Shown: positions 1 through 64,000 of the stretch, one piece after another
How positions within the stretch are numbered: position 1 is the first letter of the stretch
Layout: the number at the start of each line of letters is the position of its first letter
Source: Alistipes sp.
GTDB lineage: Bacteria; Bacteroidota; Bacteroidia; Bacteroidales; Rikenellaceae
NCBI GenBank assembly: GCA_017629035.1
Contig: JAGBXX010000023.1
Span: forward strand, 62,001-126,000
DNA: 64,000 nucleotides
Direction of reading: 5' to 3'
Program-made: the position numbers and the translations under genes
Notes under the pieces: generated by a model
Told to the model about the DNA's origin: nothing
Seen by the model: the letters and a program-made list of their open reading frames with translations, nothing else
Database searches by the model: none

Positions 1-606
1 GTGCTCGCCATAGAGGCACTGCGTGAGCTCCCACCCCTCGGGCAGTGCCCCCTCACGGCGCATGAGGGCGTGTATCCAGTCTATCGACCCTGGCTCTTTG
101 AGGCGCTTACCCGTGGTGGCGTCGTAGCGCATGCACTTACCCGTGCGGATACGCCCAAGGCGGTCTATCTGCCAGAAGATTGTCCAGTCGTCCGAGGCTC
201 CGATGTGGTATAGGCGCATGATGCGTAGCGTGTCGGCACGACCATAGTGCGCCATGAGCCACTCGGTGTGTGGCGACTCCTTGTATTGTGTCCTAAGCAG
301 GAGCGTGTCGGGGAGTAGCGAGGGGGATTTAGGCTTGGGTGGTGGTTGAGGTGGCGTAGGTTTAGGTGGTGTGTACGAGTGTGTTGTGTTGTGCTCTTTG
401 AGCCAGGGGTTATCCTCAAAGTATTGACGTGGGGTGTAGTGGTAGCCACACTTATCCAGGCGTGAGCACTTGCCCACATCGGGGCTTAGGTGTGCATTGT
501 TGTTGTGCGTGTCGACATAACGGCTGAAGACACGCTTGCGGCCACATCGGGGGCAGACATAACGGCTCCCTGGGCCATGGTAGCGTTCAAGGGTAAATCG
601 GTGCAT
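1..606 (-). CDS. DUF6371 / PG0870-type zinc-ribbon protein, 3' end outside window
   Basis: The minus frame is open from an ATG at 606 to the window edge (202 codons, no stop), so the gene is partial at its C-terminus. The N-terminus is a zinc ribbon with cysteines at residues 18, 21, 47 and 53 in the pattern CPRC...C...CGYHYTP. A proline/lysine-rich linker (about 78-96) and the start of a DUF6371-like domain follow, with an LYGEH motif at the edge. Proteins of this kind occur on Bacteroidetes plasmids and integrated elements beside replication genes and resemble Toprim/primase-associated proteins. The RepA-like ATPase gene upstream on the same strand fits. The exact activity is unknown. Confidence 0.8.
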   Translation of the reverse strand, partial: MHRFTLERYHGPGSRYVCPRCGRKRVFSRYVDTHNNNAHLSPDVGKCSRLDKCGYHYTPRQYFEDNPWLKEHNTTHSYTPPKPTPPQPPPKPKSPSLLPDTLLLRTQYKESPHTEWLMAHYGRADTLRIMRLYHIGASDDWTIFWQIDRLGRIRTGKCMRYDATTGKRLKEPGSIDWIHALMRREGALPEGWELTQCLYGEH

Positions 607-613
607 AGGTTTA

Positions 614-648
614 GGGGTTTTTCTTTTTTTCATTCATTCAAAAACCCC
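614..648. repeat. Hairpin upstream of the DUF6371 gene
   Basis: GGGGTTTTT at 614-622 pairs with AAAAACCCC at 640-648 around a 17-nt pyrimidine-rich loop, only 8 bp from the DUF6371 start codon. It could be an operator or an mRNA leader structure. The right arm is shared with a larger inverted repeat (637-651 against 845-859, 14 of 15 matching). Confidence 0.6.
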
Positions 649-733
649 ATGCATTGAAAAAATGAAAAAAAGTAAGTATCAGGGAGAGTAGGTAGGTCGG
701 GGTGGGATGCTATCAATAATAATATCACTGATA

Positions 734-794
734 TGTTACTATGTGTTACTATGAGTTAGAATGGGTTTCTATATTAACCCATCGAAACTCATAG
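734..794. repeat. Iteron-like tandem repeats and long inverted repeat
   Basis: TGTTACTATG occurs twice back to back (734-743, 744-753), and two degenerate 10-bp units follow to 773. Overlapping these is an inverted repeat: CTATGAGTT (749-757) with AACTCATAG (786-794), and inside it ATGGGTT (761-767) with AACCCAT (776-782), with a 3-by-3 internal loop. The region lies between a RepA-like gene and a primase-associated gene, so a replication origin or RepA-binding site is plausible. The T-tract at 830-839 is an added AT-rich element. Confidence 0.55.
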
Positions 795-870
795 ATACTC
801 ATTATCTCCCACTGAGATTTTCGCTTGTTTTTTTTTTTTCAAAACATAGGGTTTTTGAAAAAATGAAAAA

Positions 871-1860
871 CTAATTAAGCATATTCCATACCGTCGTCGG
901 ACTCTTATACCCCAGCGCATCGGCAATCTGCTGGAGGGTCATGCCCTGGTCACGCAGAGCACGGGCCTGAGCAAGACGGTCATCTACATCCGCATCTCGC
1001 TCTTTTAGAGCACCAAAGGGCACTCTATCTCCAGTAGCGATGAAGTTAAGCCCAGGGGTGAACATCAGCACAAACGACTCGTGCTTAAACTCCTTGGGTA
1101 GGTAGTTGCCCTTCACGACGCAGAGGTGGCGTAGGTCGTGATTTACGGGGTCGTGTCTTAGCTCAAACATCACACGCATCTTGGCCTCAAAGCCCTGAGA
1201 GCCAATGGCATTATGCTTCGAGGGCGAGAGCACCTCGGTACGCTTACCCGTGTGGTGCAAGAAGATGATGAGCGTGGAGTGGCGCTGGGCCAACTGCGAG
1301 AAGACGTTGAGGTAGGAGCGCACACGGTTGTTCTCGTTCAGCGGACCCGTGTATAGGTCGGCAAAGGCGTCGATAACGACAAGGTCGGCAGGGCGCTCCT
1401 CGAGGCTCTTGTCGAGGGTATCTACGAGGTTCTCGGTGTCGAAGATAAAGTCGAGTGTGGAGTATGCATCGTGAGGTGTTCCGAGCTCGGCTATCTGCTT
1501 GCGCATCAGCGAACTAACGGCGTTTACATCATCTTCGGTAGAAACATAGATAGCACGCCCATGTCGGGGGTTGAGTTTGAAGTCGAGGTAGTGTCCAGCA
1601 CCCGAGGCCACGGCCATGGCAAGACCTCTGAGGAGGGTCGACTTGCCCGAGTCCGACGTGCCCACAAGCGCCGTGACACCCACCCTGGGAAGTATAGGCT
1701 CGAGCAGACACTCCAGCTCCTCGGTGGGGCTAATCAACATCTCGTAACCGTTGACAAGATACTTGCGAAAGGTCTGGTTTTCAACTTCTTGCTCTCGGCG
1801 CAACTCATCGCACAAGCGCATAGTATCCTCACGCAACTGCGTAATCAAATTATCGTTCAT
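871..1860 (-). CDS. RepA-like AAA family ATPase of a mobile element
   Basis: A 329-residue protein is obtained from the ATG at 1858-1860; upstream in-frame starts run into the gyrB promoter and are rejected. Walker A (GTSDSGKST) lies at residues 67-75, a Walker B-like hydrophobic stretch ends in VVIDAFADLY near 165, and a sensor-like IIFLHHTGK segment follows. The order matches the AAA_25/RepA (KaiC/DnaB-like) ATPases of plasmids and integrated elements. The last ~25 residues form a helix-turn-helix (QQIADALGY...TTVWNML) that may bind DNA. It probably drives replication of the element whose other genes lie left of the window. A TATATTTG promoter box is at 1927-1934. Confidence 0.85.
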   Translation of the reverse strand: MNDNLITQLREDTMRLCDELRREQEVENQTFRKYLVNGYEMLISPTEELECLLEPILPRVGVTALVGTSDSGKSTLLRGLAMAVASGAGHYLDFKLNPRHGRAIYVSTEDDVNAVSSLMRKQIAELGTPHDAYSTLDFIFDTENLVDTLDKSLEERPADLVVIDAFADLYTGPLNENNRVRSYLNVFSQLAQRHSTLIIFLHHTGKRTEVLSPSKHNAIGSQGFEAKMRVMFELRHDPVNHDLRHLCVVKGNYLPKEFKHESFVLMFTPGLNFIATGDRVPFGALKERDADVDDRLAQARALRDQGMTLQQIADALGYKSPTTVWNMLN

Positions 1861-1917
1861 AGTATTAAAGGGTTTAGTATTTGAATAAATGTAGTTGTGT
1901 GTGCGTTCAAGAACTGA

Positions 1918-4020
<2,103 letters not shown>

Positions 4021-4026
4021 GAGAAC

Positions 4027-4060
4027 AAGGGGCTGGGCCGCGAAGGCAAAGCCCCTTTTA
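4027..4060 (+). terminator. Intrinsic terminator after gyrB
   Basis: AAGGGGCT (4027-4034) pairs with AGCCCCTT (4050-4057), and the T-rich tail TTTTA follows. Confidence 0.7.
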
Positions 4061-4085
4061 TTCACACTATCAACCAGATATCACT

Positions 4086-4703
4086 ATGAAGGTAACAGTT
4101 ATCGGCGTAGCTGGTGGCACAGGCTCGGGCAAGTCTACCCTTGTCAAGCGCCTCCAAGAGGCCTTTGGCGACAACGTAGCCACCCTCTGCCACGACTACT
4201 ACTACAAGGCTCACCCCGAGCTCACACATGAGGAGCGCACCACACTCAACTACGACCACCCCGCAGCCTTCGACACCGACATGCTCGTGGAGCATATCCG
4301 TGCGCTCAAGTCGAATGTCCCGATCGAGCACCCTGTCTACTCCTTCGTGGAGCATAACCGCACCGAGGAGCGTGTTACGGTCAAGCCCTCAAGGGTTATT
4401 ATAGTTGACGGCATCTTAATCTTTGAGAATAAGGAGCTTCGTGAGCTCATGGACATCAAAGTATTCGTAGACACCGACGCCGACATACGCCTTGCCCGCC
4501 GCATCCTGCGTGATGTATCGGAGCGTGGTCGTTCGATGCAGAGTGTCATCGACCAGTACACCACCACCGTCAAGCCTATGCACGAGGAGTTTGTCGAGCC
4601 CTCGAAGAAGTATGCCGACGTCATCATCCCCGAGGGTGGCTTCAACTCCGTTGCCGTGGGTATGATAATCGAGAACATCCGCTCACTCATCGTTAACGAC
4701 TAA
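4086..4703 (+). CDS. udk: Uridine kinase
   Basis: A 205-residue protein of normal Udk length. The P-loop GGTGSGKST is at residues 10-18, followed by the HDYYY motif, an NYDHP segment and DGILIF, all standard in uridine/cytidine kinases. It phosphorylates uridine and cytidine to UMP and CMP in the pyrimidine salvage pathway, using ATP or GTP in the cytoplasm. Its stop codon overlaps the start of the DUF456 gene by one base (TAATG), so the two are translationally coupled. Confidence 0.95.
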   Translation: MKVTVIGVAGGTGSGKSTLVKRLQEAFGDNVATLCHDYYYKAHPELTHEERTTLNYDHPAAFDTDMLVEHIRALKSNVPIEHPVYSFVEHNRTEERVTVKPSRVIIVDGILIFENKELRELMDIKVFVDTDADIRLARRILRDVSERGRSMQSVIDQYTTTVKPMHEEFVEPSKKYADVIIPEGGFNSVAVGMIIENIRSLIVND

Positions 4704-5179
4704 TGAACACAGCACTCATCATCATCGCCATCGCCTCGGGCATCGTAGGCCTCATTGGCGCCGTTGTGCCCATCATCCCTGGCACGCTCATCTCCTACGC
4801 AGGACTCCTCGTGGTGTCGTTCACCGAGGGCTCGGATATAGGTGTAGCAAAGCTTGTGGTGTGGGGCGTTATCTCCGTCGTAGTCATCGTCTTAGACTAC
4901 ATCCTCCCCGCCTTTCTCAGCAAGCGCTTTGGCGGTACTAAGTGGGGCAGCTGGGGTGCTACCATAGGCACACTCTTAGGGCTCTTGTTCGGTCCCGTGG
5001 GCATCATCCTCGGCCCCTTTGTGGGTGCTGTTGTGGGTGAGATGCTCCACGAGCAGCTCGAGTTCCGCGAGGCTCTTAAAGTGGGCTTCGGCTCCATGCT
5101 CTCCTTCCTCGTGGGCACACTCTTCAAACTGATTGTCGGCTTCGTGCTGATATACTATATTATTAGCGACATACTCTAA
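4703..5179 (+). CDS. DUF456 family membrane protein
   Basis: A 158-residue, very hydrophobic protein with about four membrane segments and the glycine-rich repeats (GTLLGLLFGPVG, GPFVGAVVGE) that define DUF456. Function is unknown; the glycine-zipper pattern suggests tight helix packing or oligomers in the inner membrane. It is coupled to udk by a one-base overlap. Its last codons and stop lie in a short tandem duplication (5160-5201). Confidence 0.85.
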   Translation: MNTALIIIAIASGIVGLIGAVVPIIPGTLISYAGLLVVSFTEGSDIGVAKLVVWGVISVVVIVLDYILPAFLSKRFGGTKWGSWGATIGTLLGLLFGPVGIILGPFVGAVVGEMLHEQLEFREALKVGFGSMLSFLVGTLFKLIVGFVLIYYIISDIL

Positions 5180-5201
5180 ATTATTTGCGACATACTCTAA
5201 C
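5160..5201 (+). repeat. 21-bp tandem duplication at a gene end
   Basis: Two adjacent 21-bp units (5160-5180 and 5181-5201) differ at two positions. The unit contains GCGACATACTCTAA, so the final codons and stop of the DUF456 gene are duplicated immediately before the next start codon. Confidence 0.85.
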
Positions 5202-5204
5202 ACC

Positions 5205-6683
5205 ATGAAACGATACCTAACACTCGTGGCTGCACTCCTCATGCTGGCAGCCTGCACAACCACAACACCGACCGAGCGATATGTTGTCCTCGTGTCCGAA
5301 GATGTCACCACCGACCAGGAGTGGATGGCCGTAGCCGAGCGCCTCAGCCTCATTCACTCGGCAGATATATTGAGCTACACAGCCTCGCCTACCGAGCTTG
5401 TCGACACCCTACGTCAGCTTGAGCCCCGCTACGTGGCTATCGTGGAGCGTCCCGAGAACATCGGCCGTGACTACGTTATGAACTTCCACCAGGCGAGCCG
5501 CACCCTCGACGATGATATCTATGCCGACTTCTTCTGGGGCATCATCACGGGTTACAACGCCGACTCAGCCATGCGCATGGTCGAGAATAGCACACAGCCA
5601 CTCGTCATAAAGGATGCTGTTGCCACAATCATGGAGCTCAACTCGGCAAAATGGTTCGACAACTACGCCTGGATCGACGACCACACCAAGGGTCTTTGGG
5701 GCACCAAGCGAGGCCGCAATGCCGAGATCATCACCGACACCGTGGCTCCCGAGCAGGTGCTCCGCAAGTTCACCGACCTATATAAAGAGTTTAACCCCGA
5801 CCTCGTAGTCACCGCCGCCCACGCCACACAGAAGAACCTCGAGATGCCCTACTCTTTGGGCAACCTCAAGCCACGTGAGGGCCGCCTCTATGCCGAGGAT
5901 AGGTTCACGGGCAAGGAGTGGGACTTGGAGGATAGCGGCAAGCGCAAGGTATATGCTGCCGTGGGCAACTGCCTCATTGGCGACATGAACAACACCGCAA
6001 ACAGCATGGCCGCAGCATGGCTCAACGGCTCGAATGCCACATCTATGCTCGGATATGTCGTCACCACATGGCATGGCCGCAACGGCTGGGGAGCACTCAA
6101 GTACTGGGTTACAAACCCCTCACGCTACACTCTCAACGAGTCACTCTTTCTCAACCAGCAGGACCTCATGCACCAGCACAACGCCTGGAGCCCCGAGCTT
6201 CTTGCGGAGCGCTACGACTACCCCGACGACTTCTGGGCAGAGCTCAACAACGCCTCGGAGCGTGCCTCTAAGGCTCTTGGCCGTGAGATTAACCTCGACG
6301 ACGCCAAGGATTGGGACCTCATCGGCTTCTGGCACGACCGTGATGTTGTGGTCTACTATGGCGACCCTAAGTGGAGTGTTAAGCTCCAGAGCGTAGAGGG
6401 CGAGGAGGACTACACCATCCAGAGCGAGATCCGTGGCTCACAGTGCATCGTGACGGTTAAGACTGGCGCTAACTTCTCGCTCGAGCAGATGCGTGGCAAC
6501 GGCTTCAAGCAGGAGCATGTCCTCGACCTGCCTATGAGCTACATCTTCCCAACACGCCTTGCGAACCCTCGCCTTGCTGAGGGCGAGCAGTGGGATGTAG
6601 CCCTCGACGAGAACTTCATCCTTGTCTACAACGCCGAGTTCGAGCCTAACAGCGAGTACACAATCGTCGTAGATATCGACTAA
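5205..6683 (+). CDS. Lipoprotein with clan CD (gingipain/caspase)-like His/Cys pair
   Basis: A 492-residue protein with a signal peptide and lipobox LMLAAC (lipid-modified Cys17). I do not recognise an exact family. The core has the order seen in C25/caspase-fold peptidases: a strand ending in YVAIVERPENI, the DDIYADFFWGIITG segment that resembles the YADxxxGRxxG motif of gingipains, a His after a hydrophobic strand (VVTAAH206AT) and a Cys after another (VGNC256LIGD). The C-terminal ~150 residues look like a beta-rich domain. A surface-anchored cysteine peptidase or peptidase-like protein is an inference; catalytic competence is not shown. The gene starts 3 bp after the tandem duplication. 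Confidence 0.55.
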   Translation: MKRYLTLVAALLMLAACTTTTPTERYVVLVSEDVTTDQEWMAVAERLSLIHSADILSYTASPTELVDTLRQLEPRYVAIVERPENIGRDYVMNFHQASRTLDDDIYADFFWGIITGYNADSAMRMVENSTQPLVIKDAVATIMELNSAKWFDNYAWIDDHTKGLWGTKRGRNAEIITDTVAPEQVLRKFTDLYKEFNPDLVVTAAHATQKNLEMPYSLGNLKPREGRLYAEDRFTGKEWDLEDSGKRKVYAAVGNCLIGDMNNTANSMAAAWLNGSNATSMLGYVVTTWHGRNGWGALKYWVTNPSRYTLNESLFLNQQDLMHQHNAWSPELLAERYDYPDDFWAELNNASERASKALGREINLDDAKDWDLIGFWHDRDVVVYYGDPKWSVKLQSVEGEEDYTIQSEIRGSQCIVTVKTGANFSLEQMRGNGFKQEHVLDLPMSYIFPTRLANPRLAEGEQWDVALDENFILVYNAEFEPNSEYTIVVDID

Positions 6684-6705
6684 GCGACAACGCACAAACA
6701 CAATA

Positions 6706-6740
6706 AAGGGCGCATGTAGGTCTATCCCGCATGCGCCCTT
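6706..6740. terminator. Bidirectional terminator
   Basis: A perfect 11-bp stem, AAGGGCGCATG (6706-6716) with CATGCGCCCTT (6730-6740), lies between two convergent genes, and there are A/T-rich flanks on both sides. Confidence 0.8.
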
Positions 6741-6758
6741 ACTCTTTATATGTTATCT

Positions 6759-7499
6759 TTAGAAGCTGAGCAGCTTATTTTTTGATCTCACCTCCGACAT
6801 TGGAGCGAGTTCCTCGTAGTGCCACCACTCACGACGGTATGGGAACAACCCCGCCTCGAGCATCACCTCCACGAGCATGATACGGTTCTTTGCCGCCTCG
6901 ACAGATATCAGACCACGCTTAACAAGGCCATTGATGTAGGCAGTATATACCTTGAGGTTGCGGTTTGCTGCGTCGTTAGTATCAGAGGTACCCTTCACGG
7001 CCGCCTTGTCGGTGAAGTCATCGAAGCCAGCACCCATATCGAGTGGGACACCTGCGTTGGTAGCGATTGTAAGGTCTACGGCCACGCCAAAGTTGTGACG
7101 ACCACCCTTGGTGCCATCAGCCACAAACTCCTGCAACGACGTACCCTCGACCAGGCTACGCATATAGCGCTGCACACTGATTGGGCGTGCTGCATCGTAG
7201 ATCAGGAGCGTGAGGTTAGGGTTACGCTTCTTGAGTATCTGCTGAGCACGTACCACCTTGCGTGCAAAACTTGGGGTGAAGTATGCCACCTCGAGGTCGC
7301 CATACATATCCTTGCCCACGAAATTGTCGGTTGTCGAGTACTTCAAGCTGACGATGATATCCTCAGCACCCTCCAACGACATGATATCCACGAGATTATA
7401 CTCTCGCATCTTAGCATCGAAATCGACCTTTGGCTTCTGTGCCTGTAGCGCCACAACGCCCACAACCACTGCCAAAGCAAACATAATAACTCTGCGCAT
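6759..7499 (-). CDS. VanX-like D-Ala-D-Ala dipeptidase (M15D)
   Basis: A 246-residue protein with an N-terminal signal peptide, so it acts outside the cytoplasm. The M15D motifs are all present: YDAARP at 101-106 (transition-state Arg105), RH135NFGVAVD142 (zinc ligands His135 and Asp142) and E224WWH227 (catalytic Glu, third zinc ligand). The family hydrolyses D-Ala-D-Ala dipeptide. In species without a vancomycin-resistance cluster it normally serves cell-wall recycling or nutrition (DdpX-like), and no vanA/H-like genes are nearby. So I do not read it as a resistance gene. A TACATTTG box lies upstream at 7538-7545. Confidence 0.88.
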   Translation of the reverse strand: MRRVIMFALAVVVGVVALQAQKPKVDFDAKMREYNLVDIMSLEGAEDIIVSLKYSTTDNFVGKDMYGDLEVAYFTPSFARKVVRAQQILKKRNPNLTLLIYDAARPISVQRYMRSLVEGTSLQEFVADGTKGGRHNFGVAVDLTIATNAGVPLDMGAGFDDFTDKAAVKGTSDTNDAANRNLKVYTAYINGLVKRGLISVEAAKNRIMLVEVMLEAGLFPYRREWWHYEELAPMSEVRSKNKLLSF

Positions 7500-7537
7500 A
7501 TTATTTTAGTTAGATAGTTATTTATTAAACATTAATG

Positions 7538-7545
7538 CAAATGTA
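7538..7545 (-). promoter_or_regulatory. -7 box of the VanX-like gene
   Basis: The minus strand reads TACATTTG, an exact TAnnTTTG element, about 40 bp before the start codon. No -33 box is clear. Confidence 0.5.
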
Positions 7546-7588
7546 CAAAAAACTAACGTGAATAGAGCTATTTTATGCGAAAAAGATG

Positions 7589-7596
7589 TAACTTTG
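7589..7596 (+). promoter_or_regulatory. -7 box of the BACON lipoprotein gene
   Basis: TAACTTTG matches TAnnTTTG, 33 bp before the start codon. It diverges from the VanX-like gene's promoter. Confidence 0.5.
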
Positions 7597-7629
7597 TCAC
7601 AAAATTATGAATAAATAAGCTACTAAATC

Positions 7630-8445
7630 ATGAAAAAACTCTTCGCCATGCTCCTCGTGTGCCTTGCGGTATTTGCTGCCTGCGAGCCCGTATCTGAGGA
7701 GGTACCATCATCCATCACACTGACATCGAATAGTGACGTAAAGATCAACAGCGGCTCTACTATGGGCATTATCACCTACACTATCAACTACCCCGTGGCT
7801 GGCTACGAAGTTAAAGCCGAGGCTAACGTAGAGTGGATTAACTCATTCGACTACAGCCAGATGGGTAAGATTGGCTACAAGGTCGACGCCAACCCTACCT
7901 ACGAGCCACGTGAGGCCGTAGTGACACTCTCTTACGGCAGCGACTCGCTCATAATCAACTTCACACAGAAGGGCATGGAGCGCCCCGAGGAGGTCAATAT
8001 CGAGGCACCATACTTGCTTGGTCACTACTATGGCGACTACGCCAACAACGGCAACTACAACTACTACCTCGTATTCTCAGAGTCTAACTACGACTCTACA
8101 GGCGGTTTCCAGGCTGCGGGCTACAAATACTTCCTCGACATCTACTCTACCGAGCGTGCTGCGGACTACAACAACATCCGTGTGCCCGATGGCGTCTACA
8201 CCTTCAACCCACGCAACGATGGCGAGGCAGGCACCTTCCTCGAGTCGTTCAGCATCTACAAGGAGTATGACATCAACGGCTTTGAGGTCGGCGAGAAGAA
8301 ATACAAAACTGGCGCACTCACCGTCGAGGGCAACAACATGAAGCTCGAGCTTACGTTCGAGGATGAGAACAAGATCTACATCGTGACCTACGCAGGCGAC
8401 TACGACATGAAAGATATGCGTTCAGCCAGTGGCGGAATCTACTAA
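7630..8445 (+). CDS. BACON-domain lipoprotein
   Basis: A 271-residue protein with a signal peptide and lipobox VFAAC (Cys18). Residues ~30-125 form a BACON-type all-beta domain: the conserved W-I after the second strand (VEWINSF) and the closing INFTQKG strand are visible. The remaining ~140 residues are beta-rich, aromatic and Asn/Tyr-rich, and I do not recognise them. BACON domains are common in Bacteroidetes surface proteins and are linked to carbohydrate or mucin contact, but no glycan-utilisation genes sit next to it here. It appears to be transcribed alone, between its own promoter and a terminator. Confidence 0.8.
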   Translation: MKKLFAMLLVCLAVFAACEPVSEEVPSSITLTSNSDVKINSGSTMGIITYTINYPVAGYEVKAEANVEWINSFDYSQMGKIGYKVDANPTYEPREAVVTLSYGSDSLIINFTQKGMERPEEVNIEAPYLLGHYYGDYANNGNYNYYLVFSESNYDSTGGFQAAGYKYFLDIYSTERAADYNNIRVPDGVYTFNPRNDGEAGTFLESFSIYKEYDINGFEVGEKKYKTGALTVEGNNMKLELTFEDENKIYIVTYAGDYDMKDMRSASGGIY

Positions 8446-8467
8446 CCAACGTAGACACACAAATAGA

Positions 8468-8494
8468 AATGGGAGGGCCAAGCACCCTCCCATT
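8468..8494. terminator. Bidirectional terminator
   Basis: AATGGGAGGG (8468-8477) pairs perfectly with CCCTCCCATT (8485-8494) between convergent genes. Confidence 0.75.
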
Positions 8495-8513
8495 CTTATT
8501 TATATAACCGAGT

Positions 8514-9122
8514 CTAAATCTCTGATAGCGAAACGATATTGTTCAGCACGGCATATATCGTGAGTCGACCAATAGAGCGTGTCTGCAGCTTCTCGGATAT
8601 GTTGTTGCGATGAAATATCACCGTGGTAAGCGAGATGTTCAATAGCTGCGCAATCTCCTTGTTTATATGGCCCTTGACCATGAGTCTGAGCACATCCTGC
8701 TCACGCTGTGAGAGCAGTGCACTCTCGACACCCTCACGACTACCCGCACCAGACACATGAGCAGCCGCACCATGACCCGCAGGGTGGCCAGCGCTATGTA
8801 TGCTGAGTATCTGGCGTGCTACAGCCTGCTCCGAAGCCGTGGCGTCGATAGTCCTAAACCCCGACTGCACAAAGCTCTGCGCCTCACCCTCCGTAACCAC
8901 TATAGTACGACGCACCAGCTCACGGAAGAAGCCTGGCGAGCGAAAGACCACATCGGCCGAAACAAAGAGGTGTGGCACATTCTCATGCTGCGCACTCTCA
9001 AACTCCTCGAGCGACGAGTAGCACACCACCTCGACACCCTTGGCGATATCCATAAGCATAGAACGCAGGGCCATAGCACCCAGCGTATTACGCATGATTA
9101 TCACCATCTGTGGTCGCATCAT
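8514..9122 (-). CDS. LuxR-type regulator with degenerate receiver-like N-terminus
   Basis: A 202-residue protein. The C-terminal ~65 residues are a LuxR/GerE helix-turn-helix: LSQREQDVLRLM, then NKEIAQLLNIS and a recognition helix TVIFHRNNISEKL. The N-terminal ~120 residues have the alternating strand/helix pattern of a response-regulator receiver but lack the acidic pair after the first strand (MVIIMRN). So phosphorylation-dependent control is doubtful. It is the last gene of an operon with cysteate synthase and manA (8-bp gap to manA), and no histidine kinase is adjacent. A role in cell-envelope lipid or glycan control is only a guess from context. Confidence 0.8.
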   Translation of the reverse strand: MMRPQMVIIMRNTLGAMALRSMLMDIAKGVEVVCYSSLEEFESAQHENVPHLFVSADVVFRSPGFFRELVRRTIVVTEGEAQSFVQSGFRTIDATASEQAVARQILSIHSAGHPAGHGAAAHVSGAGSREGVESALLSQREQDVLRLMVKGHINKEIAQLLNISLTTVIFHRNNISEKLQTRSIGRLTIYAVLNNIVSLSEI

Positions 9123-9130
9123 CTAACTCT

Positions 9131-10114
9131 TTACTTTATATACACCTCCATCAGTCGAGCCTCGCCCTCGAACTCCACCTCGCAGCACTCAGCAGGCACC
9201 AACACGAGCTCGCCAGCAGCAAGACTCTCCTTAGCTCCGTCAGCCGAGATTGTAGCACTACCCTCAAGGCAGATATATACCACGAACGAGTCGAGAGCCG
9301 AACGATCGAGAAGTTTGTGTCCATCGACATCCTGGATAGCCATCGTAAAGTATGGCGACTCGATAACCTTCGCCTCACCACCACGCTTAACATCATACTG
9401 CTTATGGAGCAACTCTGCGTCAGCCTCGAAGTCGATAGCATCAACAGCGAGTGCCGTATGCAACTCACGACCCTTACCCTCGGCATCCACACGATCCCAG
9501 TCGTAGATACGATAGGTAATATCCGATGTCTGCTGCACCTCGACAACCTCGATACCAGCACCGAGCGCATGCACCGTACCTGCAGGGATGAAGAAGATAT
9601 CGCCCTTCTTCACCTCCACACGATTAAGCATTGACTCCAGACGTGACTCCGACACCGCAGCGATATACTCCTCACGTGTAGTGTTCAAATCCTTGAAGCC
9701 GAGGTAGATAGCAGCACCCTCCTTACACTCAGCAATATACCACGCCTCGGTCTTGCCATAGCTATCATGGCGCTCCATAGCGAGTGCATCGTCAGGGTGC
9801 ACCTGAACCGAGAGTCGGTCGTTGCAGTCGAGATACTTGATAAGCAGAGGGAACTCCAAGCCATAGCGCTCGAAGTTCTGCTCACCAACGAGCTCGCCCA
9901 TATATACCTCGATGATCTCCTCGAGATTGTTGCCCTTGAGCATGCCATTAGCCACAACCGACACATCGCCCTTTACTGACGACAGGTCCCAGCTCTCACC
10001 ATAGAGCTTATCCTTAGCAAGGCGGCTTACGGCCTTACCCTTGCGCTCCAAGATTGCCTTACCACCCCAGATGCGCTCCTTGACACGGGGCTTAAACTTT
10101 ATAGGATATAACAT
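9131..10114 (-). CDS. manA: Class I mannose-6-phosphate isomerase
   Basis: A 327-residue short class I phosphomannose isomerase. The zinc-binding set is intact: Q104-V-H106 in SVQVHPDD, E123 in KTEAW and H182 in GTVHALG. The C-terminal cupin half is present. It interconverts mannose-6-phosphate and fructose-6-phosphate, feeding GDP-mannose and GDP-fucose synthesis or mannose use. It lies 10 bp after the cysteate synthase gene and 8 bp before the LuxR-type gene, so the three are probably co-transcribed. Confidence 0.93.
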   Translation of the reverse strand: MLYPIKFKPRVKERIWGGKAILERKGKAVSRLAKDKLYGESWDLSSVKGDVSVVANGMLKGNNLEEIIEVYMGELVGEQNFERYGLEFPLLIKYLDCNDRLSVQVHPDDALAMERHDSYGKTEAWYIAECKEGAAIYLGFKDLNTTREEYIAAVSESRLESMLNRVEVKKGDIFFIPAGTVHALGAGIEVVEVQQTSDITYRIYDWDRVDAEGKGRELHTALAVDAIDFEADAELLHKQYDVKRGGEAKVIESPYFTMAIQDVDGHKLLDRSALDSFVVYICLEGSATISADGAKESLAAGELVLVPAECCEVEFEGEARLMEVYIK

Positions 10115-10124
10115 TGTATTTCAA

Positions 10125-11417
10125 TTAAAAGAGTGTTTCTACATACTGTATTACTTCACCAAGTTCAGCCATCACCGAGAAGCTCTTCTGAGGCTTCAAA
10201 TACCAGAGCTCACGGCCCATTTTTGACGCCTCCTCGCCAGCACCCGTGATATTGAGCATGATGCAGGCATCCTTGTCGATACTTCCCGCCTCGACCATCT
10301 TAATAAGCGAGGCAAGGGCCACACCTGGTGCAGGGTGAATATCTACACCCTCCAACTCCTTAAAGAGCTTGCACGCACGTGCCGCCTGAGCATTTGTAGC
10401 CACCTGAACATCGCCATTTGTAGCCTTGAGCGCATCGTACAAGCCACCAGCAACAGAGTATGGCGGACGACGATTTGACAATACCTTGGCGTTGATAAGC
10501 TCCGCATCACGACGACCCTTCTTCATGTCGTAGGGCAACATCTCACGTGAGTCAGCACGCCAAGCGTCGAAGATAGGGACAAATGGGGCGTTCTGCGACA
10601 CGATAAGGCGCATGAGGTTATCGCCATAGCGACCATCCTCCACAAGGCGCATATTAGCCTCCCATGCAGCGATAGCACCCGTACCACTACCCACAGCCTG
10701 GAAGTAGTAGTCAGGAATACGGCCAATGGTGGTAACGGCCGAGAGCACCGTAGTACCCATACCGTCACGACGTGCCACATTCTTAGCACCACCCTCAGCG
10801 TAGAACTTCGACGACTTAAGCACCATATTCGAGAGATGGATAGCGTCGTAGTAGTCGCCACCCTTGTCAACAGCAATAAGCTTCACGCAGTCGTTGAGCG
10901 GCTCTGTGAACCACAATGCCGAGAGGTTGTCCGTAGGCACTACAAGCAAGAGTTTGATGTTGTTAGCAGAGCACACCTGAGCAAAAGCTCGAGCTGTATT
11001 ACCTGCCGAAGCAACAACAAGAACACGATCATCGCCACTAGCACGGCGACGTGCACATACGCTATACGCCTCGGTCTCCTTGAACGAGCAGGTGCGCATC
11101 TTCACACCATGCTTAGGTGCGTAGCCATTGAGCGTAATCCAGAGGTTGCTAAGACCCAGATGACGTGCCAGGGCCTCGCTACGATAGGTCACAGGTGCCG
11201 ACGAACCCTCGAGCATACGCTCCACAGGAAGCCAGTCGGCAAACTTATATAATCCAAGGCTATCATCACGAAGCTCAAGCTGTCGCTTAGCATACTTAGT
11301 GCGGACCAACGAGGGAGTCTTACACTCCACATCGTCGAGAGTCCAACCAGCGTCTTCAAACTCACGACCCGTAGCTACACAGGTCAAAGAGTAGTTTGTT
11401 GGGTTAAAATTATCCAT
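10125..11417 (-). CDS. Cysteate synthase (PLP-dependent)
   Basis: A 430-residue fold-type II PLP enzyme related to threonine synthase. The PLP lysine is K113 in TCSFKETEA, followed by the phosphate-binding ASAGNTARAF (136-145) and the VGSGTGAIAAWE loop. The N-terminal LTC...G zinc-ribbon-like opening and the CSFKETEA motif favour cysteate synthase over threonine synthase. The enzyme converts O-phosphoserine and sulfite to L-cysteate. In Bacteroidetes cysteate is the head-group precursor of capnine and sulfonolipids. It is first in the operon with manA and a LuxR-type regulator. Threonine synthase remains the alternative. Confidence 0.78.
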   Translation of the reverse strand: MDNFNPTNYSLTCVATGREFEDAGWTLDDVECKTPSLVRTKYAKRQLELRDDSLGLYKFADWLPVERMLEGSSAPVTYRSEALARHLGLSNLWITLNGYAPKHGVKMRTCSFKETEAYSVCARRRASGDDRVLVVASAGNTARAFAQVCSANNIKLLLVVPTDNLSALWFTEPLNDCVKLIAVDKGGDYYDAIHLSNMVLKSSKFYAEGGAKNVARRDGMGTTVLSAVTTIGRIPDYYFQAVGSGTGAIAAWEANMRLVEDGRYGDNLMRLIVSQNAPFVPIFDAWRADSREMLPYDMKKGRRDAELINAKVLSNRRPPYSVAGGLYDALKATNGDVQVATNAQAARACKLFKELEGVDIHPAPGVALASLIKMVEAGSIDKDACIMLNITGAGEEASKMGRELWYLKPQKSFSVMAELGEVIQYVETLF

Positions 11418-11456
11418 ATATACTTTTTAGTTTATCTTCCAAAAGCTATTATCACG

Positions 11457-11464
11457 CAAATATA
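11457..11464 (-). promoter_or_regulatory. -7 box of the cysteate synthase operon
   Basis: The minus strand reads TATATTTG, a match to TAnnTTTG, 40 bp upstream of the start codon. The -33 region is weak. Confidence 0.5.
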
Positions 11465-11548
11465 CGAATATTTTTCCAAACACGAGTAAGCATAACCACT
11501 TACTATATTAAATAAGAGCGAAGTTATCGCTTTTTGAAAAATAATTAG

Positions 11549-11556
11549 TACATTTG
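11549..11556 (+). promoter_or_regulatory. -7 box of the DUF4836 operon
   Basis: TACATTTG matches TAnnTTTG and lies 30 bp before the ATG at 11586. It supports that start over the upstream ATG at 11556, which overlaps the box. Confidence 0.55.
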
Positions 11557-11585
11557 TGGAGTTATACAATGAACAAGATAGATTT

Positions 11586-13211
11586 ATGAAACAACACTAC
11601 CTAAAAATAGCACTCGCCACAGTCATAACCCTCCTCTCGCTCGCTTGTAGCTCAGAGAGTGGCGACTCATCGAACCCCGACCCAATATGGGAGGAGTCAT
11701 CGGCAGTGCTCTACACCAACCTTGGCAGCCTAAACGCCAAGGGCGATATATTTGCTCTCGACGTAGAGCAGATTATCGAGGATATATTCGACCAGCAGAG
11801 CGCCACAACCGACATCGCTCTTAGCATAATCACCGATCCAGACAACTCGGGTATCGCTTTAGATAAACCACTATACGTAGCTATTAGAGAGTACGATGAG
11901 GAGTATAGTCCAACAAACATTGTAGCTTCGTTCGAGCTCAGCGACGCCACAAAACTCGACACACTCCTCAAGGGTCTTAATGAGAGTATTGCCACCGAGT
12001 CAGTATCGCTCGAGGGCCAAAAGCGCCTGATTACACTCAACGCCACCACCGTCGTAGGCTACAACAACGAGCGCCTGGTACTTATCCACAACACCAACCC
12101 CTCCGAGGAGCTCAGCCTAATCGAGGAGCTCAGCACCAAGCTCGACTACTCGCCAGCCGACATGTCACGCTTCAGCGGCCTCGACATAGCGCTCTACCTA
12201 GACATCGACAAGGCAGCAGAGCACCAGCTAAACACTATGCTCGCAGCAAGCCAAGAGGAGGAGATCACACCCGAGGAGTTGGAGGAGATAAAGAGCATGT
12301 TCTGTGAGATGTACAACCAGTACTTCAAGGAGCAGGCAGGTGCTTCGCTCGGCCTCAGCTTCGAGAGTGGCACGATACTTCTGAGTTCAGAACTCGAGGG
12401 CGTGAGCGACAACATCACCGCACAACTCAAGCAGGCCAACCCTAACCACCTCAAGCTATTAAACGCATCACCTATCGCAATACTTAACCTCGGAATTAAT
12501 GGCGAGGCTATGGCAGACATCATCGACAACGCCATGGATGCAGCAGCCAGCAACGAGGATTTTGCCAGCATGAGCAACGAGATTAGCATATACAAAAACA
12601 TAGGCCTTGGCATCATCAGCTCGATAGATGGCAACCTGATGTTTGCGCTCTCCGAGGCCGACGGCAAGCTCATCGACGACGTTATAGATGGTAGCCGCCT
12701 GGTATTCACCAAGGCAAATGCCCTCTTCACGGCCGACGTCAAGGATGACTACATCATGGAAAATATTAAGACCTACGCAGGGCCTTTCCTCAGAAAGAGC
12801 GGCACGCAGAGCTACTCCCTCGAGGCCTTTGGCAACAAACTGAGCATCGGCCAGCAGGATAATATGTTCTACGTGGGTGTCAACAACTCGGCCGACAAGA
12901 AGCGTAACTCGGCAGCCGATCAGGAGTGGTCGAACAACGTGATGGGCAGCTATGCCTATGCCATGGTCGACTTCAAGCAGTTATTTAGCACAAGCTTCGG
13001 ACACGCCGCACTATCAACAATTTACAGCAACGCATCGAGCAGCGATGAGCGAGATATCATCAAGCTCATAACAAGCAATATCGACAAGTTCTACATACTC
13101 TCAAATGGCCAGGGCGACACCATCCACACTGAGTGCACACTGACACTACGCAAGGGCCAAAAGAACGCCCTGAAGCAGATAACAGAACTATTTCAACCAA
13201 GCATTAACTAA
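11586..13211 (+). CDS. DUF4836 family lipoprotein
   Basis: A 541-residue protein from the ATG at 11586, chosen because it starts the signal peptide and clears the -7 box. The lipobox LLSLAC gives Cys21. The body is the DUF4836 type seen in Bacteroidetes: a long alpha/beta protein with repeated hydrophobic and Asp/Glu-rich segments and no recognisable catalytic motif. It is predicted to be anchored in the outer membrane facing the periplasm or the surface. An ABC ATPase gene follows after 14 bp, so the lipoprotein may work with that ABC/FtsX pair. This is inferred from spacing only. Confidence 0.75.
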   Translation: MKQHYLKIALATVITLLSLACSSESGDSSNPDPIWEESSAVLYTNLGSLNAKGDIFALDVEQIIEDIFDQQSATTDIALSIITDPDNSGIALDKPLYVAIREYDEEYSPTNIVASFELSDATKLDTLLKGLNESIATESVSLEGQKRLITLNATTVVGYNNERLVLIHNTNPSEELSLIEELSTKLDYSPADMSRFSGLDIALYLDIDKAAEHQLNTMLAASQEEEITPEELEEIKSMFCEMYNQYFKEQAGASLGLSFESGTILLSSELEGVSDNITAQLKQANPNHLKLLNASPIAILNLGINGEAMADIIDNAMDAAASNEDFASMSNEISIYKNIGLGIISSIDGNLMFALSEADGKLIDDVIDGSRLVFTKANALFTADVKDDYIMENIKTYAGPFLRKSGTQSYSLEAFGNKLSIGQQDNMFYVGVNNSADKKRNSAADQEWSNNVMGSYAYAMVDFKQLFSTSFGHAALSTIYSNASSSDERDIIKLITSNIDKFYILSNGQGDTIHTECTLTLRKGQKNALKQITELFQPSIN

Positions 13212-13225
13212 TAAACGTTAACATA

Positions 13226-13870
13226 GTGAGCAACATACAGTTAATCAACACCGTTCCTGAGATCTTTGCCGAGCGCCAGGACCTCAAGTCCGACATCTGG
13301 CTCCAGGATGTTAGCTTCGAGCAGGGCAAGAAGTATCTTATCGAGGCCGACTCGGGCACAGGCAAGTCGTCGCTATGCAGCTTTATCTACGGTCTGCGTG
13401 GTGACTACCGTGGCACCATAAAGCTCAACGACCAGGATATCAGCAAGTTCTCGACATCCAAGTGGTGCGACATACGCCAAACATCAATTAGCATACTCTT
13501 CCAGGACCTCAGACTCTTTGGCGAGCTTACGGCCTACGAGAATATCCAGATCAAGCACCGCCTACATAAGATCCACAACAAGCGAGTTATCGAGGCATGG
13601 TTCGAGGCTCTCGGCATCGCCGACAAGCGCAACACACGCATCGACCACATGTCCTACGGACAGCAGCAGCGAGTGGCACTAATCAGAGCCCTCTGCCAGC
13701 CATTCGAGTTCCTGTTGCTCGACGAGCCAATATCGCACCTCGACGACCGCAACTCCGACATCATGCGCGATATCATACTCACTGAGGTGGAGCGCCAGGG
13801 CGCCACACTCATCGCCACATCGATTGGCAAGCACATGAACATTGAATACGATAAATGCCTTAGCTTATGA
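13226..13870 (+). CDS. ABC transporter ATP-binding protein (LolD/MacB-like)
   Basis: A 214-residue ATPase from a GTG start. Walker A is present (SGTGKSS, around residue 44) and so is Walker B with FLLLDEP. The signature is MSYGQQQRVAL instead of LSGGQ. Where the H-loop His is expected, the strand ends in IATSIGK. So the protein is a divergent, possibly slow, ATPase. Its stop overlaps the next start (ATGA), which pairs it with the FtsX-like permease, as in MacB/FtsE-type mechanotransmission systems. Confidence 0.82.
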   Translation: MSNIQLINTVPEIFAERQDLKSDIWLQDVSFEQGKKYLIEADSGTGKSSLCSFIYGLRGDYRGTIKLNDQDISKFSTSKWCDIRQTSISILFQDLRLFGELTAYENIQIKHRLHKIHNKRVIEAWFEALGIADKRNTRIDHMSYGQQQRVALIRALCQPFEFLLLDEPISHLDDRNSDIMRDIILTEVERQGATLIATSIGKHMNIEYDKCLSL

Positions 13871-15051
13871 GACTTATATGGAAGCTTCTAAGAAAGCACA
13901 TTAGCCTATTCGAGTTGTCCGTCTTCTTCGTCGCCAACCTCATTGGCATGGTGGTGATCCTGGGCGGCATACAGATATACAGCGACCTCAAGCCACTCGT
14001 TGCGGGCGACAATGCTCTTGTTGGCAACGACTATGTCGTTATCTCTAAGCCTGTCAAGCGACTCAACAGCAAGAGCGTATTCTCGGCAGAGGAGATCGAG
14101 GAGCTCAAAATTCAAGATTTCGTGCTCCGTCTTGGCGAGTTCACGCCTGCTCAATATCAGATATTTGGCGGCATAAACATCGGCGGCCAAGGCTTCTCGA
14201 CATATATGTTCTTCGAGGGTATACCCGACGATTTTGTCGACGTCAAGAGCAAGGAGTGGAAGTTTAGCAAAGGTAAGCGCAAGGTGCCCATCATCATCCC
14301 TCGCAACTATCTTAACCTCTACAACTTCGGATTCAGCCAGACATCTACACAGCTACCACAGATCACCGAGAGCATGATGAAAGACCTCGAACTCGAGCTC
14401 ACACTCTCAGGAGGTAATCACAAGGATAAGCTTGTAGGTAAGGTAGTTGGCTTCACTGACCGACTAAACACCATACTTGTACCTCAGAGCTTTATCGAGT
14501 GGTCGAACAAGCGCTATGCCAAGGGCGAGAATATCGAGATCTCACGCCTCATTCTCGAGGTTGAGAACCCCAGTGACCCAAAGCTCTTGAGCTACTTCAA
14601 GAAGCATGGCTACGTGGCTGAGGACAAGCCTGCAGAGAGCAACAAGGCACTATTCTTACTTAGAGTAGGTGTTGCGGTTATTATAGGTATCGGCGTACTA
14701 TTCAGCCTATTATCGCTCATTATTCTCACGCTGAGCATCTACCTCCTACTGCAGAAGAATATTGACAAGCTACGCACACTCATAGATATTGGCTACAGGC
14801 CAACAACCGTTGCTGCGCCATACAATCTAATTACCATCATACTCAGCGTATCTATCATGGCGCTCAGTATATGGCTACTCTCGCACGTGCGTGTGCTCTA
14901 CATCGACTACCTTAGCGAGGCTGCAGGACGTGAGATTAGCGGTGGCATGACACTCACAATAATATCGGGCTTCGTACTCATGGTTGGCATCATACTCTTC
15001 AACATGACAATCATCCGTCGCAAAATAGCACAAATATCACGCATGCAATGA
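13867..15051 (+). CDS. FtsX-like ABC permease
   Basis: A 394-residue membrane protein with the FtsX/MacB layout: one N-terminal membrane helix (about 15-37), a large extracytoplasmic domain (about 40-255) and three C-terminal helices (about 260-385). It overlaps the ATPase gene by 4 bases and the acetyltransferase gene by 4 bases, so the three are translated together. Substrate is unknown; lipoprotein handling or mechanical signalling to the DUF4836 lipoprotein is a reasonable but unproven idea. Confidence 0.82.
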   Translation: MRLIWKLLRKHISLFELSVFFVANLIGMVVILGGIQIYSDLKPLVAGDNALVGNDYVVISKPVKRLNSKSVFSAEEIEELKIQDFVLRLGEFTPAQYQIFGGINIGGQGFSTYMFFEGIPDDFVDVKSKEWKFSKGKRKVPIIIPRNYLNLYNFGFSQTSTQLPQITESMMKDLELELTLSGGNHKDKLVGKVVGFTDRLNTILVPQSFIEWSNKRYAKGENIEISRLILEVENPSDPKLLSYFKKHGYVAEDKPAESNKALFLLRVGVAVIIGIGVLFSLLSLIILTLSIYLLLQKNIDKLRTLIDIGYRPTTVAAPYNLITIILSVSIMALSIWLLSHVRVLYIDYLSEAAGREISGGMTLTIISGFVLMVGIILFNMTIIRRKIAQISRMQ

Positions 15052-15560
15052 TCCGCAGAGCGACACCCGAGGATAAGTCAAAGATTATGAGCATAATACG
15101 TAGCGCACAGCAAGCACTACGTGAGCTCGGCATCGACCAGTGGCAAGATGGCTACCCTACACCCGAGTCTATCGACAACGACATTGCTGAGGGCGTGGGA
15201 TATGTGGCTTGCGCTGGTAGCGAGGTTGTGGGCTATGCAGCAATAATCGAGAGTGGAGAGCCGGCATACCAACAGCTCGACAATGAGTGGCTATACGGCA
15301 GTGACTATGTCGTGGTACACCGTATATGCGTGGACGGCAATCAGCGCCGCAAGGGCGTGGCACTCGAGCTTATGAGCCATGCAGCGAAGATAGGACGTAG
15401 CATCTCCCACAACGCCTTTAGAATAGATACGCATCGAGGCAACATACGCATGCTCGCACTGCTCCAAAAGCTCAACTTCAGAGAGGTGGGCACGATACAC
15501 TACACAAGTGGCGAACGAGTGGCCTACGAGCTCGATTTAACATCAAGTGATAAGCTATAA
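15048..15560 (+). CDS. GNAT family N-acetyltransferase
   Basis: A 170-residue GNAT protein. The acetyl-CoA-binding motif A is visible as VVHRICVDGNQRRKGVALEL (Q/RxxGxA type) near residues 86-105, followed by the motif B segment with an N and a phenylalanine-rich stretch. The N-terminal IRRATPEDKSKIMSII is typical. Substrate is unknown. The ATGA overlap with the FtsX-like gene indicates the same transcript. A regulatory link to the transporter cannot be inferred from this alone. Confidence 0.85.
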   Translation: MIRRATPEDKSKIMSIIRSAQQALRELGIDQWQDGYPTPESIDNDIAEGVGYVACAGSEVVGYAAIIESGEPAYQQLDNEWLYGSDYVVVHRICVDGNQRRKGVALELMSHAAKIGRSISHNAFRIDTHRGNIRMLALLQKLNFREVGTIHYTSGERVAYELDLTSSDKL

Positions 15561-15571
15561 TTTATTGATAA

Positions 15572-17440
15572 ATGGCAAGTTATCTTCAAGTAGAGAACAT
15601 ATCGAAATCATACGGTGACCGCACCCTATTTCGTGACATCAGTTTCAATATCAACGAAGGCGACAAGATAGCACTTGTAGCTCCTAACGGCACAGGTAAG
15701 TCGTCGCTACTAAAGATACTTGCTGGCATAGAGCACTCGGATCGTGGCGGCGAGGTTAAGTTCATGAAGGATATCCGTGTGGCATTCCTCGACCAGAACA
15801 TGACCTTCGACCCCAAGCGCACAGTATTCGAGGAGGTATACCATCAGATGGGCGACCTCTCGCCCGAGATTGGCGAGTATGAGGCCGCACTCGCAAGTGG
15901 CGACAGCAAACGCCTGGAGCTTGCCATTGCTGCAATGGATGCTTCAGGTAGCTGGAGTATTGAGCAGAATATCAGACAGATACTATCATCACTCAAGATA
16001 GAGCGACTCGACCAGCCCATGGGTGAGCTATCGGGTGGCGAGGCTAAGCGTGTGGCGCTGGCGTGCATGATGCTTCAGAATGCCGAGTTCCTCATCATGG
16101 ATGAGCCCACAAACCACCTCGACATCGACATCATTGAGTATCTCGAGAGCTACCTGCAACGCTCACGATGCACCCTACTCATGGTTACGCACGACCGCTA
16201 CTTCCTGGACCGTGTCTGCAACACAATCATGGAGATTGACCGTGGCAAGCTATACACCTACCGTGGCAACTACACCGAGTATCTCGAGAAGCGTGAGGAG
16301 CGCTACGAGAATATGCAGGCCGAGATCGATAAGTCACGCAACTTGCTGCGCCGTGAGCTCGAGTGGATACGTAGCACACCCCAGGCACGCACGGGCAAGG
16401 CTCGCTACCGCATAAACGCCTTCTACGACCTCAAGGACAAGGCCTCGGTAAGCCTACGCACCGACAACGTCGAGATTGATGTCGCTACATCACGCCTAGG
16501 ACGCAAGATTATCGACTGCGAGGATGTAACACTCAAGTTTGGCGAGCGCACGATGCTCGATGGTTTTTCGTATAAGTTCACACGTGGAGAGCGCATAGGT
16601 ATCGTAGGACGTAATGGCGTGGGTAAGACCACATTCCTTAACCTTATCTCAGGTAATTTAGAGCCTGACTCAGGCACTGTGGAGCGTGGCGAGACACTAC
16701 GCATAGGCTACTACTCGCAGCGTGGCATGAGCTTCAAGAAGGGACAGACCGTGCTCGAGTGTGTGCAGGATATTGCCGAGGTGGTTAAGGCCTCGGATGG
16801 ACACATCGTATCGGCCACAACACTCCTTAATCGTTTTCTCTTCCCACACGAGACATTCAACAAGCGCATAGAGATACTCAGCGGTGGCGAGCAGCGCCGT
16901 CTATATCTGCTAACGGTACTGATGCGCAACCCCAATATGCTTATCCTCGATGAGCCAACCAACGACCTTGACATCATGACACTCAACGTGTTAGAGGAGT
17001 ATCTGCGTGAGTTCAAGGGTTCGCTAATCATTGTATCACATGACCGCTACTTCCTCGACAAGAGCGTTGATCACCTCTTCGTATTCGAGGAGAATGGCCG
17101 CATCAAGGACTTCGTGGGCCAGTATAGCGAGTATCGTGAGTACATGAAGGAGCGTGAGGAGGCCGAGCGTGCCACACAGCGCACAAATGCAGCGCCCAAG
17201 CCACAGCAGCAGCGCACCCACGACACCTCGAAGCGTAAGCTATCGTTCAAGGAGCAGCGTGAGCTCGAGGAGATTGAGCGTGATCTTGCCTCACTGGGCA
17301 AGGAGCGCACCGCACTCGAAGCTGAGCTATCGGCAGGAGAGGCAGACTATGGTCGTCTAACGGAGATATCGCAGCGCATAGAGCAGATTATAGCTCTCAT
17401 TGACGAGAAGGAGATGCGCTGGCTCGAGCTCAGCGAGTAG
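15572..17440 (+). CDS. ABC-F family ATPase (Uup-like)
   Basis: A 622-residue protein with two ABC domains and no membrane segments. Walker A motifs are PNGTGKSS (about 39) and RNGVGKTT (about 348). Signature motifs are LSGGEAKRVALA and LSGGEQRRLYLL, each with a DEPTNHLD or DEPTNDLD Walker B. The charged linker between domains (about 235-280) and a C-terminal coiled coil (about 555-620) fit Uup, which acts in DNA-structure tolerance and ribosome-linked functions. An antibiotic-resistance type ABC-F is less likely given the Uup-like C-terminal coiled coil. Confidence 0.88.
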   Translation: MASYLQVENISKSYGDRTLFRDISFNINEGDKIALVAPNGTGKSSLLKILAGIEHSDRGGEVKFMKDIRVAFLDQNMTFDPKRTVFEEVYHQMGDLSPEIGEYEAALASGDSKRLELAIAAMDASGSWSIEQNIRQILSSLKIERLDQPMGELSGGEAKRVALACMMLQNAEFLIMDEPTNHLDIDIIEYLESYLQRSRCTLLMVTHDRYFLDRVCNTIMEIDRGKLYTYRGNYTEYLEKREERYENMQAEIDKSRNLLRRELEWIRSTPQARTGKARYRINAFYDLKDKASVSLRTDNVEIDVATSRLGRKIIDCEDVTLKFGERTMLDGFSYKFTRGERIGIVGRNGVGKTTFLNLISGNLEPDSGTVERGETLRIGYYSQRGMSFKKGQTVLECVQDIAEVVKASDGHIVSATTLLNRFLFPHETFNKRIEILSGGEQRRLYLLTVLMRNPNMLILDEPTNDLDIMTLNVLEEYLREFKGSLIIVSHDRYFLDKSVDHLFVFEENGRIKDFVGQYSEYREYMKEREEAERATQRTNAAPKPQQQRTHDTSKRKLSFKEQRELEEIERDLASLGKERTALEAELSAGEADYGRLTEISQRIEQIIALIDEKEMRWLELSE

Positions 17441-17469
17441 CCGTCTGGCTCAATAGTTGCAGATCATAG

Positions 17470-17487
17470 GGCGTAAACCTTTACGCC
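17470..17487 (+). promoter_or_regulatory. Hairpin directly before the DUF4251 start codon
   Basis: GGCGTAAA (17470-17477) and TTTACGCC (17480-17487) form a perfect 8-bp stem with a tiny loop, ending 2 bases before the ATG at 17490. In an mRNA it would fold over the ribosome-binding region and may limit translation. Confidence 0.5.
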
Positions 17488-17489
17488 TT

Positions 17490-18050
17490 ATGAAACGTTC
17501 AATCTACATCATCCTAACACTGGCAACCATAGCCCTGCTGGGCTTTGCCATAAGCAGCGACGCACAAAGCGACAAATCGGCCGAGAAACAGGAGGAGCGC
17601 CTAAGAAAGCAGGAGGCTCGACGTGAGCAACGAGCACGACGACTCGCAGAGTATGAGCGCCACATAGACTCGATAGTCCAGTCACGCAACTTCCGCTTCA
17701 TGCCCCAGACCATGCAGCAGCTCCCCGCAGGCATGATGCGCAACCTCACAAACCCCACGTTCGAGCTCACTGTCTTAGGCTCAGAGGTGGATGTATGTCT
17801 TCCATTCCTAAAGGGATATACACCACCCTATTATCCCGTGGTATTTAACTATGTACTTACGTCAGTTCAGGGCTATAATGCCGTGAAGAGCAGCGAGGGT
17901 TGGCACATAACATTCCACTCCACGATGTACTCATCGTCCGACTACACCTTCACTCTCGAGATATACTCGAAATATGGCGGTGCCACACTCACACTATCCT
18001 CGCCATTCTACAACAGCGTACAATATACTGGAAATATTCTCGGAATTTAG
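17490..18050 (+). CDS. DUF4251 family secreted protein
   Basis: A 186-residue protein from the ATG at 17490, chosen because it begins the signal peptide (MKRSIYIILTLATIALLGF). A charged, coiled-coil-like stretch (about 28-62, rich in Glu, Lys and Arg) precedes the DUF4251 beta domain, where a GYN segment and a W-H-I-T-F strand are visible. Function is unknown; these proteins are periplasmic or outer-membrane associated. The gene lies 49 bp after the ABC-F gene and converges on the CapA-like gene with only a 5-bp gap. Confidence 0.75.
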   Translation: MKRSIYIILTLATIALLGFAISSDAQSDKSAEKQEERLRKQEARREQRARRLAEYERHIDSIVQSRNFRFMPQTMQQLPAGMMRNLTNPTFELTVLGSEVDVCLPFLKGYTPPYYPVVFNYVLTSVQGYNAVKSSEGWHITFHSTMYSSSDYTFTLEIYSKYGGATLTLSSPFYNSVQYTGNILGI

Positions 18051-18055
18051 TACGC

Positions 18056-19132
18056 CTAACGTTTAAGCAGACGCTCTGTATCTGTCATGAATATATTATA
18101 TAGCAGACGTGAATCGTTCGACATCTTCAACGTGTCGCCCACCGAGCGAGGAAGAATACGATAGCCAGGCAGTAGAACATGTATGGGGTGAGCATTGGCG
18201 CTGTAGCTAAGTCTAGAGAGTGTGTCGCAGCGAATAATGTTCACCTCAGCAATTAATCCACCATTGGTATATCGCTTACGTTGATTAGAGACAAAGTTGC
18301 CCAACGAGTAGAACACCACACCATCAGACGATACTTCGTAGGTCTGCACAACGTGAGGATGACTGCCGATGATTATATCAACGCCAAGTGATTTAAGAAA
18401 TCTCACCATACTCTTCTGCTCTTGGTTTGGCACTCTTTGATACTCGATACCCCAATGCATGCAGGCTACAACACAATCAACACTATCTCTATTAATAGTT
18501 GATATATCACGTCTAATGCGCTCTTTGTCAATAATATTAACAAACATACCTTTAGGCACAGGATAACCATTTATGCTATAGGTATAATTCACCAAGGCAA
18601 ACCTCACTCCCTTAGATGTGAAATATAGCACCTTGTTGGCGTCGTAATCCTCCTTAGATAAAAAAGCTCCCGTATGATCAATATTGCACCTGGCAAGCTG
18701 CTCTATAGTTGTATTTACTCCTCGAGCACCTCTGTCGCAACAATGGTTATTTGCCAATAGAGCAATATCAACACCCATATCTGCCATTGCATCTGCAAGC
18801 TGTACGGGTGAAGCAAAACTGGGATAACCACTATAGTCACCACGTGTGGTAAGCGTGGTTTCAAGGTTTAGCACAGCAACATCAGCATTACGAAATATGG
18901 GCGCAACATACTCGAATGATATAGAATAGTCATATATACCATCTCCTCGATATGCTGATCTAACTTGTGGTATATGTTGCATCAAATCGCCACCAAACAC
19001 CAGGTGCACCGTATCAATACGCACCTGTGGTTCGGGTTGAAGATCAAAGGCAATTGCCCTACTTTCACAACACGATGTTGACACAGAAACAAGTAGTAAC
19101 AATGCAAAGATTTTATATACAATCCATTTCAT
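18056..19132 (-). CDS. CapA family protein (PGA_cap-type metallophosphatase fold)
   Basis: A 358-residue exported protein. The N-terminus is a signal peptide ending in a possible lipobox (STSC, Cys21). CapA family motifs are in order: FGGDLM near the start, NLETTLT, NNHCCDRG and GSHPHVVQ, which supply the metal-binding Asp, Asn and His residues of the calcineurin-like fold. CapA is needed for poly-gamma-glutamate capsule in Bacillus, but here no capB or capC is near. A phosphatase or phosphodiesterase acting on envelope material is more likely. Confidence 0.85.
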   Translation of the reverse strand: MKWIVYKIFALLLLVSVSTSCCESRAIAFDLQPEPQVRIDTVHLVFGGDLMQHIPQVRSAYRGDGIYDYSISFEYVAPIFRNADVAVLNLETTLTTRGDYSGYPSFASPVQLADAMADMGVDIALLANNHCCDRGARGVNTTIEQLARCNIDHTGAFLSKEDYDANKVLYFTSKGVRFALVNYTYSINGYPVPKGMFVNIIDKERIRRDISTINRDSVDCVVACMHWGIEYQRVPNQEQKSMVRFLKSLGVDIIIGSHPHVVQTYEVSSDGVVFYSLGNFVSNQRKRYTNGGLIAEVNIIRCDTLSRLSYSANAHPIHVLLPGYRILPRSVGDTLKMSNDSRLLYNIFMTDTERLLKR

Positions 19133-19178
19133 ATTACAAATATCGCAAAATTTAACTATTTATGCAATATATTAATAA

Positions 19179-19207
19179 AAAAGACCCATACAGTGTATAG
19201 GCCTTTT
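19179..19207 (-). terminator. Terminator after the DUF4252 cluster
   Basis: AAAAGACC (19179-19186) pairs with GGCCTTTT (19200-19207) with one mismatch, and the inner ATAC/GTAT stem adds stability. On the minus strand a T-rich run follows. Confidence 0.6.
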
Positions 19208-19226
19208 CTACAAATAGTGTTTATGG

Positions 19227-19679
19227 TTAGATATTGCCGATTGCATCAAGAATAGTAGCAATACTCTCCTCATTGAATTTGCCGCAAATGTCGAGTATAG
19301 CGATCTTATCGCCCTCCGACACAAAGACTATAAATTCTATCAGTTCGCCAGTGGTCTTCTGATACATACGGACCTTTGTGCCCTCATTGTCAATATTGGC
19401 AAGAGATGCAAACTCACTGCTCTTTGCGATTTTGTTAAAACGTTTGCTAATATCCTTAGCGTATTTGGCACTCTCAGTCTGGATAACAACAATATCATTA
19501 ATCGCACTCAGATCGATCTCGCTAGATACCCCTACCATCGAGAACATCTCACCTGTAAGGTTTACGACTGTAACATCATCTACTGAAGAGTACTTATTAG
19601 CAAGCTCATTCAACTCCGGAAGCGATGCCATAGCACTAAACGGCAACAGCATTATAATCATTGCAATAAATCGTTTCAT
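19227..19679 (-). CDS. DUF4252 protein, paralogue 1
   Basis: A 150-residue secreted protein with a signal peptide (MKRFIAMIIMLLPFSAMA). Its second half has the DUF4252 pattern: alternating strands with a YQKTTGE turn and IVFVSEGDKIAILDICG. It is a clear paralogue of the gene at 19799 (MKRxIxxxIxLLPxSAMA opening, same length and layout). A 119-bp gap separates the two, so it may be transcribed separately. Function is unknown. Confidence 0.75.
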   Translation of the reverse strand: MKRFIAMIIMLLPFSAMASLPELNELANKYSSVDDVTVVNLTGEMFSMVGVSSEIDLSAINDIVVIQTESAKYAKDISKRFNKIAKSSEFASLANIDNEGTKVRMYQKTTGELIEFIVFVSEGDKIAILDICGKFNEESIATILDAIGNI

Positions 19680-19798
19680 ATCTACTATTATTTATGTTAA
19701 TAATATACTACCTTTTGCTTAGAGTACTAAGCTTTGACAGTTCTCCAATCTCTCATAGGGTATGGTTCCCAACATAGCAACACCCCTAAACCGCAGCA

Positions 19799-20260
19799 TT
19801 ACTTATCATTACCTAGCGAGGAGATAGCTCCCTTCGCACCGCTATATGCATTTACAGCACTCAACTCCAGGTTTTTGCCTCGAATATAGGTCATAACACA
19901 CTCGCCACCCTCGGCCGTAACAATCACAAGGTCCGTAATACCACCTGAGCCATCCGAGCGCTGATAGATATCTACACTGCTGCCATTAGAGCTCACCGAC
20001 ATCACCATCTCAAATCCAGCCACGAGCTGAGCTATCTGCTGTCTAAAGCGAGCAATGAGCCCCGCATCGCCCACCGATATTGCCTTAAGACTATCGGCAC
20101 CCATCTCCACACCCATAGTGCGCAACATGCCACTTGAGAGGTCTATTGTCGTGCAATGCGACTTTGCCGAGTACTCCGTCATCAACTTATCAAGCGTTAC
20201 ATCCTGAGCCATTGCCGACATTGGCAACAAAGTTATTAACAATATTATAAGACGTTTCAT
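19799..20260 (-). CDS. DUF4252 protein, paralogue 2
   Basis: A 153-residue secreted protein from the ATG at 20260, chosen because it starts the signal peptide (MKRLIILLITLLPMSAMAQ) and avoids overlap with the preceding gene. Strands ending in IYQRSDGSGGITDLVIV and CVMTYIRG match the DUF4252 pattern. DUF4252 genes are typically found beside an ECF sigma and anti-sigma pair, as here, which suggests that they are targets or partners of that envelope signalling system. No catalytic residues are evident. Confidence 0.75.
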   Translation of the reverse strand: MKRLIILLITLLPMSAMAQDVTLDKLMTEYSAKSHCTTIDLSSGMLRTMGVEMGADSLKAISVGDAGLIARFRQQIAQLVAGFEMVMSVSSNGSSVDIYQRSDGSGGITDLVIVTAEGGECVMTYIRGKNLELSAVNAYSGAKGAISSLGNDK

Positions 20261-20277
20261 ATCAACCAGTTTATTAG

Positions 20278-21204
20278 TTAGAACCAAATGCCCACACCCG
20301 CAGAGAGTCGCTTACCCCCAGGACCTGTGCCACGCTTGAACATATCGACAAACGAGTAGTTAGCATAGCCATACAGACGCTTCCAACCTACACGCAGTGT
20401 TGCACCTACCTGCACAGGATTTAAGGTAACAGTATCGCTAATCGTAGTCCTAGGCTTCTTATAGAAGATTTGAGTACCGCAGAGGATATCGAGATTAACA
20501 CCCGCAGCAACAAATGCATCACGACCAATGGTCCAATCGAGCACCATAGGGATATGGACATACGATGCACGCAACTGCGACTTGCTATACCCCTTACCCA
20601 GAGCCACGGGGCGCATCATAGCGTCACGATACTCGAGCGTATACATATCCATGAAGCTATATCTATCCTCCATCATACCTATGGCCATGGAGAAGGCAAG
20701 CGAACGACTCTTATTCAGCGCCACATTGATTGTCGCCATGTTACAGACTAAGTTAAAGGCTTTGGCATCGTTAAACATCATCTGGCTAGCCTCCTCAGGG
20801 GTGTAGGCCGAGTAGTCGAGTCCCACAAGGGTATTTGTACCGAACTCGAAGGCTGCAAAATGGTTGAAATTAGGTGCACCAATACCCATAAAGCCGAAAT
20901 AGACCCTGTGTTTATTACTCAAAGGCTCATTGTTCACCGCATCGGCAATAATGCCGTAAGCCTCGGATGTGGAGATAGTCGAGCCACTATCCGCCGCCTG
21001 GGGCTGCTCACTCTGCTGGCGACCAATCTCGAACGTAGAGCCATTGAGCGATATGGCAAGACGACCATTGTTCGACGATACAAGATTGTTGCTATTGCTA
21101 CCAATATATACAACTGGCTTGTCAGCCTCACCATTCGCCTCCTGCGCCACGACACAAACAACCGATGCAACAAGCATCGCGACGACCAAATATACTCTCT
21201 TCAT
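20278..21204 (-). CDS. Outer-membrane beta-barrel protein in the ECF cluster
   Basis: A 308-residue protein with a signal peptide cleaved near residue 20 (VVAQ). The second half is made of amphipathic strands ending in an aromatic terminus (GVGIWF), as expected for a BAM-inserted barrel. The region from about 22 to 90 is polar and low in complexity (N, S, Q-rich) and may face the periplasm. It lies 34 bp after the anti-sigma-like gene. It may be the sensor or the output of the ECF system. No TonB box is seen. Confidence 0.72.
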   Translation of the reverse strand: MKRVYLVVAMLVASVVCVVAQEANGEADKPVVYIGSNSNNLVSSNNGRLAISLNGSTFEIGRQQSEQPQAADSGSTISTSEAYGIIADAVNNEPLSNKHRVYFGFMGIGAPNFNHFAAFEFGTNTLVGLDYSAYTPEEASQMMFNDAKAFNLVCNMATINVALNKSRSLAFSMAIGMMEDRYSFMDMYTLEYRDAMMRPVALGKGYSKSQLRASYVHIPMVLDWTIGRDAFVAAGVNLDILCGTQIFYKKPRTTISDTVTLNPVQVGATLRVGWKRLYGYANYSFVDMFKRGTGPGGKRLSAGVGIWF

Positions 21205-21238
21205 ATAGTTACACTTTTAGTTTAGATTATACAACTCA

Positions 21239-21709
21239 CTATTTTGATACTCCGCTTGTTATGCTATTTATAGCCAGCAGAGCCTTGTTTACATCATCAA
21301 ATACTGCTCCGACTACCCTCTCACTCTCCTTCAGCGCCTGAGCCTGGTCATCGACCATCACACCATCAACGTAGCAGACCAGCGACCCATCATCGACCTC
21401 ATGGTCACCAACATAGCTGTAAGCAACACCCAGAGCCACGACAGCAACACACGCAACAGCAGCAATCGATGCAGCACGCCTCATACCAAGCCATAGTGTG
21501 CGACCCATAGACCTCTTATGAGGAGTATTTGCAGGGGCGACAACATCACGCTCCAGGGCAAATGCGTCGAACATCAACTTTATAGGTCGAAGCTCATCGT
21601 CAAGCTCTTTGCACGAGGCAAGATACTCAGCCAAAGTTCGCTCCTCGTCCAAGGTAGCCTCGCCACTCAAATACCTATCAACCAATATTTTCACCTCACT
21701 TAACTCCAT
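21239..21709 (-). CDS. Anti-sigma-factor-like membrane protein
   Basis: A 156-residue protein with one membrane helix (about 79-97). The cytoplasmic N-terminal half (VDRYLSGEATLDEERTLAEYL) has the helix and DExRxLxEY pattern of the N-terminal domain of Bacteroidetes anti-sigma regulators. The periplasmic tail is short and acidic. It overlaps the ECF sigma gene by 14 bases on the same strand, which strongly supports a sigma/anti-sigma pair. It lacks the FecR domain, so the input signal is not ferric-citrate type. Confidence 0.7.
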   Translation of the reverse strand: MELSEVKILVDRYLSGEATLDEERTLAEYLASCKELDDELRPIKLMFDAFALERDVVAPANTPHKRSMGRTLWLGMRRAASIAAVACVAVVALGVAYSYVGDHEVDDGSLVCYVDGVMVDDQAQALKESERVVGAVFDDVNKALLAINSITSGVSK

Positions 21710-22214
21710 AATTCATATAAGTAATAAGTTGTTCACGTATGCTCTTTCGTGCCCTCGACAGATTCATCCTTACACTCGACTCATCGCACTCCAGAACAAG
21801 AGCAATCTCCTCAATCTCATAACCCTCCACATCTCGCATCTGCAAAGATAGACGTTGTCGCTCGGGAAGTTGTGCAATGAGCCTTCGTGTTATCGACGCC
21901 ATATCGCTCATATCCACACCCTTGTCGCCATCAAAGAGCGAAGTAACACTCCCCAGTGCCATATCATCACGATGTCGAGATCGTTGTCGCCACCTGTCTA
22001 TGGCTATATTGCGAGCCATGCGACATAGAAAGGCACGAGGATACTGACTATTAAGCACTCTGTCACGAGCCCTCCACGCCCTCTCGTATAGATCCTGCAA
22101 CACATCGTCGACCTCCGCATCGTCAAGCACAATGCTTCGAGCCAGGCGATAAAGCGTGTCACGGAGTCCCTCGACAAGCTCTATATACTCTCTTTCGTCC
22201 TTTTGGGTTATCAT
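21696..22214 (-). CDS. ECF (RpoE-type) RNA polymerase sigma factor
   Basis: A 172-residue sigma-70 family protein of ECF size. Region 2 has DVLQDLYERAW and the PRAFLCRMARNIAIDRWRQ segment; region 4 has LPERQRLSLQMRDVEGYEIEEIA and the recognition helix VRMNLSRARKSIREQL. It directs RNA polymerase to envelope-stress or surface genes, presumably including the cluster that follows. A housekeeping-type promoter (TTCG-N19-TATCTTTG) precedes it. Confidence 0.92.
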   Translation of the reverse strand: MITQKDEREYIELVEGLRDTLYRLARSIVLDDAEVDDVLQDLYERAWRARDRVLNSQYPRAFLCRMARNIAIDRWRQRSRHRDDMALGSVTSLFDGDKGVDMSDMASITRRLIAQLPERQRLSLQMRDVEGYEIEEIALVLECDESSVRMNLSRARKSIREQLITYMNYGVK

Positions 22215-22305
22215 CTATCTGCTATCTTTTGCCTATATAACGCACAACCTCACGTTTTGTAACATCGAGGCACGTTTTTTTTTTACGCCATATACATAAC
22301 ACCAA

Positions 22306-22336
22306 CAAAGATAGAAAAAAAATAGCACCCACCGAA
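22306..22336 (-). promoter_or_regulatory. ECF operon promoter
   Basis: On the minus strand TATCTTTG (22306-22313) lies 19 bp downstream of TTCG (22333-22336, one mismatch from TTTG). The leader would be about 85 nt. The -33 box sits in the loop of the porin terminator. Confidence 0.6.
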
Positions 22337-22345
22337 GTGGATGCC
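22315..22345 (-). terminator. Porin gene terminator with UUCG tetraloop
   Basis: On the minus strand GGCATCCAC and GTGGGTGCT form a 9-bp stem (two G-U pairs) closed by TTCG, followed by ATTTTTTTT. This is a strong intrinsic terminator for the gene ending at 22369. Confidence 0.85.
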
Positions 22346-22368
22346 GTACTCTATATATTATATAAGTT

Positions 22369-23688
22369 TTAGAAGTTATACTGAGCCATGATATTTATCC
22401 TATTTGCCGAATTGCTAATATCGTTCATATCCTTGCGTGAGCCGTAGAGATACTCCAGAGCGAGCGTGAGGCGTGGAGTGATATTGTAGAAGGCGTTGGC
22501 GAACACATAGTTACCACGGCGGTACTGACTATCCAAGAGGTAGCCATTTCGCTCCCCAAGACCCACCTCGGAGTATCCAGCAGCCACCCAGAACACATCT
22601 GGAAGGATGTTAACCTGCGCCGCAGCCTGCCAGCCCCACATCGGAAGTGTCTGAGCCTGAGCTCTATTCTCGGGATTGTAGACAATATCGTATGCCGAGC
22701 CTGCGAGGTCCTGAATATATGGCGTGATACCCTCGCCATAGGTACCATTCATATAGAGATCCACCCAACGTGTAACCTCGATATGGCCACTGAGCTGAAC
22801 ACCCCAGCCCACTCTCGTTGTATTCTTACCCTGAAGGTTGTCATGGAAGTACATATCACGCACCACACCAGTAAGACGAAGATGACTCTGGCGGTCACGA
22901 CCGAACTTATACTGCACATAGGCTATTCCGTCGGGCACACGCTGCATCACTGCCGAGAAATTCTCGCCATAGGTAGCACTAACACTTGGGCGCTCAGCTG
23001 CCACACCAAAACCAAAGCCACTGCGGGTATTATAGTCGTAACGTATCATCTCATTGAAGGCGAAGTTATAGGCGTTAGGACCCTGAAAATCTACGGTTTG
23101 AGGTGCGGCACCTAAATCACAGAATGTGGTAACATCACGACCTATCGTAAGCCCCTTAAACTGCACGTAAGCCGACCTAAGGCGTGGCACGTACGAGAAC
23201 TCATCGCCGCCACGGAAGTCCATATCGGTATACACAACCACACGACCCAGGAACGAGGAGTTAATCACCGCCTTCATATAGAGGCGTGAGGTCGAGGCAT
23301 CCATCATAACACGCTGCTTTGACTGATAGCCACTACTCATAGGGATGTCGTAGGGCACGAAGTCGATATTATCAACTGCGCCTCCAAAGTCGTAGCTTGT
23401 ACGTAGAGTTACAACACCACCCAGAGCCAACGAGAAACGACTATCTGGCGTGGTGAAGATAAACTGCGGAGTCATAGGCTGCTGGAAGCCCGAGCGGTGC
23501 GTCTCCATAAAGTCATGCATGGCATGCTTATGTGCTTTAGTATCACCTCGATGATGGTCGCCACCTGACGCAGAGGTATAGACCGAAGGGGTATAGTCGC
23601 CCTCATCGTGATAGGACTGCGCCCACGACTGGTTTTCGGCGAGTGCGAGGAGCGCAACAAGGAGAATTGAGTGTTTGAAAAGTTTCAT
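22369..23688 (-). CDS. Outer-membrane porin (DcaP-like / beta-barrel)
   Basis: A 439-residue protein with a signal peptide (cleavage near 24, SWAQ). A His/Asp-rich N-terminal stretch (DHHRGDTKAHKHAMHDF, about 44-61) could bind metal. The rest is a run of alternating beta strands with aromatic girdles, ending in INIMAQYNF, the C-terminal Phe signal for BAM. The FVPYDIP and GRDVTTF segments resemble DcaP-type trimeric porins. Substrate is unknown. It is transcribed alone and ends at a strong tetraloop terminator. Confidence 0.78.
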   Translation of the reverse strand: MKLFKHSILLVALLALAENQSWAQSYHDEGDYTPSVYTSASGGDHHRGDTKAHKHAMHDFMETHRSGFQQPMTPQFIFTTPDSRFSLALGGVVTLRTSYDFGGAVDNIDFVPYDIPMSSGYQSKQRVMMDASTSRLYMKAVINSSFLGRVVVYTDMDFRGGDEFSYVPRLRSAYVQFKGLTIGRDVTTFCDLGAAPQTVDFQGPNAYNFAFNEMIRYDYNTRSGFGFGVAAERPSVSATYGENFSAVMQRVPDGIAYVQYKFGRDRQSHLRLTGVVRDMYFHDNLQGKNTTRVGWGVQLSGHIEVTRWVDLYMNGTYGEGITPYIQDLAGSAYDIVYNPENRAQAQTLPMWGWQAAAQVNILPDVFWVAAGYSEVGLGERNGYLLDSQYRRGNYVFANAFYNITPRLTLALEYLYGSRKDMNDISNSANRINIMAQYNF

Positions 23689-23821
23689 AGTTGTTCTCTT
23701 TTTGGTTAAACAAAATTCACCTCAAGACAAACAACTTATATGCCAAAGAAATATCGCTCACAGAACCCCGACAACCCACATTTTGCTCGATATTTGAGTA
23801 TGAGGGACAAAAAACGATGTT

Positions 23822-25243
23822 ATGAGATATTTAAGCACGATACTCTTACTACTTGCAACTATCAACGCAACAGCCCAGGGTCTGAGCTTCGAGATGGCAT
23901 ACAACGAGATGATAGAGAACAACCTCGACCTCAGAGCAGCACGTGAGGGTGTGGAGATAGCACATAATGAGCTTCGAGCAGCACAAGGTCTGCGATACCC
24001 TAACATCGATTTCGTTGGTGGATACACACTTATGCAACGTGACTTAAAAATAGATTTAGGTGGTGCGAAAAATAGTTTAGCTAACGCCACACAAAATATT
24101 ATAGACAAAGGTATTAGTATAGGTTTCTTAACACCAAATATAGCAGAATTAATCGGTTCTCAGCTATCGCCTCTACTCGCAGCTGATTGGGGCTACACAC
24201 TCCAGAAACGCTCGGTGATACTTGGCGCGATGACACTCACCCAACCACTATACATGGGTGGTAGCATCAACGCAGCCATAAGAGCTGCCGAGATAGCGAA
24301 ACATAGCTCAGAGTACCAACTCCAAGCACTCACAAACGCCCTAACAACTGAGCTTGTGGAGTACTATTACGGCGTTATACTGGCAGAGTGCGCCTTGGAA
24401 TTGAGCCAAAAGGTGGTTAAGGGCATTGAGAGACACCTTTACGATGCAGAGGCGCTAGAGCTGGAGGGAATAATTGCCCATAGCGAGGTGCTATACATTA
24501 AGTACAAACTCTCCGAGGCCGAGCGAGAATTGTATGCAGCAGAGAGCAGACTCAAGCTTGCACGTGAGGCTTTATCGAAGATTTTAAATAGAGAGTGTAG
24601 CGAAATTCTTACAGATAGAATTTTTATTGTTAACTCAATATATGATATTGATTACTATAGAGAAAGTGCATCTAACATAAACCCAATTACGCTATCAGCA
24701 AGAGGCAATATAGCACTATCGGAGCAGGGTGTCAAGATAGCCAGAGCAGCGCTACTTCCCGAGATTGTATCCATGGGCGGAGGCGTAGTGGCAAGCCACA
24801 ACCTGAGCGACCTTATACCCCGTTGGAGTATCGGAATAGCTCTACGGCTAAGGCTATTCGACGGACTAAGAAAAGAGCAGCAGCTGATAGCGGCACAAAG
24901 GCGAAACGACACCTCGTTCACTATAGCAGAGAGCATAGATAGCAATATAATATTACTCACTGAGCAAGAGTATTATAACACGATTAACTCAATAACTAAC
25001 ACAGGTAAACTTGAGAGTAGTATAACCTTTGCACGCTCCTATCTCGAGGCCAAGCGAGAAGGCTTTAACGAGGGTATTACGCCCGCCTCAGAGCTTATCG
25101 ACGCAGAACTCGAACTCAGCGCAGCAGAGCTTAAGCGGCTCGCCTCGGCATTTGAGTTTTGCAAATCTCTAGCGCGTCTACTCGAGGCAGCAGGACTAAG
25201 TAGCACCTTTGAGGAGTACAAAGCAAAGGCCATATTCTTATGA
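23822..25243 (+). CDS. TolC family outer-membrane efflux protein
   Basis: A 473-residue protein with a signal peptide (cleavage near 19, ATAQ). It has the two-fold internal repeat of TolC: long heptad-rich helices, an AAQGLRYPNIDF segment in the first half and ARAALLPEIV in the second. Expected length for the family. It forms a trimeric outer-membrane/periplasmic channel. It is first in a co-directional set with an HlyD-type adaptor and two ABC-2 permeases (33-bp gap to the adaptor), which together make a tripartite export machine. Confidence 0.9.
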   Translation: MRYLSTILLLLATINATAQGLSFEMAYNEMIENNLDLRAAREGVEIAHNELRAAQGLRYPNIDFVGGYTLMQRDLKIDLGGAKNSLANATQNIIDKGISIGFLTPNIAELIGSQLSPLLAADWGYTLQKRSVILGAMTLTQPLYMGGSINAAIRAAEIAKHSSEYQLQALTNALTTELVEYYYGVILAECALELSQKVVKGIERHLYDAEALELEGIIAHSEVLYIKYKLSEAERELYAAESRLKLAREALSKILNRECSEILTDRIFIVNSIYDIDYYRESASNINPITLSARGNIALSEQGVKIARAALLPEIVSMGGGVVASHNLSDLIPRWSIGIALRLRLFDGLRKEQQLIAAQRRNDTSFTIAESIDSNIILLTEQEYYNTINSITNTGKLESSITFARSYLEAKREGFNEGITPASELIDAELELSAAELKRLASAFEFCKSLARLLEAAGLSSTFEEYKAKAIFL

Positions 25244-25276
25244 TATAATTTAACATAAATAGATAGCCATACTAGC

Positions 25277-26260
25277 ATGAAAACGAATAGTAAAAAGATA
25301 TTTATATACACTATTTTATCAGTTATAATTTTAGCGATATTAGTAATCATAACAAAGCATTTCACAGATGTAAATCAGCCAGTTATTCAGGGTATGGTGG
25401 AGTGCAAAACCCACATTGCATCATCGAAGATAGCGGGTCGAATAGACTCCATCTTCGTGAGTGAGGGCGACAGAGTTGAACGTGGCACACTACTCTATAC
25501 CTTATCAACCCCAGAGCTCAACAACGAGCTCAGACAAGTCGAAGCACTTCGTAACGAGGCCAAGGCACTAAACAGAGAGGTTGACAAGGGAGCTCGCAAA
25601 CAGCAGATAGAGGCAGCATATAACATGGTCAAGAAGGCTGAGGCAGCAACAAGCCTTGCACAGGCAACATTCGAGAGAGTGGAGCGACTATACAACAAAG
25701 GGGTTGTGCCACGCCAGCAGTATGACGAAGCTAAAGCAAATCTCGAGGTTATGAGTGCCAATTATCAGGCATCCAAGGCAGAATACAGCCTTGCTAAGGC
25801 TGGAGCAACAAGCGAGCAAAAGGAGATAGTGGCATCAAAAGTCAACGAGGCCACAGCGGCAGTCGACCAGGTAAATCTCTACATCAGCGACGGCAGAGTA
25901 TATGCTCCTGCAAGTGGCATAGTATCGACAATCACCTCAAACGAGGGCGAGCTGATAGGCACAGGATTTCCCGTAGTCACAATACTTGGCGTAGACGAAT
26001 GCTGGGCGACATTCAACATTCGTGAGAATGAGATGAGCAAAATATCGTACGGCAGTCGTGTGTATGGCTACATTCCCGCTATCGACAAATGGGCTGAGTT
26101 CGAGGTCTATTACATAGCATCCGAGGCAGACTTCGCCACCTGGACAGCCACACGTGCACGAGGAGGATTTGACATTCGCACATTCGAGATAAGGGTAAAG
26201 CCGATTGACCACAGCCTCAAGATACTCCCTGGAATGAGTATTATAATTCACGAGATATAA
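25277..26260 (+). CDS. HlyD/EmrA-type periplasmic adaptor
   Basis: A 327-residue adaptor with one N-terminal membrane helix (about 8-28). A biotinyl-lipoyl-like half motif (IAGRIDSIFVSEGDRVERG) precedes a coiled-coil hairpin (about 85-190), then the second lipoyl half (VYAPASGIVSTI) and a beta-barrel domain. It joins the inner-membrane transporter to TolC. The gene lies 8 bp before the first permease gene, so co-translation is likely. Confidence 0.9.
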   Translation: MKTNSKKIFIYTILSVIILAILVIITKHFTDVNQPVIQGMVECKTHIASSKIAGRIDSIFVSEGDRVERGTLLYTLSTPELNNELRQVEALRNEAKALNREVDKGARKQQIEAAYNMVKKAEAATSLAQATFERVERLYNKGVVPRQQYDEAKANLEVMSANYQASKAEYSLAKAGATSEQKEIVASKVNEATAAVDQVNLYISDGRVYAPASGIVSTITSNEGELIGTGFPVVTILGVDECWATFNIRENEMSKISYGSRVYGYIPAIDKWAEFEVYYIASEADFATWTATRARGGFDIRTFEIRVKPIDHSLKILPGMSIIIHEI

Positions 26261-26268
26261 ATAGATAG

Positions 26269-27444
26269 ATGTCACTAATATACAATATAATATCAGCGTT
26301 CAAGTACGAAATAGTTGAGATTGCAAAAAGCTCCACATATCGCACTACTCTACTCGGTTTGCCACTTGTAACAATCATCTTCTTTGGCACCATGTTCTAC
26401 TGTGGCACCATCGAAGATCTACCCATAATTGTCACGGACAACGACCACACGACATCCTCCAATCAGCTGCTAAGCATGATTAGCGCCACACGAGGTGTTG
26501 AGATAGCTGATTATGCAAGCTCATCGCTCGAGGCAGAAGAGATACTACGACGTGGTGATGCCTACGCCCTACTACTCATCCCCGAGGGGCTGGAGCGCAA
26601 CATTTATGGCTCGAAGCCGACAGATATCGAGTGTTACATATCGGGAACAAATCTCTCGGCAAGCGGGATTATCGAGCGAGAGATAGAGAGCTGCACACGG
26701 AGTTTTGCAGCAGGCATCGAGATAGAGAAGCTCAAAGCACAAGGGGTAAACCAACATAAGGTAATGCAAGAGGTAATGCCTATTAATATATTGGTACACA
26801 CCATATCAAATCCATATATAAACTACGGATATTACCTGGCACCAATATTCATGTTCATGACCTTGGCCATATTCACCACACTGACCACGACATACTCCTT
26901 TGGACGAGAGTTATACTACGCCACAGCACCCAGATGGCTCGCCTCGACAGAGAACAACATCGTTGCCGCCACTATAGGCAAGCTACTACCAACAACAGTG
27001 ATAATGGTCACATTCTCGCAACTGATCTACTTCGTACTATTCGTCCTAATGGGCATGGAGTGTTTAGGAAGCTACCTTACACTAACTATTGGCAGCATTA
27101 TATTCATACTTGCATATCAATCAGTTGCAGTATTTATCACGACCATTACTTCAAATATACGCTTAGCACTATCACTAGGCGGAGGCTATGCCGTAATGGC
27201 CTTCACCTTCTCAGGCATTACATTCCCAACCTCAGCCATGTTCGGGGTCATGAGACTGCTGTCAAATATGTTTCCACTCAGGTGGTTCAGCGAGATCTTC
27301 ATCGATCAGGCCATGCGCGGTGCACCACTAATATACACCCTAAAACCTCTCCTTGCACTAGCTATATTCACACTCATCCCACTACCGATCATCAAGCGAC
27401 TTCGACGAATAAGCCTAACACCGACATATTGGAGCAAAGATTGA
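26269..27444 (+). CDS. ABC-2 type permease, first of pair
   Basis: A 391-residue protein of the YhhJ/YbhR-type ABC-2 family: one N-terminal membrane helix (about 25-48), a ~130-residue extracytoplasmic domain beginning IIVTDNDHTTSSNQLL, then about five C-terminal helices. The SGITFPTSAMF segment near 320 is the conserved ABC-2 signature region. With the adaptor and TolC it should export a small molecule. No ATPase gene is present in this operon. One base separates its stop from the next start. Confidence 0.87.
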   Translation: MSLIYNIISAFKYEIVEIAKSSTYRTTLLGLPLVTIIFFGTMFYCGTIEDLPIIVTDNDHTTSSNQLLSMISATRGVEIADYASSSLEAEEILRRGDAYALLLIPEGLERNIYGSKPTDIECYISGTNLSASGIIEREIESCTRSFAAGIEIEKLKAQGVNQHKVMQEVMPINILVHTISNPYINYGYYLAPIFMFMTLAIFTTLTTTYSFGRELYYATAPRWLASTENNIVAATIGKLLPTTVIMVTFSQLIYFVLFVLMGMECLGSYLTLTIGSIIFILAYQSVAVFITTITSNIRLALSLGGGYAVMAFTFSGITFPTSAMFGVMRLLSNMFPLRWFSEIFIDQAMRGAPLIYTLKPLLALAIFTLIPLPIIKRLRRISLTPTYWSKD

Positions 27445-27445
27445 C

Positions 27446-28624
27446 ATGAACGGCATACAACACACTATATCAGCATTTTTCAGCAATATTAAGAGCGATA
27501 TTAGAGGAGAGCTAAGCGCTATATTTCACGATAGCGGAGCACTACTTCTAATCATTGTCGCCCTGCCTCTGTACACGATTATCTACTCCACGGCATACGG
27601 AAGCGAGGTGGTGCGAAGTGTGGCAATTGCCGTCGTGGATCAAGACAAGACCACCTCAAGCCGAGAGCTTATAAACGGAATTAGCAATGGGCCAAACACC
27701 ACAATACGCTACGAGCCACAGAGCATGCTCGAGGCCAAGGAGCTATACTTCAACGACGAGATATTTGGCATTGTATACATCCCACGAGGCTACGAGCGCA
27801 ACCTATTCGGCAACAGAGGAGCAAACATTGGTCTGATACTCGATGGTAGCCACCTGCTACTATATAGCCAGGTGCTCAAACAGGTGACATCGGATGCACT
27901 CACCCAGGGTGCAAACGTAGAACTGATGAATCTTATAAATAGCGGAGTTAGCGAGCCAGCGGCGATGGCTACAATAGAGCCCATAGCCCTCAATACGCAC
28001 CATCTATACAACAGATCGCTCGGCTACGGTTCGTTCGTAATGCCCTCGGTGGTGATGGTGATAATCCAGCAGACACTCGTAATTGGCCTTGCGATGATTG
28101 CCACACGGAGACGAAGCAGGGCTCTTGGAGTAGAGATCATCAGTGCACACTCTATCATAGCTAAGATATTGGTATATCTAACAATATACGGTATTAACTT
28201 AACTATAATATTAGGTGCCGTATGGCCTATATTTGGATTTCAGTACATGGGGAACACTCTCGATGTTGCGATCTTTGTTGCGCTATATATCGTGGCATCC
28301 TTGGCCATGGGCATGTGCTTAGCACAGCTCTTTAAGCGCCGTGAGACACCACTCCTATTTCTACTCAGCACCTCAGTTCCCATACTACTCCTTGCTGGTG
28401 TGTCGTACCCACGTGAGGCATACGGCTCGTGGCTCTATGACCTTGGCCGGCTACTACCAAGCAGCAGCGGCGTTGATGGCTTTATAGCTATTGCTTCGCG
28501 TGGTGCATCGCTTGGCGATGTCCTAACCGAAATTGCAACACTTCTGCTACTTACGGCAATATATCTAAGCACGGCAATCGTCATAAACTCCTATCTAAAA
28601 GGAAAGGAGCAAACAAAGAGATGA
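27446..28624 (+). CDS. ABC-2 type permease, second of pair
   Basis: A 392-residue paralogue of the previous gene with the same layout, including the VVDQDKTTSSRELI opening of the extracytoplasmic domain and a PILLLAGVSYP segment in the C-terminal half. The two probably form a heterodimer. The gene ends only 7 bp from the convergent uvrA gene, and I see no terminator in that gap. Confidence 0.87.
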   Translation: MNGIQHTISAFFSNIKSDIRGELSAIFHDSGALLLIIVALPLYTIIYSTAYGSEVVRSVAIAVVDQDKTTSSRELINGISNGPNTTIRYEPQSMLEAKELYFNDEIFGIVYIPRGYERNLFGNRGANIGLILDGSHLLLYSQVLKQVTSDALTQGANVELMNLINSGVSEPAAMATIEPIALNTHHLYNRSLGYGSFVMPSVVMVIIQQTLVIGLAMIATRRRSRALGVEIISAHSIIAKILVYLTIYGINLTIILGAVWPIFGFQYMGNTLDVAIFVALYIVASLAMGMCLAQLFKRRETPLLFLLSTSVPILLLAGVSYPREAYGSWLYDLGRLLPSSSGVDGFIAIASRGASLGDVLTEIATLLLLTAIYLSTAIVINSYLKGKEQTKR

Positions 28625-28631
28625 CGTTGCG

Positions 28632-31451
28632 CTACTTACATATATCCTTAAGGTAGTGGCCAGTGTAGCTATCTTTGCACTTGGCGATATCAGATGGAGT
28701 ACCCTGGGCAACAACCATACCTCCGTCACGACCACCCTCAGGGCCCATATCAACAATCCAGTCAGCAACCTTAATAACATCGAGGTTATGTTCAATGACA
28801 ACAGCCGTATTACCGCAGTCAACAAGACGGTTGATAACGTCAAGCAGCTGACGAATATCCTCAAAGTGCAGACCCGTGGTAGGCTCATCTAGGATATAGA
28901 GCGTGCTACCAGTCTCACGCTTAGCAAGCTCCGTGGCGAGCTTTATGCGTTGCGACTCGCCACCTGAGAGCGTAGTACATGGCTGACCCAACGTGAGGTA
29001 ACCAAGACCAACCTCCTGAATAGCACGCAGTTTAGTATATATAGATGGGATATGCTCGAAGAACTCAACTGCCATGTTAATGGTCATATTCAGCACATCG
29101 TTAATGCTCTTACCCTTATACTTCACCTCGAGCGTCTCTCGGTTATAGCGGTTACCACCGCAGCTGCGACACTTGACATATACATCTGGCAGGAAATTCA
29201 TCTCGATAGTCTCATGGCCCGCACCACGACACTCCTCGCAGCGACCACCCTTGACATTAAACGAGAAGCGGCCAGCCTTATATCCTCGAATAAGCGCATC
29301 GGGAGTCTCGGAGAATAGCTTACGGATATCCGAGAAGACATTTGAATATGTCGCTGGGTTGCTTCGTGGTGTACGGCCAATAGGCGACTGGTCGACAACC
29401 ACCAATTTATCGATATGCTCCATGCCCTCAATCCTATCGTATGGAAGCGGCTGATCGTAGGAGCGATATAGATGCTTAGAGAGTATAGGTCGCAGCGTAC
29501 CATTGATAAGCGACGACTTACCCGAGCCCGAAACGCCAGTGATGCAGACAAATTTACCAAGCGGAAGGGATAGATCAACACCACGAAGATTATTGCCTCG
29601 TGCGCCGTAAATCCTCAGCCACTCGCCACTACCCTCTCGCAGTTTCTCAGGGATAGATATACTCCTGCGACCGGTGAGATAATCGGCCGTAATACTCTGG
29701 CTATTACATATATCCTCGAACGTACCCGAGGCAACAATCTTACCGCCACGGCGACCCGCCATAGGGCCTACGTCGACGATATAATCGGCCGAGCGCATCA
29801 TATCTTCGTCGTGCTCCACAACGATAACAGAGTTGCCAGCATCACGCAAACTCTTGAGGCTATCAATCAGTCTACGATTATCCCTCTGGTGCAGACCAAT
29901 GCTTGGCTCATCGAGAATATAGAGCACATTTACGAGCTTAGAACCAATCTGCGTAGCAAGGCGAATACGCTGCGACTCACCACCCGATATTGTGCGTGAC
30001 GAGCGAGAGAGTGAGAGGTATCCCAAGCCCACATCGACAAGGAAGCCTACACGCTCACGTATCTCCTTGATGATATCACGAGCAATAGCCTGCTCCTTGG
30101 ATGACATCTGCTCCTCGATTGTCGACATCCAATCTCTAAACTCAAGAATAGACATTGCCGACACCTCGGCGATATTACGACCGCCAATCTTAAAGTTCAG
30201 CGCCTCGTCCTTTAGGCGTGAGCCATGGCAACGTGGGCAGATCTGCATGACAAGAAACTGCTCACGCCACTTCTCACCACGCTTTGTCTCCTCGTCGATA
30301 TTGCGCATCATCCACTCCGAGAGGCCCATCCACTGCGTAAGCTGATTACCTCCCGAGGATGAGAACTCGTTCATGTGAATTGTAAGTGGCTCGGGGTCAC
30401 CGTACAATATAGCGTTAAAGCCCTCCTCTGGGATTGTCTCGATAGGATCATCGAGCGAGAAATCATAGCGTCGAGATATCATCTCGAGCATGGCGAAGAG
30501 CATATTGTTATGATATTTTCCCAGTGGCTCGATACCACCATCACGCACCGAGAGCGATGCATCGGGAACAATCTTACTCAAATCAAAGACAGCCTTCTCG
30601 CCCAGACCATTACACTCAGGACAAGCACCCTTGGGCGAGTTAAACGAGAAGGTGTGTGGCGCAGGCTCCTCAAAGGCCTCGCCAGTAGTTGGACACATGA
30701 GATGTCGAGAGTAGAAACGAGTACCCTCGGTAGCATAGTCATAGAGAATTATCGTACCTTTACCCTGTCGCATAGCCTCGGAGAGCGACTTCATCATACG
30801 CTCACGATGAGGCTCGCCAACAACAAGGCGATCGATAACCATATCGATAGTATGTATCTTATATCTATCGAGCTTCATGCCTGGAGAGAACTCACGGATC
30901 TCGCCATCAATACGAGCATAAATATAACCCTTCTTGGCCATCTGCTCAAAGAGCTCACGGTAGTGACCCTTACGGCCCTTGACAACAGGGGCAAGAAATG
31001 CCACACGACGACCATCAAAACCCTCAATCATAAGGTCGATAATCTGATCATCTGTATAGCGCACCATTGGCTCACCCGTGATTGGCGAGTAGGCACGTGA
31101 GGCACGGGCATACATCAATCTCAGGAAGTCGTTGATCTCGGTAACAGTTCCCACCGTGGAGCGAGGGTTCTTGTTTGTGGTCTTTTGCTCGATTGCCACA
31201 ACGGGGCTTAGGCCCGTAATCTTATCGACATCGGGGCGCTCCATATTACCCACAAACTGGCGTGCGTAAGCCGAGAGTGTCTCCATATAGCGACGCTGAC
31301 CCTCGGCATAGATAGTATCAAATGCCAACGACGACTTACCCGAGCCAGATAGTCCAGTGATTACAACAAGAGAGTCACGAGGTATCGTAAGGTCTACATT
31401 CTTGAGGTTGTGGACTCTGGCACCAGTTATCTCAATCTTTTTGTTCTGCAT
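28632..31451 (-). CDS. uvrA: Excinuclease ABC subunit A
   Basis: A 939-residue UvrA of normal length. Two ABC modules are complete: Walker A in [12 protein letters not shown] (about 34) and [13 protein letters not shown] (about 640), signatures [12 protein letters not shown] and [12 protein letters not shown], and two zinc modules (CPECNGLG near 280, CEECRGAGH and CRSCGG near 735-765). UvrA finds DNA damage and loads UvrB in nucleotide excision repair. It is the last of five co-directional genes with gaps of 2-10 bp. uvrC is present elsewhere in the window at 38169. Confidence 0.97.
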
Positions 31452-31460
31452 GACACAAGA

Positions 31461-32237
31461 TTACAACAAACCCGACAATAGTTCCTGAAGAGATATCCAA
31501 CCCATGAGGTCAACAAAGAATACCACAATGATAAAGAGCGTAAACCAACGTACGAATTTAACACCCCAACTCATTGCCCAGTGCGATGCAAGAAGCGCAC
31601 CAACGATATTACCCACACCATGAAGCAGACCTGCCATCCACTCCACCTGACCATTATAGATAAACACCGCAAGGGCAAATGGCGTAGATAGGAATATCAC
31701 AAAGCCCTTGATAACATTGGCCGTGATAATATCGAGCTTCATGGTCCAGATAGCAACAGCCAAGATCAAGAAGCCAAGGCCGATATAGATATATCCGCCG
31801 TAAAATCCCACGATAAAGAATACGATGTAGTGCCACCACCTGATTTTCAGGCCATGGCCACCTGTCACCTGCTCATTATCTTTACCTAAAAGCAGATAGA
31901 TAAGAATGATGGCAAGCACAACACTAAGGCATATCTTGAACACCGATTCATCAACTTTAGTGGCCACCATTGCTCCGAATATATTACCCAATATGGCTGG
32001 TAGCGAGAGTAGCACTCCACTGCGTATATGGAGCATGCCCTTACGCAAGAAGGCCACTGTTGCCGAGAAATTCTGCAACAACACAGCAATACGATTTGTG
32101 CCGTTGGCAAGACCGATAGGCATTCCCATGGCCATAAATAGCGACATCGTAATCACAGAGCCACCTCCACCAAGGGTATTAATTACACCTACGAGGACAC
32201 CCGAGGCTAGTAGTAATATTATTTCGTTCCAGTTCAT
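31461..32237 (-). CDS. TauE/SafE family anion exporter
   Basis: A 258-residue inner-membrane protein with about eight helices. The two-fold repeat of TauE/SafE is seen in the opening [19 protein letters not shown] (small-residue-rich, with G-G-G) and the later [15 protein letters not shown]. The family moves sulfite, sulfonate or related anions. The window also has a cysteate synthase (sulfite user), but about 20 kb away, so no link is claimed. It lies 9 bp before uvrA. Confidence 0.85.
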
Positions 32238-32247
32238 ACTAGTAATT

Positions 32248-33003
32248 TTATCTCAACTCAAAATCATCCGCATCTGCCGACACATTAAACTTGACTCTAA
32301 AGCGATTAAGCGCATCTACATCAAGCTCTGCATAAGCAACACACTCTCTACTCTCACACTCCGCAACCGCCACACCACGATAATCAATCACCGCCGAATC
32401 ACCCGAGTAGCTCAGCGTTGGCTCGTTGCCTATGCGGTTAACTCCCACGACATAGGCCTGGTTCTCGATTGCACGAGCTCTTAGCAGTGTCTGCCACACG
32501 GCACGTCGAGGCGAAGGCCATAGAGCAGAGTATATTATTGCATCATAATCGCCTCGCTGACGACTCCACACAGGGAAACGCAAGTCGTAGCATATAGCAA
32601 GCAGATATCTCACACCTCGCCACTCGACAACCTTTCGCACATTGCCACGTGAATAGTGCTCAGCCTCGCCACCGACAGAGAAGAGGTGCCACTTGTCGTA
32701 GTGTTCAACCTCGCCCGTGGGGGTTACAAAGTAGAGACGATTACGATACTCATCACCCACTCTCACCGTGCATGAACCCACGACTGCAGCATCGATAGTT
32801 CGAGCCATACGTTGCATCCACTCGAGTGTGCGGCCATCATCCACCATGCCACGAGGGTCGGTAACAAAGCCCGTTTGAAACATCTCGCTAAGCACAACGA
32901 CATCGGCCTTAATGGTCATAAGCTCCGACTCTAAGGCCTTAAGATTAGCATCGACATCGCTCCATACGATATCTCGTTGAACTATAGCTACACGCTGCGT
33001 CAT
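32248..33003 (-). CDS. Nitrilase-family omega-amidase (YafV-like)
   Basis: A 251-residue carbon-nitrogen hydrolase with the complete catalytic triad: Glu in VVLSEMFQTGF (about 40), Lys in HYDKWHLF (about 105) and Cys in LLAICYDLRFPVW (about 138). The match to LSEMFxTGF and WPxxR is of the YafV type, which hydrolyses 2-oxoglutaramate or 2-oxosuccinamate. It follows the methyltransferase gene after 2 bp. It may belong to methionine or glutamine salvage. Confidence 0.88.
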   Translation of the reverse strand: MTQRVAIVQRDIVWSDVDANLKALESELMTIKADVVVLSEMFQTGFVTDPRGMVDDGRTLEWMQRMARTIDAAVVGSCTVRVGDEYRNRLYFVTPTGEVEHYDKWHLFSVGGEAEHYSRGNVRKVVEWRGVRYLLAICYDLRFPVWSRQRGDYDAIIYSALWPSPRRAVWQTLLRARAIENQAYVVGVNRIGNEPTLSYSGDSAVIDYRGVAVAECESRECVAYAELDVDALNRFRVKFNVSADADDFELR

Positions 33004-33005
33004 CT

Positions 33006-33764
33006 CTACTTAGTTGCTATATAAAACAAATCAAAACACTGAGCGTCAACATCTTTCAAGAAATAGTCATTCATCTGTATTGACTCAGTAAGTGCTCTAT
33101 TATTGCTATGTAGCTTGCGGCGATTAATACGATTCATAATATCGTACGGGATTCTCAGCACCCATGCTGGCAGCCACCACTGCATACGCAAAATATCGAA
33201 ACGCATAATACGGCGCACCGACTCAGCATTGTGGCGATAGTACTCCCACACACGCTCATTACCAGCGACACCAAGCTGCTTAACAGCCCCGAAGCACGAG
33301 AGCAACGCTCGCAACTCCTCGGCACTATACTCTCGCACATGCCAGGGGTTTCGGGTAAGCGACATAGGCTTATTAGGCGTACTCACAATAAACTTTCCAC
33401 CAGGGCGCAGCACACGCATCACCTCACGAACAAAATCCTTATCACGCTTGATATGTTCAATAACCTGGAACGACACCACGAAATCGAACGACTCATCCTC
33501 GAAAGGTAGTGGTGGCACGGCAGCCTCGACAAAACTAACATTCCTAGGTAAGGACTCAACACGCTCAGAGCGATACTTATCGAGCGTAACAAACTCTTCA
33601 GCACATGGAGCTATAATATCGACACCGTAGCCCGTACCTGTGCCTATTTCGAGCACACGTCCACGGACAAGCTCTGCCGCCTCGACATAGGCAAGGCGTG
33701 AGCGCTGATATACAAAGTTATCGCTTATCTCCAACGATACTCTCTCTGCCGTACCCTGAGCCAT
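33006..33764 (-). CDS. Class I SAM-dependent methyltransferase
   Basis: A 252-residue protein with the Rossmann motif I LEIGTGTGYGVD (about 36), an acidic residue at the end of strand 2 and FDFVVSFQVIEHI (motif IV region, about 90). The rest resembles Methyltransf_11/UbiE-type enzymes, but the substrate cannot be told. The tail from about 185 is unusual, rich in basic and aromatic residues. It is second in the uvrA operon, 3 bp after the CvfB-like gene. Confidence 0.85.
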   Translation of the reverse strand: MAQGTAERVSLEISDNFVYQRSRLAYVEAAELVRGRVLEIGTGTGYGVDIIAPCAEEFVTLDKYRSERVESLPRNVSFVEAAVPPLPFEDESFDFVVSFQVIEHIKRDKDFVREVMRVLRPGGKFIVSTPNKPMSLTRNPWHVREYSAEELRALLSCFGAVKQLGVAGNERVWEYYRHNAESVRRIMRFDILRMQWWLPAWVLRIPYDIMNRINRRKLHSNNRALTESIQMNDYFLKDVDAQCFDLFYIATK

Positions 33765-33767
33765 AGA

Positions 33768-34604
33768 CTACTTCTTAGACTTGATACCGTTCTCGGTCTG
33801 CTCAACCTTACCCGCCTTGAGCAACATACCCAAAGCACGCTTGAAGACCTTCTTGCTCATACCCGTAAGGCGAGCTACATCCTGAGGATCGCTCTTGTCA
33901 TTTACTGCAAGTACACCTCCGTGTTCACGAAGCATAGCCTCGAGCTTCACAACCGAGGTCTCAACCTCAGCAAGACCGGTCTGCTGCAAGCTCACATCGA
34001 TACGCATATCTTCGGTGATCTTACGCACCCAGCCGCGCGAACGGTCGCCAACACGGATAGGTCGGAAGAGCTGATTCTTATAGATCATACCCCAGTGGCG
34101 GTTGTCGATAACAACACGGAAACCGATAGGAGTCTCAAAGGCTACAAGTACATCGACCTCGTCGCCCACAGCAACAGTGAGTGGCTCCTCGTTATGGATA
34201 AATGGCTTAATCTTGTTTGTTGCAACACAACGACCCGTGCGATCATCGACATACATATAGACCACAGTCTTATGACCTGCCGACACAGCACCCTGCTGGT
34301 TACGATTAGGCAAGAAGAGATGCTTGCCCGATAGTCCCCAATCGAGGAATGCGCCATGGATGCTCTTATCCACAACCTCGAGGGCTGCAACCTCACCCAC
34401 CTTGATAAGTGGAGTCTCGGTAGATGCCACGAGGCGATCCTCAGAGTCGTGATAAACAAATACGCTAACCTCGTCGCCTGGCTTCATATCGAGCTTCGTA
34501 AAGCGGTTAGGAAGCAACACCTCGCCACCCTCGCCATCGCCAAGATAGAGGCCATAATCTGAAATTCGCTCTACTGTGAGAGTCTGTATTTCTCCTGTCT
34601 TCAT
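33768..34604 (-). CDS. CvfB-like S1-domain RNA-binding protein
   Basis: A 278-residue protein from the ATG at 34604; the longer frame would start upstream of the promoter. It has consecutive S1-like OB modules (GEIQTLTVERISDYGLYLG, VGEVAALEVVDKSIHGAFLD, VGDEVDVLVAFETPIGF) and a C-terminal winged-helix region (DVARLTGMSKKVFKRALG). This is the CvfB layout, a regulator linked to RNA metabolism and virulence in Staphylococcus. It is first in the uvrA operon. Confidence 0.88.
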   Translation of the reverse strand: MKTGEIQTLTVERISDYGLYLGDGEGGEVLLPNRFTKLDMKPGDEVSVFVYHDSEDRLVASTETPLIKVGEVAALEVVDKSIHGAFLDWGLSGKHLFLPNRNQQGAVSAGHKTVVYMYVDDRTGRCVATNKIKPFIHNEEPLTVAVGDEVDVLVAFETPIGFRVVIDNRHWGMIYKNQLFRPIRVGDRSRGWVRKITEDMRIDVSLQQTGLAEVETSVVKLEAMLREHGGVLAVNDKSDPQDVARLTGMSKKVFKRALGMLLKAGKVEQTENGIKSKK

Positions 34605-34629
34605 ACTTTCTTTATATGTGTGTAGGGCG

Positions 34630-34661
34630 TAAAGATAATAAAAAAAAGTGAAAGGCACAAA
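34630..34661 (-). promoter_or_regulatory. Promoter of the cvfB-like - uvrA operon
   Basis: On the minus strand TATCTTTA (34630-34637, one base from TAnnTTTG) lies 20 bp downstream of TTTG (34658-34661). It overlaps the terminator of the upstream operon. Confidence 0.6.
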
Positions 34662-34675
34662 CAGCCCTTCACTTT
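34637..34675 (-). terminator. Terminator of the GntR/ABC operon
   Basis: AAAGTGAA (34645-34652) pairs with TTCACTTT (34668-34675). An inner GG/CC pair lies beyond a mismatch, and a run of eight T follows on the minus strand. Confidence 0.75.
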
Positions 34676-34701
34676 ACAACATATTTTACACTCGTAGAGC
34701 T

Positions 34702-35436
34702 CTAATTCATAGATGTAACCTCGGCAGCTCCAGACGACTCAATATCAGTTGTAGCACCACTATTGCGATACTCCACATCAGCTGCACCCGAGGCATCGAT
34801 AACATACGAAACTGTGGCATAGATATCCAAATCGGCACCTCCCGATGCCTCAGCCTTAACACTCTCTGCGCAGAACTCGCCAAGATCTACATCAGCACCA
34901 CCCGATACTGCCACCTCGAGCTCACGACAACCTCCTCTGAGCTCCACATCTGCGCCGCCCGACACCGCAACAACAGCCTTAGCTGCGACAACCTCAGCAA
35001 AGTCAACATCGGCACCTCCAGATACAGCCATAACCATAGTGCCCTCGATATTCAATGGCTCGGAGCAGATCATATCAACGCCTCCCGACACAGCAAACGT
35101 ACTCAAACCCACAGGCGAAAGACGAGCCTCAAGTCGCTCAACATCGTAGGAATTACCTCTGCGCATGCCAATCTCAAGCGATCCATTAGCAACCTCCACC
35201 TCGACATACTCCATAATATTCTTACAAGTGGTAATCTCCACAACGCCTGGCTCAACGCTGCTATCCAACACAACATCGAAGCCAGATGACACACCAAGCG
35301 CCTGAACACTCGAAGGATCGAAAGTTTTATTTTCAACAACAACCTCACCCTCACCACGCACACTATTAACAACAATACTTACACATGAAGTGGCAAGGAT
35401 CATAGTACCCAAAAGCACAAACACTATCTTTTTCAT
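34702..35436 (-). CDS. DUF2807 (GIN domain) lipoprotein
   Basis: A 244-residue protein with a lipobox near MILATSC (Cys18). Residues ~30-240 are a beta-helix-type DUF2807 domain with repeating turns: AVSGGVD, AVSGGADV, AVSGGADVEL, ASGGADLD and SGAADV occur about every 18-20 residues. Bacteroidetes often carry such genes beside a GntR/ABC transporter operon, as here (26-bp gap). Likely a surface or outer-membrane lipoprotein of unknown function. Confidence 0.85.
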   Translation of the reverse strand: MKKIVFVLLGTMILATSCVSIVVNSVRGEGEVVVENKTFDPSSVQALGVSSGFDVVLDSSVEPGVVEITTCKNIMEYVEVEVANGSLEIGMRRGNSYDVERLEARLSPVGLSTFAVSGGVDMICSEPLNIEGTMVMAVSGGADVDFAEVVAAKAVVAVSGGADVELRGGCRELEVAVSGGADVDLGEFCAESVKAEASGGADLDIYATVSYVIDASGAADVEYRNSGATTDIESSGAAEVTSMN

Positions 35437-35462
35437 AATCTGAGTTTTATTTAAGTTATATT

Positions 35463-35798
35463 CTACTTTACTTCAATAGTAATATCGAGCAACGAGAGGC
35501 GCTCACGAAGCTTTGGCAACTCCTCGTCCATAAACTTCTGGCGCTCGAGTTGTTTGATATGCTCCTTAGCTCCCTCAGAGACAAAGAAACCAATACCACG
35601 ACGGTTGAAGATAATGCCGTCGCCCTCCAACTTCTCGTAGCTACGCATAACCGTATTAGGGTTTACACCCACCTCCTGAGCGAGCTCACGCACCGAGACA
35701 ATACGCTCGCCCTCGAGCCACTCGCCCGATAGTACACGCATAGCTATGAGCTCATATATCTGTCGCCAAATAGGCTTATCATCCGAAAACTGCATCAT
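35463..35798 (-). CDS. GntR family (YtrA-type) transcriptional regulator
   Basis: A 111-residue short GntR protein. Residues ~1-75 are a winged helix (WRQIYELIAMRVLSGEWLEG, then VRELAQEVGVNPNTVMRSYEKLE), and the short C-terminus forms a dimerising helix, as in YtrA. This subfamily controls adjacent ABC transporters and often itself. A perfect inverted repeat at the operon promoter (38072-38093) is the likely operator. Confidence 0.9.
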   Translation of the reverse strand: MMQFSDDKPIWRQIYELIAMRVLSGEWLEGERIVSVRELAQEVGVNPNTVMRSYEKLEGDGIIFNRRGIGFFVSEGAKEHIKQLERQKFMDEELPKLRERLSLLDITIEVK

Positions 35799-35801
35799 AA
35801 T

Positions 35802-36470
35802 CTACCCCTTATATTGAAATTTACGAAGCAAAAAGTAACTACCAATCCACGATGAGGCGATAATCACAAAATTGACAATCATCATAGCCGCATCACGACT
35901 CTCCACAGCCACATTTGTTCTCACAAAATGGCTCACTGCCAACATAAAGAGAGCAGCACAAGCATAGCCAACAAGCGGGCGTTTACGCACTAAAATATTC
36001 ACGACAAGAATAAGAGCATGAATACTAAGAATATTTACAAGCGCCTGGAAGTTGAACAACAAGACATTATCAAGCACCCACTCGAAGCTCTCGTCGATAG
36101 GAAAGAGCTTGCACGAGAGCCACAACGATGGGAGATACAACACGGCAAAGCCGAGGAGCACAACAATGGTTGAGTTGATAAGGATAAATCCATAACGCAC
36201 ACCTGTTGATACTGGCAATGTATTCTCGATAGCAAATGTATATCTACTACGCAGACCCTTAACAGAGAAATGCACGGCAAGAAGCACCGATATCGAGGCA
36301 AGAGCCATGCTTACGGTCACCGCATTTACAGCCGAACGACTCAGCGTTGCAAGCAACAAAGGCACTGCGAAAATCTGCAACGCAAGGAATGAGTAGAACT
36401 TAACGTTCTCGGCATAATGCTTGCGAAACAAATTAAACAAATCTATTAAATAACCCCTCATAACTACCAC
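35802..36470 (-). CDS. ABC transporter membrane protein, GntR operon, second
   Basis: A 222-residue protein with about six membrane helices and no recognised motif. The start may be an in-frame ATG a few codons in (36461). It overlaps the upstream membrane gene by 7 bases and lies 3 bp before the GntR gene. Length and helix pattern resemble the ABC-2 type partners in YtrA-regulated operons. Substrate is unknown. Confidence 0.65.
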   Translation of the reverse strand: MVVMRGYLIDLFNLFRKHYAENVKFYSFLALQIFAVPLLLATLSRSAVNAVTVSMALASISVLLAVHFSVKGLRSRYTFAIENTLPVSTGVRYGFILINSTIVVLLGFAVLYLPSLWLSCKLFPIDESFEWVLDNVLLFNFQALVNILSIHALILVVNILVRKRPLVGYACAALFMLAVSHFVRTNVAVESRDAAMMIVNFVIIASSWIGSYFLLRKFQYKG

Positions 36471-37201
36471 TTTAATTGACGTTTACGAAGAACTGCATAA
36501 CATACAGCATAGATTGTTGCTGGCAAGAGAGAGTAGACCCACTTAATGATTGGCTCGATAACATCCTCAAACATTTGTGGGCTGATATAGATCATATTAT
36601 CGTGAATAATACCCATCTCGCTCATTGTTCCAAGCGCCCAACCCACGCACGAGAATAGCGCAATGAAGCTAAAGAAGGCGATAAGGTACGCCACAAACAG
36701 ATTTCGACGTGCCAGAAGATTGATAAGCAACGCTCCCGAAGCAAACAACTGGCAAGTGACATACAACCACCAATCGCCAAAGCCATTATCGAAGACCATG
36801 GCCATAGTCTGCACAAGAGAAGATACGTCCGAATCAAGCAACGAGATAAACAGGGCCACAACGATACCCAAAACATGAACAACAAGCGGATAGATAACAC
36901 CCAAGTTGAACAAGAAGAAGGTCATGCGTTCACAATTCGATACCGGAACAGCCATATCAAGAACTCGCAAGCCTCTATCACGCATAGGATAAACACTAAG
37001 CGATGCAAAGCCAAATGAGGCAAAGAAATAGAGAAACGACATTAGCTCAACAGCGCCCATAACACTTGAGTCAAGCACACCGATAAGTAGTGGCAGACCA
37101 GCCAATATTAGCAGTCGAGTCATATACTTGCTCTGCTGCACAGTATAGTGATAACGAGTATATTGCAATACTCTACCTAAAGAAAAGCTTCTCATACTCA
37201 T
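36464..37201 (-). CDS. ABC transporter membrane protein, GntR operon, first
   Basis: A 245-residue protein with about six membrane helices. The first helix follows a basic N-terminus (LGRVLQYTRYHYTVQQSKYM). Its first base is shared with the stop of the ATPase gene, and its end overlaps the next membrane gene, so the three transporter genes are translated as a unit. It is distantly similar in layout to the following gene, so a heterodimer is likely. Confidence 0.65.
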   Translation of the reverse strand: MSMRSFSLGRVLQYTRYHYTVQQSKYMTRLLILAGLPLLIGVLDSSVMGAVELMSFLYFFASFGFASLSVYPMRDRGLRVLDMAVPVSNCERMTFFLFNLGVIYPLVVHVLGIVVALFISLLDSDVSSLVQTMAMVFDNGFGDWWLYVTCQLFASGALLINLLARRNLFVAYLIAFFSFIALFSCVGWALGTMSEMGIIHDNMIYISPQMFEDVIEPIIKWVYSLLPATIYAVCYAVLRKRQLKW

Positions 37202-38031
37202 TACTTGTTAAAGATTGCGGCAATAGCGTGACGATTGGCATTAGCGGCATTAAACAGAAGCTCAATGCTCAGCGGCGTCTCGTCATCGTCATTCTCATTA
37301 TATACCACAGCCATATCTCCCTGGATAGTACGCTCCGAGTATATAACTTTATCACCCTCGTTTGCACGTCCAAACTTAAGCTTGCGACAAATCTCCGAGG
37401 TGGTAGCATTGAGAGCCACACCCTGCTCATCGAGGATAATGATATTATCAAGTAGTTGCTCAACATCAGCAACCTGGTGAGTAGATATCACAACCATACG
37501 ATCATCGTTGACATATCCAGCCAGGAGGCGACGGAACGTGCTCTTTGATGGAATATCGAGGCCATTGGTTGGCTCATCGAGCAACAATATCTTCACGTTG
37601 CACGCCAGAGCAAATGCAATATAAGCCTTCTTTCGCTGACCCATAGACATCGAGTGTAGGCGCTCGGCAGGGTTTACATGAAACTCCTGGCAATATTCCA
37701 ACATAGCACCCTTATTAAAACGAGGGTAGAATGGCGAAGTTACATCGGCATATCGCTCCAATGAGATATTGGGTAAGTCGAACTCCTCAGGAATTATCAT
37801 AAGCTCACGCATCATCTCAGCATTGCGCTTAAATGGATCCACAGAACACACACGCACCTCGCCATGCTGTGGGCGCATGATTCCACAAATCAACTTAAGG
37901 AGCGTTGTCTTACCAATACCATTGCAACCGAGCAAGCCATGGATATGGCCATTCTCAAGCGACAATGAGATATTCGTCAGCACTTTGTGCGACGACGAGT
38001 ATCCAAACGAGAGTGAGTTTGTCGTAATCAT
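37201..38031 (-). CDS. ABC transporter ATP-binding protein, GntR operon
   Basis: A 276-residue ATPase. Walker A GCNGIGKTT (about 36), signature region MSMGQRKKAYIAFAL (about 130) and Walker B ILLLDEPTNGLD (about 152) are complete, and the H-loop His is in VVISTHQVAD. It has the C-terminal extension common in ABC-2 exporters of the YtrB/BcrA type. First gene of the operon. Substrates of such YtrA-type systems are often peptide antibiotics or envelope lipids, but that is not shown here. Confidence 0.88.
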   Translation of the reverse strand: MITTNSLSFGYSSSHKVLTNISLSLENGHIHGLLGCNGIGKTTLLKLICGIMRPQHGEVRVCSVDPFKRNAEMMRELMIIPEEFDLPNISLERYADVTSPFYPRFNKGAMLEYCQEFHVNPAERLHSMSMGQRKKAYIAFALACNVKILLLDEPTNGLDIPSKSTFRRLLAGYVNDDRMVVISTHQVADVEQLLDNIIILDEQGVALNATTSEICRKLKFGRANEGDKVIYSERTIQGDMAVVYNENDDDETPLSIELLFNAANANRHAIAAIFNK

Positions 38032-38071
38032 AATTGTATCGATTATTGGTTATGAATTTCGATTTTGTTTG

Positions 38072-38126
38072 GTGTATTAGTTTAGTAATACACTGCAAAG
38101 GTAGTGATAATTTTCAATCATCCAAA
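38072..38126 (-). promoter_or_regulatory. GntR-operon promoter with overlapping operator
   Basis: On the minus strand TTTG (38123-38126), a 19-bp spacer and TACCTTTG (38096-38103) form a consensus promoter. Just downstream, across the expected start site, is a perfect palindrome: GTGTATTA (38072-38079), N6, TAATACAC (38086-38093). Its position and dyad fit binding by the YtrA-type regulator encoded in the operon, so negative autoregulation is the likely mode. Confidence 0.75.
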
Positions 38127-38156
38127 TTTTATACGACATTTTTTCAAAAAATATAG

Positions 38157-38164
38157 TATCTTTG
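38157..38164 (+). promoter_or_regulatory. -7 box of uvrC
   Basis: TATCTTTG ends only 4 bp before the ATG at 38169, so the mRNA should be leaderless or nearly so. Confidence 0.6.
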
Positions 38165-38168
38165 CTAT

Positions 38169-39986
38169 ATGAACTCAACGATTAGGGAACATATACGAGC
38201 GCAGGTTGCCTCGTTGCCATTATCGCCAGGCGTATATCAGTTTGTCGATAGCAGCGGCACTATTATATATGTAGGTAAGGCCAAATCGCTCAAGCGCAGA
38301 GTATCGTCGTACTTCGTTGAGAGCCGTGACCACTCGGCAAAACTGAGAGTCATGGTGCGACAGATCGTGGATATACGACATATTGTTGTTGACAGCGAGC
38401 AAGATGCCCTACTACTCGAGAACTCACTAATCAAGAAGCTACAGCCACGCTACAACATTCTACTCAAGGATGACAAGACATATCCCTGGATAGTTATTCG
38501 CCGAGAGCCATTCCCACGAGTGGAGTCAACACGTGAACTGAAACGTGACGGATCGGAGTATTATGGCCCTTACGGATCAATATCTGTACAACGCTCGATA
38601 CTATCGTTCATTCGTGAGGTTATCCCACTGCGAATATGCAAGTTAGCACTCAGCACCCAAGGCATAGCTTCAGGTAAATATAGTACTTGTCTACAGTATC
38701 ACATAGGCAACTGCAAGGGTGCATGTATAGGTCAGGAGAGTGCCGAGGAGTACGACAAACACATAGATCTTGTACGCTCAATACTCAAGGGTGACCTACG
38801 TCCCGTGCGTCAGTGGCTGACGACAGAGATGCACCGTGAGGCCGAGGAGCTACGCTTTGAGCGAGCAGAGAAGTACAAGCAGTGTCTTGCCTCGCTGGAG
38901 AAGTATCAGGCAAAGTCGGTAGTAGTAAGCTCAAAGATCGAGAACTGCGACGTATTTACCCTACTGCTCGACGACGACATAGCATACTGCAACTATCTAC
39001 GAATTGAGAATGGTTCGATTACGGCCGTGCAGACAGTGCGCCTAAGTGTTGGTATCGACAACGAGCCCGAGGAGCTACTATCCAAGGCTATTCAATATAT
39101 TGCAGATAATATCATTGGCACGCTATCACGTGAGATCATTGTCGAGTACATGCCTACCGCAGCGCCCGTATTAGACAGAGTGACAATCACCTGCCCGAAG
39201 CGTGGTGACAAACTACAACTCATAGAGTTCTCAAAGCGTAGTGCCCGACTATATCGCGCCGAGATAATTAAGAATATGGAGCTCAAGAATCCTGAGCGCC
39301 ACACCGACAGGCTCATGGAATCAATGCGCAAGGAGTTACACCTGGAGCGCCAACCACGCCATATAGAGTGTTTCGACAACTCAAATCTCCAGGGCACAAA
39401 CCCCGTTGCCGCCTGCGTAGTATTTAGAAATGGTAAACCTGCACGCAGCGAGTACCGACACTTCAACGTCAAGACCGTAGAGGGTCCTGATGACTTTGCC
39501 TCGATGCGAGAGATCGTATATCGACGCTACTCACGCATTATCGCCGAGGGTGGCGAGCTACCCGACCTGATTATTATCGACGGTGGCAAGGGACAGCTAT
39601 CGAGTGCCTACGGAGTACTTAAGGAGCTGGGAATAGAGAAGCAGGTGCCTATCGTGGGCCTTGCAAAGAGAATTGAGGAGATATTCTTCCCAGGCGACCC
39701 AACGCCATACAACCTAAGTCGCACAGGAGAACCGCTAAAAGTAGTATGTCACATTCGTGACGAGGCACACCGCTTCGGAATAACATTCCATAGACAGAAG
39801 CGCAGCAACAACTTCCTCATAAGCGAGCTCGACGGAATAAAGGGCATAGGTCAAAAAAGCCGAGATGAGCTCATACGCAAATTCAAGAGCGTAGCCAACA
39901 TTCGCCGTGCATCGCTCGAGGAGCTCTGCGAATGCATCGGCAAGAGCAAGGCTCAAGCCATTTACAACCACTTCAAAAAGGAATAA
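38169..39986 (+). CDS. uvrC: Excinuclease ABC subunit C
   Basis: A 605-residue UvrC. The N-terminal GIY-YIG nuclease is recognisable in GVYQF...IIYVGKAKSLKRR, followed by the Cys-rich CKGACIG region, the UVR motif area and the C-terminal RNase H-like endonuclease (HIECFDNS, with the D in IIDGGKGQL and the later H-D pair) and the helix-hairpin-helix end. It makes both incisions in nucleotide excision repair. The start is set by the promoter box four bases upstream. Confidence 0.96.
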   Translation: MNSTIREHIRAQVASLPLSPGVYQFVDSSGTIIYVGKAKSLKRRVSSYFVESRDHSAKLRVMVRQIVDIRHIVVDSEQDALLLENSLIKKLQPRYNILLKDDKTYPWIVIRREPFPRVESTRELKRDGSEYYGPYGSISVQRSILSFIREVIPLRICKLALSTQGIASGKYSTCLQYHIGNCKGACIGQESAEEYDKHIDLVRSILKGDLRPVRQWLTTEMHREAEELRFERAEKYKQCLASLEKYQAKSVVVSSKIENCDVFTLLLDDDIAYCNYLRIENGSITAVQTVRLSVGIDNEPEELLSKAIQYIADNIIGTLSREIIVEYMPTAAPVLDRVTITCPKRGDKLQLIEFSKRSARLYRAEIIKNMELKNPERHTDRLMESMRKELHLERQPRHIECFDNSNLQGTNPVAACVVFRNGKPARSEYRHFNVKTVEGPDDFASMREIVYRRYSRIIAEGGELPDLIIIDGGKGQLSSAYGVLKELGIEKQVPIVGLAKRIEEIFFPGDPTPYNLSRTGEPLKVVCHIRDEAHRFGITFHRQKRSNNFLISELDGIKGIGQKSRDELIRKFKSVANIRRASLEELCECIGKSKAQAIYNHFKKE

Positions 39987-39988
39987 GA

Positions 39989-40020
39989 ATAGGGCTAAAC
40001 ACCGAGTGTATTAGCCCTAT
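39989..40020. terminator. Bidirectional terminator, uvrC and rubrerythrin
   Basis: ATAGGGCTAA (39989-39998) pairs perfectly with TTAGCCCTAT (40011-40020), between convergent genes. Confidence 0.8.
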
Positions 40021-40024
40021 ATCA

Positions 40025-40606
40025 TTAATAATTGTCGGCCATTGGCTCAAAATACTTCTGCTCATGCTCGCACGACGGGCATAGCTTTGGCGCCACCCTC
40101 GACTTGACGATATATCCGCAGTTGCGACACTGCCACACTATCTCGCCATCACGCCTGAAGAAATCACCAGAGGTAAGGCGACTAAGCAGTTTAAGATAGC
40201 GACGCTCATGCTCCTTCTCAACCTCAGCAACATACTTGAACGTGAGAGCTATTTTATCAAAGCCCTCGGCATGGGCTGTCTCGGCAAAGGAGGCATAGAG
40301 CACCTCCCACTCCTCGTGCTCACCCTCGGCAGCAGATAGAAGATTGTTCGACGTGGTAGATATCACACCCGCAGGAAAGGTGGCATTGTGGATGGTAGCC
40401 ATGCCACCTTCGAGATACTTAAAAAATCTTTTAGCATGCTCACGCTCCTGGTCGGCCGTAGTAGCAAAGACTGCGGCAATCTGCTCGTAACCCTCACTCT
40501 TGGCCTTCGAGGCAAAAAAGGTGTAACGATTGCGTGCCTGGCTCTCACCAGCAAAGGCCTTGAGTAGATTCTCCTCCGTAATAGTTCCCTTGAGTAAATG
40601 TTTCAT
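40025..40606 (-). CDS. Rubrerythrin
   Basis: A 193-residue protein from the ATG at 40606, matching the usual MKHLLKGT start; an upstream ATG at 40612 is possible. The ferritin-like di-iron domain carries E in FAGESQARNRY, the DQEREH pair, the AEGEHEEWE helix and EVEKEHERRY. The C-terminal rubredoxin-like centre is CRNCGY...CPSCEH. Rubrerythrin reduces hydrogen peroxide in anaerobes. With ahpC-ahpF at 48413-50612, this indicates an oxygen-sensitive anaerobe with peroxide defence. Confidence 0.95.
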   Translation of the reverse strand: MKHLLKGTITEENLLKAFAGESQARNRYTFFASKAKSEGYEQIAAVFATTADQEREHAKRFFKYLEGGMATIHNATFPAGVISTTSNNLLSAAEGEHEEWEVLYASFAETAHAEGFDKIALTFKYVAEVEKEHERRYLKLLSRLTSGDFFRRDGEIVWQCRNCGYIVKSRVAPKLCPSCEHEQKYFEPMADNY

Positions 40607-40660
40607 AATCATACAAAATTTTGTTCCCAAGAGCACCTGCAAAACCTAAGCCAAACAAAA

Positions 40661-40684
40661 GAGCTAAGGCATGTGCCTTAGCTC
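40661..40684 (-). terminator. Terminator after the DUF1232 gene
   Basis: GAGCTAAGGCA and TGCCTTAGCTC form an 11-bp stem around a tiny loop, and TTTTGTTTGG follows on the minus strand. Confidence 0.75.
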
Positions 40685-40690
40685 CACTAC

Positions 40691-41125
40691 TTAACCCTGA
40701 ATAATATCGTACTCCACACCAAACCACTCGTCAAGCCTCTCCTCGACACGTGACCTGATATCGGGAGTGATGCGATCTTTGACTCGTCGGTAGACAAACA
40801 TCACAGCGACACCATCATCAAGTACGCCAAGGAGCTTGAAGACCGAGCGAGGAATAAGATCCATAGGCATTATCGTATAGACAATAGCTCCATAGATCAG
40901 CACCTTATCCAGAAACGATGTACGCTCATCGCTCATAACATAGAAGAACTGCAACATAGGACGAGCGGCTACCCTACCCGCCTTAAGGGCCCAGGGGCGC
41001 AACTTATCACCAAGAGCATTGATCTTAGCTCGAAGATCTACATGCTTCAACTTTGCCACGATTGGCTTAATATCCTTACCCATTATAACATATACAAGGG
41101 CCAGAATTGAGAGTGCAATCAACAT
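40691..41125 (-). CDS. DUF1232 (YkvA-type) membrane protein
   Basis: A 144-residue protein. The N-terminal helix (about 1-16) and a second hydrophobic segment (KVLIYGAIVYTIMPMDLIP, about 73-91) fit the DUF1232 family, whose signature is the YxxxPxDLIP motif seen here as YTIMPMDLIPRSV, followed by LLGVLDDGVAV. Function is unknown. It is transcribed alone and ends at its own terminator. Confidence 0.85.
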   Translation of the reverse strand: MLIALSILALVYVIMGKDIKPIVAKLKHVDLRAKINALGDKLRPWALKAGRVAARPMLQFFYVMSDERTSFLDKVLIYGAIVYTIMPMDLIPRSVFKLLGVLDDGVAVMFVYRRVKDRITPDIRSRVEERLDEWFGVEYDIIQG

Positions 41126-41190
41126 ATCGTTTACATTTATTCGTTTTCAATATTATAGAGCAAGCTACACACGATATTCTATCACTGCAA

Positions 41191-41223
41191 CAAAAAAAAT
41201 GCGGCAGAGCATAGCCCCACCGC
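41191..41223 (-). terminator. Terminator after the small lipoprotein gene
   Basis: On the minus strand GCGG-T-GGGGC and GCTCT-G-CCGC fold around TAT (several G-U pairs), followed by A and a run of eight T. Confidence 0.7.
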
Positions 41224-41243
41224 AATACTAAACGAAGATTTAC

Positions 41244-41624
41244 CTACTGTTCGTCACTCTTGAACGCATCAGTAAAACCCTCAATAAACGATGGAACTGA
41301 CTCCAAGGCCTTCTGCGCCTCCTTAGCAAACTCGCTAATACCGCGCTTAGCCACAAGACCATAGTAGCGACCTATAGCCTTGAGTGCTGCCTGCTGCTGC
41401 TCGGGGGTCATAGCATCGTAGTTTGCCTCGACCTCGGCACGAAGTTGCTCGATCTTCATATCGGCAGCCTCCCATTCCTCGGCAGTATAACTCTCTGACT
41501 CAGACTCAACATCCTCGATATAGCTCTCAAGAGTATCTACGCGCTGCTGAACTGGGTCGCCACATGACACAGCAAAGAGTGCCACAAGGCCGAGAATAAA
41601 TATATGGTAGCTTCTCATAGTCAT
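41244..41624 (-). CDS. Small helical lipoprotein (DUF6565-like)
   Basis: A 126-residue protein with a signal peptide and lipobox FAVSC (about Cys21). The mature part is acidic and helical: a coiled-coil-like segment rich in Glu and Ser (about 28-68) and a second helix with EQQQAALKAIG. This fits the small Bacteroidales lipoproteins annotated as DUF6565, a tentative call. Likely in the outer membrane, function unknown. It is transcribed alone, with a strong terminator. Confidence 0.6.
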   Translation of the reverse strand: MTMRSYHIFILGLVALFAVSCGDPVQQRVDTLESYIEDVESESESYTAEEWEAADMKIEQLRAEVEANYDAMTPEQQQAALKAIGRYYGLVAKRGISEFAKEAQKALESVPSFIEGFTDAFKSDEQ

Positions 41625-41666
41625 AACTCCTATTTCACTAGTTTATTATATGTATAAGCAAATTTA

Positions 41667-42842
41667 TTACAGACACATCTCATATATGCGCTCAACATCC
41701 TCTGGAGTAAGAGTCTTGAAGCCCTTGATATCTCCATAGCGACACGCCTTACGAGCCATCTGCGCAAAGTCCTCACGCTTGATACCCACCTCGGTAAATG
41801 TACTCTTAAGGCCGAGCGTAGAGAAGAAGAATTCTGAAAGACGCTTGATGCTCTCACGTGCAATAGCCATAGGCTCAAGCTTAGAGTCGATACCAAAGAC
41901 ATTGACGCCAAACGATACATATCTATCAACATTGCTCTCGTCGAGGCAGTACTCCATCCAGCGAGGAGTCAATATTGCAAGACCGAGGCCATGGGTAATA
42001 TCATAGACCGCAGAGAGCTCATGCTCCATAGGGTGGCAGCTCCAAGCCTTCTTACGACCACCATTGATAAAGCCATTGATAGCCCACGACGATGCCCACA
42101 TAAGATTTGCACGTGCCTCGTAGTTCTCAGGCTCCGCAACAGCCACAGGGGCGAACTTAACGACAGTCTTAAGCAGGCTCTCCATAACCGAGTCGAGCAT
42201 GAAGAGATCCTTATTAGTATTAAAGTATACCTCCATGATATGCGACATGATATCGGCAGCACCACACGCTGTCTGATAAGCACTAACAGAGTAGGTAAGT
42301 GTAGGATCGAGGAACGACACCTTAGGCAACATAGCAGGAGCCATACGTCCGAGCTTATCCTGAGTAGCGAGGTTAGAGATAACACCACCAGCATCCATCT
42401 CAGAGCCAGTAGCCGAGAGTGTGAGAATAGTCACAATAGGTAGAGCACGCTCAATAGGCTTAGCACCAGCACCGAAAAACTCCCATGGATCGTGGTCGAC
42501 ACATGCTCCCGCAGCCATAAACTTTGTAGCGTCGATTGTCGAGCCACCACCAACGGCCAAGAGCACATCGATACCATGCTCCTTGCACATCTCAGCGCCC
42601 TTACGCACCGACTCGATACGTGGGTTAGGCTCGATACCAGAAAGCTCAAATACTTCCATCTCTGCGCCACGCAACTCCTCGATAACTCTATCATATAGAC
42701 CATTACGCTTAATCGAACCACCGCCATAGGTCAACAACACACGTCGACCGAACTTTCTAAGCTCCTGGCCAAGATGTCCCAACTGATTCTCACCAAAGTA
42801 GACCTTAACAGGAATATCATACACAAAGCTATTCATAATCAA
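41667..42842 (-). CDS. Iron-containing alcohol dehydrogenase (YqhD/Bdh type)
   Basis: A 391-residue protein. The NAD(P)-binding GGGS and the LAVGGGSTIDATK motif (about 97-109) are typical of group III alcohol dehydrogenases, and iron-binding His residues are in HPMEHELS and THGLGLA. The shape is that of YqhD/butanol dehydrogenase, which uses NADPH to reduce aldehydes. It may remove aldehydes or dispose of electrons in fermentation. A TATATTTG box is upstream at 42899-42906. The alternative start is at 42836. Confidence 0.92.
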   Translation of the reverse strand: MIMNSFVYDIPVKVYFGENQLGHLGQELRKFGRRVLLTYGGGSIKRNGLYDRVIEELRGAEMEVFELSGIEPNPRIESVRKGAEMCKEHGIDVLLAVGGGSTIDATKFMAAGACVDHDPWEFFGAGAKPIERALPIVTILTLSATGSEMDAGGVISNLATQDKLGRMAPAMLPKVSFLDPTLTYSVSAYQTACGAADIMSHIMEVYFNTNKDLFMLDSVMESLLKTVVKFAPVAVAEPENYEARANLMWASSWAINGFINGGRKKAWSCHPMEHELSAVYDITHGLGLAILTPRWMEYCLDESNVDRYVSFGVNVFGIDSKLEPMAIARESIKRLSEFFFSTLGLKSTFTEVGIKREDFAQMARKACRYGDIKGFKTLTPEDVERIYEMCL

Positions 42843-42898
42843 CTATATTTTATAATTTATACTTTTCTCAAATCTCAGTTAGCAATAATGCCATAACG

Positions 42899-42906
42899 CA
42901 AATATA
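42899..42906 (-). promoter_or_regulatory. -7 box of the alcohol dehydrogenase gene
   Basis: The minus strand reads TATATTTG, 57 bp before the start codon. Confidence 0.45.
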
Positions 42907-43021
42907 CAAAAAAAGGCGCAATCATTAAATAATTACACCACTATTTTTGCAAACCAAATAATTAACGAGGAAATGACAACAAATTATCGAGGATAAACAA
43001 CGAGATTTGAACAATAATGCA

Positions 43022-43029
43022 TATATTTG
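43022..43029 (+). promoter_or_regulatory. -7 box of the kinase-like gene
   Basis: TATATTTG lies 24 bp before the ATG at 43053. Confidence 0.5.
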
Positions 43030-43052
43030 CATAACCCATTAACCCAACTATC

Positions 43053-44369
43053 ATGGCCAATGTCATAGGTATCATAAACACCCTACGCATGAGTAGCATA
43101 CACATGCGCACACTCAAGATTACCAAAATCGACGATTACACAATATCAAACGGCAATAATGCCGTCACCGTACGTTGTGAGATAGATGGACGTGAGGGCA
43201 AGTGGCTGATGAAGTGCTATTTCAGACATAAGCCCAACCTCAGAGCGATCTATGGCGATGGCTACTTTCCCGAGGAGATGGGTATATTCTCAATCGACGG
43301 CAAGCTGGAATTTATCGACGTAGTAGTAGTGCGATGGGTCGAGGGCAAGCCGCTTGACACTTTTATTGGAGCACGCAACACCGACTATGCAAGCCTAAGC
43401 AGAGAGTTTGATATCTTAGCAAAGGACACCCTCGATGCACCACACGCTCATGGTGACATCAAGCCAGACAACATAATCGTAGGAGAGGCAAACAAGATGA
43501 CTCTCATCGACCTCGATGCAACATGGCTGCCCAGCTTCAGCTACAAGGATAATGGTGAATTGGGCACAATAATGTACCGCCACCCAGGTCGTGATGCAGA
43601 GTTTTTCAACGAGCGTATCGACGACTACCCTATCGCAATAATATCGACAGCATTAGCATCACTGGCCCTGGATAGAGCTACAATGGAGCTTTATATGAAA
43701 CCCGATAAAACACTATTTGATCCAGAGTTATGCATCAAGGGTTATGATAGAGCGCTCAACGATGCAATGCGCATATTTCTCGAGCACAACGACATTGTCC
43801 ACTACCGCATAGCCGAAGGTTTGCAATCAACAAGCCCACTAATTTCTAACATAGACAAACTCTTTGGCTATCTTCCCATGCCTCTACCCACGACACTACC
43901 AGAGGGTGCATGGGAACACCGCTATGCTGGCCTCTGGGGTTACAAGTTCAACGACGAATGGATTGTACCTCCTATATTCGACTACTGCTCGGGAATACGC
44001 AATGGAGCAGCGCATGCACTTGTTGGCGACAAGAGGTTTGAGTTTAACGTAGACAATAATGCGCCGATAAGACGATACATTGTAACGAAGATATCATCGA
44101 CACCCGAGCCTCGCATATCGCAGAAAGAGCGAGAGCGAATGTCGGGCAAATCACCACGATATGCTAAGATTGGCCACTCGGACAACAAAGGTAAGCTATG
44201 GAGCTTCGACGAGGACACACTACTCATGCTCTACACCATGGACGGGTGGAGCATGAGTAGCATTGCCCGATATTTCGGCCGTAGCGAGACCGCAGTGCGT
44301 GCACGACTCTCCAAACTAAAGATTCCGATACCGAGAAGACGCCGAAGAAGAAGACGTCAATCCCAATGA
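43053..44369 (+). CDS. Kinase-like protein with WG-like region and C-terminal HTH
   Basis: A 438-residue protein of unusual build. Residues ~20-220 resemble a eukaryotic-type protein kinase: K54 in WLMKCY (VAIK-like), HGDIKPDN at 133-140 (catalytic Asp135, Lys137, Asn140) and a DLD at 153-155 in the DFG position, but no glycine-rich loop. Residues ~290-335 look like one WG-type repeat (AGLWGYKFNDEWIVPP). Residues ~383-423 are a helix-turn-helix of SANT/Myb or sigma-4 type (WSFDEDTLLMLY, TAVRARLSKL), ending in eight consecutive arginines. The gene converges on a zinc-ribbon gene and overlaps it by 13 bases. It may be a kinase that acts at DNA; this is inferred. Confidence 0.6.
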   Translation: MANVIGIINTLRMSSIHMRTLKITKIDDYTISNGNNAVTVRCEIDGREGKWLMKCYFRHKPNLRAIYGDGYFPEEMGIFSIDGKLEFIDVVVVRWVEGKPLDTFIGARNTDYASLSREFDILAKDTLDAPHAHGDIKPDNIIVGEANKMTLIDLDATWLPSFSYKDNGELGTIMYRHPGRDAEFFNERIDDYPIAIISTALASLALDRATMELYMKPDKTLFDPELCIKGYDRALNDAMRIFLEHNDIVHYRIAEGLQSTSPLISNIDKLFGYLPMPLPTTLPEGAWEHRYAGLWGYKFNDEWIVPPIFDYCSGIRNGAAHALVGDKRFEFNVDNNAPIRRYIVTKISSTPEPRISQKERERMSGKSPRYAKIGHSDNKGKLWSFDEDTLLMLYTMDGWSMSSIARYFGRSETAVRARLSKLKIPIPRRRRRRRRQSQ

Positions 44370-44569
44370 ATGACAGAGGATAACGACGTCTCGAATTGTT
44401 CGCTTCTAGGATCAAAGCGTTTACTACATACAGGACAGTAAAATGGCGATTGCTCGTCGTTAGACTCTCCGCACCCTACACAAACGAATATAATACCTGT
44501 GCCGGCCTGATGCTCGAACTTTGTACCACAACGCTCGCAGCTCATTTGATATACTACACCCATAATCAC
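44357..44569 (-). CDS. Small zinc-ribbon / rubredoxin-like protein
   Basis: A 70-residue protein with three CxxC pairs (Cys11/14, Cys30/33, Cys45/48) and no other strong features. It could bind one or two zinc or iron ions. The start may be the Met at residue 3. It has its own promoter-operator region (44591-44625) that shares an element with the WYL regulator gene, and it overlaps the end of the kinase-like gene by 13 bases on the opposite strand. Confidence 0.65.
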   Translation of the reverse strand: MIMGVVYQMSCERCGTKFEHQAGTGIIFVCVGCGESNDEQSPFYCPVCSKRFDPRSEQFETSLSSVIHWD

Positions 44570-44590
44570 AATTTTAAGTTATTATAGGCA

Positions 44591-44625
44591 CAAAAGTATT
44601 CAAGCGCTTTGACAATTTACGTCAA
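44591..44625 (-). promoter_or_regulatory. Promoter-operator of the zinc-ribbon gene
   Basis: On the minus strand the order is ATTGTCAA (44609-44616), N10, TACTTTTG (44591-44598), an exact -7 element. TTGAC and GTCAA flank the site as a short dyad (44609-44625). The same ATTGTCAA-N10-TAnnTTT arrangement precedes the WYL regulator gene. Confidence 0.6.
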
Positions 44626-45533
44626 GAGCCTATTTTTTGTGATATCCTAGCAATATTATCAGCAATATAACGCTCAAACTCCGGGCTATCCACCACCTCG
44701 ATATCATCCATCAAACCCATAACGAAACGTCCGATACCGAGATAGTTACACACCATAGTATCAAGCATCCAGTGCTTATCTCCAGCCGAGGTTATATCTC
44801 GCTCTGCAAGAGGATACTCCTCAATGAGTAGGTTGCGAGACAACATGCCGAGTCTAAGCTTGACTCTATGCTGCTCGAAGCCAGTCATACGGAAAACATC
44901 AATAAATCCCTCAGCATGCTGTGCGGCACTCTGCCACTCTACATCAAGCACCTCTACCGATCCAATACGTGATACCTTAAAGAGTTTATTCATACCACTC
45001 TCTGGTTCATAACACCACGCCTGAACATAGTTGGTCGTGAAGCCAAATGGCTCAACAAGTCGATTACGCACAACGCCCGTGTGCGACGACGCATAGTCCA
45101 CAAGCACAACCTGACGACGCTCATTCATAGCCTCGAGAAGACGATTGACATTTGAGGCATTTTTACCTCGCACAATACTCGAAGCCATTGATGTACAATT
45201 ATATACGGACGTAAGCTTTCGGCGCAGATTCTGCTTCAATGAGTTGGTGTCATCCAGAGCCTCTATGAGCTGATTTACGATATGTGCCTCCTCGTCGGTA
45301 AAGTGCACGAGCTGCGAGATCTCCTTAAAATATCTGCTCTCCTTGCCGAGTTTGTACACACCGCCATCGAGTTTCTGCACAACAAATCCGGCATCCTTAA
45401 ACGTCTCAATATAGCGATATATCGAGCGATAAGATGTATCAAGACGCTCGGCTAGATCGTTAACCGTGTAGTTTACATTGCCCGTCATCAGCTTCATGAG
45501 CCTCAACATTCGTTCGAGTTTTGGTTGATCCAT
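44622..45533 (-). CDS. WYL-domain transcriptional regulator
   Basis: A 303-residue protein. The N-terminal ~65 residues are a winged helix of DeoR/HTH_11 type (LERMLRLMKLMTGN, LAERLDTSYRSIYRYIETF). The WYL domain spans about 130-215, where the ligand-contact core appears as VQAWCYEPESGMNKLFKVSRI. The C-terminal WCX region follows. WYL proteins sense nucleic acid or nucleotide-like ligands and often control defence or DNA-damage genes. Its stop codon lies inside the operator of the downstream zinc-ribbon gene. Confidence 0.88.
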   Translation of the reverse strand: MDQPKLERMLRLMKLMTGNVNYTVNDLAERLDTSYRSIYRYIETFKDAGFVVQKLDGGVYKLGKESRYFKEISQLVHFTDEEAHIVNQLIEALDDTNSLKQNLRRKLTSVYNCTSMASSIVRGKNASNVNRLLEAMNERRQVVLVDYASSHTGVVRNRLVEPFGFTTNYVQAWCYEPESGMNKLFKVSRIGSVEVLDVEWQSAAQHAEGFIDVFRMTGFEQHRVKLRLGMLSRNLLIEEYPLAERDITSAGDKHWMLDTMVCNYLGIGRFVMGLMDDIEVVDSPEFERYIADNIARISQKIGS

Positions 45534-45557
45534 AGTCGTATATTACTTTAACGTGTG

Positions 45558-45600
45558 TAAAGTTAGAAATAATTCTTGACAATATGACAATTTGCGTCAA
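45558..45600 (-). promoter_or_regulatory. Promoter-operator of the WYL regulator gene
   Basis: On the minus strand ATTGTCAA (45576-45583) lies 10 bp upstream of TAACTTTA (45558-45565, one base from TAnnTTTG). Beside it is a second copy, within a 17-bp dyad at 45584-45600 that matches the 44609-44625 dyad at 15 of 17 positions. This suggests autoregulation together with the zinc-ribbon gene. Confidence 0.6.
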
Positions 45601-45681
45601 CTTTTTATATACAAAATCAGCAATTTAAGTAATCCGACGCAAAGAAACGTTCATCGTAAAAACGATATTTTCATCAACTAT

Positions 45682-45712
45682 TTTGGAAGAATAAAAATTA
45701 TTACTATCTTTG
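45682..45712 (+). promoter_or_regulatory. tRNA-Lys promoter
   Basis: TTTG (45682-45685), a 19-bp spacer and TATCTTTG (45705-45712) are a full consensus promoter, 29 bp before the tRNA. Confidence 0.8.
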
Positions 45713-45741
45713 CACCACCAAAACAAAATTTTGGAATCGGA

Positions 45742-45817
45742 GAATCCGTAGCTCAGTAGGTAGAGCACAACACTTTTAATGTTGGGGTCCCGGGTTCGAA
45801 CCCCGGCGGATTCACCA
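45742..45817 (+). tRNA. tRNA-Lys (UUU)
   Basis: A 76-nt tRNA folds completely. The acceptor GAATCCG pairs with CGGATTC, the D arm is GCTC/GAGC, and the anticodon arm CAACA/TGTTG holds the loop CTTTTAA, with anticodon TTT at 45775-45777. The T arm is CCGGG/CCCGG with TTCGAAC. Discriminator A and an encoded CCA (45815-45817) follow. The small minus-strand ORF across it is a shadow. Confidence 0.98.
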
Positions 45818-45828
45818 CCTTTTGTAGA

Positions 45829-45860
45829 GCGGCAGAGTAAATTTACTCTGCTGCTTTTTT
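45829..45860 (+). terminator. tRNA-Lys terminator
   Basis: GCGGCAGAGTAAA (45829-45841) pairs with TTTACTCTGCTGC (45842-45854, one G-U pair), followed by a run of T. Confidence 0.85.
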
Positions 45861-46042
45861 TATAATCCTTTACGAACAAGCTCACAGGATTACAAAACAG
45901 AGTATGCTAAGCATACGCTCAACATAATCCCCCACGCACTCTTATCCAAAGAAAAACACCAATTATTGCTTCATAAACATTAAGCAACTTAGTATTTTTC
46001 AAAAAAACATCATCTTATAGAGATAATATCACACTTTTTTAT
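45861..46042. other. Gene-free AT-rich stretch
   Basis: This part of the gap after tRNA-Lys holds no ORF, promoter or repeat that I can support. Confidence 0.5.
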
Positions 46043-46303
46043 TAACTTTGTTACAATTCCAAGGCACAGCTGTGTTTCGGAAGGATATGTTTTAATAAGG
46101 TGTTATTGAAATTATCTTCTACACTCAAACTTCGCAACTTTGAAACTGGAATGAAGATGATGGCAGTAGCACCACATCATTGGTATGTACAGCCCTTATT
46201 GGCTTTTGACATATCCTTTGGAGTGGGCTATTGTTTTATCCATTCCAGTGGTAATGCGAAGACCAGAGTGTGGGATAAAGTAATAAGTTCCCACACCTTT
46301 TTT
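46043..46303 (+). ncRNA. Possible structured small RNA or leader transcript
   Basis: A TAACTTTG box (46043-46050) begins the unit and a good terminator ends it (46268-46303: GTGTGGGA with TCCCACAC, then CTTTTTT). Between them are CACAGCTGTG (46064-46073) enclosed by TTCC/GGAA, and an inverted repeat ACTGGAATG (46145-46153) with CATTCCAGT (46241-46249) that would close a multi-stem fold. The only ORF here (46100-46360, 86 codons) runs through the terminator and looks random. A transcript of about 245 nt is plausible, but I cannot assign a family. Confidence 0.35.
46268..46303 (+). terminator. Intrinsic terminator
   Basis: A perfect 8-bp stem (46268-46275 with 46289-46296) is followed by CTTTTTT. 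It would stop a transcript from the TAACTTTG box at 46043. Confidence 0.75.
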
Positions 46304-46443
46304 GTTTTATCTGCTTTCATATGGGAATTGGCGGGCACAAACATTTTGTTTAACATATGAAGAAGTTACTATTGCTTATTTGTTGCTTATTTTATTTTAT
46401 CTTAATCATATACCAATTAATATAACTTTTAAAACATTCTAAG

Positions 46444-47067
46444 ATGAAAAAAACATTTCTTTTAATCATCGCGTGCTTATTTGCATTTGCTACTGCACAT
46501 GCACAAAGTTCTGACGTGGAAGCAGCCACTCAGATAACCAAGGCAGAACAGTTTAAAACAAAAAACAAATTCTTAAAAGAGACCACAATCTACGAAGACA
46601 AGAAAAGTGGCATAAAACTTTATGCTAAATTATTCACAGACCTTAAAAGTGGCGACAAACTTGTGGCATTGGAGTTTTGGCCTACTATGCTTGGACAAAA
46701 GACAGCAGCAGCTCTAGGAGTTCCTGCTCCATTAGGATATCTTGACATGGATCAGATTGATGATATGTTGCTCGCATTGGAAGCTATCATAAATGAGCAT
46801 AATAATTCAGCTAAGACGGATTCATTCACAATAACTTATACTGCATATGGTGGCATTGATGTCTATTTCACTACTGAATTGGTTGAAGGTGTATTTGGCA
46901 AACCAGGAGCTGTAATATTCCGCAAAAAATGGTTTAAAACAGATGAATACGGAGTGCCAACATGTATTTACTCAGAGGCAGCATCAGTTTGTTCTATATC
47001 TGATATTCCAAAACTAATAGCTGCTATCAAGGAAGCACAAGTAGTTGCACAAAAAGCTTTGGAATAA
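46444..47067 (+). CDS. Secreted protein of unknown function
   Basis: A 207-residue protein with a clear signal peptide (MKKTFLLIIACLFAFATAHAQ, cleaved near 21). I do not recognise the mature part: mixed alpha/beta with a KLYAKLFTDLKSGD strand, a GYLDMDQIDDML helix and an aromatic strand pair (FTITYTAYGGIDVYFTTEL). Its codon use (AAA, TTA, ACT, GCT) is more AT-rich than its neighbours, which suggests recent acquisition. It has its own terminator and is isolated in a gene-poor zone. Confidence 0.7.
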   Translation: MKKTFLLIIACLFAFATAHAQSSDVEAATQITKAEQFKTKNKFLKETTIYEDKKSGIKLYAKLFTDLKSGDKLVALEFWPTMLGQKTAAALGVPAPLGYLDMDQIDDMLLALEAIINEHNNSAKTDSFTITYTAYGGIDVYFTTELVEGVFGKPGAVIFRKKWFKTDEYGVPTCIYSEAASVCSISDIPKLIAAIKEAQVVAQKALE

Positions 47068-47105
47068 TAAAATAGTAATACCATATCATACGGATGTAAC
47101 GAAAG

Positions 47106-47137
47106 CCAACTTACCCATTACGGTAGGTTGGTTTTTT
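47106..47137 (+). terminator. Terminator after the secreted protein gene
   Basis: CCAACTTACC (47106-47115) pairs with GGTAGGTTGG (47122-47131, one G-U pair), followed by six T. A copy of the right arm, inverted, is at about 48154-48166. Confidence 0.8.
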
Positions 47138-47150
47138 AATAAACCTTTAT

Positions 47151-47158
47151 TACCTTTG
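47151..47158 (+). promoter_or_regulatory. -7 box before a small ORF
   Basis: TACCTTTG matches TAnnTTTG exactly, 16 bp before an ATG at 47175. Confidence 0.5.
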
Positions 47159-47174
47159 TAGAAACCTTCAACCT

Positions 47175-47342
47175 ATGAAAAGACTCCTCAACGGCTTAGT
47201 AATCTCATTCTTGATGTTCGTAGCGGTAGTGGTGGGTTGCTTGCTATATCTGCGCCATTGCGAGTGGTGTCCTGATAAGGCGGCAAAATATGCCACGGAG
47301 AGGGCTGAGAAAAAGTCGCTTGGCATTGTATCTCCATTTTAG
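47175..47342 (+). CDS. Small single-pass membrane protein (55 aa)
   Basis: A 55-codon ORF with an exact -7 box upstream. Residues ~7-27 are one hydrophobic helix (VISFLMFVAVVVGCLLYL), followed by a short Cys-containing tail (HCEWCPDKAAKYATERAEKK). It may be an intact small protein or the front of a broken gene. No family is recognised. Confidence 0.4.
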   Translation: MKRLLNGLVISFLMFVAVVVGCLLYLRHCEWCPDKAAKYATERAEKKSLGIVSPF

Positions 47343-47367
47343 TCCGGCGATACGCCACTCGGAGACG

Positions 47368-47499
47368 ATGAAGCTAATACACACCGAACAGCTCGGCATC
47401 TATATCTGGGAGCACCCAGTAAATGTGGCTCAACAGCAACACAACGAGGATATACTCATCAAGGCTGATGTGATACGCTCACTGCTAATTGTGATATAG
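47368..47499 (+). CDS. Small ORF (43 aa)
   Basis: A 43-codon ORF opening 25 bp after the previous stop in another frame (MKLIHTEQLGIYIWEHPVNV). The product has no recognisable domain. It may be a fragment of a degraded gene. Hairpins at 47501-47528 and 47528-47559 follow. Confidence 0.25.
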   Translation: MKLIHTEQLGIYIWEHPVNVAQQQHNEDILIKADVIRSLLIVI

Positions 47500-47584
47500 T
47501 GGAGCCGACCTCTTGCGAAGTCAGCTCCTGCCTGCGCTACTTATTCCCATGGCAGGCAGCGAAGACCTGGATTAGGTTTGTCGT

Positions 47585-47893
47585 TTAGGCGCGTGTTGGA
47601 TTCTTGATCAGTTCATCCAACTCACGCATCTCTTTCTGAATGTCTGCTATGCGTTCTGCGTAGTAGAATAGCGCATCCTTGATTGTTTCGAGGAGCTCCT
47701 GGTTTGCGTGGAGCTTACCAATGCCGATGTAGAAATCAGCCATCGTGTAGCCGCGCTCCTATGGGAGTAGGTCGTGACTACCGCAGGTGCCTACATTGAT
47801 CTGGAAGCGTTCGCCATCGAGCCAACACTTCTTCTCGTAGTAGATCGACACGCTCTGACCGAAAATTGGTTTGTTATCGGCATCTAGCAACCG
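47585..47893 (-). pseudogene. Broken gene remnant with in-frame TAG
   Basis: One minus frame reads ADNKPIFGQSVSIYYEKKC then LDGERFQINVGTCGSHDLLP and a TAG stop (47759-47761), and continues in frame as MADFYIGIGKLHANQ to a TAA at 47585-47587. The coherent protein-like sequence on both sides of the stop indicates one gene inactivated by a nonsense mutation. The 5' end is also missing (TGA just upstream). The downstream half (47585-47743, 52 codons) could still be translated alone. The sequence resembles small proteins carried on Bacteroides mobile elements; I cannot name the family. Confidence 0.6.
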
Positions 47894-48314
47894 TCAACGA
47901 TACGCAACAGCAAATCTACTCCAAAAGACAAGTTACCTTTTAATAGTTACTACATTATATAGTGAAAACAAACTTACAAACACTTTAACATTTTAATACA
48001 ACATCTTATGTTTGCAATTTTATTTAATATTTTCATCAATGTCGTATGTTTCAAGGTTCATTGGTTATTAGGCGTGCTATCTTTAGGCCTTTGGATAAGA
48101 CCAGTAGACAACAACAGATAGTAGAATTATTAAATAATATAATATCAAGCCAACCTACCGTAGCATAGATAAATGGGCTTATTATAAACTTATGTCACTA
48201 AAATAATCTAACCATTAAGGCTTCTGCCATGTAGTAAGCAAGCTTAGCTCAGACACATATCCTGCTACTAAAATCAAGAAGTAGACAAGAGCGATATTAC
48301 ACACAAGACAAAAC
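47894..48314. other. Gene-poor remnant stretch with a possible 37-aa ORF
   Basis: The only ORF of note is at 48008-48121 on the plus strand: 37 codons, strongly hydrophobic (MFAILFNIFINVVCF...LLGVLSLGLW). No promoter element was identified for it. The rest shows no supported gene. A 13-bp inverted copy of the terminator arm at 47119-47131 occurs at about 48154-48166. Confidence 0.3.
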
Positions 48315-48355
48315 AAGAGAGATAACCATCAAACAGCATTGTGGTTATCTCTCTT
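48315..48355. terminator. Strong bidirectional terminator
   Basis: AAGAGAGATAACCA (48315-48328) and TGGTTATCTCTCTT (48342-48355) form a perfect 14-bp stem 58 bp after the ahpF stop. T-rich flanks are present on both strands. Confidence 0.85.
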
Positions 48356-48412
48356 ATTTATACTATATATGTAGCGAAGTGGAAGTACCACTCTCCCCCT
48401 ATTCGACGTGTG

Positions 48413-49978
48413 CTATATCACTCCTCTGGTTCTATCGTCAAAGGCTGTAAGTGCGGCCTTAGCACCCTCACCCATAGCAATTATAATCTGCTTATAAGGG
48501 ACCGACGACACGTCGCCTGCGGCATAGACTCCAGGGATATTTGTTCGGCAGTGGGCATCGATAACAATCTCTCCGATACGTGTCTTCTCGAGCTCAGTAA
48601 AGGGTTGGCTATTAGCGCTTAGTCCTATCTGCACAAAGACTCCGTCAAGTTCAAGTGTATACACCTCGTCGGTTTGACGATTTTTGAGGTGCAGGGCTAT
48701 TAGCTTCTCGCCATTACCCTCAACCTTTATAGTTTGTGTCGATGTCAATATCTCGACATTTGACAGACTACGAACCTTATCCTGAAGCACCTGGTCGGCC
48801 TTGAGGCTATCCATAAACTCAATAACTGTAACCTTTTGGCATATACCCGCAAGGTCGATAGCAGCCTCAATGCCCGAGTTTCCGCCACCTACCACAGCGA
48901 CCCTCTTACCAGCATAGAATGGGCCATCGCAATGAGGGCAAAAGGCAACACCACGCCCTATATACTCCGCTTCGCCATCGACATTTAGGCGACGCCAGCC
49001 AGCGCCCGTAGCTATGATAACAGCAGGAGCGCTAAAGATTTCGCCACCAACTACACTGATAAGCTTCTGCTTGCCCTCAAGTTCGGTGCGCTCTATACGA
49101 CGATTCTCGAACAACTCTATAGGATAGTGCGTAAGATGCGTACGTAGGTTATCAGCAAGCTCGCTTCCTGTGGTATAAGGTATAGATATAAGGTTCTCGA
49201 TACCCACAGTCTCCTTAACCTGTCCTCCGATGCGCTCAGCTACAATTGCCACCTTGAGGCCCTTGCGTGCCGAGTATATGGCAGCAGAAGCACCTGCAGG
49301 GCCACCACCCACTACCACCACATCATAATGACGACGAAGAGGCTCGCCAGTAGAGGTTACAGCATCACTCGTTGATGGGTACTTCGCCTCAAGCTTCTCG
49401 AGCAGCTCGCCAAGTGAACCACGGCCCACATGCAGCAACTCGCCATTAGCAAACACGCTTGGCACAGCCTGAACACCCTTAGCCTCCACCTCGTCCTGGA
49501 ACAGTGCTCCGTCAACCATCTCGTGGCTGATATTTGGGTTGAGCAGTGCAAATATATTGAGTGTCTGCACCACGTCGGGGCAGTTTATACAGCTCAACGA
49601 GATATATGTTTGCAAGCGAATATCACCCTGCAGGGCGCTAATGCGGCGAGCAATACCCTCGTCAGGGAGGTTCTTGCCCTTGCCATCAGCATTGAGTAGT
49701 GCTAGCAACAACGAGGTAAACTCATGGCCGTTGGGGATACCTCGAAAAGTTATACCTGTGGGCTCACCCTCTTTGAGAAGATCAAAATATAGGGTGTTGC
49801 CAGCCGCCTCGCGGTGCTCAACGCTAATATGCGAGGATGTTGTTGCAAAATCACTAAGAAACTCAGCCATCTGGGCACCACTCTCATGCTCCGAAGAGAT
49901 ATATGCAGAGAGTGTATATCGAGAGTCTAAGTTGGCGAATATATCTGTTACTTGCTGGATTATAGATGAGTCAATCAT
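48413..49978 (-). CDS. ahpF: Alkyl hydroperoxide reductase subunit F
   Basis: A 521-residue flavoprotein from the ATG at 49978; the upstream 16 codons lie in the ahpC-ahpF gap. The N-terminal thioredoxin-like domains hold CINC (about 129-132). The FAD domain has [15 protein letters not shown], the redox-active CPHC with DGP (about 350) and [15 protein letters not shown] (NADH site), then the C-terminal YAAGDVSS motif. It passes electrons from NADH to AhpC. It follows ahpC after 67 bp in the same direction. Confidence 0.95.
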
Positions 49979-50045
49979 AGTAGTTTTCGTTTTTAGTTTT
50001 AGAGTGCTTCGAGGAACATTCCCCAAAGCACTCTAAGTGTTCATA

Positions 50046-50612
50046 TTAGATCTTTCCAACAAGGTCGATACTTGGCTTTAGAGTCTCAGCACCCTGCTTC
50101 CACTTTGCGGGGCATACCTCGCCAGGGTGGTTAGCCACAAAGATCGCCGCCTCAACCTTGCGCACCAACTCGTCAGCATTGCGGCCGATGCTGTTATCCT
50201 GAATCTCAGCAATCTTAATCTTACCCTCTGGATTTACGAGGAATGTACCTCGATAGGCCATACCATCCTCCTCGATCATCACGCCGAAGCCACGGCTAAG
50301 CACGCCTGTTGGGTCTGCCAACATAGGATAGTTAATCTTGCGAATGCTCTCAGAAGCATCGTGCCAAGCCTTGTGAACAAAGTGTGAGTCGGTGCTTACG
50401 GAGTAAACCTCCACGCCCATGCTCTTTAGCTTCTCATACTTCTCAGCAAGATCTACCAACTCTGTTGGGCATACGAAGGTAAAGTCGGCAGGATAGAAGA
50501 AGAATATAGCCCACTTACCCTTTACATCGTCGCTCGATACCGATGTGAATTTACCATTGTGATATGCCTGAACCTTGAACTCTGGAAGCTGTGAATTAAT
50601 AATAGATGTCAT
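50046..50612 (-). CDS. ahpC: Alkyl hydroperoxide reductase subunit C (peroxiredoxin)
   Basis: A 188-residue typical 2-Cys peroxiredoxin. The peroxidatic Cys is in FTFVCPTEL (about 49), the resolving Cys in GEVCPAKW (about 168), and the GVxR-type pattern FGVMIEEDG is present. It reduces hydrogen and organic peroxides using AhpF. It is the first gene of the ahpC-ahpF operon. I see no certain OxyR site in the AT-rich upstream region (50613-50897). Confidence 0.96.
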   Translation of the reverse strand: MTSIINSQLPEFKVQAYHNGKFTSVSSDDVKGKWAIFFFYPADFTFVCPTELVDLAEKYEKLKSMGVEVYSVSTDSHFVHKAWHDASESIRKINYPMLADPTGVLSRGFGVMIEEDGMAYRGTFLVNPEGKIKIAEIQDNSIGRNADELVRKVEAAIFVANHPGEVCPAKWKQGAETLKPSIDLVGKI

Positions 50613-50897
50613 AATTGTATTCTTTTAATTGTTAATATTTTTGTTTAGTTAATTATAAATATTTAGTTATCGTATTTACATTTACCATAACCAAATCTTA
50701 TCTGACGCAAAAGTAGAACAAATAAATTAAATACAAGCATTTTTAGGCATTTTCTTTAATCATATATTCTTATGTCACCATAAGCAAAATATATACCAAT
50801 CCCACAATACATACATACCACTTATCACAAATATCTGTTTTTCGGCAATATAAAGGCACAATATTTGCCCAACATAGGCTAAATAAACAAAATCGAA

Positions 50898-51812
50898 ATG
50901 GCAATATCAAAGACTCTATATGCGCACATATCGCTTATATTTTGCAACATCATCTGGGCTTGCGACTACCCTTTCTACACGCTCATATTAGGGAAATACA
51001 TATCGCCCTTAGCAATGGTCTCAGCATCTTTGGCTGTGGCAGCCATGCTATCTCTCGTGCCCCTACTATGGGAGAAAGCCGAGAAAATCGAGCCTAAGGA
51101 TAGGCTCAAAATTCTCGGCTTAGCACTTCTTATGGGCGTTATACGCAAGCTATGTATGATGTATGGCCTCTCTCACACCTCAGCCATAGACGGCTCGATA
51201 ATTAGCACGACAACGCCTCTTATAGTGTTGCTACTCTCTGTCATCGCTGGCGTAGATAGATTTACCAAGCAACGACTATGCGGACTACTTCTAGGACTTG
51301 CGGGCACTATATCGGTTATTGTATCGAGCAATAACGAGGGACATGAGCAGTCGAGTGCCTTGGGAAATATCATCATCGCCACATCGGCATGCGTATCAGC
51401 AGCATATATGGTGTGGTTTAAGCGTGTCATTGGCAAGTATCGAATAACCACGCTACTGAGATGGATATACTGCTCATCAGCATTCGTCATGCTACCATTG
51501 GGTATAGACGACATCGTAACCACAGATTTTGGTGCGATGGATGGCCGCATAATATTTGCCACACTCTTCGTGCTTGTAGTACCCACCTACCTTCCAAACC
51601 TACTCTTAAACTACTCGCTAAAGGTCGTAACACCGACCATAACAAGTGTCTACTCCTACATACAACCTATTGTCGCCATCTGCCTTGCCGTTGCCATGCG
51701 ACTCGAGAAGCCACACCTTGATACCCTACTATTCGCTCTTGTAATCTTCGCTGGCGTAGGCCTAGTTATCGGCTCATACCGCAACACTTCGCCAACGCCA
51801 CACTACCGATAA
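50898..51812 (+). CDS. EamA/DMT family transporter
   Basis: A 304-residue membrane protein with ten helices arranged as two EamA halves. The first half has FCNIIWACDYPFYTLILG, and the second has SACVSAAYMVWFKRVIGKY and the YSYIQPIVAICLAV segment near 255. The family exports amino acids or other metabolites. Substrate is unknown. It converges on the dehydrogenase gene with a 15-bp gap. Confidence 0.88.
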   Translation: MAISKTLYAHISLIFCNIIWACDYPFYTLILGKYISPLAMVSASLAVAAMLSLVPLLWEKAEKIEPKDRLKILGLALLMGVIRKLCMMYGLSHTSAIDGSIISTTTPLIVLLLSVIAGVDRFTKQRLCGLLLGLAGTISVIVSSNNEGHEQSSALGNIIIATSACVSAAYMVWFKRVIGKYRITTLLRWIYCSSAFVMLPLGIDDIVTTDFGAMDGRIIFATLFVLVVPTYLPNLLLNYSLKVVTPTITSVYSYIQPIVAICLAVAMRLEKPHLDTLLFALVIFAGVGLVIGSYRNTSPTPHYR

Positions 51813-51827
51813 TAAACCACATCAAGG

Positions 51828-52598
51828 CTACACACATGTGAAGCCTCCATCTACGGCTATGTTCTGACCATTTACGTAGGTGCTCATTGGCGAGGCGAGG
51901 AATAGCGCACAAGTGTCGAGCTCGCCCTCACGGCCATAGCGACCAAGAGGAATGCTGCGCTTAGCCATATCTTGGAAGTAGTCGCTGTCGAGCGTTGCTG
52001 CTGTTAGCTCAGTGTAAAAGTATCCTGGGCAGATGCTGTTTACTGTGATACCGTGTTTACCCCACTCGGCAGCTAACGCACGAGTTAGATTTACTACTCC
52101 ACCTTTTGCCGCATGATATGGCGCACTGCCTGCAATCATGTTGCCCACCAAGCCATACATCGAGGCGATGTTTATGATACGACCATAGCCTGCATTGTGC
52201 ATCGCACGGCCAAACTCTCGTGCGCAGATAAACGATCCGAAGAGGTCAACATTTACCTCGTGCACAAACTGCTCGTCACTGATATCCTCGGCATTGCCAA
52301 TCGCTCCTGTACCAGCATTGTTCACAAGGATGTCTACCCTACCGAATTGCTTGAGCGCAGCATCCACCGCACCTTTAACCTCATCAGTGACGGTTTTATC
52401 GCACTTCATGGCTAAAACCTCAACTCCAAACTCCTTAGTTAGGGTCTGTGCATTCTCATCGAGGCGCTGCTTACGGCGTGCCAACAACACGAGATTTGCA
52501 CCCTGACTTGCAAAGGCCCTTGCCATCTGAAGTCCGAGGCCTGTTGATGCTCCTGTTACTACTGCTACCTGTCCTGATAAATCGAAATATTTGTTCAT
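51828..52598 (-). CDS. Short-chain dehydrogenase/reductase
   Basis: A 256-residue classical SDR. The cofactor motif is VVTGASTGLG (about 13-22), then NNAG, and the catalytic Ser in NIASMYG, Tyr and Lys in YHAAKGG (about 160-164). The C-terminus GQNIAVDGGFT is typical of FabG/gluconate 5-dehydrogenase-like proteins. It oxidises or reduces a sugar or acyl alcohol. Substrate is not predictable. Confidence 0.9.
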   Translation of the reverse strand: MNKYFDLSGQVAVVTGASTGLGLQMARAFASQGANLVLLARRKQRLDENAQTLTKEFGVEVLAMKCDKTVTDEVKGAVDAALKQFGRVDILVNNAGTGAIGNAEDISDEQFVHEVNVDLFGSFICAREFGRAMHNAGYGRIINIASMYGLVGNMIAGSAPYHAAKGGVVNLTRALAAEWGKHGITVNSICPGYFYTELTAATLDSDYFQDMAKRSIPLGRYGREGELDTCALFLASPMSTYVNGQNIAVDGGFTCV

Positions 52599-52802
52599 AA
52601 TTTGCTTTTCTTTTTAGTTATTATTAAATTTTACACTGCAAAGAAAATACCTATTTTCCTGAAATACAATTATTTTCAATTCTTATTACTGATAATCATA
52701 TAAACACAACTTAAACAAAACAAATAAGAGCACCTATGTATTTATATGTAAGTATCATGTATCCTCTCTACGACTATAGCCACCCAAACTACAATGGAGT
52801 CC
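52599..52802. other. AT-rich gap upstream of the dehydrogenase gene
   Basis: This gap presumably holds the dehydrogenase promoter, but I see only a weak TTTCTTTG-like box near 52637 on the minus strand. No gene is seen. Confidence 0.4.
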
Positions 52803-52837
52803 AAAAAAAAGAGGAACAGATTGCTCTGCTCCTCTTT
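52803..52837 (-). terminator. Terminator of the hsd operon
   Basis: AAAGAGGA-A-CAGA and TCTG-C-TCCTCTTT form a 13-position stem with a 4-nt loop, and eight T follow on the minus strand. It is about 145 bp after the hsdR stop. Confidence 0.75.
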
Positions 52838-52981
52838 ATTTCAACATGTTGGATATTAGTGGTTATATAGTAAGAATCCAGCCAAATGCAGCAGTTATCG
52901 TAATCTGCATATATTCAATCGCAATGTCGTGTTTGCAGCGTATAAATCAACAGTAGACTGAAGACATCAAACACTAAAATC

Positions 52982-55900
52982 TCAGAATATAACTGTTTTA
53001 AACTCGTTTTCACTCCACATCTCGCACTGCGTCATAATGGTTTCGAGGGCAGCTTCCTGGCCCTCGGGCGGATATTTGTACTTTTTGAGTAGGCGCTTCA
53101 CGATGCGACGCATACCAGCACGGGCACTCTCCTTCATCGTCCAGTCGATAGTCTTGTTGGTGCGTAGTGCATCGGTCAATTCGCGCGTGATGGCGATAAG
53201 TTGCTCGTTTGTATAGAAGTCCTGCACCGCCTCGGGCTTAGTTATAGCATCGTAGAAGGCCAACTCCTCGGTCGAGAGATTGAGTTTTTTGCTCTCCTCC
53301 TCGCCATTGACGATTGCTCTCGCAGTCTTCAAAAGCTCTTCGATAACCTCTTCGTTGGTGAGCATACCTTTGAGGTAGTTACTCATCGCATTCGCTAAAA
53401 TCTCAGAAAATTTCTCTGCACGCACAGTGTTGGTACGCTGATAAACCTTTATCTGCTCGGCTATCAGTTTGCGCAACAACTCAACAGCAAAGTTTTTCTG
53501 CTTCATCTGCGCTATCTCCTCCAAGAATTTCGGGTCGAAAATCGAAAACTCCTCCTTGATATCCGAGAAGAGGTTTATCACGCCCTCACTCTTAATGCTC
53601 TGTTTGAGCAGTTCGTTGATGCGCTCGTTAATCTCGCGGAACGAGATCTTACCCTTACCCTCCACACGCGTCAGCAGTGTGCGCACCGCCTCAAAGTAGG
53701 CTGCCTCCAATCGTTCCTCACGCTGTAAGAGACTCTGACATAGCGACAACGACTGACGGAGCAACAACGCCTCTTTGATATATAAGTTTTTGGTTTCCTC
53801 TCGCTCGGGTGCTTGCAGAAAATCGACACCGCCCGCAATCGCCGCAGCTCGTGCCATATCCGACTCGCCGTAGAATGCCGAATAGTCGAAGCCGTGCAAT
53901 AGGTCGCGACACACATCCAACTTCTTCTGAAATTCGGGATATGCGGTCTTTGAAATATCGGTGTCGCCATAGTTCTTGCGGTCACGAATAGTGTAATCGT
54001 TCATCGCCTGCTTCAAAGCGGAAGCTATGCCCACATAATCGACCACCAAACCGCCTTGCTTGTCGCCAAACACACGGTTTACACGAGCAATAGCCTGCAT
54101 CAGGTTATGCCCCGACATCGGCTTATATACATACATCGTCGAAAGCGATGGTACATCAAATCCCGTGAGCCACATATCCACCACAATCACCACTTTCAGC
54201 GTGCTGTCGTTATCCTTAAATCGCTTTTCGAGCTCCTTTTTGTGGGCATCGTTGCCGATTATCTCACGCCACTCCTCGGGGTCTTTGTTGCCCGAAGTCA
54301 TCACCACAGCCAACTTTTCGCTCCACGCAGGGCGCAACTCCAAGATGCGACGGTAAATTTTCATCGCTATCGGGCGTGAGTAGGCAACAATCATCGCCTT
54401 GCCCGTCTGCTCATATTGGCGGTAGTTTTCGTAGTGGTCGAGAATGTCGCCCACGAGCGAATCTATCGTTTCGTCTGCGCCAAGTATCGAATCAAGTCGG
54501 CCCAACTCACGCTTGCTCTTCTCGATTGCGTACTCCTCCGCCTCGTCGGCCATTGCATCGTACTCATCATCTATGCGGCGGAGCGTCGCCTCGTCGAGGT
54601 GCAGATTTATCACTCGGCTCTCATAGAACACAGGGCGTGTAGCACCATCGGCCACCGCCTGCGTCATATCGTAAACATCTATGTAGTCGCCGAACACCTC
54701 GCGTGTCGAGCGGTCTTTCTGCGAAATGGGCGTACCCGTAAAGCCAATGTAGGTAGCATTTGGTAGCGAGTTACGCACTCGGCGTGCTGCACCCACCTTT
54801 ACTCTACCCTCACTGTCGATTTTCTCGGTCAGACCGTACTGGCTGCGGTGTGCCTCGTCGGCTATGACCACGATATTTCGGCGTGTCGAGAGAGGCTCTT
54901 CGCTCTCCTCGAACTTCTGCATCGTGGTAAAGAATATGCCGTTTGCCTCGCGCTCACGCAGCAGGTCGCCGAGGTGCTTTCTGCTCTCGGCCTGTACGGG
55001 CGTTTGGCGTAGGAAGTCGGCACACTTGGCAAACTGACGGTACAACTGTCCATCGAGGTCGTTGCGGTCGGTGAGGATGACGATTGTGGGCGACGATACC
55101 GCCTCCTGCAACCGCTTGGCGAAGAATACCATCGAGAGCGACTTGCCCGAGCCCTGCGTGTGCCAAAACACTCCGCCCTTGCCATCGGTTTGTGTCGCCT
55201 CGGCTACCGAGTTTACAGCCTTGCGCACCGCGAAGAACTGATGATAACCAGCGAGAATCTTTGCGCTCTGCTTTTCATCTTTCGAGAAGCAGATGAAACC
55301 TCGCAAAATCTCTATCAGGCGCGCCTTGTCGAACATTCCCGAGAACAACACATCGAACGCTGCGTAGCGGTTTATCTCGCTTGTTCCGTCAACGGTTTTC
55401 CACTCCATAAAGCGGTCCTCGCCGGCGGTTATCGTGCCTGCCTTCGAGGTCGCCATATCGCTCATTACGCAGAATGCGTTATAGACAAAGAGCGACGGTA
55501 TCTCAATCATATAGTTGCGCAGCTGGGCGTATGCCTCCGACACATCGGTATTCTCGCGCGAGGGCGATTTCAGCTCCACAACTACCAACGGCAAACCATT
55601 TACAAATACCACAATATCGGCCCTGCGCACCGAACGCTCCTCTACGGTCCATTGGTTGGCAACGGTGAAGTTGTTGCGTAGGGGCGTGCCGTAGTCTATG
55701 AGCTTTACGCGCGTTGAACACTGCTCCTTACCGTCGAAATAGTTTACCTCGACACCATTTTGCAGATAGTCGTGAAACACCTCGTTGCGCTGCACAAGCG
55801 AGCCACTCTCGATGTTGCGAATCTTCGAGATAGCCTCTTCTATCGCCTCACTCGGAAGAGTTGGGTTTATGGCATAGAGCGACTGCTGCACAAGGTCTAT

Positions 55901-56017
55901 GTGCAACGGCTCGGTGTATTCGCGCTCTACGCTTGGGCCATAGACGTATTCGTAGCCCAGCGTATCACGCATCAACTCCAATATCGCATTCTCAAAATGT
56001 GCCTCGGTAAAGTGCAT
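52982..56017 (-). CDS. hsdR: Type I restriction enzyme subunit R
   Basis: A 1011-residue HsdR of normal length. The N-terminal nuclease carries RRADIVVFVNG and VVVELKSP (PD-ExK catalytic residues). The SF2 motor follows: motif I HTQGSGKSLSMV (about 290), motif II IADEAHRSQ, motif III GFTGTPI and the MWLTGFDVP / QAIARVNR region. The C-terminal helical domain binds the HsdM-HsdS core. It cleaves unmodified DNA after ATP-driven translocation. It is last in the operon, with its own TACCTTTG box at 56040-56047. Confidence 0.95.
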   Translation of the reverse strand: MHFTEAHFENAILELMRDTLGYEYVYGPSVEREYTEPLHIDLVQQSLYAINPTLPSEAIEEAISKIRNIESGSLVQRNEVFHDYLQNGVEVNYFDGKEQCSTRVKLIDYGTPLRNNFTVANQWTVEERSVRRADIVVFVNGLPLVVVELKSPSRENTDVSEAYAQLRNYMIEIPSLFVYNAFCVMSDMATSKAGTITAGEDRFMEWKTVDGTSEINRYAAFDVLFSGMFDKARLIEILRGFICFSKDEKQSAKILAGYHQFFAVRKAVNSVAEATQTDGKGGVFWHTQGSGKSLSMVFFAKRLQEAVSSPTIVILTDRNDLDGQLYRQFAKCADFLRQTPVQAESRKHLGDLLREREANGIFFTTMQKFEESEEPLSTRRNIVVIADEAHRSQYGLTEKIDSEGRVKVGAARRVRNSLPNATYIGFTGTPISQKDRSTREVFGDYIDVYDMTQAVADGATRPVFYESRVINLHLDEATLRRIDDEYDAMADEAEEYAIEKSKRELGRLDSILGADETIDSLVGDILDHYENYRQYEQTGKAMIVAYSRPIAMKIYRRILELRPAWSEKLAVVMTSGNKDPEEWREIIGNDAHKKELEKRFKDNDSTLKVVIVVDMWLTGFDVPSLSTMYVYKPMSGHNLMQAIARVNRVFGDKQGGLVVDYVGIASALKQAMNDYTIRDRKNYGDTDISKTAYPEFQKKLDVCRDLLHGFDYSAFYGESDMARAAAIAGGVDFLQAPEREETKNLYIKEALLLRQSLSLCQSLLQREERLEAAYFEAVRTLLTRVEGKGKISFREINERINELLKQSIKSEGVINLFSDIKEEFSIFDPKFLEEIAQMKQKNFAVELLRKLIAEQIKVYQRTNTVRAEKFSEILANAMSNYLKGMLTNEEVIEELLKTARAIVNGEEESKKLNLSTEELAFYDAITKPEAVQDFYTNEQLIAITRELTDALRTNKTIDWTMKESARAGMRRIVKRLLKKYKYPPEGQEAALETIMTQCEMWSENEFKTVIF

Positions 56018-56039
56018 AGTATTTGACGGTTAGTTTTTA

Positions 56040-56047
56040 CAAAGGTA
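56040..56047 (-). promoter_or_regulatory. Internal -7 box before hsdR
   Basis: The minus strand reads TACCTTTG, an exact TAnnTTTG, 23 bp before the hsdR start and inside the end of the preceding gene's spacer. It would let hsdR be expressed separately from hsdM. Confidence 0.5.
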
Positions 56048-56048
56048 G

Positions 56049-56492
56049 TTAAAATATTGCTAATGCCACAGATATTATCGCACAAATAGCAGCAATGGCC
56101 GAGAAAATCAATGTCCATTTAACCATTTGCTTACTTCTCTTTTGTTCCTCATCGGCTTGTTCTTTGACTAATCGTTCACGCTCTTGCTTGAGTATGTTGA
56201 TTATCGCATTAATACTTTGGCGATAGGCATTACATCTGCTTTCATCCCTTACATCAGCGGTATTATAGTTCCGTCCAAAAAAGAAATCTTGTTGAGAGGA
56301 ACCGAAGGATACACTCTGAATAGCATTTATCGCTGATTGAGATGCACTTATCTTATTAAGTATGGCGATTACGATTCTCTTTGCTTCCTCACCGGTCTTT
56401 GACATATCACTATACGATGATGTATAACTCAAATATACACTTACCTGAGTTATCGCATCATCTAATCTATGTATTTGCTTTGCGTAGTCCAT
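56049..56492 (-). CDS. Tail-anchored membrane protein 2 of the hsd locus
   Basis: A 147-residue protein with no family that I recognise. Residues ~1-120 are helical and polar (MDYAKQIHRLDDAITQVSVY, then a heptad-like QSINAIINILKQERERLVKEQ). The C-terminus is a single membrane helix (WTLIFSAIAAICAIISVALAIF) with a short basic stretch before it, so the body faces the cytoplasm. The start touches the stop of the previous gene, which means coupled translation. It lies between hsdS and hsdR and, like its partner, is AT-richer than hsdR. Confidence 0.7.
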   Translation of the reverse strand: MDYAKQIHRLDDAITQVSVYLSYTSSYSDMSKTGEEAKRIVIAILNKISASQSAINAIQSVSFGSSQQDFFFGRNYNTADVRDESRCNAYRQSINAIINILKQERERLVKEQADEEQKRSKQMVKWTLIFSAIAAICAIISVALAIF

Positions 56493-56867
56493 TTATTTCA
56501 AACTATATATGCCAAAAATTAAGGTAAGTACAATAGATACTATAGCTATTCCAAATGACCACCAGAATCTACAATTATTAGTCTTTTCGTTTTTGTCATT
56601 GAGAATATCCCTGAGAATATTTATAAATTCACTGACTCCATTTTTAATAGCTATAGACCTCATTTGTAATTGATATACATCTGCGCTTGCGGTTTCGGGC
56701 TCAGGTCTAAACTTTATTTTACTTACTAAATATGCCTGATCGCTTAATTTCTCTTTTTGTAATAGTTCTACTACCTCATTTTGCAATATGATAATTTCAC
56801 CTAAAGACAGAGTAGAAGACAATTTCTGCAATTGAGCTATATATAATGTAACAGTTTTACTATCCAT
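56493..56867 (-). CDS. Tail-anchored membrane protein 1 of the hsd locus
   Basis: A 124-residue protein without a recognised family. The first ~95 residues are helical and polar (LYIAQLQKLSSTLSLGEII, LLQKEKLSDQAYLV), and one C-terminal membrane helix follows (FGIAIVSIVLTLIFGIYSL). It starts 4 bp after the hsdS stop and abuts the next gene. Two tail-anchored proteins side by side suggest a membrane effector or sensor pair, comparable in layout to small membrane effectors in abortive-infection systems, but this is inference. Confidence 0.7.
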   Translation of the reverse strand: MDSKTVTLYIAQLQKLSSTLSLGEIIILQNEVVELLQKEKLSDQAYLVSKIKFRPEPETASADVYQLQMRSIAIKNGVSEFINILRDILNDKNEKTNNCRFWWSFGIAIVSIVLTLIFGIYSLK

Positions 56868-56871
56868 TTTT

Positions 56872-58098
56872 CTACAATTTTATCTCTCCATTCATCAATT
56901 TTGGCAATAAGGTATCACGGAGCGTGGCGAGGGTAATGTTTTCTTTCGCCAATTTTATTTTATTGTTCAGTAATGCATCTGCTATTTTAGAGAATTTTTC
57001 TATAACGGCAAATGGTGGTTGCACAACTACAAACTTATCAATATCAGCCTTACCTAAATGGCTTACCGTTGTGCCAGTTTTATAACTTTGCACAAACTCC
57101 AACTCGGGCTTTACAAGAAACATTACATAGTAATTACTAATGCTATCTTGTTTGCCAACAAATTTACAACAACGCTGATTTAGCACACCTCTTTCGCCCA
57201 ACCACAAACAAGGTTCAAACTCTGCATCCATTCCTGCAACAACATCTCCTGCATTTATAAACTCTGTATTTGAGAGAATTTCTTTAGTATAATATTGTGG
57301 GGCAAATGTTTTTAAATCTCTAATTCTAATTAGAGGATTACCTTCTTTCTTTTCATTAAAAAGAGATGATTTATACGGAGCCCCATATATAACTTTTATA
57401 TATTTGTATATATCTCCCACACTCCACCCTTCGGGGATCTGACCGAGTTCGGAATCAACCATTTTGCCACCTGATGATTTGTAGGATTTACCGTCCTCAT
57501 TTGGGAAGTCAAAATCGACAAACCACTGTTTATAGAGAGCTTGGGCTTGGAGTTCGAGGTTGGTGTTTATACGGCGATTATTCTCGATTTTATCATCTAT
57601 CGCAACCAATATCCCCGCAATCCTCCTCTGCTCCGCCAACGACGGCAACGAAATTTCAAATTTAGATAATGTTTCTATTGTAAGAGCTTTTTGTGTAGAG
57701 CCAATTGCCTTACTATCTATATTCATCTTGCCGATTGGAGATAAAAACCAATAGTAAAGATAGCGACTATCAATACCTTCAAAGTTATAGAACCAAGTCA
57801 AATTACCGTCTTTGAAATAGAATACTTCATCTTGAACAATATATGGGATACCCAGTGTGCCAACAGATGTAAGTAACATATCACCCTTTATAGGGACACC
57901 GTGTTTTGCCTTTATTTCATCATAGCGTTCTTGACTAATATATAGTTCAGTAGAAATCTTGTTACCTTTTTGCTTTTCTATGATTTCTTTACCCCTATAA
58001 AATGGAATGCCAGAATCTTTGTATTCTTTGGCAAAGATTCGCTTGCTACTGGAAATTTTACACAAATCCCCAATCTTATATGTGTTCCACGAAGTCAT
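56872..58098 (-). CDS. hsdS: Type I restriction enzyme specificity subunit
   Basis: A 408-residue HsdS with two target-recognition domains (about 1-145 and 220-365). Each is followed by a conserved helix: LPSLAEQRRIAGILVAIDDK near 152-171, continuing to a spacer helix with ALYKQWFVDFDFP, and a final LRDTLLPKLMNGEI. The pattern fits a bipartite recognition site. There is one hsdS, and I see no second inverted partial copy, so phase-variable shuffling is not evident here. It starts 3 bp after abiH. Confidence 0.9.
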   Translation of the reverse strand: MTSWNTYKIGDLCKISSSKRIFAKEYKDSGIPFYRGKEIIEKQKGNKISTELYISQERYDEIKAKHGVPIKGDMLLTSVGTLGIPYIVQDEVFYFKDGNLTWFYNFEGIDSRYLYYWFLSPIGKMNIDSKAIGSTQKALTIETLSKFEISLPSLAEQRRIAGILVAIDDKIENNRRINTNLELQAQALYKQWFVDFDFPNEDGKSYKSSGGKMVDSELGQIPEGWSVGDIYKYIKVIYGAPYKSSLFNEKKEGNPLIRIRDLKTFAPQYYTKEILSNTEFINAGDVVAGMDAEFEPCLWLGERGVLNQRCCKFVGKQDSISNYYVMFLVKPELEFVQSYKTGTTVSHLGKADIDKFVVVQPPFAVIEKFSKIADALLNNKIKLAKENITLATLRDTLLPKLMNGEIKL

Positions 58099-58101
58099 AA
58101 A

Positions 58102-59076
58102 TTATAATCTAAATGCATCTGAGTTAAATACGAAAAATAGGCGATTAGCAATATCTTCTATTCTTCCGATATCAGTAATATTCATTTTCCTTAATAGGCG
58201 GCGTGTGGCAGATCGGTCCAAAGAACCGAGTTTCTGTCTGCGAGTAGAGCGGACAGCATCTGGTAGGTAAAGATGCTCTATAACAACTAAATCATTTCTT
58301 CGCATAAGATTCTCGCCTATTAATTGCCACCAACGAGCATCGGTTTCACCGAGAGAAACGCCAAACAATACTATCACTTGAGCATTATTTATTATCTGTT
58401 CACATTTATATTGTCCAATATTTTGCATTGCACGATTAGATTGCTCCTTTAATAAAAGGTCTTTAATATCCTCGTTTTCTCTAAAACTCAGATTTGCGAT
58501 TTGAGCATCATTGTCGACACCAATAATTATTGAATCGCCCAATCTTCCATGTAGGTGATATAGGCTGCGCAAAACTATACTACTATTAATAATTGACTTT
58601 TCTTTAAAGTCCGTCATTGACAAAATCGTTTCGATAGTGTTGGTATAATTTAGCGTTATTATAGATATGTCTTTATTTTGAGTATATTTGCGAGTATAAG
58701 AACTAAATCGTTGCTTATCTATTTCCCCTAAGTGTCTATTGGGAGCGGCAAGATCTATCTCAAATTTATCTTTCAATTCTTTTGATGATGTAAATTTCGC
58801 CTCCTCTTGATTTAAATAATTTTGCAGATAATCACTCAGTTCGTAATAGAATTGCTCAAACTCTACTGAATCTTTTGACATTTCTGTAAAATTACCCAAA
58901 GCTTCTTCCATATCCGACCATAATTCATTATCATCGGATATGTATTCTTTCATTATTTTTAGCAAACGGGAACATTCTGTAGAATCACTTAGTAAGTAAT
59001 TGTAGAAATCAGGATAACCTGTTGCCAAGCCTTGGGCTTTGTCAAGTCCATTTCCCAAAATATATACGATATTCAT
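58102..59076 (-). CDS. abiH: AbiH family abortive-infection protein
   Basis: A 324-residue protein with AbiH family signatures: an opening IVYILGNGLDKAQGLATGY (nucleotide-binding-like), ITLNYTNTIE (about 140), YHLHGRLG (about 174) and VIVLFGVSLGETDARWW near 235-251. The layout is reminiscent of SIR2-type NAD-binding folds. AbiH proteins block phage growth in Lactococcus by an unknown mechanism. Here it sits inside the hsd operon between hsdM and hsdS, 48 bp after hsdM. Its AT-richer sequence suggests a later insertion. Confidence 0.88.
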   Translation of the reverse strand: MNIVYILGNGLDKAQGLATGYPDFYNYLLSDSTECSRLLKIMKEYISDDNELWSDMEEALGNFTEMSKDSVEFEQFYYELSDYLQNYLNQEEAKFTSSKELKDKFEIDLAAPNRHLGEIDKQRFSSYTRKYTQNKDISIITLNYTNTIETILSMTDFKEKSIINSSIVLRSLYHLHGRLGDSIIIGVDNDAQIANLSFRENEDIKDLLLKEQSNRAMQNIGQYKCEQIINNAQVIVLFGVSLGETDARWWQLIGENLMRRNDLVVIEHLYLPDAVRSTRRQKLGSLDRSATRRLLRKMNITDIGRIEDIANRLFFVFNSDAFRL

Positions 59077-59124
59077 ATTGGGTTATGTAGTTTATAATTT
59101 TTTACTGCTTTTATGAAATATGGG

Positions 59125-60636
59125 TTACAATTTATACCCAATACTTTCGAGTTGTTTTTTGATTTCGGCTTCGAGGGTGTGCGACTGCTCAAAGAGGGTG
59201 GCGAGTTCGCCCGTAAGGCGGGCCATCTTCTCCTCAAATGGCTCGGCGTCCTGCTCCTGCTCGGCAATGCCTACGTAGCGACCAGGAGTAAGGATAAAGT
59301 CCTGCTCTTTAATCTTGGCGATATCGACCACAGCGCAGAAGCCCTTTTCATCGGCGAGAGTGCCCTCGGTGAACTGCTTATAGGTGTCGGCAATGCGCAT
59401 AATATCGCCCTGAGCGCCATCGGTCAGCTCACGCAGTTTGCGTGTAACCATTGTGCCGAGGTTGCGGGCATCGATAAACAGGGTCTTGCCCTTCTGCTTC
59501 TTCGCCTTATTGAAAAACCAAATCGAAACGGGTATCTGCGTAGTGTAGAACAACTGCGACGGCATAGCCACGATGCAATCGACCAAGTCAGCCTCGACCA
59601 ATCGACGGCGAATATCGCCCTCGCCACCGCTTTGGCTCGACAGCGAGCCGTTAGCAAGCACAACGCCCGCACGGCCCGCAGGTGCGAGGTGGTGGATAAT
59701 ATGCTGAATCCACGCAAAGTTAGCATTGCCATTAGGTGGTGTGCCAAACTTCCAGCGCACATCGTCAGCGAGCTTGTCTGCGCCCCAATCGGAGAGGTTG
59801 AAAGGAGGATTTGCCAAGACAAAATCAGCTTTCAAGGTCGGGTGGCAATCGCCAAAGAAGGTATCGGCGTTATACTGTCCGAGGTCCGCCTCAATACCAC
59901 GAATAGCCAAGTTCATCTGCGCCATCTTCCAAGTAGTGGGGTTAGAGTCCTGACCATAGACCGAGATTTGGTTGATGTTGCCGGCGTGGCTCTCGATAAA
60001 CTTTGCCGACTGCACAAACATACCGCCCGAGCCACAGCAAGGGTCATAGACACGACCTCGGTAGGGCTCCAAGACATTAACAAGGGTTTTCACGATGCAA
60101 GCAGGGGTGTAGAATTCGCCCGCCAGCTTACCCTCAGCCTCGGCAAACTTCGAGAGGCAATATTCGTAGGCACGACCGAGGATATCCTTCGAGTCGCCGT
60201 GCTCGTGCATCTTAATATTGGTGAACAGATCGACCACATCGCCCAAGCGGCGTTTGTCGAGTTCTGGGCGAGCAAAGTTCTTCGGCAGAATATCTTTGAG
60301 TCGACGGTTCTCTTTCTCGATAGCACGCATAGCGTTGTCGATAGTAGTGCCAATCTCGGGGGTATGAGCCGCCGCAGCGATGACCGACCAGCGAGCCTCG
60401 GTGGGAACATAGAAGATATTCTCGGCAGTGTACTCGTCTTTGTCCTCCTCGAAGCCCTCGTCCTCATCGACAAGTGCTTGGTAGCGAGCCTCGAACTTAT
60501 CCGAAATATACTTCAAAAAGATAAGACCAAGCACCACGGATTTATACTCCGAGGCGTCGAGGTTGCCGCGCATCTTGTCCGCCGCCTTCCAAATCTGATC
60601 TTCAAAACCGATATCTGCTGTATTGAGTTTAGCCAT
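59125..60636 (-). CDS. hsdM: Type I restriction enzyme methyltransferase subunit
   Basis: A 503-residue HsdM. The N-terminal helical domain (LNTADIGFEDQIWKAADKMRG) is followed by the catalytic domain with the SAM motif DPCCGSGGMFVQ (about 208) and the N6-adenine motif NPPFNLSDW (about 288). The C-terminal helix interacts with HsdS. It methylates adenines for host protection and forms the core enzyme with HsdS. First of the operon. A long open frame on the opposite strand (59113-60645) is an antisense artefact. Confidence 0.95.
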   Translation of the reverse strand: MAKLNTADIGFEDQIWKAADKMRGNLDASEYKSVVLGLIFLKYISDKFEARYQALVDEDEGFEEDKDEYTAENIFYVPTEARWSVIAAAAHTPEIGTTIDNAMRAIEKENRRLKDILPKNFARPELDKRRLGDVVDLFTNIKMHEHGDSKDILGRAYEYCLSKFAEAEGKLAGEFYTPACIVKTLVNVLEPYRGRVYDPCCGSGGMFVQSAKFIESHAGNINQISVYGQDSNPTTWKMAQMNLAIRGIEADLGQYNADTFFGDCHPTLKADFVLANPPFNLSDWGADKLADDVRWKFGTPPNGNANFAWIQHIIHHLAPAGRAGVVLANGSLSSQSGGEGDIRRRLVEADLVDCIVAMPSQLFYTTQIPVSIWFFNKAKKQKGKTLFIDARNLGTMVTRKLRELTDGAQGDIMRIADTYKQFTEGTLADEKGFCAVVDIAKIKEQDFILTPGRYVGIAEQEQDAEPFEEKMARLTGELATLFEQSHTLEAEIKKQLESIGYKL

Positions 60637-60655
60637 AGTAGTTGAAATTTTGTAG

Positions 60656-60682
60656 TAAAGGTAGTAAAAAATCTAATGCAAA
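60656..60682 (-). promoter_or_regulatory. Possible hsd operon promoter
   Basis: On the minus strand TTTG (60679-60682) and TACCTTTA (60656-60663, one base from consensus) are 15 bp apart, which is shorter than the usual 19 bp. This is a weak promoter candidate, 20 bp before hsdM. Confidence 0.35.
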
Positions 60683-60754
60683 ACTTTAATAGCTTGATAT
60701 TTTATTATCCTAGGGGCATAATAAGCAAATTTAACAAGGCATATAGATAAAACA

Positions 60755-60786
60755 AGAAGAGAAAAAGCCAGAACTTTTTCTCTTCT
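60755..60786 (-). terminator. Terminator after the helicase gene
   Basis: AGAAGAGAAAAAG (60755-60767) pairs perfectly with CTTTTTCTCTTCT (60774-60786) around CCAGAA. It separates the helicase gene from the hsd operon. Confidence 0.8.
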
Positions 60787-60931
60787 CCTACAAACGATAG
60801 TTGCCACCTACTATATCAACCTAAAAATTCCGGCAAAAATTAAGAACTCACAAAGCGAACAGTTGATACTCACGATTTGGGTAGGCAAATATAACTACGA
60901 GTTTAATTCACTATAGCCTAGGTACAGCAGA

Positions 60932-63900
60932 TTATATCACACACTCTTTTTGTTTTACTCGTTCAATCTCTCTGATAATACCATTAAACACGTGTTCCGG
61001 AGTGTCCCACCACTCAACCGACCAGATGTTATATGTATTCCAACCGAGTAATGCAAGTACAGCAGGTGTAGTTACATCACGGTCGTGGGCAGTGTGCGAG
61101 GCCACATAGTTATATCCATCGCAGAGCAACCCCAACAAGTAGTGGTCAGGATTTTCAGGGTCGATAATACCGATATCAACACGATATTCCGATGAGCCGA
61201 TATTTGTATTCACGGCATAGCCTTTTGCTTGCAGTGCCTTTGCAACGGACTCCACAAAGGCGTCTTTTGCCTTTGTCTTCACTCCATAATCCATATGCAT
61301 CAGCGCAACCTTACCTCGCTCGGCATATTCAAGGAACGATTTGAGGTACTGCACTCCCTTTGCATTTGAGCGGTAGAGGTCAATATCCTCGGCTTTGAGT
61401 GATGAGAATACCTTCATCTCGTATCTTGCACGCGATACTGCAACATTCAAACGGCGCTCTCCACCATCACGGTTGAGCGGACCGAAGTTCATAGCCACCT
61501 TGCCGAACTTATCACGACCGTAGCCTACCGAGAAGATAATCACATCGCGCTCGTCGCCCTGCACATTCTCCAAGTTCTTGATGAAAATCGGTTCGTGCAT
61601 TTGCGCTGCTACGACCTCCAAGTCGGAGTTCATGTGAAGCATATCGTTCAGCAAATCCTCAATTAATGACTGCTGATTGACATTAAATGTTACAACGCCT
61701 ATACTTTGTGATGCCGTTTGCGGGTCGGATAGTCGTTTCTGAATCTCATTAACTACAGCCTTTGCCTCCTCCTTATTATTACGACCTGCACCACGCTCGT
61801 AGATGCCCTTAACATACTCAAACGACACCTTTGTTGCCATATCATCATTTGATGGGAAGGTCATCAGTGAGTTCTTGTAGAAGTGTCGATTGCTGAATGT
61901 AATCAGACTCTCGTGTTTGCTACGATAGTGCCACAATAGGTATTTCTGCGACATTGAGAGGGCCAAGCAATCTTCGAGAATACTCTCCAAATCCTCACTC
62001 TCGGAGTGTTGCTCGCTGAAATTATCAGTCATAAAGAAGCTGGTAGGCGGTAACTGATGCTCGTCGCCCACAATCACTACGCTCTTGCCTCTCAATATAG
62101 CAGTCACCGCCTCGCAAGTAGGCATTTGCGAAGCCTCATCAAAGATAACCAAGTCAAACTGTGGCCAATTCGCTCCAAGATATTGCGATACTGAAAGCGG
62201 ACTCATCAGCATTGCAGGACACATTCTCGATATAAGGTCTGGAATTGTCTCAAAGAGCTTGCGGATAGATACTCCACGACAACCATTTCTGATACACTTC
62301 TGCAAGAAGCCTACATCGGAACTCTGTGAGGCCTCCTTACGAAGCGCAGACAACATTGCCGACAACCTAACGACCAACTCTCGGCGAGTCAACTCCTCAA
62401 ACTCCTTGCATAGTTTGCGAAAACGCTTAATCTTATCCTCAAACAGTATTGACTGGAAGAAACTCAACTCCTTGTCCTGGGATATATAGTGGTTTGCGCA
62501 CTGCTTGTATAGGCTCTTTCGATAAACATTGACAATGTCGAAGTGAGCAAACAGACCTCTCTCAAATGCCTCAACGACTGTCACAAGTCCATTATCGTAC
62601 ACCTGCTTACGAACAACGTTATACGCCACCTTACTACGCAAATTAACAAGGTCTTTGCTCCATCGTTTGATGGTTTTAGCAATACCATCAAGCCAATCCA
62701 CACCATCCTGTTTCACTGATGCAACAGCCAACTCCTCAAGCGCAGAAACATTTGCAGAGAAATCCTTATATGAGGTAATATAATCGTTCAGCTGTTTACT
62801 ATTCTGCTCCCTGAATTGACAGCATCCACTAGCTATATGAGCCAACATATCGCTGTCATTCAACTGCAATGCACACAAAGCTGATTGCAGCTCACCTAAT
62901 CTCTCGTAGTATAATTGGAATGTTGATGCGTTCAGGTTCCTCAGCTCTCGTTTGATATTATAGGTACTGCCGAGATAATCGATAATATCATTGACCTCGC
63001 CCTGCAATTTATGTATTGCACTGATTTTGTCGCACAATGCTGTAACCTCGTTGTCGCTCACTCGCGCTCCGCTTTTTGAGTATGAGGAGAGAGTGTTCGC
63101 AACTGCACGACGGTCAAGATATTTTGCCAAGAACCACTTCTGCTCTGCCTCCATCCAACGCTGGCGCAATGCGGTGTAGTTCACATCAAGGATATGCTCA
63201 TTATACTGGGCAAACAGTTCTGACTGTTGAGCCTCGAGTTTGCCCTGTAATTCGGCAACCTCTTTTAAGGTCTTCAGCAGATTATCACCCAGCGAAGAAA
63301 TGAGAGTTGAAGGCAACTTCTCTCCGAGAATAAACTCTGCAACAAGCACCAGTGCCTCATACTGTTCCTTTGACAATTTGTCGGCATTGTATTCTATCAA
63401 TGACGCAACAGACCTGGCAAGAGTATGCAGGTTATTTACCTTGCCGGAAATCTCACCGACAAGGCTCTGAATCTGCTCCCTGATATCGGGCGAATAGACC
63501 AACATACCAATCTCTTGCAATGAGTTGTTGTATTCATAGACTACGCTTGCTGCCGATTGGAAATCCTCAAGCAGTTCAGTATGGTCACACAATAACTCCG
63601 GCGTTAGGGCGTCAATGTATTCATCCGAGATTTTAATTGTGCTATTTTCGGGAACATCTATTGCCGAATATTGCGCAAAACAGTCATAGATAGACAATCC
63701 GCAAGGATAAACCTTGTGGAGTCGCTCAACGTGTGCATTTAGCTCTCGTTTGAGTTCATCAAGATGTGAAGCCTCTTTTGCAAAAGCATCATCACCCATC
63801 TGTTGCACAACCTCTGAAGTCTTGCGAAGCTGGTCCATCACCAAGCTCTTCTTAGTTTTGTTGGAGTGCAACTCCAAACAGAATGGATCAAGGCCAATAG

Positions 63901-64000
63901 CAGTAAGGCGTTTTTGTACAACCTCCAATGCAGCCATCTTCTCAGCAACAAGCAGTACTCGTTTGCCGTGGAAGAGGGCGTTGGAGATGATATTGGTAAT
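60932..64000 (-). CDS. DUF4011-type SF1 helicase with C-terminal VSR-like nuclease, 5' end outside window
   Basis: The minus frame is open from 60932 to the window edge. The segment upstream of the first internal Met (63937) reads ITNIISNALFHGKRVLLVAE, which is the strand after the Walker A motif in DUF4011 helicases, so the gene continues beyond 64000. At least 1021 residues are visible. A ~500-residue helical insertion precedes motif II (VIFDEASQMP), motif III (VVIVGDEHQLPP), WHYRSKHESLI, then ENVQGDERDVI and RLNVAVSRA. The C-terminal ~90 residues (FVESVAKALQAKGY, YRVDIGIIDPE, LLGLLCDG) resemble VSR/MTES_1575-type nucleases. This combination is often found in defence islands. Confidence 0.82.
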   Translation of the reverse strand: MTNIISNALFHGKRVLLVAEKMAALEVVQKRLTAIGLDPFCLELHSNKTKKSLVMDQLRKTSEVVQQMGDDAFAKEASHLDELKRELNAHVERLHKVYPCGLSIYDCFAQYSAIDVPENSTIKISDEYIDALTPELLCDHTELLEDFQSAASVVYEYNNSLQEIGMLVYSPDIREQIQSLVGEISGKVNNLHTLARSVASLIEYNADKLSKEQYEALVLVAEFILGEKLPSTLISSLGDNLLKTLKEVAELQGKLEAQQSELFAQYNEHILDVNYTALRQRWMEAEQKWFLAKYLDRRAVANTLSSYSKSGARVSDNEVTALCDKISAIHKLQGEVNDIIDYLGSTYNIKRELRNLNASTFQLYYERLGELQSALCALQLNDSDMLAHIASGCCQFREQNSKQLNDYITSYKDFSANVSALEELAVASVKQDGVDWLDGIAKTIKRWSKDLVNLRSKVAYNVVRKQVYDNGLVTVVEAFERGLFAHFDIVNVYRKSLYKQCANHYISQDKELSFFQSILFEDKIKRFRKLCKEFEELTRRELVVRLSAMLSALRKEASQSSDVGFLQKCIRNGCRGVSIRKLFETIPDLISRMCPAMLMSPLSVSQYLGANWPQFDLVIFDEASQMPTCEAVTAILRGKSVVIVGDEHQLPPTSFFMTDNFSEQHSESEDLESILEDCLALSMSQKYLLWHYRSKHESLITFSNRHFYKNSLMTFPSNDDMATKVSFEYVKGIYERGAGRNNKEEAKAVVNEIQKRLSDPQTASQSIGVVTFNVNQQSLIEDLLNDMLHMNSDLEVVAAQMHEPIFIKNLENVQGDERDVIIFSVGYGRDKFGKVAMNFGPLNRDGGERRLNVAVSRARYEMKVFSSLKAEDIDLYRSNAKGVQYLKSFLEYAERGKVALMHMDYGVKTKAKDAFVESVAKALQAKGYAVNTNIGSSEYRVDIGIIDPENPDHYLLGLLCDGYNYVASHTAHDRDVTTPAVLALLGWNTYNIWSVEWWDTPEHVFNGIIREIERVKQKECVI

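Follow-up and report, generated by a model that had tools for sequence, protein, structure and literature searches.

A type I restriction locus of an Alistipes sp. with constant hsdM and hsdR arms and exchangeable cargo that includes two small predicted membrane proteins

Gene content of the hsd operon

The window, i.e., the whole 64,000-nucleotide stretch of DNA analyzed, carries on its minus strand six co-directional open reading frames in the order hsdM-abiH-hsdS-TM1-TM2-hsdR, with gaps of 48, 3, 4, 0, and 31 bp from hsdM to hsdR:

hsdM, 59125..60636, minus strand: constant arm at the left of the exchange locus (Pfam N6_Mtase, 4.4e-108, and HsdM_N)
abiH, 58102..59076, minus strand: cargo in the X slot, between hsdM and hsdS (Pfam AbiH, 3.6e-38)
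hsdS, 56872..58098, minus strand: Pfam Methylase_S, 4.4e-27, with conserved islands in blastn
TM1, 56493..56867, minus strand: 124 aa with a predicted C-terminal membrane helix, cargo in the Y slot, between hsdS and hsdR
TM2, 56049..56492, minus strand: 147 aa with a predicted C-terminal membrane helix, cargo in the Y slot
hsdR, 52982..56017, minus strand: constant right arm (NCBIfam hsdR, 4.7e-176; Pfam HSDR_N, 1.1e-40, and T1RH-like_C, 1.6e-89)

This order, the single strand, the 0- to 48-bp gaps, and the coordinates are as an earlier sequence-only reading of this DNA had given them. The hsdM, hsdS, and hsdR genes are all open and co-directional, and HsdM (NPPF and GSGG) and HsdR (GSGKS, DEAH, and ELK) have catalytic and motor motifs, identifying the locus as a predicted type I restriction-modification system. 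The suspected AT-rich middle was also found when composition was computed per gene: GC is 0.30 to 0.37 between hsdM (0.53) and hsdR (0.52), with GC/GC3 values of.530/.637 for HsdM,.344/.286 for AbiH,.364/.335 for HsdS,.301/.248 for TM1,.374/.331 for TM2, and.522/.658 for HsdR, and.476 GC for the whole window. The AT-rich block takes in hsdS itself, not the cargo alone.

The AbiH protein scored far above the Pfam gathering threshold (132.6 bits versus 30.9) and matched AbiH in PADLOC (4.3e-7), while NCBIfam gave no match and the solved structures none at 0.1. It contains the strings GNGLD, NYT, and HLHG, which we take to be Sir2-like motifs. It is a member of the AbiH family by the Pfam cut-off, with nothing special about this copy, and locus L060 has a second AbiH within its hsd operon. 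We suspect that abiH may be a suicide gene. A link of Sir2-like AbiH enzymes to type I systems was noted in 2012 (PMC3506569).

TM1 and TM2 each have a single hydrophobic stretch, located at the C-terminus (best 19-residue Kyte-Doolittle means of 2.4 and 2.8, respectively), so that hydropathy, the one criterion applied, predicts both to be tail-anchored membrane proteins, in agreement with the single terminal helix noted before. The lack of a recognizable family was borne out as well, since neither protein had a Pfam or NCBIfam match above the cut-off. Below it, TM1 came closest to a poxvirus entry-protein family (E 6.8e-4, 20.3 bits versus 23.4) and TM2 to EssA (E 0.014); no ATPase family appeared among the Pfam matches at E<=1, and neither RloB nor the PrrC/RloC ATPase families matched. 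In PADLOC, one of nine TM2-family members matched a CorA-like model (E 0.0078) and one a 2TM-effector model (E 0.027); the candidate PDC-S35 was rejected as the identity of TM2 because it, too, matched just one of the nine (E 8.2e-4). Against solved structures, the TM2 profile reached E 0.14 at best and TM1 alone gave nothing at E 1, while a two-row TM1 profile gave one weak match, to the heme dechelatase HmuS (E 0.0018 over the full chain, 0.014 over the aligned stretch; profile 22-120 against HmuS 1353-1454), in which both aligned regions include a terminal hydrophobic stretch and on which we do not build. The best PHROGs matches (E 0.011 for TM2 and 0.052 for TM1) had no function attached, and in none of these searches did either protein resemble a known pore or effector family. 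Aligned with each other by hhalign, the TM1 and TM2 profiles gave a probability of 10.6% over 51 columns, in the C-terminal part only, so that the idea of an ancient duplication would have support in the tail region alone. The two genes meet at a TAA|ATG junction with zero gap. That much of the earlier description of them as translationally coupled holds; coupling is what such a junction may imply, and TM1 and TM2 do not always occur together.

Constant arms and exchanged slots

Comparison of the window with its relatives by blastn showed that the DNA of the nearest alleles is 91-94% identical in hsdM (8 loci) and 90-94% in hsdR (11 loci), which agrees with the conservation of both genes noted earlier, and nine full-length HsdR proteins in the genus are 96-98% identical. 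The genus search gave 21 HsdR places, three of which, at contig starts, were left out (G457:C3, G429:C14, and G481:C3). Identity to the eight nearest hsdM alleles stops at 59125-59126, the hsdM stop codon, and begins again either with hsdR or as much as 190 bp ahead of it. Within hsdS, pieces at about 57514-57660 and 56868-56946 are conserved, with variable target-recognition regions between them, and the start of the gene (about 58060-58098) is also conserved in two alleles. What differs between alleles is the X slot, the Y slot, and the hsdS recognition regions. In the same slots, the relatives carry Fic, AbiJ_NTD4, PIN_12, or AAA_13 proteins, or AAA_21 beside a DUF4276 protein just below the cut-off. 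The locus is thus one allele of an exchange locus with constant arms and swapped cargo, as the earlier proposal of a swappable cargo had it.

Near-identity between L011 and the window covers hsdR plus the 3′ part of TM2, up to about 56207, and the L011 TM2 gene is a mosaic of an L012-type head (82-100% per 15-codon bin, to codon 105) and a window-type tail (93-96%). The second hsdS region is common to the window, L013, and L029 (89-90% DNA identity), whereas these three share neither a cargo family in the X slot nor a complete set in the Y slot, indicating reassortment of cargo with target specificity.

At E<=1e-6, 9 of 42 operons had pieces of hsd gene ends lodged among their cargo genes, compared with 0 of 730 control segments at the same threshold (85 bp, random, partly overlapping, from inside hsdM and hsdR). 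The nine do not include L044, left out for its extra hsdS genes, and the window operon itself showed no such scar. These fragments suggest that the scarred operons took up their cargo stepwise by recombination, which may be how hsd loci acquire it.

Membrane proteins in hsd operons

TM2 homologues were present in 9 of 268 genomes of the family, that of the window included, and hsd operons contain eight of the nine copies. For two of these eight, the operon is a distant type I relative, with HsdM identity of only about 25%. The sole exception, in L016, is located 3′ of a gene read by eye as a glycosidase. The L015 operon, with a TM2 homologue, also encodes RloB (E 1.8e-19) and an AAA_21 protein. 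Two copies of TM1 were found, both in hsd operons; the second, in L021 (33% identity), is again directly 3′ of hsdS and accompanied by a different membrane protein (L021 and L029 come from one metagenome-assembled genome with 5% contamination). Since TM2 occurs without TM1 in eight of its nine loci, the two are separable and not a fixed pair.

Beyond the family, the TM1 and TM2 queries (P0001 and P0002) each matched their own genome alone among 295 of the order. The TM2 profile matched 4 of 277: besides its own genome, three gave weak matches (E 0.004-0.009), all in the C-terminal part of the model (78-148, 82-147, and 102-148). We did not count these as members because two of them, L075 and L076, have no hsd gene nearby by hsd profiles; with all three counted, TM2 would be in or possibly in hsd operons in 8 of 12 cases, the surroundings having been viewed for two of the three. 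Phages and plasmids gave no TM1 or TM2 match at E 0.01, nor did viral contigs in single-protein scans, which reach close relatives, and a DNA scan with two short patterns from the TM2 tail found at least three loci (L018, L011, and L012). The recurring link to hsd genes for which the sequence-only reading had looked is thus present, and within these searches the homologues lie mostly in hsd loci, TM1 and TM2 have no unequivocal match to an unrelated housekeeping family, and the block differs from the arms in GC, the reverse of what that reading had named as speaking against it.

A predicted membrane protein was found among the cargo of all 17 close operons, compared with 5 of the 25 cargo-bearing operons that are more distant. 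Since the close operons exchange genes, they do not count as 17 independent cases. Per protein, 29 of 44 close cargo proteins were called membrane proteins (one of them, a 391-aa AAA ATPase of L012, probably falsely), compared with 6 of 77 distant cargo proteins of similarly AT-rich composition, and base composition was rejected as the cause of the calls on this ground. Upstream of the operons, open frames of 80-400 aa, some of which are not genes, gave 9 of 101. In a first automatic count, the figures were 27 of 37 (genus set) and 4 of 60 (order set). Eight cargo proteins, all of the close set (AbiH, the L012 TM2, and one each in L017, L019, L021, L024, L027, and L028), were placed by hand, as their frames were hidden by opposite-strand frames or contig ends; without them, L027 drops out and 16 of 16 close operons retain a membrane protein. 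Of 35 further non-self places, five were left out (G279, G145, G188, G048, and G267); of the 30 taken, L042 had no HsdR call, L047, L049, L050, L066, and L067 no HsdS call, and L046 no cargo frame. L042 (HsdR 80%, three-helix membrane cargo protein) stands outside both groups, and L043 (HsdR 76%, cargo without a membrane protein) was counted with the 25. Comparison of the two-helix family L018_1/L028_1 with SLATT gave no support for such a likeness. Our literature search did not find the membrane bias, the TM1 and TM2 families, or the gene-end scars described.

Possible roles of TM1 and TM2

DarTG2 consists of a DNA-modifying toxin with its antitoxin, and CBASS and type III CRISPR systems have small membrane effectors, short proteins with one or two membrane helices proposed to be the cell-killing parts. 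The presumed sensor for TM1 and TM2 would differ from that of the latter, being the restriction enzyme and not a cyclic-nucleotide signal, and PADLOC gave no sequence match to these effectors worth claiming. Among embedded systems, PrrC lies within the EcoprrI type IC hsd operon and is proposed to act as a back-up upon restriction failure (as described for this operon in PMC3874165 and PMC12707154). TM1 and TM2 are likewise embedded between same-strand hsd genes and recur there; however, PrrC cuts tRNA and has an ATPase domain, whereas they are small, predicted membrane-anchored proteins with no recognizable enzyme domain. The rlo genes, named after Campylobacter jejuni, are variable open reading frames within hsd loci (PMC2610378 and PMC10440598, in passages citing Miller 2005), and TM1 and TM2 are similar variable inserts that differ from them, RloB included, by the membrane-protein bias. 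DarTG2 occupies the slot of TM1 and TM2, between hsdS and hsdR, in an E. coli island shown to defend against phages (according to the account of that island in PMC12255303), but is without a membrane part. Embedded cargo is therefore already in print, as these accounts of PrrC, RloB, DarTG2, and AbiH in type I operons show, and the earlier suggestion of a possible new arrangement does not hold to that extent.

We tentatively favor, with somewhat less than even confidence, the reading that the locus is an exchange platform in which TM1 and TM2 serve as PrrC-like, membrane-acting back-up effectors. Between near-constant hsdM and hsdR, the hsdS recognition regions and both slots would be exchanged, the probable route being recombination within short conserved stretches at gene ends. 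TM1 and TM2 would most likely be anchored in the inner membrane through the C-terminal helix, their helical heads facing the cytosol, would stay silent while the restriction enzyme is intact, and, when it is inhibited or fails, would harm the infected cell's membrane as PrrC does by tRNA cutting, possibly protecting against phage. We infer in this sense a DNA-sensing restriction complex linked to a membrane effector. The constant arms, the varied same-slot cargo, the hsd association of TM2, the membrane bias, the L011 mosaic, the scars, and the precedents of PrrC and DarTG2 speak for this reading. Against it are the lack of resemblance to a known pore or effector family, the free reassortment of cargo with hsdS, the lone L016 copy, the absence of a scar in the window, and the mostly soluble cargo of the more distant operons, by which a membrane part is no general need of type I enzymes. 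A stronger form, in which the membrane function is obligatory in this lineage as a third task next to DNA cutting and marking, with the enzyme as sensor, interchangeable unrelated slot proteins as effectors, and specificity and effector swapped independently at gene ends, appears rather doubtful.

A real, though minority, possibility is that the locus is a recombination niche in which AbiH, TM1, and TM2 lodge as independent defense or selfish genes, with no gain other than shared expression and carriage by a locus that is often exchanged. The free reassortment of cargo with hsdS regions, the many unrelated families in both slots, the stepwise stacking suggested by the scars, the TM2 homologue of L016, and the use of the same slot elsewhere by a complete toxin-antitoxin pair, DarTG2 (in the same account, PMC12255303), all point this way. 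However, a neutral niche predicts neither the occurrence of TM2 in two type I operons of distant relationship, with just one of 268 family genomes having it elsewhere, nor membrane cargo in 17 of 17 close operons, non-independent as these are.

TM1 and TM2 might instead be tethers, not toxins, that fix the restriction enzyme to the inner membrane, the entry site of injected phage DNA. Older reports placed EcoKI at the membrane, a charged helix-like stretch immediately precedes the terminal membrane helix, and the close operons all have a membrane protein, from several unrelated families. We consider this improbable, as near-identical HsdM and HsdR would need to bind many unrelated membrane proteins, and 20 of the 25 more distant operons with cargo have no predicted membrane protein. 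Very improbable is a role of TM2 in immunity or control, restraining AbiH, another cargo protein, or HsdR: TM2 adjoins hsdR in the window, L011, L013, and L017, but further cargo intervenes in L012 and L018, in L014 and L015 TM2 occupies the slot between hsdM and hsdS, and its neighbors vary among operons.

Should membrane proteins answer to the enzyme, as in the back-up reading that we favor, the old idea of a suicide back-up of restriction would extend from RNA-cutting to membrane-acting proteins, which is directly testable. Type I operons occur widely and are mostly regarded as three-gene units; were the platform general, every hsd locus would be a place to look for untested defense genes, and the cargo listed here includes several membrane families that have no Pfam name.

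An hsd operon with independently varying parts

In the window, the gene order hsdM, abiH, hsdS, TM1, TM2, hsdR was confirmed on the minus strand, with gaps of 48, 3, 4, 0 and 31 bp, and the AT-rich block suspected in the sequence-only reading is real, the GC fraction being 0.30 to 0.37 in the four middle genes versus 0.53 in hsdM and 0.52 in hsdR. The reading frames of hsdM, hsdS and hsdR are open and carry the expected motifs. The genome is a draft of 1.8 Mb (84.7% complete; window on contig C18), and its nearest named relatives among the matches listed are MAGs that bear the labels Alistipes sp. (from the rectum of a water deer) and Rikenellaceae bacterium.

An HsdR query (E ≤ 1e-100) found matches in 19 of 180 genomes of the genus. 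Besides the window's own, the full-length matches were nine at 96 to 98% identity, five at 79 to 80% and one at 35%; 18 of the 21 HsdR places were examined, including the window. Compared with the 11 nearest alleles, DNA identity was 90 to 94% in hsdR and, for the 8 loci that include hsdM, 91 to 94% in that gene. Identity broke off at the stop codon of hsdM in each of these 8, returned at the middle and end of hsdS in 10 of the 11 and at its start in 2, and on the right returned at hsdR or at most 190 bp ahead of it, extending into TM2 in three relatives (L011, L013, L017). The variable parts are therefore the hsdM-hsdS interval (X slot), the hsdS recognition regions and the hsdS-hsdR interval (Y slot).

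These three vary separately from one another. The window, L013 and L029 have the second hsdS recognition region in common at 89 to 90% DNA identity, and the X slot contains AbiH in the window, a PDC-S31 protein with a 248-aa membrane protein in L013 and a membrane protein of 204 aa in L029; among their Y-slot genes, TM2 alone is common, and only to the window and L013. In L020, the hsdS frame (L020:11710-12642) is short, only 34 residues at its start align to the window's HsdS, and the genome has an in-frame stop in hsdR.

A TACCTTTG box lies ahead of hsdR at window position 56047 and likewise in L011, L013, L017 and L020; it is absent upstream of hsdR in L018, L019, L022, L024 and L029. The box resembles a Bacteroidales -7 element, so in some alleles hsdR may be transcribed from a separate promoter.

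Probable recombination within and between cargo genes

The TM2 gene of L011 was 82 to 100% identical per bin to that of L012 up to codon 105 and 51 to 71% thereafter, versus 40 to 60% and 93 to 96%, respectively, to that of the window. This switch indicates a crossover within the gene, by which head and tail are exchanged.

In L012, between TM2 and the AAA/DUF4276 genes, 37 bp repeat the hsdR start exactly, and in L013 a fragment coding for the hsdS C-terminus sits between two Y-slot cargo genes. Second copies of an operon's own gene ends were found in 12 of 42 operons scanned, including L044, where extra hsdS genes account for them, and in 9 of 42 at E ≤ 1e-6. By coordinates, the scars of these nine fall within a gap between cargo genes or reach across its edge. 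Among 730 random inner hsdM/hsdR segments used as a control there were 3 matches, which fell in 2 operons and none of which was as strong as 1e-4. The window has no scar, with a single copy of each of the five gene ends tested. We read the scars as probable traces of stepwise cargo addition through recombination at conserved gene ends.

Membrane cargo and the distribution of TM1 and TM2

Cargo was compared between 17 close operons (HsdR at least 79% identical to the window's) and 25 other cargo-bearing operons.

Examples of soluble cargo in the close operons, and cargo in two further loci
Close operons: Fic, AbiJ_NTD4, PIN_12, Hypoth_Ymh, PDC-S31 protein
Close operons: AAA_21 protein with DUF4276 protein (DUF4276 just below cut-off); AAA_13 protein
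Close operons: AAA_15 protein (weak OLD-like Toprim end)
L030 (more distant): GmrSD adjoining hsdS
L060: AbiH in the operon, a second case besides the window's

A predicted membrane protein was present in 17/17 close versus 5/25 other operons, such proteins made up 29/44 versus 6/77 of the cargo proteins, and 9 of 20 clusters in the close set were membrane versus 4 of 53 clusters absent from it (Fisher p = 0.0006), counts that are not independent because the close operons swap genes among themselves. Pfam gave no match above its cut-off for any scanned member of the nine close-set membrane clusters. The cluster centred on Fic of L018, its one member scanned against Pfam, comprises seven proteins from several genera. 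Among the order operons with hsdS and hsdR called (L042 to L071), 23 of 24 have open frames of at least 80 aa in the X or Y slot; the remaining one, L046, is on a contig that breaks off upstream of hsdS.

The link of both small proteins to hsd loci was supported. A genus-wide search for TM1 matched 2/180 genomes, which are the two rows of the TM1 profile itself, and both copies stand directly 3' of hsdS; in an order sample, the TM1 match was to the window's own genome alone (1 of 295). In L021, TM1 adjoins a 256-aa membrane protein in place of TM2; TM1 and TM2 are thus separable modules.

TM2 (query P0001) matched 8 of 200 genomes in a family sample, and a nine-sequence profile matched 9 of 268, with no member beyond its own nine sequences. 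Eight of the nine copies are in hsd operons. Six occupy the Y slot of the window's hsd type (window, L011, L012, L013, L017, L018), the L017 copy being the most distant of them at 24% identity. In L014 and L015, TM2 lies between hsdM and hsdS of another type I operon (HsdM about 25% identical to the window's); L015 continues with hsdS, an AAA_21 protein, RloB and hsdR, and the L014 sequence stops inside hsdS. The L016 homologue stands alone.

Precedents, possible roles and wider occurrence

Embedded cargo is known as a kind. Earlier reports describe PrrC, rlo genes and RloB within type I operons (PMC3874165, PMC12707154, PMC2610378, PMC10440598), DarTG2 between hsdS and hsdR (PMC12255303) and an association of type I restriction-modification with Sir2-like enzymes of the AbiH type (PMC3506569). 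In the open-licence literature searched, we found no report of membrane cargo in hsd operons or of this Bacteroidales arrangement; what did not turn up in print there is the membrane bias, the two TM families and the scars.

Position, company and precedent suggest that AbiH, TM1 and TM2 could form a back-up layer: PrrC is kept inactive by its type I enzyme until the latter is inhibited, whereupon PrrC acts (PMC3874165, PMC12707154, PMC2610378). The small charged heads and terminal membrane helix of TM1 and TM2 would suit assembly followed by membrane breach or depolarisation. Free reassortment and stacking fit equally well with AbiH, TM1 and TM2 being independent cargo merely housed in the operon, which is therefore the strongest rival to the back-up layer; a tethering of the restriction enzyme by TM1/TM2 is a weaker one.

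HsdR relatives also occur on plasmids of other phyla, with other genes between hsdS and hsdR in 2 of the 3 annotated ones examined (L079, L080); a fourth comes without gene annotation. On the dairy Lactococcus plasmids L078 and L079, HsdR is 66% identical to the window's; the L078 operon is flanked by two ISS1 elements, and L079 has a DUF3800 gene between hsdS and hsdR. These plasmids point to a probably wide transfer of this hsd type.

Upstream of the hsd operon, on the same strand (window 60932-64000), lies a long DUF4011/AAA helicase matching the anti-phage ProA (1114 bits for the in-window part; cut-off 1500 for the whole protein). Preceding it on the same contig (L077, G000:C18:125900-135000) are genes for Prok-JAB and ThiF proteins and for several small proteins; by eye, the latter share a motif like INEYGEIIR, and some have a hydrophobic stretch. 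Together with the helicase, these genes possibly constitute a ubiquitin-like defence operon.
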